From Aquila chrysaetos chrysaetos (taxonomy: Eukaryota; Chordata; Aves; Accipitriformes; Accipitridae), in NCBI RefSeq assembly GCF_900496995.4, contig NC_044019.1, positions 4,189,501-4,253,500 on the forward strand: 64,000 nt of DNA, in the 5' to 3' direction. How positions within the stretch are numbered: position 1 is the stretch's first letter; every line of letters begins with the position of its first letter. The notes below the pieces were generated by a model. It worked only from the letters and a program-made list of their open reading frames with translations. It had not been told where the DNA came from and ran no database searches. Made by a program: the position numbers and the translations under genes. This document shows, one piece after another, positions 1-64,000 of this stretch.

Positions 1-3000
1 AGAAACTGTGCAGCACATATGCTAACACCCATTGTGTAGTGCAGGTGGAACTGTGATTCATTATCACTTGCCGTGAACTCGGAAGATCGCTCCTGTTGAC
101 AATGAAAAACAGACTGAGCTATCTTGTGGGCCAGATGTTTGGGCCATCTTCTTAATGCCAGTCTTCAAAATTCCTTGCCTTTAGGTGGGCAGTGGGTCAT
201 CCTTATTTGGCAGATGGCTCTTTCAAGGTGGTGTTCTCTTTTAGACTCTTTGCACAGTCTAATGTACCATAGGCTTTGCTTCTTCCAAGCCACATGCTCC
301 AGGATTAGTTGCTCTCTTGTTTCTAAGCATCTTTTCAGGGAATGATCAGCACTTTGACCTTTCCTTAGTTGGGGCAAGTGTGACATTATCCACCCTACAG
401 TGTACAGGACTAGGTTTTGAGTTGATTTAGGTAATCTCGGCATTGTCTTGAGTGATGCCCTGCATCTAGTAAAATGCATAGGTTTCTGATGAATCCACTA
501 AGTATTCCTTCCAGAACTGCAAGAAAATTAGCATCTCCAAGATTAGATAATTGATAGCTGAAGAGATTAGTAGCCAGTTGGTAGCCTACAAAGCAGGGTC
601 ATCATTCTGTCAGCTTCCAGAGCTAAATCTATCAGGAATCACGAAGTAGAAGAGACGAGGTGTGACACGTCAACATAAACTGAAATCAAGGGTGGTTTGT
701 ATCTTGGGGTGATGGAGGCTGGTTTGTTGGGATCTGCGGGGGCTTGGCACAGTATCCCCGCCATGTGTGTTGCCCCTGCTGCAGGGAAGGACAAGCACCA
801 GGGAGAGGCAGAATCTGAAGCGAGCCAGAACTAGTGCAGTTAGTGAGCTGGAAGCCACGGCAGTGCCCCGCATGTTGCCCCAAGACCTCCATCGATGGCT
901 GCTCACAGCTGAGGTTGGAAGGGGAGCAGAGGACAGAGCTGCCCACGGAAACTGCCTGTGAGCTGCTGGAAGCCACGGGCTCTGTAAGGTGGGTTCTGCT
1001 CTTCTGCGTAGTCACCCCCTGCTCTGTACATCAGGGGAGTATGTGTGGGGTGGAGAGTATTTGGGGTGTGACTTTTGACCAATATCTGGAGAGGAGAATG
1101 AGGAAGATTAATAAGAAGACGACAGGAAAATAACCTTGGATATGAAGTGTTTTCTGATGAAGTCCCTGAAGTGTAGGTGCAGTGGTTTATTTGGAAAGCA
1201 AAGAAAAATGAGGTTGCTCAAAAGTTAATGGACTTTTTTTTTTCCAGTCTGCAGGAGAATGTGCTGATAAAAAAAGAAATAGATCTTTTCTAATTCTTGG
1301 ACTACTTTTTTGTCGCCTTTATCTCTCTCTGCTGCTACCTTGTTGTTCAGATGTAATTTGTTTAGTTTACGTTAAATAAAGGGAATGAAGTTACTCTGTG
1401 TTACAGCTATCAGGTTCACAGACAAAGACCTCAATAAATAAGGCACAGTGGCAAGGCTGTAACTCAAGTCTGGTGGTGTTGGCTTTGCAGGCTTCATCTG
1501 CAGAATGTAGGTACCATTCATAGGCAGCTGAAGGACCAGGTTGTAATGATACAATTGTGAAGACTTAACTGAGAAATTTTCTTTCTTCCTGAAAAGGCCT
1601 GTAACCTGTTTCCTAGTTTCATTTGGATTTTCTGTTTAATTTGTGTCAGCTGAACAAATAGGACCAACCCTGTCCTAGTCCTACTTGTAATGTGAGCAGA
1701 TTGTCTTTCTACTTGAGAATATCTTCTGGAACTGGAGTTTGTCTTCCAGTACTGATACCTAGTGCAAGGTTTCCGTGCTAGAGGACAATTATGAAAGGAA
1801 AAGTTAAAAAATAAACTGGTGGGAATGTTTTTGCGCAGTCAGCAATGCCATTCCAGAGGGGAGATGAATGGCTAGTGCAAGGTGCTTAGGATGAACAGAC
1901 AGAAATACCAGGTCAGATGATGGTGGATAAACTAATGTGATCGATGGAGATGGTGAGACAGCAGCTGACTAGGCAACAGGCCAGTACACAAGGGGCTGTT
2001 TGCTTAGTGTCAGAGGGGTAGCGTGTGCCTTGCTGTCTATTGACTCTTGTTTCTTGTCTTGCTGTAACTGGTACTGAGTAGAATAGGCTAAAACTTTGGT
2101 CATCGTGCTGCAGCACTTTGCCTGAATATGGATTTTTAAATCGTTTTATTTCTCTAACCAGCACGTTATCTTAATTTAAACTCTTTTTCTTTTTAAACTT
2201 GGAGGAAGATGCCTCCTGCTTTTTTGCTGGCAGAAGAAGCTAAGGTCCAGAGCGGGGCAGGGAGCTCTAGTCTAAAGCCAGATCCTATCTCAGGAGTTCC
2301 AGGCTCCCAACCACTTGTTCTGCCCGATCCAGAGTGCTCTGCAGAGAGGACTGGCAAATCTTCGCTGCAGAGCAGATTTTTCAAGAAACTGTGCAGTGAT
2401 TTTCACAGGTTACTTTGTTGCCAAGATTATCCTGAGCTATGTAAAAAGTCTCTGTGTAGATTTCCCCCAGAACTCGACAGTATGCCACTACCCAGAAGCT
2501 GTCTGGTGACGTGGTCTCAGCCAGCTCCCAGGCTTCTCGCACAAATCTCTGGATAAATGTCAAAAGTTCAGTCTGGTCTCCAAGCACTATAAATGAGAAA
2601 AAAAAAACCAAAAAGAACAAGAAAAGCAGCACTCGGAGATGGTCGCTTTTCAAACTCCTGTTTTAACAAGGCACTGATTTTAATCAAAGCCAGTTCAATC
2701 TTTTGAAGCCTTCAGTACCAGCATAACCAGAAGAAGGGATCTCAGTGTTTTCAGTTCTTGTTTTGCCCTGCATCGCCTGCACCCCAAGAGGTGAAGATAA
2801 ATAACCAGTAACAACTGGAGTCTTTTGTGCCTCAACAGTTAACATGTTCGTCATGTTTCATAGAAACTGCATCCTAATTTTTATTCCAAACAAGATTTCA
2901 GCACTAATTTTTGTTTTGACAAATATGATTTGACATAAGAACAGTGGGAGTCAAGACCTTTCATTTTTGATCTAGGTTTACATTGCACTGATCTAAATTC

Positions 3001-6000
3001 CTCCCCCTTTCGCTCTTGCCTTTCAGTTGTAAACTTGGTTATTAAAGTTAGCAAAAAGCTATTTGAAACTCTCTGTTCTGTAGCATTTAAACAGTCCTGC
3101 TATATGCAAGATTAAGTATGATAGCTTCCTAATGACTTGTGCTGTTCATTTTAAGCGTTGGCACAATGCATTACTGTACAGATTTTTTAAATGGCTTTGT
3201 TGAAAATGAAGGATTTGGTTTCTGTTCACTGAGAAACTTCATAAAGGATTGTTTGCCAAATGGCAGGACCAGGCCCCCTGGGTCTTAGTCTCCGTGACAT
3301 TAGAGGCGATATTCCTTAACCTCTCTGCTTGCTCTAGTGCTTTGGCACTGCCTGCTGAATAGGTGTGTTGGTGAGGTTAGTTTGGGCTTCCATCCATCTC
3401 TGTGACAGACAATTCATAACAGCAGCATAATAGCAATAGCAGGGGTACGTGGCGCTCTAAACGCAGGTGATGTGGCACAAAGAAGAATTTTATTCGAGCT
3501 AAACCCTGATGTCAGGGAGATAGTGTTGAAAAGCTGGTGAAGATTCTTCTGTCTCCTACTGCTTGGGAATCCTTGCACCATTTCCATCATTGCAAAGGCA
3601 GTGCATCTAGGCACACACTAAATTCATCATTATTCCTTGTACCTAGATAGCAAAGCTGGTTAGAGTTGAGACAGGGAGACTGCCTCATTGCATGTGATGT
3701 ATGTGCCATTTTGGCTTTGCAGCAGGGCAGCAGCACTTTAGATCACACACCTGCAAACCATCGTGCTTAGTGGCTCCCCAGACACAGAGTGGCTGTGGGA
3801 GTTAGGCAAAGCTGTTGGTGAAAGGCATTTCTCCTTCCTAAGGAAGAGGGCTATTAAAGACCCCACTCTTAGCTACTCATTTGCTGAAGCATCACTTTTA
3901 CAGCTTTTTTAAAGACTCTCAAGGGACAGACTTGCAGCTGGGAGCCCTTCAAGTCTCATATCTGGCCTATGATACTCCAAGTTGGCTATTTTGGGAAGAG
4001 GGGAGTGAGGGAAGGCAACTCTCTCTGTCCCTCCCATCACAGCTGCTCCACTTTGTCTGGAAAATCAAACATTTGCTAAGCTATGGAGGCTGAATATGTC
4101 CTGGGTTAGGCCACTTGTTTAGCCATTGAGAGTAGCAGGTGCAGGTCTGTGTGCTAAGTCTGGTAGCAAAAGGACTTGAGCAGGTAGATCCCTAGCCTGT
4201 AAATACCTTACCCCAAGGAGGTATTCCATTTTGGCCAAAATTCCTTCCTAAAGCCCAAGTAACTTCCCACAAAAAAAAAAAAACCAAAACAAAGCAAAAA
4301 AAACCAACCCAAACCAATACAAAACTGATTTTGACAAAGGAGTGCTCTTTGATCCCAAAAAGTGATACCCATCAGGTAGGAGAGCTGGTCGGACTTTGTA
4401 GGAATGGAGCTGGAAAAGCCAGAAGGAAGAGTGAGGGCTTGGTTCACCTGTGTGAGCTGGTATAGAGAGCATGCAAGGGTTTTTCATGAGATTCTGGAGA
4501 GAGGCCCTGAAATGCAAGCTGCTGTACTGGCTGTCCCTTCTCTTTGGGCCTGCTATTCTGCATCCTACTTAATGTAAACCCTCTGAAGTAGGATGAAGGT
4601 AAATGAATCGTTCGTTGTTACCAGTGAGTCACTCTGTTGCCTAACTATTGTCTCTTCTCTTGTCAGTGAGTCACTGACACCTTATTAGAGCAGCTGACAG
4701 ACCCCAGGCCTTGTTCCCTCTGGAAGGAGTGTGATGGGGCTTTGTTTCAATGGCAGCTGGATAGGCTGAAAAGATGGCAGGAGGCTCAGGCTCCACGGCC
4801 CAGAAGGCTGATAGATTTCCTTGGTTATGGGCAACACTTTAGCAGTTTGAACTGATAGAGCAGGAGCAGAGCAGGCGAAGACAAGCCGTTTTCTAAGCGC
4901 AGCAAAAACCACAATCTATTTTCTGGTGCCAAGGGAATGCATTGAAAATATCCTGGATGCTCTTGCAAGTGCTCTGAAGTCTCTTTGTTTTTCACTTTTC
5001 TTTCTTCACAGTCTGGTTCTGTCCCTCTTCCCTTTCCTTTCCTAATTTTTGTCCTTTCCTTCAGTCCCTGCTCACTCCTCAGTCATGTAGTTCCTGTTAA
5101 AGAAAAATCTACCCAGTAATGTGCATCTCAGCTTGCTATTGTCTGCATGCAAGGTGCAGAGGCTAGAGGCAGAGGTTATATCAAGGTGAAGGTTTTGACC
5201 TTAGCTGCAAGAAGCTGTATGAAAAGTTGTGGCTTTCTCTGACATGACTGTCTTCTGTTCTGTGTAGCTCCTACAGAGACTGAAGGAGAGCTAAAACCAA
5301 GATAATGTCACAGTCTCCTGATAAAAGGCAATTCTTTGGTGTGAAGACTTTGTCTTTTGCTCAGTAGATCATCCTACTTTGTAAAAAATGTAATCCTGTC
5401 CTCTGGGCCCTTTCTAATAGGGGAGTTCAGCTGTGCTGTGTGAGCAATGCCTGGATCAATGTTCTAGCCCAATACAACTTGTGGTCATCCCTTGCTATTC
5501 CCAGGCAAGCCTGGGTTGTAAATGTGAGCAAATGCAAAGTGTTCACATCAGTTGAATTTCACATGTGGATTTGGTGGCTCATGAAGGCTTCAGCAAGTCA
5601 GATGTAAACTCTCACTGCTCTACTAATGATCAAACGTGCAGTTTCTGTTGTGTACCTGATGCTGGTATGTTTGATTGGCCTGTTTCTGCCTAAATTGGTG
5701 GGTTTGATTTGCAGATAATGGGTAGCTAAAAGGAAGTTCACAGATGCAGCAGCAGTTGTGATTGTTACCACAGTTATACTTAGTCTCTGCTTGGTGTTTT
5801 GCAGTGCTTTTCAAGCCTTAATTAGCCCTTACATGTTTGGCAGGTGGTAGGGTAGATATTCTCCACCTTTGATCAGCCCTCATGGCCTCCCTTTAAACTA
5901 TATGTTGAGAAGAAAGCTGTTCCCTTTTCTCCTCCACGCGCTAGCTTGCCAGGATGCTGAAGGAGAGCAGGGCCATGGGACATGTGCAAATGGGTGAATC

Positions 6001-9000
6001 TTGTGCATGTGCCAGGGGACCCATCTGTTACTCATAGGTTCCCCACTTGCCTGACTTGGAGCTTTTCACCCTTTACAATCCTCATTCAGCTTGTGATTGG
6101 GACCACATATCTGTCACTTCTTGGCCATAGTCCATGGGCTCACAGTCGATACCTTGTGTTGGGGTCAGAGGAGCCCCAGGCTGCAGTGGCAGCTCTTCTC
6201 TTCTGCCCTGTGCTCTGCAGCGGGTTCAGAGAGGGCTGCCCTTTGCCTGGCAGGAGGAGCCTGGCTGGCAGCTCCCCGGGTAGCCTGGCAGGCTTTTGTA
6301 CCTTTTAGTTCCTTTGGTTGTTGAGATTGGCATATGTCTTCCAAAGTGTTCCCCCTCTGGCCCGGTGAGCGCACATTAAACCTCCTAATGAGCCTTTGGA
6401 ATTGAAACTCTTGCGGCAAGTGGCTACAATGAACCCCTAAGCTAGCAGGCAGCAGGGATGAGTCAGGGATAGGAGAAGAGGATGAGGCCTTCTATTCAGA
6501 TTAGCTACCCCAGACTAGAACAAGCTGCTGTGGGCTTTATCTGTGGTTTTTAGAGATAGCGCTACCATTAATTCTCATTAAGGCCCTTCTGAGACTATTG
6601 CTTGAATGGTCTTGTTCCTCCAGACTGGCATTAAAGCACGTCCCACTGAGGCTGTGGGAGTACAGTGTGCATACAATGCCATCTCCTCTCTCTGGAGTGC
6701 TCCATTCAGCACCTTTCACAAGAATTATGTTAATTAATGTTACATTTGTTAGTGATTTCTGCGGCAGTGTTCACAAGCGAGCGGATGGATGCTTGTTCCT
6801 CTGGGTGGGTGGAAGTAGGAACAGAGCAGCCTTGTTGCCTACATGGATGTCTCCATTCTTCTTATGCACAAAAGAGCAAATACACTTGTGGCTTGGGACG
6901 GGGTGGTACAGGCCCTCCTTCAGCTCAAGAAGAGATGAACCTTTGTATTGCTACCATGAGCTGCTGCTTCTGGTGTGCTGCTGTTCTCTCACAGATGAAA
7001 CTCCAGGCAGAGGCCCTGCACTTGCTGTCACAAGAGCTGCCATGAAGTCCTTCAGTTAGAAATGCCCCTAGACAAGCATCCCTGAGTTCTGCCTGAGGTC
7101 CCAGTTCTTCCCACTGCTCCCAGTGGAGGGTTCCTCTTTCCCATTCAGAATGGCCGTGGACTCTCACTGGGCACTGTAGGAGCTGGTGGGGATCACAGAG
7201 CTGTGTCCAATAGACACACCTCCCCTTTTGGCCATCAGTGAAGTGACATTGCCTCATCCAAGAGAGGTGTATCCCCACTCCAAGCCAGTTTTGCAGCAGG
7301 ATCAGGGGGAGCTTTTCATAGTGCACAGGGCCTTAGATTAGTGGAGACAGGTAGAATCTCAGACATGGAGTCCTGCTTAAAAGTCATTGCTACCATTTCT
7401 GGGTACTTTCAGAAGGGTTTCTTTTGAGGGTTTCTTGGTTTCTACTTTAAAGCTCCCTCAGAGAGAGTACAATGAGGCTGAAACCAGTAATTTAGAGAGG
7501 GGAGTGTCTGCAAGAGTCAAAAGTGACAGAGTGGGTTTTGATTACTTTTCCTTTCGAAGCTGCTTCCCCTTTGATTATATCCCTCACATTATAATGTGTA
7601 GATGTGGAAAGGTGATTATTTTTTAACATCTCTCAAAAGCAGCATGTCAAGCAAATATCACCACCTTTATAAATGGGTGCATATATATTGTAATAAACAT
7701 GCTAGGGTACGTATAGCACCATCTTTTGACAGCTGAGTATAATCAGAGCCATTGGACATTGTATCACAAACTCTGTCATGATCTGATGAAGCAAATTGAG
7801 CAGGAAGGAAGATGCTCCTGTAGCAAAGAAGTAACATGCCAGTGTGCACAGGGGGGTCAATGTCCTTCCTAGATGTGCTCTCTGTCCTGGCAAGTGACAG
7901 TCGCACCAGCAAAGTCCTGATGCCTGGTTTGCTCTTTGCATAGTTGTGGAGGGGAAGGAGGTTCTTTTTTATCACACTTGTGAGACGGCTGAAGCTGACA
8001 CGGTAGCTCTTAGTATTGCGATAGACTTCGTTAGCTGCAGGAAAAAGTCAGCCATGCATTTTGCAATTGCTTCAAAGCTGGTGCAGAAGAAAGAAAACAT
8101 TGACAAGACCCTTGTACAAAACACACAGCCTGCGGTTCTTCAGATACAGAGTGTTTAGGGGAATATTTAAAACAAATGTTTAAAATAACACGAAGACAAA
8201 CCAGCAGGGAAGCAAGGTTTGCCCTCCACTTTGTCAAATACAGGGGAGGAAAGCTAAGCAACTCCGAGCTATGCTTTAGCAAAGATCCAAGCATGTTCCT
8301 AATCCCTGATGCAATTCATGTATTTAAAGGCCTTACTTGCTAAAAACATAAAAGGCTCTGTGAATTCAAGCAATATTTTTCACTTCAATTAATCATCCCA
8401 GAAAATTGTAACTTTATTGTCTCTTTGTCTCTGTTTAGTTTGAGCAAATCCAACTCTTCTCATTGTCTCTCTGCAGATTATGAAAGGCTTTGTGGATTAT
8501 ATCATCAAATTAAATCAAGCCTGTTAGTGTTACTTTCAGAATATCACAGTAATGGGCTGTGCCTCAGGAGGCATTGCCCTTCCTTCTCTTTTTAAAACGT
8601 TTTGCCTGCGTCCGTGTTGCTCTGAGCTGGTATGTCTCTCCTTGCTAATAGGAAAGTGTATAAAAATCACATAATCGTTAATATTGAAGAATCATTAAGG
8701 TTGATAAAAGCAGCTCTGACTGCGATGATGTTGTTTTTCATGGTGACTGCTTTTGGAAAACATGCCATACAAACATCAGCTCAGCTGTTTTTTAGAACCC
8801 ACCAGTTGATCTAGTGGCTGTTTGACTCCATCTATTGCACTCTCAGAGATAGCTCCAGTTAGATGATAATTTTGCAAGCCTGCAGGAATAAATGGATTTC
8901 TAGAGGCTGTCTTTACTGCCTTCATCCCTTTTCCACAGCCCCTGTTTTTGATGCAGACAGCATCCGAAAGCCAGCAATCTGTAGTTGAGCAGTAAAGTCT

Positions 9001-10927
9001 TGGTTGGGTTTTCATTAAAGCAATGATGTGCTGACTGGCTGAAAAGTGTCAAAACTGCAATCTTGTAACATCAACAAAATAAGGCAAGATGCCTTTCTTA
9101 CGGGAGAGGAATGCTGAAAGCATAAGTGAGCCTTGTATGAAATTGGTGGATCTGAGCACTTCTCTGAGGAAAAGGTATGATGTACTTCAGACATGGTCAC
9201 TTTTTTTCCTTAATAAGAAAAGACCAAAGTCTTAAGGTTCATGACACATGACTCACCTTTGCCTTCCTCTTTCCTCTGCAGTAGTTCCTTGACAGTGCAT
9301 CCAGCTGGGTTTTCCTCTCTTAAGCAGAACTAGAATTGAAGTAACACTGAAGGTATTACAAAAGTGCCAAGCCAATCTGAGCATGCAATAAAAGGCTGGG
9401 AAAGCTGGGGGAATTTGGGGTAGTATTTTAAAGTCTGTTAGTGAGAAGAAGGAACTGACCTGAGCCAAATAGAAATATGTCTCGGGAAAACCTCTGGGCA
9501 TAAGCAGCGCGTGTGAGTCTTTGTGGTTACACTGGAAAGGGAGATGATAGGGACAGAGCCGGTACAAGCAGTTTCTCCTGCAGAAACAAAACCTGAACCT
9601 CATCCAAGCATCGTTGCTGCCAGAGACTCCAAGAGGTCTGACCATCAGGGGGTGGGTAGGAATGTGGCTGCAACTGAGCAGTGGCGGGGGGGGGGGGCTG
9701 CACATGCAGATTGCTGATGGCAATATAGAGGCAGCTTCACGCCTATGTCCCTGGTGTGTTACATCTGCAGAGGGATGGCTGATGATGATTCCAAACTGGA
9801 ATCCTCCACATGAGGATTTGAGTTTGCTGAGTTACCCAGGGAAGCAATGGCCTTTGTAATTTAAGCACAAAGGGGTTTGAGTCACAATGTGCTTCATACC
9901 CTTTGCTTTTCCGTGTTAGGAATACTTTTAGGGAAACCTAACAGAAATGAAACTCCAGCACTGAGATGTTCCAAACCCAGGGTTGTTAACATCTCTAGTT
10001 TCATTTAATCTCAACTGCTACAAGATTGTCTGTCTACATATCCTGCATAGTTTTCGTGGCATGGCATGCCACATCATTCTGTCTCACTGGAAGTTCTCCT
10101 ATAGTCCATTTGTGTAAGACAACGCTTGGCATGCAATTTTTTTACATGAATGACATGCTTGGTCCTTGGTCCAAGTACTTGGGTGGCATTTGCTTCATCT
10201 GCATGTGTCCCATTGCCATCTGCTGGAGAACGGTGAGCATGCTCACAGGGACTGTTCTGTTAGCCAAAGGAAGGGAGCTGTCCCTAGAGTCACCCACTCT
10301 CTGTTCAGGATTCATTGAGATTAGTTTCTGGTCTCTCTGCTGCCAGATGAGGCTGTGTTTTGTATATATGCTGGTAGCGGGAAACCCTGGGTCATGGCAT
10401 GGTGTAAAAGTACTTTGTGCCCCAGATAACAAACATTGCATCAGGGCAGAATGATCAAAGTCCTGTCTTGGATGCTCTTGCACAATAAAAATACAATTCT
10501 CTCACTTAGAAGAGGGTTATGCTTGTAACTGGCTTAGAAAGAGGCTGAATTTAGGTTTACAGCTGAACAAAGATTAGGGGTGGAATTGCCTAACCATTTT
10601 GGCCAAGACAAGACTGGAAAACAAGGCCAAGGCTTGCAGTCATGACTAGTGGCTTACAGTGTGGACCTTGAGCTGTTCCTTGGGGGTATTCTTTCAGAAG
10701 TGTCAGGCCTTTGAAAATTGGGCCTCTCCAAATCAGCCCATTTTGGGTAGCAGAGCTCACTAGTCCTGTTAGCAGATCTCAGCCTAGTCCATGGCCAGTC
10801 TGGATCCCATCCAAACATCCCCAGTATTGGGACTGGAAGCTGCTTCCTGTCCCAGCTCCTGCAGATTGATTTAGAACCAAAGACTGCATGAATGGGGCTT
10901 CATCATGCTGTTCTGTTTGAAATGCAG
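1..10927 (+). other. MAN1C1: MAN1C1 intron (5' part outside window)
   Basis: This stretch ends in the splice acceptor TGCAG at 10923-10927, directly before a MAN1C1 exon that starts inside a codon, so it is intronic. I looked for the preceding MAN1C1 exon (the conserved stretch before the glycine-rich start of the next exon) on both strands and did not find it; it must lie left of the window. Reading frames here are short, lack family motifs and have no splice-site support. Only simple sequence is visible: an A-rich run near 4270-4310 and a short G run near 9687-9697. I see no RNA gene and no recognisable transposon. Confidence 0.7.
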
Positions 10928-30880
<19,953 letters not shown>

Positions 30881-31322
30881 TGAGGCCATTGCCCAGCACC
30901 ATGCTTCTGCAGCATCGGCGGGTTACTGCATTTCCTTTCCATTAAAGGAATTCGCATTGTTCCTAAAATGGTATTTTGGGGCACTAGTCCAATTCCGGAC
31001 AGTATTATATTGGGAAGATGAAACCATGACGTAAGCACCTTCTTTTCCTCTGTGAGGAGCTCTATTAGCCTGATAATGAGATGTTTATTCTGGGCCATAT
31101 TGTACACAGTTCATAGACATTCCTTTATACAGAGAATTTATATGAAATCCACTGACTTTGCTTAATAGTGGCCAAAGGACTGGAAGTTTGCCATAAAATA
31201 GACTTCACACACACAGACGTCCTCTTTTCGTTTTTCTGTTTCATTTTTGCCTTTTATATACTGTTGGATTTATCACCTTTCTAATTAACAGTTTTCAATA
31301 TACTGTGCTTTCTAGGTGGTAA

Positions 31323-33980
31323 GCTTTCTAGGCTCTTTAGGAAGGACAGGACAGGAGAACGAGGAAGGGGAGTTGCCCTTTATGTGAGAGAGCAGCTGGA
31401 GTGCATAGAGCTCTGCCTGGGGCTGGATGAAGAGCTGACTGAGAGCTTATGCATTAGGATTAAAGAGAGGACAGGTAAAGGTGACATTACAGTGGGTGTC
31501 TTGTCTGCTGTAGGCCACCTGACCAGGAGGAACAACAGGATCGGGCCCTCTACAGACAGATAGAAGCAGCCTCAGGTTTGAATTTGCAGGCCCTGGTCCT
31601 CATGGGGGACTTCAACCACCCTGATATCTGCTGGAGGGACAACAGAGCAGGACATGAGCAATCCAGGAGGTTCCTTGAGTGGTTTGATGATAACTTCCTC
31701 CTCCAAGTGACAGAGGAGCCAACAAAGAGGGGTACTCATTGGGGATGTGAAGATCAAAGGCAGCTTTAGCCGCAGTGACCATGAGATGGTGGAGTTCAGG
31801 ATCCTGTGGGCAGGAAAGGTAAAAAGCAAACTCACAACCCTGGACTTCAGGAGAGCAGACTTTGGCCTCTTCGAAGATCTTCTTGGAAGAGTCCTGTGGG
31901 ATAAGACCCTGGAGGGAAGAGGGGCCTGAGAAAGCCAGTTAATATTCAAGAATCATGTCCTCCAAGCTCAAGAGAGTTCCATTCCAGTGAGCAGGAAGTC
32001 AGGCAAAAATGCCAGGAGGCCTGTGTGGATGAACAGAGAACTCCTAGCCAAACTTGAACACAAAAAGGAAGCATATAGAGGGTGGAACCAAGGATGGGTA
32101 ACCTGGGAGGACTACAGAAACATTGTCTGAGCTTCCAGGGCTTACGTTAAGAAAGCTAAAGCCCAAATGGAATTTAATTCAGGCAGGAATATCAAAGACA
32201 ACAAGAAGGGCTTCTATGAGAACATAGGTGACAAAAGGAAGACTGGGAAAATGTGGGCCCACTGCTCAACAAGACAGGGGACCTGGTTACACAGGACATG
32301 GAAAAGGTTGAAATACCAAATGTTGCCTTTGCCTCAGTCTTCACTAGCAAGACCGGCCTTCAGGAATCCCAGGTTCCACAGACCAGGGGAAAGGCTGGAG
32401 CAAGGAAGATGTACCCTTGGTGGAAGAGGATCAGGTCAGGGAATACTTAAGCAAACTGAACATACATAAGTCCATGGGCCTTGAAGGGATGCACCCACAA
32501 GTGCTGAGGGAGCTGGCAGATATCATTGCAAGGCCACTGTCAATAATCTTTGATTGATCATGGCAACTGGGAGAAGTGCCCGAAGACTGGAGTAAAGCAA
32601 ATGTCACTCCTATGTTCAAGAATGGCAAAAAGGAGGAGCCAAGGAATTATAGGCTCGTCAGCCTCACCTCAATCCCTGGGAAGGTGACGGAGCAGCTAAT
32701 CCTGGAAACAATTTCCAGGCACGTGAACAACAAAAAAATCTTCAGGAGTAGCCAGCATGGCTTCACCAAGGGGTAAACTTCTTGATAAACTTCTACGATG
32801 AAATGACTGGCCTGGTAGATGAGGGGAGAGCAGCAGATATTGTCTAGCTGGACTTCAGGAAGGCCTTTGATACTGTCAAAGGAGATCATCATAGACAAGC
32901 TGTTGATGTATGAGGTGGATGAGCAGACAATGAGGTGAGTTGAAAACTGGCTGAATGGTTGGGCATAGAGGTGGTGATCAGTGGCACCAAGTCTAGTTAG
33001 AGGCCAGTAGCTAGCAGAGTATGCCAGGGGTCAATACTGGGTCCAGTCCTCTTCAACATCCTCATTAATGATCTGGATGATGGGGCAGACTGTACCCTCA
33101 GCAGGTTTGCTGATGACACAAAACTAGGAGGGATGGCTGATATGCCGGAGGGACGTGCTGCCATCCAGAGGGACCTCGACAGGCTGGAGAAGCCGGCTGA
33201 TAAGAACCTAATGAATAAGCAGAAGTGCAAAGTCCTGCACCGGGGAAGGAACAACCCCATGCACCAATCTATGCTGGGGCACCTGGCTGGAAAGCAGCTT
33301 GGCAGAAAGGACCTAGGGGGTCCTGTGGACACCAAATTGACCATGAGCCAGCAGTGTGTCCTTGCTGCAAAGAAGGCTGATGGTATCCTGGGCTGCATTA
33401 GACGAAGTATTGCCAGCAGCACAAGGGAGGTGATCCTTCTCCTCTACTCAGCACTGGTGAGGCCACACCTGAAGTACTGTGTCCAGTTCTGGGCTCCTCA
33501 GTACAAGAGAGACATGGACATACTGGAGAGAGTCCAACAAAGGGCCACGAAGATCATTAAGGGACTGGAACATCTCTCCTATGAGGAAAGGCTGAGAGAG
33601 CTGGGCCTGTTTAGCCTAGAGAAGAGAAGGCTCAGGGGTGATCTTAGTAATGTATATAAATACCTGAAGGGAGGGTGCAACGAGGACAGAGCCAGGCTCT
33701 TTCCAGTGCTGCCCAGTGACAGGACCAGAGGCAGTGGGCACAAACCAAAACACGGGAGGGTCCCTCTGGACATGAGGAAACACTTTTTTACTCTGAGGGT
33801 GACCAAGCACTAGCACAGGTTGCCCAGGGAGGCTGTGGAGTCTCCATCCTTGGAGATATTCAAAAGCCACCTGGACACAGTCCTGGGCAGCTGCCTTTAG
33901 GTGACCCTGCTTGAGCAGGGGGGCTGGACCAGATGACCTCCAGAGGTCCCTGCCAAGCTCAACCATTCTGTGATTCTGTG
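31323..33980 (+). mobile_element. CR1 LINE, 5'-truncated and disrupted
   Basis: A non-LTR retrotransposon fragment in the same orientation as MAN1C1. It starts inside the endonuclease part of ORF2 (frame SRLFRKDR, then MGDFNHPDICW near 31600). It continues through reverse transcriptase blocks (NGKKEEPRNYR near 32630, HGFTKG near 32760, RFADDTKLGG near 33105) and the C-terminal region ([10 protein letters not shown] near 33455; YEERLRELGLFSLEKRR near 33580). The 3' end is a doubled ATTCTGTG at 33965-33980, typical of CR1. Stops (for example at 31928 and 32129), frame changes and a small deletion after 31735 show it is dead. Full-length CR1 is about 4.5 kb, so roughly the 5' 40% is missing. The longest uninterrupted piece is 33133-33813. 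Confidence 0.95.
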
Positions 33981-34199
33981 GTGTTAAAATTGTAACTAAA
34001 TCAAAACCTGTCTGCAAAATTCTTGATCCTGATGTATTTTTATATACCTTTTCTGTGCTCTTAAAACACATTTACCGCACATCACATCTCATTTAACTTT
34101 CCTTTATCGTTTTTGTGTTTTTCTACTTTTATTTGGAACTAAATGTTATGAGTCACTTGTAATAATTTCACTGCTGTAATAGTCAAATCTGTGAAACAG

Positions 34200-34221
34200 A
34201 ATAAAAGTCTTGTAAAATAAA
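34200..34221 (+). promoter_or_regulatory. Two polyadenylation signals, probably MAN1C1
   Basis: AATAAA occurs at 34200-34205 and again at 34216-34221, 220-240 bp after the CR1 end. They are the first canonical pair after the MAN1C1 stop outside the CR1. A cleavage site would be expected 10-30 bp downstream. Confidence 0.5.
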
Positions 34222-37200
34222 AAGCATGTTTGGGTTGATCCTCTTTAAAGCCATCTGTCAAAGACCTGTTACATCATGCTTGGAATAACTACGTGACAAT
34301 ACTGGCTGATTTCAAGAATATTTCACAATAGATGTTGATTTCCAGAGTAATCTAGCCGGTGTATGGACAGCAATTCCCATCTGCACCAGCTCTCTTAAAT
34401 TGCTTGTTCACCATCTCATACGGGTTAGCAGGAGTTCTACTAAATGTCTTATTTTTCTAGCAAAAAATAAATAATCCCCCGCCAAGTTTGCTCTTCAGTA
34501 TACATTGTTTCTGGAATGAAGTAACAGAAGAAAAAGAAAGGAAAAAATTGAAGCCGGATTCTTCCATGCGTCTGGCCACTGAACTAGTAGTTTAGCCTGC
34601 ACATCCTCTGTGACTCTAAGCAGGATGACTGTGCAGAGGTGTTCACATGCCACTCCTGTTCTGACCCTGGCAGTCGTGAGTACCTGCTTAACTGTTCCTG
34701 CAACAAGGGCTGGATCTGGGATCGGCATCTTTTCTCCCAGCAGCCTTTCCTCTGGTCACTGCAAAGCTGCGTGGCCCTTGGTGATGGAACATTTTTGTCC
34801 ATTCTTGTGACATTCTCTTGGTATTCAGCAACTTGGTTCATTCAGCAACTTGGGAAGATAAAGTTGCTTTGAGCAAGTTGTGAAAACAAAAAATGTGTTT
34901 CTAAATCCATGCCTTTGTAATTCCCCAAGAGAAACAAGGTTGTCAGATGGGGACTTAGTGTTATCCTGGGGATAAAGATACTGGCTGGTAAGCTTGGCCT
35001 AGAGGGATGGTTAGTGGTAAGTAAACATCTTGGGAGTGAGTTGTGTTATCCGAGAGATTTGGATACAGGGAAGCTGGTTTAGCTCAGAGGATTTTTAGAA
35101 TAGATTAAGGGAATTCCATAAATAAAAATGTCCTGCTCTTGGAGTAACTCAAAACACTTTGCCTGGCAAAATTGAAACACCCCAAATAAATAGCATGGTT
35201 CTAGTTTCCTTTAGAAATAGATCCTTGGTGTTATATTAAAACTCTGCTCTTGTTTTCTCTTCCACACAAGTAAGCAAGAACGGTATTGGTAAAGTCCCAT
35301 ACACTTCTAGAGGACAGCTGCTGCTTTCCTGCAGTTCAATGGCTGCATCACAAATAGGGAGGTTTTTTAGTTGCCCAGCATGCCTGAGGATGTAAAGCTT
35401 ATTGATAAATTTGCTTACCAAGACACCTGCATGGAGCTCCGCACCAGTCACAACAAAAGCATTTTGCTGTGAAGAGCCATGCTTGAAAATTTCCACTCTC
35501 GTAGACCACAGTTCTGCAAATACTTCTGCCTGTGCTAATGGATATCCACAGTTAAATCCCTGAGGCCAGTGGATTCATCACAGGCATCAAGTTAAGCATG
35601 CGTGTGTTTAGTAGGAGTGGAGGTTTGTTCAACGCATCAGCTTTGTTCCAAGGCCTGGCCCTGATCCACGACGGGGATTTTTCTGTCCTACGGCAATGCA
35701 GGTAACAGAAATGTTCGCGCCGCCGGTGTCTTGAAATGCTTGTGCTCTTTCCTTGCTCCTATGCACACCTCGAGCCTTGGCTGTATGCTCTCGCTCAAGC
35801 AGAGCCTTCAACTCTGGGAGCGCGGTGTGCAGAAGCAGGCTCTGGGATTTCACCTCTCTTACCTTGCACCCACCCTGTATACTTCCTGCTCGGTGAAGGT
35901 GGCAGGACTTCTCTTCGGCCTGATGGGAACACCTCTGTGTTCTTAGTTTCAGTAGATAAATAAATGGGGTGTTATGTTGAACCAGAGGTTTGGTTTCAAA
36001 TGTCTAATGGAAGGGATCTGGGAAGGTGTGTGTCTTTGAGCTGCTTTCCTGCCTTTCAGTCTCAGGCATGTGGGACACCAGTGGGAATTCTGTTGTTGAT
36101 TTATGGTGGGTTTTTTCTACTTCTGAGTCACCTTAGCAAGAAATGTGATCAGCCTAGGTTATTTCCCATTTCCCCTGTTACATTCAAATTCAGAAACCGT
36201 GATTACCATTCTAATTTTCACCATCGGAACACGTGGCCCTATTTTATGTCAGAAGGAATTTCCTGTAAATGAAGTTGTGATAAAAGAAAGTTGCATTAGC
36301 GGTAGAGATGATAACTATTAACTACCGCTTGTGGAACAGCTGGCTGTTGTCGCCTGGCCTTACAAGGAGATAAGACAAAACTATCCAGAAAAACAAATGC
36401 ATCTTTTTGTAACCCACACTTCATTTTTACGGCGTTATTAAATTCCCTTGGAAGGCTTTCAGCAGAATTGGTTATTGAATTCAAAAGCCTGGCAGTCATA
36501 GTATTTTTCCACATACATTTTGATCTGATCTATTTATCTGATTGTTTCAGATGTGATGCATCAAGCACTGGCTGCCAGTGCTAGCAGGTTCAAAGTTTCA
36601 GCCGTTGCTTCTGATCACGTTTGGGTCTTTGGCTTCATTCCCTGTGGAGCCTCATACAGGTACTGTGCTGTAATTAGGAATCCTCTCAATAAAACACTCC
36701 TGCATTGTAAATGCTTTCGTTAGTGAGAGCCAGCGAGTGTCAGAACTGTTAAGTGACCCACCAGATTGGATTGCTTGCCACTGAATAGGAGAGGGCCAAG
36801 GGGGGGTTAGGAATGCAAGCCCGTGGGAATTGAGTAGGCATTGGCTCTTGCTCTTCAACTAAGTGATCTGCTTTGAGATGTCTCAGTCAAACTTCATTTC
36901 ACTCCGCAGCCTTTGCTGGCCATTCTTTTTCCAGGATGAACTCTGTGTTTTCCATGGCTGTGAAGCTTTGTCACAGCACATCCCCAGAGCAGGATGCAAG
37001 TCCCTCTTCTGCAGTAAACACACCTCCGGTTTTCTTGTCACCTTTGAAAAGCCCCAATTGAAACCAGACTTGGATACTCCTTGTTCCTTACTGTTTTCCA
37101 GAGGATTAATGTTTTTAGGCCTCAGTCTGGTCAGGACTTGCTTCCTCGGGGGGGGGTTCTGTTTCCAGGTGCTTTATTCATTTGTGCACAGAGCTCAGAT

Positions 37201-38879
37201 TTTAATGCCGCCTTCCATTACACCACGAACGCTTTGACTTTAAAACAGGCCAGGGTTTCAGGCTATGGAAATGGGGCCATCAATTTAAACGAGGACAGGG
37301 TTTCTCTGCTCTTGCAACGTGCCACCCTGGAATGTGGAGTTACTGCGTGTACTCCGACATATGGAAAACCCATCCCTCTAGTGCAAAAAAGGTCGCTCCA
37401 AGTTTTTTATCCCTGCTACCAATTTATCACTATTTTTCTTATTTTCAGCTGGACACTCTCGCTGCCGGCAAAGGGGAAATCTGGGATAGCTTTTCCTGCT
37501 GGGTGAATTTTCTTGGTGGAAATCTTCCATGTCATTTCTCTATCACAAGGATTTCCTTTGATACAGGTGTGCCTGGGTGGGCCACACAGCGGATGTCTGG
37601 ATATTTAAAATTCTTCCTGAGCGCTGTAATCTGTAATCTCAAGAACCAGCAATGTAGAGCCAGGAGTTGTTGGTTCTGTTCTCCTCTGAGGAGGATTAGT
37701 TCCCAGCAGATGCCCTGAATTATTTCACCTTTTGTCTTCCATTCTTTTTCCTATCAAATAATTCATGTTTGTCATCTTTATATGGTTGCTGATGACACTG
37801 GAAATGGTTCAGATGTAAAATGAGCCCCTCTGCTTCTCGTCTAAATGGTGTCATCTTGGCTCTGCCAGCCACCCTGTCAGGTCTCCTTCTCTATCTAGCT
37901 GTCTGCAGGCTTTGTCATCTCATATCACCTCTTGCTCTTGCTCGTTTCCCAGACACCCAAGTACATTTATCCTGTTTCAAAGCTATCTCGTCCTGTTACA
38001 TTTTGTGCTCTGAAGGTACTTGCTAGGTTATTTGAGGTAAGCAACAGCTCTCCACACCTCAGTGCCCAACCTAATGAGTCTGGGAAGTTTTAAAGCACAT
38101 CTGCTTAAAGTGCTTGAGTGCTTAACTCATTCACACCTGTCTCTGCTCCCAGACATTATTTCAATGCTCTGTTAATTCCTCCCATCTCCTTCCCATGGCC
38201 CAAGCACCAGTTCTTTGATGGATGAGGAGGTGGAGAGCAAAGAGCTGTGGCAGAGTTTCGTGAACGTTTTCTTCTACGGTGGATCTGGCAGAAGGAACCT
38301 TCTCCTTCCTCCCTTGGCCATGCAGATGTAACAACGCTGATCTGAGTTACAAATAACCCAGTGTTTATTCGGTTGCTGGGCTCCCCAGTCCGGTCCACTG
38401 TGGTGCCCAAGCTTGCACCCCCACTGCAAAAGAAACGTCAAGGGCTATGTAGAGATCTATGGCAGAGAGAGGAACAGTGCCCAAGTCCCAGGGAGAAGGC
38501 TGTGCCTCCCCTTCACTGCCTGAGTCCTGCTCCCTCCAGTCTTGCTTGTTTGGTCTGCAAGAAAATGCACAGTGTGATTTTTTTATCTTGTCCCAGGATC
38601 GCTCAAAACTCCATGCACTCCGCTCCTGCTCTGCCCAGGTTTACCGGCCTCTTCCTCCTTCCTTGATGCAGCTGCCACTACGCTCTTAATGGCTTGGACA
38701 TGCTCTCCTCATCTCCAACCAAAACGCTCTTAAACCTAAAACAAAAATGATTAGGCAGGCTTAGGAAACAGCAAAAGCTTCAAAGGATTAAATGCTAACG
38801 CTTCCTGCTGCCCTTAGAGAGATCAAACATTCTGTGCTGTTAGCCCTGCAGCAGCAGAAAATGGTACTAAATCTTCCCC
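34222..38879. other. Gene-free interval between MAN1C1 and SELENON
   Basis: About 4.7 kb with short frames only and no spliced coding pattern on either strand. Further AATAAA-like words occur (for example near 35118), so a longer MAN1C1 3' UTR is possible. A run of eight to ten G sits near 37149. I recognise no transposon, RNA gene or CpG island here. Confidence 0.6.
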
Positions 38880-38899
38880 AGCAATCAGGGGATTTCAGT

Positions 38900-39150
38900 G
38901 GCAGTGCAGGATTGCATGTAAGGAGGAGCAGGAGACTGATTTATGAGGAAAGATTAAAATGACTAAATATATATCTCTTGGCCAAGCCACTGCTAAGGAG
39001 CAATGTGACAACCATGCAGAAGAACCTGAAGGGCACAAAGAACACAGGGAGGGTGGAAAAGTTTGGGGTGTCCTAAAGGATCGTAGAAACGACTCAAAAC
39101 GTGGGGTGGCGGTAGCAACGACTCGAAATTTGGGGATCATGATGTGGTAG
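38900..39150 (+). repeat. Old CR1/L3-like LINE 3' fragment
   Basis: The wording 'tttatgaggaaagattaaaa', 'ctcttggccaagcc', 'tgtgacaaccatgcag', 'aacctgaagggcac' and 'aacacagggagggtgg' follows the order of the C-terminal ORF2 coding region of CR1/L3 elements (YEERLK, then SLAK, then NLKG). It is interrupted by stops and is older than the 31.3-kb CR1. It abuts the SELENON promoter region. Confidence 0.55.
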
Positions 39151-39274
39151 AGGAGGCGGAGGCTCAGTGATGGCTGCGGGCGAGCACCTCGTGGCTGCAA
39201 AGTCATTCCCATCCCTGCAATCCTGGGGGCCTAAACCCCGGTGAAATCGCTGCAAGTGAAACCGCTAATATGTT

Positions 39275-39412
39275 TTTTTTAAAAAAAAAAAAAAAAAATC
39301 CATTTTGGTGAGCTGAAACCAAGTAGAAAAGCAGGATACGGCTCTTCTGGGGAAACGCTGAATTGAGGGCCAAAGACCACTTTGGAAATCCGGGGGGGGG
39401 GGGGGGGGGGGA
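39275..39412. repeat. Poly-A and poly-G homopolymer runs
   Basis: A T run followed by about 18 A lies at 39275-39298, and an uninterrupted run of about 22 G at 39391-39412. Both are just upstream of the SELENON CpG island. The G run can form quadruplexes, and its length is likely unreliable in an assembly. Confidence 0.8.
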
Positions 39413-39569
39413 AGGACGCGCCACTCCCCCATCGATAATTAAAAGCAAAAAGCACGGAAAGCAATGAGATTGCTGAAGAGAAGGGTGATTAATTTCCTCC
39501 AACGGTCCTCGCAGCGGATAAATTTAAGGCCAAAAAGGGGGGTTTCCTCCGGACTGCAGAAAGGTCTCT

Positions 39570-39650
39570 GCGGGGCCCGGAGGGGGGGAGAGGGGCCGGA
39601 CGGGGGCCTCCGGCCCCCGTCCGGCCCCTCTCCCCCCCTCCGGGCCCCGC
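39570..39650. repeat. Perfect 39-bp inverted repeat with 3-nt spacer
   Basis: The left arm 39570-39608 is the exact reverse complement of the right arm 39612-39650, separated by TCC. I checked it base by base; pairing stops at 39569/39651. It is over 90% G+C and lies 116-196 bases before the SELENON ATG. In RNA or single-stranded DNA it would form a very stable hairpin. It may be real (promoter or 5' UTR element) or a fold-back artefact of sequencing. Confidence 0.9.
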
Positions 39651-39733
39651 GGGGAGGACTCAGGCCCCCGCCCGGCCCCGGCCCCTCCTCGCCGGGCGCT
39701 GCCCGCCTGACGCCTCCCCCGGCCGGCGCGGCC

Positions 39734-39754
39734 ATGGCGGCGCGGCGGCGCTGA
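39734..39754 (+). other. Short upstream ORF before SELENON
   Basis: ATG in a good context (GCCATGG) opens a six-codon frame, MAARRR, that ends in TGA at 39752-39754, 11 bases before the SELENON ATG and out of frame with it. If transcription starts upstream, this could lower initiation at the main start. Confidence 0.45.
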
Positions 39755-39765
39755 ACGAGACGGGT

Positions 39766-39873
39766 ATGGCGGGTCCCGGCGCGGCCCCTCCGCGCCTGGC
39801 TTTGGCCCTGGCCGCTTTGGCAGCGTTTGTCGCCGTTAAGTACTACCGGGACGCTGAGGCAACCCGGCAGCAG
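39766..39873 (+). CDS. SELENON: SELENON exon 1
   Basis: 36 codons from ATG to CAG|GTAACG. Reads [18 protein letters not shown], then [18 protein letters not shown]. It holds the signal-anchor helix, with charged residues just after it. GC-rich; phase 0 at the donor. Confidence 0.9.
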
Positions 39874-42800
39874 GTAACGGGAAGGGTGAGAGGTGGCGGG
39901 GGAAACAAGAGGGCGGGGGGGGGGGGAAGGCGGTCCTGAGGCCGCGGTGCCCCTCACAGAGGGAGGGATGAAATGGCGGGCGGACCCGATCGCGCCGCCG
40001 TCGTGGGGATCGGGGAGGGGGGGGGTGCCGCGGGGCTGAGGGGAACGCGGGCGTTGAGGTGGCCACCGGGGGTTGAGGTGGCCGCTGCTGGGCTGAGGGG
40101 ACCCCCGCACATAGGTGGGCACTGGGATTGAGGTGACTGTGGTCGGGCTTGAGGTGAGCGCCAGGCATCGGTGGGCACTGGGATTGAGGTGGCCACAGGG
40201 GCTGAGATAGCTGCCACCGGGCTGAGGTGACCGCCAGGCATCGGTGGCGACTGGGTTGAGGGAGCCATCACCAGGCTGAGGTGACCACAGAGCTGCGGTG
40301 GCTGCCATGGGGTTGTGCTGGCCGGGGCGCGTTGATGGCTGCAGTCTTGAGGTGGCTGCCGGAGTTGAGGTGGCCACCGCCGGGCTGTGGTGACCATGAA
40401 GCCATGGCAGCCGCTGCTAGGCTGTGGGGACAAACGGGTTATCAGCAGCTGTGGAGCTTGAGGTGGCCACCGCCAGGCTGAGGTGGCCATCACCAGGCTG
40501 AGGTGACCATTGAGCTACGGTACTCACCACACACAAGTGGCTATGGGCTTGAGGTGGCCACTGCCACGCTGAGGTTTTGCAGAGCTGTGGTGGCCACGGG
40601 GATTGTGGTGGCCGCCACGGGGATTGTGGTGGCGGCCACGGGGATTGTGGTGGCCACCACAATCACAGAGCTGTGGTGGCCACCAGGCACCGGCAGTGGC
40701 CGTGCCTTCGAGGCTAGCTGCCCCCGCCAGAAGAAGGAGGAAGAGCAGGAGCACCAGACCTGGCCCTGCTCTTGGCATAACGCTTCGCTCCTCCTCTCGA
40801 TATGGCCTCTGAAGGTGTCTTTCCTTCCTGCTTTATTCCCTGTAATAAAAAAGGCCCCAAACTCTCAGATGTTTGTGGATTTTTTTCATACTAGAAATGC
40901 AGGTCTTGTGTGCCCTGATTGTAGAAGCAGCAAAGGAGTGGAGGATGTGAGCTGAAAAATGGGAAGGCTTTTTAGGGGCTTTGTTGTGTTTTGTTTTTTC
41001 TTTAAATTAGGCTGATTGGCGTTGGTTTTGATTGTAATCTGTATAATTCAAATGGCTGCTGCATGCTTTGGAGAAAGCGTGCCTTTGTTAAAGATCGTAC
41101 TCCCCTGGCTCTTCACTTGGGCGTGCATCCTTGAACATCTAAAAAGGTTCACGGGAAAGAGCAGGCGTCTTGTTCTTTATATTTCTATGGTAAAAAGACA
41201 AGCGTTTTTAAATGATGCCTCTTTTCTTTGTCTCTTCTTGCATTGCAAAAAGGGGAGAATGGCTCAAACCAGTTAATTAGAATTCCTCTGACAGGGGCAG
41301 AAGGGTCAGGGCAGTCCTTCACAGGCTGGCTGAGAGGACCTCAGCCCTGCTTGACAAAAAGCCAGGTCTTCTGGAGGTTTTGTGTTTCCTAGAGGACAGG
41401 CAGACGGCTGTGACTGGGCATTGCTGGAGAGGAGAACAAAATGTGAACAGCCCAAGGTTTTTATTTTTCCTTCATCTTGCTTAAAACATATGTCTTGTCT
41501 CTTTCTATGGAAATGTTTATTTAGCTAAACAACCCACAAGCAGGTGGGAGAAGAAAACTCTTTGTGAAAACCACAACTCTCTTCCTCTACAAAAAGACTG
41601 AAAAAGCTCAGTCTTACTGCTCTGGCACAAACAGGGAAACTTTTTATTTCTTATAATCCCAGATTAGAAAGAAAAAGAAAAAAACACAAGCTCTGGAGAG
41701 CTTTCTTTAACATGAATGTTATCGGGAAGCAAAGGGCAAAGCCCTGACATCTCTCTCCCCTTTTAAACATAATTTTTATCATCCCTTTTGACTGAGTGCA
41801 GCAAGACGGGTGCGTGCTCTGCAGAAGTCTTTGTTCCTCCATGGTTGGGGTCTTATCTCCAGCTGGGTGGGTCCCTGGGGTCCCAGTGGCGAGGATGTGC
41901 ACAGGGGCTCGCACGATGCTGCTGCTGAGCTGCCGTGCTTTGTGAGCGTAGAAATGAATGTTTCCAGAGGGAGCGATCTGTCCTGCAGGGTTGTGCAGAA
42001 CTGATGCGCTGTGCCAGTACTGCCTGGAGCACGCCTTTGCTGGAGAAGTGGCTGTTTTAACCTGCACTGGGGAGGGCAGCGTTGTCTGGAGGAGACAGGA
42101 GCTGGGTACCAAACCTACCAGCAGGGAGGCTGCATTCAGCTGGCTGCTGGCACGTGTGTGAGATGAGTGTGCGTCCACGTAAGTTGCCTGACCGCAAAGC
42201 TACCACATCTCTGGCCAATTGCGGTTGTAGGAATAATTATCTGATGGCTCTGCAGCTGATGGTTTTTTATTGCTTGACCTACGTGAAAGTGCAGGCTGAG
42301 GGGATGGGAGCGTGCTCTCAGTTCTTGTCTGTAGATTGACTTTTGGATGCTAATGTCCAACACCAGGCACCTGTATTCCCCCCTTCGTGTTCTCCTGTCT
42401 TAGACGCAGTCAGAGGTGTTCTTCTGTATGTGTGGGGTATAACTGGTTCCCTTTCTGCCTTCAGCCCTGTTCAGTAAATGATCACGACTTTTTCCTAATA
42501 CTAAGCAGCAGGCGGTCTAACCAACTAAAAACTTTGTCGCTCATTTGCCTCCCATCCCTTGAGGTCCGTGTCTGTGAAGTGCAAAAAGAAGAGAGACTCT
42601 AAAAGATTCATCAGCAGGGAATCGCTGATGCGCTGTGGAGAGGACTAGGAAATGGACCATCTCTTCAGAGCTCAGTACGCATCCAGGACAGCCTCCTCGG
42701 CAGAGGGGGAAGCCATCGAGCGCTCCCGGCACGCTTCCCTGCGCCATGAGCCGGCTCCCAGACAGTGAGCGATCACAGGGGCCCTTACGAGGTTAATGCA

Positions 42801-45800
42801 TTACGTGCCGTGCACAAGCAAGATCTAGAGCCGAGAGGAGTACTGAAGCCTGGCCCAAGGCTTCGTGACATGACCCTGGCACATGGCTGTCAGGGAACAG
42901 GGCAGTTGCTCAGGAAAATGTTGTTATCTATTTACAGGGCCAAGGATGTGCATCCCCATTCATTTGGGGAGCAGAGGCACAGTTTTGGCCCCAGGAACAT
43001 GGACAGTCCAGAGTGGATTATCCCTGTGTGTAGATAAATAACCATCTTGTTCCTTCATTCCATTTTTCAGCTGTGTAGTTTCTGCATGCTCCCCCCCTTG
43101 TCTTTCCTCAGCCATGTCTGATTCCAGATCTCTGGTTTGTATTCCAGGGTCTTTATTTTTGTCTGCTTCAGTCCTAAAACTGCCCTGGAAGGCTCTTAAG
43201 TGCTTTTGTTGCTGCAGTTGACAGGAGCAAAGCCTTCCAGGCTGCATTAGTGCTGCTTCAGGCTGGCAGGCAACAGATGGAAAATAAACTAGTTCAGGAG
43301 CTCTGGGGATGGTAATGGTGCTGCAGGCAATAGAGAATAAACACAGTTAAACAGCAGAATACAGAGTATTTATCCTTGCAGCTTTAGGCTTTTACGGGGG
43401 GTGGCAGGGGAAGCTGCCCCAAATGATGGGTCACAGGGGATGTGCTGCAGGCTGGCTGGCAGTGATGTGGCTTGTCTGACTTGCTATGTCTCTCTTCCTC
43501 TCACACCAACGTGGAGCTCTCTTGTTCTGCCTGCAAGTTGTTCCTTTCCCTTCACTGCCAAGTGCTGCGGAGTGGAAATGACTAGAAGAATCTAGAGCCT
43601 TTCTGGGGCTGCTCCAAGGGAGACATTGCGTTTCAGTAGTGTTTTCCACTGGATGATCTCTGCGTGGGCTTTGCAGAGGGAGAAACTGAGGCACAGCGTG
43701 GCTGGGATCTTGCAGAAGTTTCTGGAGAAGACCATGGGATTTGTGGCTCCCCGATGTATGGCCGAATGAGCAGGCAGTGCTCCCTGCGGAGCAAAGGTCT
43801 GAAATGCTCCATCCAGTCCTGAGGCTAGAGACCTGGAGGGGATCCTGACCAAAGCAGGGCAGTTGTGTACAGTAATGCTGGCATGGGTCTCAGCACGGGT
43901 GTAAGTTAAGTTGCTTTCTGCAGAGTTACAAGGGCTCAGTTCATTTCCTTTGTGTTTTTGCAATGTGGATAGTCATGTATTTGACTGCCTTTGTTTCACT
44001 GCGCATCAGTTAATTACAGAAATCACAATCTCCAGGTGCTCTGAAGATCTACAGGTTTAGGACTAACTATCTGGAAAAAGTTGGAAATTTTTCTGACAAA
44101 AGACTTTGAGGCCGACTCAGAGCAAATGATTCAGTTTGAATTACTCAGCCAGATGTAGTTTTAATATGCTCATGCCAACAGTTCCTGGACACGGATCCCG
44201 GTTGTAAATAGCACAAAATCCTGCCAAGGGGCGTTAATCTTTCGATTTGATGGCTGTGTTTGTGTGCTGGAAAGAATGCAAATTAACTCTGAAGCTGAGA
44301 GGGGCTGGAGTGAATTTCTGCAAGAGGTTAGAATGAAAGCTCACTTGCCTATTCTTCCCAAACTAGGAGCTGGCCCTGAAGTCTTTGGGAAGTGAGGGGC
44401 TGTTTCTGTTTTCTTCTCTGGACACAAACAATGATCTGTACCTCAGTCCGGAAGAGTTCAAGCCAATAGCTGAAAAGCTGACGGGTAGGTATCTATCTAC
44501 CTTGCAGAGCTCTCTCTGCACAGACCGAGCAAAAGCCAAAGATAATGCACTCAGCAGTTTTTATCCGTGTCTTTATTTTTTTCTGGGTGCTGTTTTGGGT
44601 CTTATTTACATGAGGAGAGGCTGCTAAGCTTTACGTGTTTTTGAAAAGGCTTAAGCACTAGACATCACTTTCACAAAGTAGAGTTTTTATAAGACAGAAG
44701 ATCCCATTGCTGGACTAGCAAAGTACATAAGTTACTTTGTCTAGAGCTTAAAGGGGATTTGGGATGGGTGAATGCAATAAATACAGCTCAGCCCAGGCTA
44801 GGCCAAAACTGTTAGTGAGTCGCAGCACTTCATTCATACGCTTCTCCAGCTGTAGCAGGCTCTCCCAGATAGCAATTGTGAGAGATCATGTTTGGAGACT
44901 GTACCAGTGCGTGGCAAATGTCTCTTGGTGGTGCCAAGCAGGAAGAAGCATGGTGATTATAATGTACAGGAGAGCTTACAGTACAGTCGAAATACAGACA
45001 GTTGTTTGCTTGTGCTGCAATGAATTGGCTAAAGCATGTGTTCTGATCCCTCCTAGGTGAAATGAGGCGGCTTAACTGAGCCACGGGGTTTAGAAAGTCG
45101 TCCGCTAAAAAGAGGGCTCCCCTTTAATTCATGCAGCTGAAGCTGGTCTCTGGGGTGGGTCTGAGTTCTGCCGCTGCATACAGCGTAGGGACAGCTGGGA
45201 AACTCCCAGTGCTCCTGGATTTGCCAGGATAAATGTGTAATCACTTCACAATTGCTTAAAAAGGGAGGGAGGGGAAACAGCTGCTTAAATTCCTGTCCCT
45301 TTGTCTAGGGGTTGCTCCCATCTCAGAATTTGAAGAGGAGGAGACGCCTGATCCAAGCGGGGAGACGTTGTCCGTTGTGGCTAAATTCCAGCCTTTGGTC
45401 ATGGAAACGATGACGAAGAGCAAAGACGGTTTCTTGGGAGTAGGTGTCATGCAGGATATGTATGGCCAGAAATTCTGGTATAAACGTGTCCAATGGGCTG
45501 GTAACATCAGCTGGAATAAATGCTAGCATATCAGGAGGGGGAGATGGTGTTGCTCAAGCCCATGGGATTTGCTTTGACGAGCAAGCTCACTGCTTTCTGC
45601 AGCATTTCATTGTTTTCAGTGCACTCGGTAACAATGTGCCCCAATTAATACACCCTTCCTGGGAAGCTTGAAGCAGGCATTAGAGATGGCTCTCCCGGAG
45701 CTAAGTCCAAAAGCAGTGGTGATATGTGGTATGGTCCCCTCTCTCCCATTTCCTATTACTCACTTAATTGAAAGTTGACATAACTATTTGGTGGTGTTTG

Positions 45801-48800
45801 GGCTGGTAGGAAGAATTTGAAATATGATTTTTTTTTTTTCCCCTTCTCCAAAGCTTACTTACATCCATCAGCATTACTGCATGTTTGAAGAGGCCAGTCT
45901 AGGCTCTGATAGTGTCTTTTGTTCGCAGATTTCTCATGTCGCTCTGTCTGGGCTGAGGAATTGGACTGCCCCAGCAGCCCCTATGAGCGTGATGCTTGCC
46001 AGACAGTTTAAAGCCTTTCTTCCTCCAAAGAATAAACTGGATCTTGGGGATCCATGGTGGATAATTCCTAGTGAATTGAACATCTTCACTGGGTATCTTT
46101 CCAACAACAGATTTTACCCTCCGCCTCCCAAGGGCAAAGAGGTGAGATATGAAACTCAATTTATATATACCTGAGAGGTAGTTTGTATAAATGTTCTGCC
46201 TTATAGCCCAGATGAATCACAGGAGTCCCTAGAGCAGACAAGGCTGTTGCATTATGTCTCCCTGGACTTTCTAAGGGAGCAAAAAGGCTGCAGCATACAG
46301 CCAGGAGCAGCATCTCCTAAATTGGAGGTAAATGGAGAGCAGGCAAAAGCTCTGGGCATCTGTTATGGCCAGATGAGGCTGACTTGAGTAACTTCATCTT
46401 GCTTTGTTTAAGCGTTTGGGTTTTTAGGCAAGTCTTTCCTGGACAGGTAGGGGAGAGGGTTATTCAGAAAGCGCTTGTGTGAAGTAATCGTGCCTTGTGG
46501 AACAGTTGCCGAGTGCCACCCCAGAGGTAGGCATTTCATTGACAAGTGAAACGATGTGTATACATAGTTTGTAAAGGCAGGCGTGTATATTGCTCTCCCC
46601 CAGGGTGCCCGGGTAGGTGTTAGTGATCACATAGTTGATACACCTTCGCAGCCTGGTGTGTTTATTGATTGCATACCCACTCTTTCAAAGTCTTAAGTAG
46701 TATTGATGGAGGCAGCCTCATAGATCAGTTTACCGTACTCAGACATCCAACCGACTGGGATGATGGAAACCTGCAAACAATGGGAATACCATAAAAAGCG
46801 TGGAAGATGGATTTATTTTTAAAAGCAGTCTTTTGCTTTATCTCCTTGTTTTGTGATTAGGTAGGTCTCTGAGCTAATTTTTAAGTCATAGCAGTTCTCT
46901 TGCCTTCCTGATCTGGTAGGGAGTTACTCTGGAGCTGCAGCTGACCTGCAGTACAGGAACTGTTCTCATTTTTGCTCTCTTACAATTCCTTCTCTAGATC
47001 ATAATCCACAGGCTTTTGAGCATGTTCCACCCACGCCCCTTTGTCAAAACCCGCTTTGCTCCCCAAGGAGCTGTGGCCTGCATCCAAGCCATCAGCACGT
47101 TCTACTACACGATAGCGTTCAGGTAAGGCCGTGGGTTTGGGGTGTTAGAGGAGGGCTTGGGGGCACTTCTGAATTTATTCCATATCTCAGGGAAGTGGAG
47201 AAGGCCGCTGTGAGCCTGTGGCAGAGAGTGTGCGTGTCATTGCATGTGCAGTCGCACTCCCAGACAAGATCCGATGTGTCCTGGCTGGGAGGGAGGTGAA
47301 GCAGTTCGGGGAAGAGGGCGGTTCATAGCCAGCTCTTGCCCATGTGTGATGCTTTGCTGACACCCAAAGAGGGCACCCGTGCTCCCAGTGTCACTGAGTC
47401 CCTGGTGAGGCAGGGACTGTTGCCCACATGCAGGACAGCAGCCATCCTCCATCACCCTTGGTTTGGATCTATCCCTGGCTGAAAGGGGAGAGTCTGATTA
47501 GCAAGAAATTTGTTAGATTTTGGTTAATGGGGGTGGAGTGCCTTTCCAAGGGGGAGAGTCTGGGGAATTGTTCTCTTGTTTTACTGGAAGTGTTACACGC
47601 AGCTTTTATCTGCCTGATCAGGCTGAAAGGGTGGCTGAGTGGGTCTTAGTCTGTTCCTGTGTTTCAAGGAACGATAATGTAATTCATCCTTCCTGGATGG
47701 ACACTTACTGCCCAGTTCCAAAAGACATCAATATTGGAGATGATCCTGACACAGGGGATCTGCTCCAACCTTTTACCCTCTTCATTGTGTGACATGAAAA
47801 GCTTTTTGAACTGAACCTCAGCCCCAATTTAGCTTCGTAATTTCTGGTGCCTGGAGATAACTTCCCTGCTGTCATCTGCAATGCATAATCCATTCTGTCC
47901 TCCTGGTGCTGCAGTTGATGGCTCCTTTCTTGTTTCAGGATCCATGCTGAATTCCAGCTGAATGAGCCACCAGACTTCCCTTTCTGGTTTTCCCCAGGCC
48001 AGTTTACAGGTCACATCATCCTCTCCAAGGATTCTTCCCATGTCCGAGAGTTTAAGCTCTTCGTCCCTAACAACAGGTACAGCTGTTTCTCTCTCTTCCT
48101 GGGTGCTGAACAGACTTGAGGATTGTTTTAAATGAAGCCCAGTGGAACGCAGGGGCTCTGGGATCCTGTCCTGTGCAGGAGTGGGGGCTGTGCGTGGGGG
48201 AGACTGGTGGGCTCTTTTTTAATGAAGGTATGAGTGCAGTGACAGCTCTGTCCTTTGCAGTATGTGGGCATCCTGGCCCGTGCAGGGAAGGCAGATCTGC
48301 AGTCTGAGCTTTGGGCAGGCTAGTTCTGCTGTTTGCTTATCTGTTTTCCCCACACATCCTTCTCTGCCAGCGGTCATCATGGTCATCATGTCCTCAGTTC
48401 TCTAGATACAGTTGCTCCCTAAATGGGTTCTGATGCAATTTTTCAGGAATAGCTCTGTTTATCAACAGGTCTGGGGGGCATCTGGCTTGGAAGAGGCAGG
48501 GAAGAACGAGGGCAGAGGAGGGACATGGGAGAAGCAGGGCAGAGGTTGCTGGGAACATGGAGCATGGGATTGGGGATAGTTGTCCTTGCACAACCTGGCT
48601 GCAACTGGCATGTGCTTCAACTGAGTGTCCAAGCCTGAGCTGTCCTGTGCCAAACCTCTTTAGAGGGAGGTACCTGCAGGCCCATGGGAAGACACACAGG
48701 GATGGGAAATTTAAGTTGTCCTGATACTGCCCTAGAGACAGGCAGCAGCCTCTTTGTTAGTAGCACTGCTGCAAGCACTGCTCCCTTTGACCTGTCCCAG

Positions 48801-51800
48801 CAGTCCCTGGCTGTGGCAGGGACTCTTGCAGATGTCAGATACCTGTTGGAAGCTGGAGAAGGTGTCTGTGATGGATGAGCTTACGCTTTTCAGCCAAGTC
48901 CGTGGAAAATCTGGCTGAATTGAGCTCTGCAGTTGTCTGTAAAACTGGCAAATGCATCCCTACTAGTTGCTGAGGATCACTGACCCATTTCAGGGTCTGA
49001 TTCGCTCACCGGTAGCTGTCCCTTGGTACTTGGAGGATGGGGAGAGACAGGCAGGGTGTGGAGAGCAGCCCCTGGCAATCCCAGTGCCTGGCTTAAAGCA
49101 CTGAAGTTCAGCAAAGCCTGATGCTTTTGCTTCAACATATTTTTTGCTTGGTGTTTCACAGGTTAAGGTTTTGTGAGCATAGCTTCACACTAGCTCATCC
49201 CTGCTCTCTGGCAAGCAGCTGGAAGCGTTTCAGGGGAAAGAAGCTTCAAATCTCTTTGCCCGTGACGGCTAGAGTGAAAATTCTATTATAACATTACCCT
49301 GGCGACTCAATCCCTATGGCTCTGTCAGCACATTTGTTACAGCAAGCAGACACTTAAGGCTTTGCCAGCAACTCCTTACAAAAGCCTTTTGCTTCCAAAA
49401 AACACTTTTAAGAGTTCCGCAGGATCAGAATGTGCAAGTTAAGTGCTGGGAAGGAAGGGGGGAGCAAAGACACCTCTCTCTTCTGTACTGTGACAGTACT
49501 CAAAGGTGTGAGCGCATTTGCCCAGACTGTTGCGTGGATGCCTGGGCCCTGATCCAGCAGGGATCTAGTGTTGGTGGTCTTGTGCAGGGAACACGGTGAT
49601 CTCCAAGGAGCCAGAGCCTCTGGGCTTCAGTGCGGACCCTGCAAGAGGAGCACTGGGTGTTCTCATTTGTTTGGGGTTTCCCATGCACAGCTTTAGCCTT
49701 GGATGACTCTGAACATACTGGGTTCGCCTTGCAGGTCTCTGAATGTTGATATGGAATGGCTGTATGGGGCGAGTGAAAGCAGCAACATGGAAGTGGATAT
49801 CGGTTACCTGCCTCAGGTCTGTAGTCACTCTCAGTCCTCCATATGTGTGCAGCATCTCAGCAGGGATTTATGCTGCCATGGTCCTGAGCTGTATAACCTC
49901 AGTTATCCCTGTTCTTTAGAGCTTTCCCTTGAACATTTCAATATAATAATATAATCTCTGTTGATCTGTGTATGTCCTCTGCAGCAGCGTGGCTCCCTGT
50001 TGCCAGTTCTTGTAATATTTTATTTATTCTGTCTGTGTGGGTTGAATCCTAAGCTCTTGGAGTCATGCGACTTTTTCCATTTTTAAAAAGTTGTCTGACA
50101 GGCAGGGGGAAGATTAGGAGCTGAACTGAGGCCCTGAGCCCAGAGGGGAGTACGAACAACAGTGTGTCTGAATTTAGAAACTGCATGTGGTAATCCCAGC
50201 TCTTGGGACAGGAAATGTAAGTCAGGATTTTGAATGCCTGAACTTAACAGTCCCATTTTCTCCTAAACTAGATCCATGTTTCTTTTAATTGCGAAAAGTC
50301 AGGAAAAGAGACTTGCAAAATAAGATCAGACGTACCAGAACACTGAACTGCAGGGAAGCTCCTGAACAGCTTTCCCTTTTGCACCCTCTTGTGGCTAGCC
50401 GCGGGCTGTGTAAGGGCTGTGCTGGCGATATGAGCAAGAGCTTCAAACTAGCCGTGAAGGTCCCAATGATTTTAAGGATCTGGTGTCCCCCAGTCAAAAA
50501 TCTCCACTGGGAAAGTGGGAACATGGAGTGAACAGGTCTCATGCCTTTCCAATCTAGCAAGCACAGTCAGACAATAACTGAAGGAAATGAAGTTGCTTTC
50601 CTGCTATTCCCCAATAAAACACATCTGCAACTGGTAAAGTGCAGCTCCGGGAGACAATAGATCAAGCTGTATCTTCATTAAAACATGCACAGTCTTATTT
50701 TTCATCTTTATCCTGTCCTGGAGTACAGAAAAGCCAGGAGTGGGGTGTCTGCAATGTCCAACTCAGCCTGTTCTCCTGCAGATGGAGCTGGAATCGACAG
50801 GGCCTTCAATCCCCTCTGTGATCCATGACGAGAATGGAAATGTGATTGACAGCAGGGATCCCTCAGGGGAGCCCATTCAGTTTGTGTTTGAAGAGATAAC
50901 CTGGCAGCAGGAAATCCCCTGGGAAGAGGCAGCCCAGAAGCTGGAAGTGGCCATGTATCCATTTAAGAAGGTGAGGAAGGGGCCGGGCGCTTCCTTGGCA
51001 CATTTATTTGGCGTGGGTAATCTTCACTGAGATGTCCAGTAACCTCGAGGACCAGCAGAAACCAGAGGTCACAACCTGGTCAGCATTCAGAATAGTGTGA
51101 GGGTCTCCCAGCTCAGCATCTGTCTCCCAGACACTGTGTGTGGCTTGATGGACTTCCAGTTTCCAGATGAGGGAGTACAGCATCTCTGAAAGGCCATTTG
51201 GGGTCGAACAGCAGCACAGGCAGGAGCAAAGCCTAGAAGTCATGTGTCCCAGGCTTGTATTGTAAATGTAGGCTCATCCTTCCTTCCTCTTATCAGTAGC
51301 TGCCTACGCAGTTTCTGAGTGAAGCAGGTAATCACACTGCTTACAAATGGTTTTCCTCTGGCGTTACTTTTGCAATGTTCAGCTACCTTTGGACCAAGCT
51401 TTCCTTATCAGCAGAAAACACACAATCCGCCTGTGCCTCTGCATCCCGCAGTGAGACACAAATTTATAGCATTGGGTGACCCAAACTATTTAACATGCCA
51501 GTAGCCTGTGGAGCAGATGGCTACTGCCTGTCACTGCTTCCTTGGCTGAAGGGACACGTTTCAATGGCTGCCTCCTTGTGCGTGAGCTTACAAATGTCCC
51601 TTTGAGCTGCCAGGATGTTAATAAAGTTCCCTTCATTTGAGTGATTGGAACAATCTCTGTGCAGGGTCCCTCACAGCCAGTTTTTAGGCCATTTCAGTGA
51701 GGTTTTGTAATAAATATCTCAAGGCCAGATTTCCCAGGCTGCTGAGGTCTGTTTGTTGACAGCCTGCCCGCAGTTGTGCAGATGCTTTCTGCAGTGTGTA

Positions 51801-54800
51801 AAGATGGGGTTCTGCAGGTGCCAGTAACAGCCCACAGGCTGTGTGAGGGGCTCACTACAATCTCACTGGGAGATGAAGTTGTCCTTGGGGAAAGTACCAC
51901 AGTTGTCATTTGCTTTAATCTGCAGTATATACTGCAGATTAAAACTCGTGTGTGTGTCACCTCTGGGATGTGGCAGGTCTGGTTCCTTCAGACCCTGCTC
52001 ATATTTGAGGTGGGCTGTTCTGTGTCTATTTCTCAAGCTGTCTCTCTGCCTCCAGGTCTCCTATCTTCCCTTCACACAAGCTTTCGAGAAAGCAAAAGCA
52101 GAAAAGAAGCTGGTGCACTCGATCCTGCTGTGGGGTGCCCTGGATGACCAGTCCTGCTGAGGTGAGGACATTCCCAGCGTGGCTGGAAGAATGATGTACC
52201 TCCTTCAGGCTCTGAGAAGAGCTGGGGGTCAGGGAGCTGTTCACAAGCCAGCGGTAAACGTTGTGTTACTCGTTTCGGCACTGAAGATGCTGAACAGAAA
52301 AAGGCTGGAGCTGGGCAATTACTGATCAGGGCTTAGGTCCCCAGTGGCAGGATCAGATCTATTTGAGACAAGCCCTAGACCAAGTCACTAATTCAAGTGC
52401 CTTTTTCAAGGTAGAGGCATGGGTCTGGTCTTTCTGCTTTCTCTTCCCCTCTCAGTCTGCGTGGGTAGAGGCAGCATCTGCAGGGTGAAAGTGACACTGC
52501 TCTCTGCTTTGTCCCTGACACCTGCACAGGAGAAGCCAGAGCCAGATGTGTGGGCCTGGGGTTGTCCTGATGTGTAGCTGTTTCCCTCCCCATGCCTAAG
52601 AACTTGCATGCCACATTGGGCAGGAGTGATGGGTGGGAGAGGGGCAGGTATCTTAAGTCCTACTGCCCTTAAAAACTCTTCAGCATGTATGGGCTCTGCT
52701 CGGCATGAACAGCAAGAGGCACTCAGGGTGGGTCCACAGGGCCTGATCCTTTCCTAAATACACCACACCAGTCGGTCTCTGTGGCAAGCTTGTCCTGGTC
52801 CTTCTGTTGCCTTGCAAGTGGCTGGGGTCTGCTCTGGTGAGTCTTCTCTGCCAGCAGCACAAACGGGAAATAAAAAGCTATGGAAAGCTGCCAACAAAGC
52901 AGAAATAAGACAATGGACCAGGCTGGGGGGAGCCTGAGCCAGCTGCCACAGCAACTAGAGTGTTGGCATCCCGGTGGCATCAAGCATGGCAACCGTCAGC
53001 TCAGGAAACACAGCAAACCACTGTCTGCCTCTCTTCCTATGCCAGGTTCGGGGCGAACTCTCCGGGAGACCGTCCTGGAAAGTTCGCCCATCCTCGCCCT
53101 GCTGAATGAGAGCTTCATTAGCAGCTGGTCATTGGTGAAGGAGCTGGAAGAGCTGCAGGTGAGTGTCGCAGCCACATCTGCCATCTTTGCGTTCAGTGCT
53201 GGTGAATGCAGATGGCGCTTGGCACGGGGGTGCCAGCAGGAGCAGGGAGCTCACACCTGTGCCAGTGGGGGATTTCAGTTCCAAGCCCTCCGTGTCCTAG
53301 CAATTACAGGGGCCAAGCAAACACCAGATGGAGGCAGGCTAAGAAAATGGCACCATCACCCCTTTCACTCTGTCATGGTGCCAATTTTAAAAGCTAAACC
53401 AGATGCTTCACTGCAAGATAGCCCTGCCCAAGGCCATTTGTGCCCTCAACAAACTGACTTCTCTGTAACCCAGGGAGCAACCAAATACTGTCTGAACCCT
53501 GAGTCTCCTGATCGCACCTTTCCCCACTTACGAGCCTGTCTCTGGGCCTGTGCTGTCAGCTGGGGTCAGTCACAGAGCTGGAGACTCTGGGAGAGGCTGG
53601 GATCAGGCTGTTGGTGCGCCTGGGAACTGCCAGTGATGGGGTGATTTTATTGTTCAGAGAGAAAATCTACAGCTGAAAAGCGAGGAGAAGACTGACTGAA
53701 AGGGAATAGTAAAGCAGATAGTGAGAACGGAGCCAGTTACTGCCATGCTGCAGAGTAGCTTTTCGGTCTGCCTTCTCCTGCGTTCGGTGTACTCCTCCTG
53801 TGCTGTTCTGCTAGTTTTGGTGTGTGCAGGCGTGTTTCTTTGGGGTCTCCTTACAGAGCAATAGAGAGAATGAGTTCTACAGCAAGCTGGCTGACCTGCA
53901 CCTGGAGAAATACAACTTCCCCGTGGAGATGATCATCTGCCTCCCCAATGGGACAGTGGTATGTTCATTACCCCTTTAGCTGGGCTTGGCTCTTCCCATC
54001 AGAATGTGCTCTTTTCAGGGTCATCTGCAGACCCTGAAGTGAGTGTCTGCTCCCCCAGCCATCACCTGGCTCCTCGAGCCTTTGTGGGGCTGCAGTCCCT
54101 CACGGTGCTGTGCTCTGAGGGATGCTGCGGCAGACAGACAGCAGCTCTACCAAGAAATCTGAAACAAATGTCTTTTTATTCAGAGGCAGAACAACAGCAG
54201 CTCTGGGTGGAGGGAGGGGAGAACAATCAGACTTGAACCAAATGTCTGCCTGTGTTTCCTCATTGTCCCTGGTTGGAGTCAGTGACCTTTGGGAAACCGT
54301 TGTAGCTTGTTTCCTGCACCCATTGTCCCTTGTGCTCATGCTTTGGAGAAAATCCCTCCTTATCCGCACCTTCTAGCACATTTATCTTGATTCCCCAAGT
54401 TTGTCACAGCAAATCAGCCATTAGCAAGTCCACGTGCTTCAGCTCTGCTGTTGCTCCCCAACAGCCCCCCCGCCTTGGGTTTGAAGAGTGACAGCAGTCC
54501 CTGACACTCGACAGTGCGGTGCTTTGCTGTGTGTCAGCAGCCAGGCTGTCTGTAGTGGAGGATCCTGCCAGGGCTAATCTGATTGTGCCCCACACTTGCC
54601 AGATATTAGCTAGTAACACGTGCAGTGAATCCTTGCTGTCTCTTTAGTGGCTCCCCTCCAGATGAGGGACGGGTGGAGGCTTCAGCTCAGCCTGTCGAGG
54701 TTGCCGTGTTCAGTGGCCACACATCCCCCTTTCCCACCTCCATGGGGGAGCGGAAAGCACAGAGGCATTTGAAGCTCAGGTGCTGGTTTTGCAGCTGAGC

Positions 54801-55326
54801 TGGGCTGAGAGCACACACCCCAGCAGTCAGCGTGGTCGGACTGCCATCTCCCCAGCCCTTGGTCAGAGCTAGGTTTTACGCCTGCATGATTTTTCCCAAA
54901 TCACCTTCATCATCTTCTTTACCTAAGTGAGGGGTCAGCACTCTTGGGGGAAGAAACAGACCGTTGCCTTTCGTACCTCTTTTTCTGACTGTAAAATGCA
55001 AACCTGAATCCTGGATGCTGAATTAGCATTTGCAAAGTATTAGAGATTCTTTAAGAGTTGTTACAGTTTGTCACCTATGTCCTGGCCAGAGGCCAAGGCA
55101 GTGGATGGGGAATTGTTCTGGCCCTTAAAGTCTCCTCATCTGTTTTTTTTCCCAGATTCACCATATCAATGCCAACTACTTCCTGGACATTACTTCTATG
55201 AAGCCTGAAGATGTTGAAAGCAGCATCTTTAGTTTCTCAACCAATTTTGAAGACCCTTCAACTGCAACTTACCTCCAGTTCCTGAAGGAAGGACTGCAAA
55301 GAGCAAAACCATACCTGCAGACCTAA
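39766..55326 (+). CDS. SELENON: Selenoprotein N (complete, 12 coding exons)
   Basis: An ER membrane selenoprotein that senses luminal calcium and supports SERCA calcium uptake and redox balance in muscle; loss in humans causes SELENON-related myopathy. The joined exons give 1596 bases, 531 residues plus stop; human isoform 2 is about 556. Visible parts: a hydrophobic anchor at residues 11-24 ([14 protein letters not shown]); an EF-hand loop D55 to E66 ([12 protein letters not shown]); the family core with [20 protein letters not shown]; the redox motif SCUG with selenocysteine at codon 403 (TGA 52158-52160); and sequons NWT, NES and NGT. All junctions keep frame and use GT-AG. The primate Alu-derived exon is absent, as expected. 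The start ATG at 39766 fits the family's short cytosolic N-terminus. A stop-based gene finder would end the protein at codon 402, wrongly. Confidence 0.97.
40030..40700. repeat. Degenerate GC-rich minisatellite in SELENON intron 1
   Basis: Variants of 'ggctgaggtggccacc' recur every 20-30 bases. Near the end there are three near-exact 21-bp units beginning CCACGGGGATTGTGG at 40594, 40615 and 40636. The last runs into a perfect 22-bp palindrome (40643-40664), GATTGTGGTGG and its complement. The array gives open frames on both strands, because the unit length is often a multiple of three. Confidence 0.8.
43660..43790. repeat. MIR-like SINE remnant
   Basis: 'gagggagaaactgaggcaca' followed by 'gcgtggctgggatcttgcag' resembles the MIR segment 'ggaaactgaggcacagagagg...'. 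It is diverged, with uncertain ends. Confidence 0.4.
44367..44484 (+). CDS. SELENON: SELENON exon 2 (EF-hand)
   Basis: Acceptor AACTAG, donor GTAGGT. Reads [18 protein letters not shown], then [22 protein letters not shown]. The 12-residue calcium loop has Asp, Asn, Asp, Tyr, Ser and Glu at positions 1, 3, 5, 7, 9 and 12. It ends with one base of a glycine codon. Confidence 0.95.
44485..45308 (+). other. SELENON intron 2
   Basis: GT-AG intron of 824 bp. In human the equivalent interval hosts an Alu-derived alternative exon; nothing of that kind is present. No other feature is seen. Confidence 0.85.
45309..45439 (+). CDS. SELENON: SELENON exon 3
   Basis: Acceptor TTGTCTAG, donor GTAGGT. Two bases complete Gly, then [40 protein letters not shown] and FLG. 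Acidic linker followed by the conserved [11 protein letters not shown]. The GTGTCA a few bases later would not keep the frame. Confidence 0.93.
45440..45928 (+). other. SELENON intron 3
   Basis: GT-AG intron of 489 bp with a T run near 45828-45840. Nothing further is recognised. Confidence 0.85.
45929..46141 (+). CDS. SELENON: SELENON exon 4
   Basis: Acceptor TTCGCAG, donor GTGAGA; 71 full codons. Reads [18 protein letters not shown] and on to [20 protein letters not shown] and [13 protein letters not shown] is a predicted luminal N-glycosylation site. PWWIIPSEL and [10 protein letters not shown] are diagnostic of the family. Confidence 0.96.
46142..46997 (+). other. SELENON intron 4
   Basis: GT-AG intron of 856 bp. 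No repeat or other feature is recognised. Confidence 0.85.
46998..47122 (+). CDS. SELENON: SELENON exon 5
   Basis: Acceptor TCTCTAG, donor GTAAGG. Reads [41 protein letters not shown] and AG of a split arginine. Strong family match. Confidence 0.96.
47123..47938 (+). other. SELENON intron 5
   Basis: GT-AG intron of 816 bp; no other feature is recognised. Confidence 0.85.
47939..48076 (+). CDS. SELENON: SELENON exon 6
   Basis: Acceptor TTTCAG, donor GTACAG. One base completes Arg, then [40 protein letters not shown] and FVPNN, with AG of the next arginine at the end. Confidence 0.96.
48077..49734 (+). other. SELENON intron 6
   Basis: GT-AG intron of 1.7 kb. A small exact direct repeat, 'ggtcatcat' twice, lies near 48373-48390. 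Nothing else is recognised. Confidence 0.85.
49735..49816 (+). CDS. SELENON: SELENON exon 7
   Basis: Acceptor CTTGCAG, donor GTCTGT. Completes Arg, then [20 protein letters not shown] and [26 protein letters not shown] is near-invariant in selenoprotein N. Confidence 0.96.
49817..50781 (+). other. SELENON intron 7
   Basis: GT-AG intron of 965 bp; no other feature is recognised. Confidence 0.85.
50782..50970 (+). CDS. SELENON: SELENON exon 8
   Basis: Acceptor CCTGCAG, donor GTGAGG; 63 full codons. Reads [20 protein letters not shown] and on through [18 protein letters not shown] to [10 protein letters not shown]. Confidence 0.96.
50971..52055 (+). other. SELENON intron 8
   Basis: GT-AG intron of 1.1 kb, holding the spacerless 30-bp palindrome at 51914-51943, about 112 bp before the selenocysteine exon. 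Nothing else is recognised. Confidence 0.85.
51914..51943. repeat. Perfect 30-bp palindrome, no spacer
   Basis: The half-site TTTAATCTGCAGTAT is followed immediately by its exact reverse complement. Pairing stops at the flanking C and A. It contains two PstI-type CTGCAG cores. Confidence 0.95.
52056..52161 (+). CDS. SELENON: SELENON exon 9, with the selenocysteine TGA
   Basis: Acceptor CCTCCAG, donor GTGAGG. Reads [34 protein letters not shown], then TGA at 52158-52160 (Sec) and one base G of glycine. [13 protein letters not shown] is the selenoprotein N redox site, analogous to the thioredoxin reductase GCUG motif. The Sec codon lies one base from the exon end. Confidence 0.97.
52162..53045 (+). 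other. SELENON intron 9
   Basis: GT-AG intron of 884 bp separating the Sec codon from its downstream stem-loop. No other feature is recognised. Confidence 0.85.
53046..53158 (+). CDS. SELENON: SELENON exon 10
   Basis: Acceptor ATGCCAG, donor GTGAGT. Completes Gly, then [20 protein letters not shown] and [17 protein letters not shown]. Its first 44 bases also encode the RNA stem that assists Sec insertion. NES is a possible glycosylation site. Confidence 0.96.
53051..53089 (+). promoter_or_regulatory. SELENON: Selenocysteine redefinition element (SRE) stem-loop
   Basis: GGGCGAACT at 53051-53059 pairs perfectly with AGTTCGCCC at 53081-53089. Inside, TCTC and GAGA (53059-53069) can form an alternative small hairpin. 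In spliced mRNA the stem starts six bases after the UGA, the spacing described for the SELENON SRE in mammals. It promotes recoding of UGA together with the 3' UTR SECIS. Confidence 0.8.
53159..53856 (+). other. SELENON intron 10
   Basis: GT-AG intron of 698 bp. The reading frame from exon 10 stays open into it for a while by chance. No other feature is recognised. Confidence 0.85.
53857..53958 (+). CDS. SELENON: SELENON exon 11
   Basis: Acceptor CCTTACAG, donor GTATGT; 34 codons. Reads [20 protein letters not shown] and [17 protein letters not shown] is a predicted glycosylation site. Confidence 0.95.
53959..55155 (+). other. SELENON intron 11
   Basis: GT-AG intron of 1.2 kb ending in a strong T/C tract. 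No other feature is recognised. Confidence 0.85.
55156..55326 (+). CDS. SELENON: SELENON exon 12 (terminal coding) and stop
   Basis: Acceptor TTTCCCAG. Reads [20 protein letters not shown] and on to [22 protein letters not shown], then TAA at 55324-55326. C-terminal block of the thioredoxin-like region. Confidence 0.96.
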
Positions 55327-56366
55327 AAACAAAGGCACCTGAATGCCCCACAGAGATGGCCAAAGACTTCAGAGATCTATTTTGATTACAGCAATTCTTC
55401 CTCATCTTCATGCCAGACATTGATGTTAAGATGCAGACAGTCCCAGGACCGGGGCTTTGCTCTGGATGTTGGTTTGAGGCTAAGTTTCAAGTGATACCAG
55501 TTTACATAACCTGCCCTTTTGAGTTCAGGCAAATTTTTACAGGGGTGAAAATACTTGAATCTATAAACATTCTCGGTGCATATGCCTTGATTTGCCACCC
55601 ACCCTCGTGTTTTTCCAGCTCCTCTTCAGACTCTGGTGAAACTCGCGTAACAGCTGTACCAAGCATCACCCGGAAACCCCTGATCTCAAGGACTGGACTG
55701 TGTGTTGAATCATGGAGAACAGCATTGCCATTACGACCGAACACTCGTGGTGAGCGCCTGTGCCCCGTGGGCGAAGGTGCAGAATCCAGCGCAGGTGGGA
55801 AGTTCCCTCCTGGTAGCCGGTGTCCTCCACACCTCCTCGCCAGCAGCAGCTCTGAGCTGTAAGCTGCTTGGTGGCTTGGATGCCAGCTCTTCACGATGGC
55901 ATTTATTGACAGCAGTGGCAACCAATGCATAATGGGACTGTAGCTGGTAATGTGTAGACATGAACGTAGGAGGTTCGAACTGGAGGCTTGAGCTCTGGAA
56001 TGGCCTCCTCCCAGCACCCTGTGTGACGGGGTGGGAGAGCTGTCTCACTTATTCAGGTTCTTTGCATCTGAGGGAGGTGCTGAGGTTGACACAGTGAAAT
56101 TAAGGAACGGAGACCAGGGCATTAGAAGTATGGTGCAGCTCAGATGTCAGGTGTGAATTAACTCGGGGGGGGATTAGGGGTCAGAGCCCCACGAGCTCTA
56201 CCGGTGCAGTACGTGCACTCTAGGCTACAGGACATGGTAGTGAGCAGTGCCCCCACCCCGTTCAGCCCAGGGCTGCTCCCACCCCACCGGCTTTGAGAGC
56301 TTTGTTCTCCCAGTGTCTTCCTCGGAGACGGTGAAATGCTCTGTCCATGTTTGCTTTGAGCTTCCA

Positions 56367-56427
56367 AGTCACGCTGAACAATGAACCACGACGAAGTTCC
56401 GTTTGGGAGCTTCAAGTTCAGTGTTGC
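56367..56427 (+). promoter_or_regulatory. SELENON: Stem-loop in the expected SECIS position (weak SECIS candidate)
   Basis: ACGCTGAAC (56372-56380) pairs with GTTCAGTGT (56416-56424) with one G-U. An inner stem GAAGTTCC/GGAGCTTC closes a small loop. ATGA at 56381-56384 sits just inside the outer stem, 1.06 kb after the stop, as in the human SECIS (about 1.1 kb). I cannot find the matching 3' GA of the SECIS quartet opposite it, nor unpaired AA in a large apical loop, so this is only a candidate. Confidence 0.25.
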
Positions 56428-56670
56428 CCTGAGAGCATTAACTGGTTGAGAACTGAGCAGTTTTAAAAGCCAGCAGTACTAAAGAAATTTTCAGGAGATT
56501 TTTCCAAAGAAATTGTTAGGACAGAATGCCATTGTCCCTTATCTGTAACCACCCTGAGCAGTTGCTCCTACTCTGTACCAGTGCCTGGCTACAGAGTGAG
56601 CATAATTTGGAGAAGGAAAGGTTAAATGAAACGGGTTTTAAAGTATATTCCTGTAGATAGGTGAGGAGAC

Positions 56671-56719
56671 AAAGCATCTTCAATAGATGGCTGCAAACAG
56701 CCATGGCTGTTGATGCTTT
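56671..56719 (+). repeat. Nested hairpin in the SELENON 3' UTR
   Basis: AAAGCATC (56671-56678) pairs exactly with GATGCTTT (56712-56719). Inside it, ATGGCTG and CAGCCAT flank a CAAA loop (about 56687-56704). No known family is recognised. Confidence 0.75.
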
Positions 56720-56810
56720 TTCTGCTCTCTGAAGCACAATTTTGTTGGACCAAATCAAACAGGGAGAAAAAGGGAGAAAAGCCTTTTTTTTTTTTTTTTT
56801 TTTGTAAGGG

Positions 56811-58150
56811 GTATTTTCATTCCTGGGCTCCAGGACCTGGGAGGAACCCAGGCATTGTGATTACCCTGTCCCCACCCTGCCCCAGCCCTCCTGTCTGTAT
56901 CCGTGGCTGGAGACTGAGCTTAGATGGACCTCTGGGCTGAACCAGTGTAACTTCACTTAATTGCTCTAGTGAGATTAATTACCCCTGGGATGTTTCTCAG
57001 TATCGGCTTTGTAACTATGCATTAGCTCTGCACTTTTCTTGCACTTCAAGGGGCCTGCAGTAATGACAGGCTTGGATCTGGCAGCGCTTTCAGCTGCAGA
57101 AAGTGCCAAAGCCTCCAGGCAGCGTTTGAGACCGAGCTCCTGTCACACCGGCGGTCTCGTCCCTTTGGGGCGCTTTGGTCTTATCCCTTCAGGGCACTTT
57201 GGTCTGAGCAGAGAGCGGCAGAGGAGACCGAGTACCTGCCTCCCCCCAGCTCCTTGGGAGGCACAGCTGCAGCGTAGATCTGCCCTTCTGGCTTTTACAA
57301 AGCTTCACGTGAGGTATTTTTGCTGCACCTTTCCTGAGCCCCTTGGTCAGGGGCTTCGGACTTCCAAGCTGCGTCTGTCAGTTGTGCTCGGGTGGAGAGT
57401 TCATTCCATTTCTTTATCCTTCCCACCGGTTTTGCAGCAGAAGGGGCTGGAGAGGGCAGTGGCTGAGCAGGCAGGGATTGCTTTTGTCTTTCAAGGCTTG
57501 TAAAAACAGGCACAGCAGCGGTTCTGCAGGGCCAGGGGAGCCCCTCGGCCTCACGCTGTGCCGAGGTCGGGAGTTGCACAGGGCAGCATCGCTCATTTGA
57601 TCCTGCGGAAGCAGAGCTCCCTGGCAGCGACGGTGCCTGCGACAGTCCCGCGCACAAGCAGGGTCCGTGCCTGAGCCTGCGGTGAGCCCGGGCTCGCACG
57701 AAGCCTTCGGCATCCCCGAAAATACCTTGTGGTTTTTTCCTCTGGTGAACCGCTGGGCTCTCGCAGCTCTGCCCGGAGCCACCTCGCAGCGCTCCTGGGC
57801 TGTCCGAGCTCAGGGTTAGTCCGAAGGGTGGCAGAAGGAGCCCAAGCAGCTGCCCCCAGGCTGGAGCGATCTGGGGGTCCGGGGGGGGGGAACTCACCTG
57901 TGTCCCCCCATTAACTGCAAAGCTGCCTAATTGATCTGTTGTTGCCCATTTGCTGCCGTGGGTGGGCTCCGGACAGAAGCTGTTGCCTGAGGCTTTTATT
58001 AATACGTGCCAAGCTTTTTGTCTCCTCTTTGTAAACTTGCTAATTTTTTTTTTTCCTGATAGGTTTGTGATACCTCTTGGGGGGTGGGGGGGGGAGGAGG
58101 TGCTGCTTTTCCCCACCTCCTGGGCTTTGTGACGCTCTGGTCCGAAACCC
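56811..58150. other. Interval between SELENON and the MTFR1L promoter
   Basis: About 1.3 kb, becoming GC-rich to the right. A 322-codon minus-strand frame (57295-58263) and other frames here lack recognisable domains and reflect the high GC content. The region may include the end of the SELENON 3' UTR. Confidence 0.6.
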
Positions 58151-58544
58151 ACACGGGGCCAGAGCCGATGTTTTCTCAGCGAGGGTCCGGGGGGAGAAGC
58201 AGCCCCGCGCGGTTCGGTGCCGGTTGGCGTGAGGGGGCCCTCGGGCCCCGGCTGTAGCTGCACTCGTTAAACCCATCCCACCACCCTCGGCCTCCTGCAC
58301 TCCTTGCCTCCGGGCGGACCGGGCGGGAAGGGGGGCTGGAGGGGGGGGGAACGACAGCGGGGCCGGCTTTGGGTGGGGACGGGGGCGGCGGGAATGGCTC
58401 GGTGTGAGCATGGAGCGGGGTCCCTCACGCCGCCATTACGCCCCTCAGGGCGCCATTACAGCCGCCCCCTCCTTCTCCGGGGGTCCCGGCGCATGCGCGG
58501 GCGGCGGTGGCGGAAACGCGGGGGGCGGGTTCTGCTTCCGGGTA

Positions 58545-58595
58545 ATGGCGGCGGAGGGGCCGGCAGCGGGGCCCTGCTGCACCGCCGTCCCTCAG
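58545..58595 (+). other. Possible upstream ORF and 5' exon of MTFR1L
   Basis: ATGGCGGCGG opens 17 codons (MAAEGPAAGPCCTAVPQ) ending exactly at a CAG|GTACCG donor. The next good acceptor (CTTCCAG at 58784-58790) is followed directly by TGA. Splicing would therefore close the frame at the junction and give a 17-residue upstream ORF. The exon structure is inferred. Confidence 0.35.
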
Positions 58596-58901
58596 GTACC
58601 GGCGGGGCCCCGCGGAGATGGCAGCGGGCGGGAGCGGGGCTGGTCGCGCCCCCGGCTACCGGCCGAGGGACGGGGGCTCGCTGCTGGCCGCGGGGGTGGC
58701 GGGGAGGGGCGCCTGGCTCGGCCCCGGGGGCTCCGTGTGGGCCTGGGCCGGCCCCGGCAGTGCCCGCAGCGAGTCGCTTCTGTCTTCCAGTGAGAAGCGC
58801 CAGCGCGGCGGGGAGCGGGGTAAGATGAGCCCGGTCCGCGCCCGCGGGAGCCGCAGCACCCAGCGCTGAGCCCGCCCCGGCGGCCACCGCCAGAGCCGGA
58901 G

Positions 58902-64000
<5,099 letters not shown>

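Follow-up and report, generated by a model that had tools for sequence, protein, structure and literature searches.

Template switching has been described as a way in which perfect hairpins arise, and a perfect inverted copy adjacent to its source as its footprint (PMC8794818). In yeast, template switches that perfect palindromes have been described in GC-rich genes when polymerase delta is weakened (PMC8191807). The great-ape template switches described in PMC7954356 have a median length of 12 and a maximum of 128, and they are enriched in AT-rich sequence. Perfect inverted repeats across eukaryotic genomes are reported as mostly AT-rich, with a steep fall as G+C increases (PMC13155455). A GC-rich class would be unusual because of this fall, and it can be either a real genome feature or an artefact of sequencing GC-rich DNA. 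Among the matches listed from open-licence PMC papers, we found no description of a SELENON element or of a class of GC-rich CpG-island hairpins in birds. What is new here is a recurring class of GC-rich hairpins of roughly 45 bp in the golden eagle genome.

The DNA analysed here (the window, 64,000 nucleotides) comes from chromosome 16 of the golden eagle assembly bAquChr1.4 (contig C16, 4189501-4253500). The gene 3' of the hairpin is presumably SELENON, named by its likeness to the human protein in exon 1, which is read from 39766, and in a further stretch from 44367. The probable coding part of exon 1 was placed at 39766..39873 on the plus strand by reading the sequence. When a SELENON exon was compared with Pfam, only EF-hand matches below the cut-off were obtained, and the comparison with NCBIfam gave no match.

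The G-rich left arm (39570-39608, 39 bp) and the C-rich right arm (39612-39650), both given on the plus strand, are exact reverse complements separated by the 3-nt loop TCC (39609..39611). The direct sequence check thus agreed base for base with the initial annotation, which had described perfect 39-bp arms around a TCC spacer. Its other figures needed small corrections. The hairpin is GC-rich as claimed, and its G+C is 89% over 81 nt rather than over 90%. The start codon does lie just downstream, at 39766, and 115 bases rather than 116 separate it from the hairpin. A long G run is indeed found nearby, and its 20 G occupy 39392-39411, upstream of the hairpin, instead of starting at 39391. By pattern match, G-quadruplex-like runs are on the plus strand in the left arm and on the minus strand in the right arm. 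Aligning the arms extended the stem to 39565..39655 with 42 of 44 pairs, and both mismatches are within the outermost five pairs, which may lie beyond the copied stretch.

The stem is far longer than expected from base composition. Among the perfect hairpins of the window with loops of up to 60 nt it is the longest, and the runner-up has arms of 15 bp. Dinucleotide shuffles (2000 trials each) gave a longest perfect arm of 14 bp for 39460-39860 (401 bases) and of 18 bp for the GC-rich part at 39565-39760 (196 bases). The predicted RNA fold of 91 nt is one single stem with an energy of -117.5 kcal/mol (z -12.3), and the single-stranded DNA also folds into one stem (-66.6 kcal/mol). The view of the initial annotation that such a length is out of the ordinary was therefore supported by both shuffles and folding, and chance pairing was rejected for the 39-bp stem by the shuffles.

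The hairpin lies where a CpG-island-like stretch (39565..40100), seen in the G+C and CpG profiles, has its upstream edge. G+C climbs here from about 0.5 to more than 0.75, and the 401 bp around the hairpin have a G+C of 0.71 and a CpG observed/expected ratio of 0.86. A C-rich stretch at 39663..39697 on the plus strand is similar to the right arm in direct orientation (score 16 versus a null mean of 12.1, p 0.04, one of eight tests). Judged by this similarity, it gives a weak hint that the right arm may be the native one. Comparing arms with flanks at the second hairpin described below, upstream of UBTF, gave no sign of a native arm. Downstream of the hairpin and ahead of the SELENON start codon there is a six-codon upstream frame, ATG GCG GCG CGG CGG CGC TGA (MAARRR, 39734-39754). 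Intron 1 starts (40170-40660) with diverged tandem repeats, each about 20 bp long and built around GAGGTGGCC, and these units also form short hairpins of 12-14 bp.

The genome surveyed is one assembly of 1.2337 Gb in 144 contigs, and all nine hairpins described in this work are from it. Besides its own locus, the SELENON hairpin matched one other place in the genome, on contig C8, and these counts are lower bounds. The C8 place is a perfect hairpin (40 of 40 pairs) with the loop GGA, about 2.5 kb upstream of a minus-strand coding sequence. We take this coding sequence to be the start of UBTF. A further exon at the locus matches the solved HMG box of UBF1 (1.1e-28), and an HCO3- transporter gene of the same orientation lies in the neighbouring 10 kb. 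The stretch upstream of UBTF (L003, 1-3075) is rich in G or C runs of 8-20 bases and also has purine runs. A third place that resembles the UBTF region (L007) is without a long hairpin.

The SELENON and UBTF hairpins have the run GGAGAGGGGCCGG in common, at the same position within the arm. This would be expected if a mobile fold-back element or MITE had inserted at both places. The arm sequences are otherwise unlike, and no family of copies was detected (two other places, the counts being lower bounds). In the five hairpins checked, the abutting target-site repeats were only 0-2 nt. An insertion of this kind is very improbable, and we rejected a fold-back transposon or MITE on the lack of a target-site duplication above 2 nt in these five hairpins and of a copy family.

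The genome was then surveyed with GC-rich words that are followed downstream by their inverted complement. The word GGGGCCGG followed by its complement at a distance of 10-40 bases occurs at 333 places, 50 of them among the matches listed, and two of its first eight loci in order have long hairpins (L030 and L032). Two further G-first word pairs occur at 155 places (50 matches listed) and 22 places (all listed), and a C-first word pair occurs at 68 places (50 matches listed). Twenty further stretches of 401 bases were picked by eye from the listed matches, mostly for extra pairing, and they yielded L037, L038, L043, L048 and L052. The remaining listed places were assessed from the matched letters alone. 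Among the matches listed, long hairpins thus amount to at least 2 of 50, 3 of 50, 3 of 22 and 1 of 50 in the four overlapping sets.

The best gapped hairpin per 401 bases was scored at 30 loci with 100 dinucleotide shuffles each. Nine loci scored 37-56 (L032, L030, L043, L052, L048, L038, UBTF, SELENON and L037). The other 21 scored 29 or less, and the shuffles never exceeded 29. The SELENON hairpin is thus not unique; at least eight more of the same build are present in the golden eagle genome. These scores also bear on chance pairing in low-complexity GC-rich DNA. G-rich DNA beside C-rich DNA favours pairing, and most of the listed word-pair places extend by just 0-2 further pairs, which also fits chance. 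Shuffles that stop at 29 when nine loci reach 37-56, and a longest perfect arm of 18 in 2000 GC-rich shuffles, leave this explanation with almost no probability.

The nine hairpins have arms of 38-56 bp and loops of 0-11 nt. Four of them are perfect: UBTF (40/40 pairs over 40 columns, loop 3 nt), L030 (43/43 over 43 columns, loop 11 nt), L032 (56/56 over 56 columns, loop AA of 2 nt) and L052 (44/44 over 44 columns, loop 4 nt). The other five contain differences. SELENON (42/44 over 44 columns, loop 3 nt) differs near the outer end only. The differences are inside the arms in L037 (36/38 over 38 columns, loop 0 nt) and L043 (47/50 over 50 columns, loop 0 nt), and L048 has one base gap inside the arms (46/47 over 47 columns, loop 1 nt). 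L038 (46/49 over 49 columns, loop 3 nt) has a change of G-run length inside the arms. In its stem of 47-49 bp (151-249) the two arms are unequal in G-run length and at one base, and it looks like an older or slipping member.

All nine hairpins are in CpG-rich DNA. Their 401-base stretches have a G+C of 0.69-0.83 and a CpG observed/expected ratio of 0.74-0.89. When the central 120 bases were removed, the values were 0.60-0.81 and 0.58-1.06, respectively. The search words are themselves GC-rich, which in part imposes this restriction to GC-rich DNA; other DNA was covered by 18 loci and the window. These sequence-blind loci of 10 kb each (bases 5,000,001-5,010,000 of contigs C1-C7, C9-C15 and C17-C20) showed no class-like hairpin in 864 tiles, with a best score of 24.5. 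SELENON was the sole outlier among the 318 tiles of the window.

The counts of word pairs were compared with controls as well. The inverted pair GGAGGGGG...CCCCCTCC, found at 155 places in the genome, is commoner than the non-inverted controls (about 105 a strand), and its C-first counterpart (68 places) is rarer than they are. The non-inverted controls with the same letters gave 104 and 102 (G-first) and 108 and 104 (C-first), and the excess of G-first inverted pairs has a Fisher p of 8e-7. The long hairpins among the matches listed (at least 3 of 50 G-first and at least 1 of 50 C-first) are too few to account for the G-first excess. A longer word gave 22 inverted pairs, 7 for the C-first control, 18 and 11 for the non-inverted controls and 10 and 12 for the reversed control (Fisher p 0.10). 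Inverted pairs in themselves are thus barely over-represented, and the long hairpins form a small separate tail. The inverted word-pair counts by themselves are no clean proof of the class.

In the first hairpins the G-rich arm invariably preceded the C-rich one, which suggested a general rule. This rule was dropped when the C-first search gave L052, a perfect hairpin of 44 bp. Several C-first matches on contigs C1, C6, C8, C12 and C22 share letters like ATCCCACTGAGG beside a C run, and their sequence suggests an interspersed repeat present in several copies.

The SELENON-type hairpins are near-perfect inverted repeats with a short spacer and a length beyond chance, which is the pattern that marks a template switch. 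Our preferred reading is that the SELENON hairpin is a real chromosomal inverted duplication, that it belongs to a recurring class in CpG-island DNA, and that it was made by fold-back copying (probability about 0.6). On this reading, the polymerase would stall in G-rich or C-rich promoter DNA, and the new strand would fold back on itself or switch to the opposite strand, leaving a loop of 0-11 nt. About 45 nt would be copied in reverse before the strand returns to its proper template, so that one step could produce a perfect hairpin. Substitutions and changes in G-run length would later decay it. The golden eagle assembly itself shows the hairpins, their recurrence, sizes and CpG-rich setting and the arm differences in part of the class; that they were made by copying, in which direction and when, is what we infer from it.

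Several results support the fold-back reading. The perfect 39-bp arms are far beyond the shuffles, and eight like hairpins exist elsewhere. The differences within the arms of L037, L038, L043 and L048 fit with ageing after a perfect start. A third copy was sought in the 1 kb flanks of four hairpins, and the longest shared word was 7-13 nt. A small inverted triplication was rejected, as no third direct copy was found in these four. The lack of a third copy, together with the lack of a target-site repeat above 2 nt, was counted for fold-back copying. The great-ape template switches described in PMC7954356 count against it, since they are short and lie in AT-rich surroundings, which is the opposite setting. 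The provenance of every case from a single assembly, and the weak sign of a native arm at SELENON with none at UBTF, also weigh against it.

The same hairpins could also be produced in sequencing or assembly, if fold-back of the single-molecule polymerase or in the consensus step put an inverted copy into most reads at one and the same position of a GC-rich site. All nine cases are from one PacBio CLR assembly made by Falcon-unzip, arrow and two rounds of 10X polishing (PMC8499043), and all nine are within GC-rich DNA, which is difficult to sequence. Long reads obtained after whole-genome amplification are known to contain artificial palindromes, as described in PMC6218980, and the published perfect inverted repeats of eukaryotes are mostly AT-rich according to PMC13155455. 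The methods text, however, mentions no whole-genome amplification and gives a coverage of 46-fold (PMC8499043). The arms here are about 45 bp with unrelated flanks rather than palindromes as long as the molecule, and in four of the nine hairpins the arms contain internal differences. Because of the short arms, the unrelated flanks and these within-arm differences, we regard an artefact as unlikely. The initial annotation had placed it on an equal footing with a genuine hairpin, and we rate it lower, given also the mismatches or length changes in several hairpins.

A further explanation is that a promoter or 5' UTR hairpin is a selected regulatory element (a cruciform, a G-quadruplex pair or dsRNA), whose perfection is kept by selection or by repeated palindrome correction. 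The position at the edge of a CpG island upstream of SELENON, the similar stem upstream of UBTF, the extreme stability (-117.5 kcal/mol for RNA and -66.6 kcal/mol for DNA) and the G-quadruplex-like runs in both arms agree with such a role. Loops and arm sequences nevertheless vary between loci, and the arm differences in some members speak against strict upkeep. There is no conserved sequence family either: the genome search found two other places, one of them without a long hairpin (lower-bound counts). No Rfam family reached its cut-off in the region 38500-41000 of the window (24 matches at E <=1). The best match, mir-641, had 41.3 of 100 bits, and a microRNA precursor of a known family was rejected since the curated cut-off was not reached. 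Taken together, a selected element appears quite improbable.

If the hairpin arose by fold-back copying, an influence on SELENON would probably be incidental, and a purpose-built switch is less likely than a copying scar. The hairpin should hinder scanning ribosomes only if it is inside the SELENON mRNA, and then strongly. Therefore a transcription start of SELENON downstream of the hairpin would be more likely.

A wider proposal is more doubtful, with a probability well below one half. The golden eagle, and perhaps birds at large, may have a distinct mutational class, with approximately hundreds of GC-rich CpG-island hairpins of roughly 45 bp made by fold-back synthesis; "hundreds" is an extrapolation from the listed places and not a count. 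The narrow range of arm length might then trace back to a fixed step in replication or meiotic repair, which CpG islands attract in birds without PRDM9. If this is true, a single step would be enough to equip a promoter with a complete hairpin and a pair of G-quadruplexes. A real class would mean sudden large structural change at gene starts, missed by point-mutation models, and the even arm length would offer a handle on the copying mechanism. An artefact would instead point to systematic errors where genes start, in a widely used type of long-read assembly. Existing reads could decide between the two.

The eagle hairpins can be compared with three known systems. The first is the small inverted triplication linked to FEN1/rad27 (PMC13334657). 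Fold-back of a 3' flap followed by return to the template, one of the routes proposed there, resembles the copying suggested here. The triplication described in that paper has a duplicate/inverse/duplicate arrangement of about 148/160/148 bp with a spacer of about 30, whereas the eagle hairpins have loops of 0-11 nt and no third copy in the four checked. The second system is the short-range template switches, including those of great apes (PMC8794818, PMC7954356). As described in these papers, they resemble the eagle hairpins in an adjacent near-perfect inverted copy with a small loop, which a single copying event would explain, and in mismatches presumably gained later. The great-ape switches have AT-rich surroundings and a median length of 12 (maximum 128) in PMC7954356, whereas the eagle arms are 38-56 bp and lie in CpG-rich DNA. 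The third system is the correction of quasi-palindromes in yeast, in which, as described in PMC8191807, switching at GC-rich inverted repeats also leads to a perfect palindrome. The yeast correction adds two bases to an imperfect palindrome already present, whereas the eagle match covers complete arms of about 45 bp.
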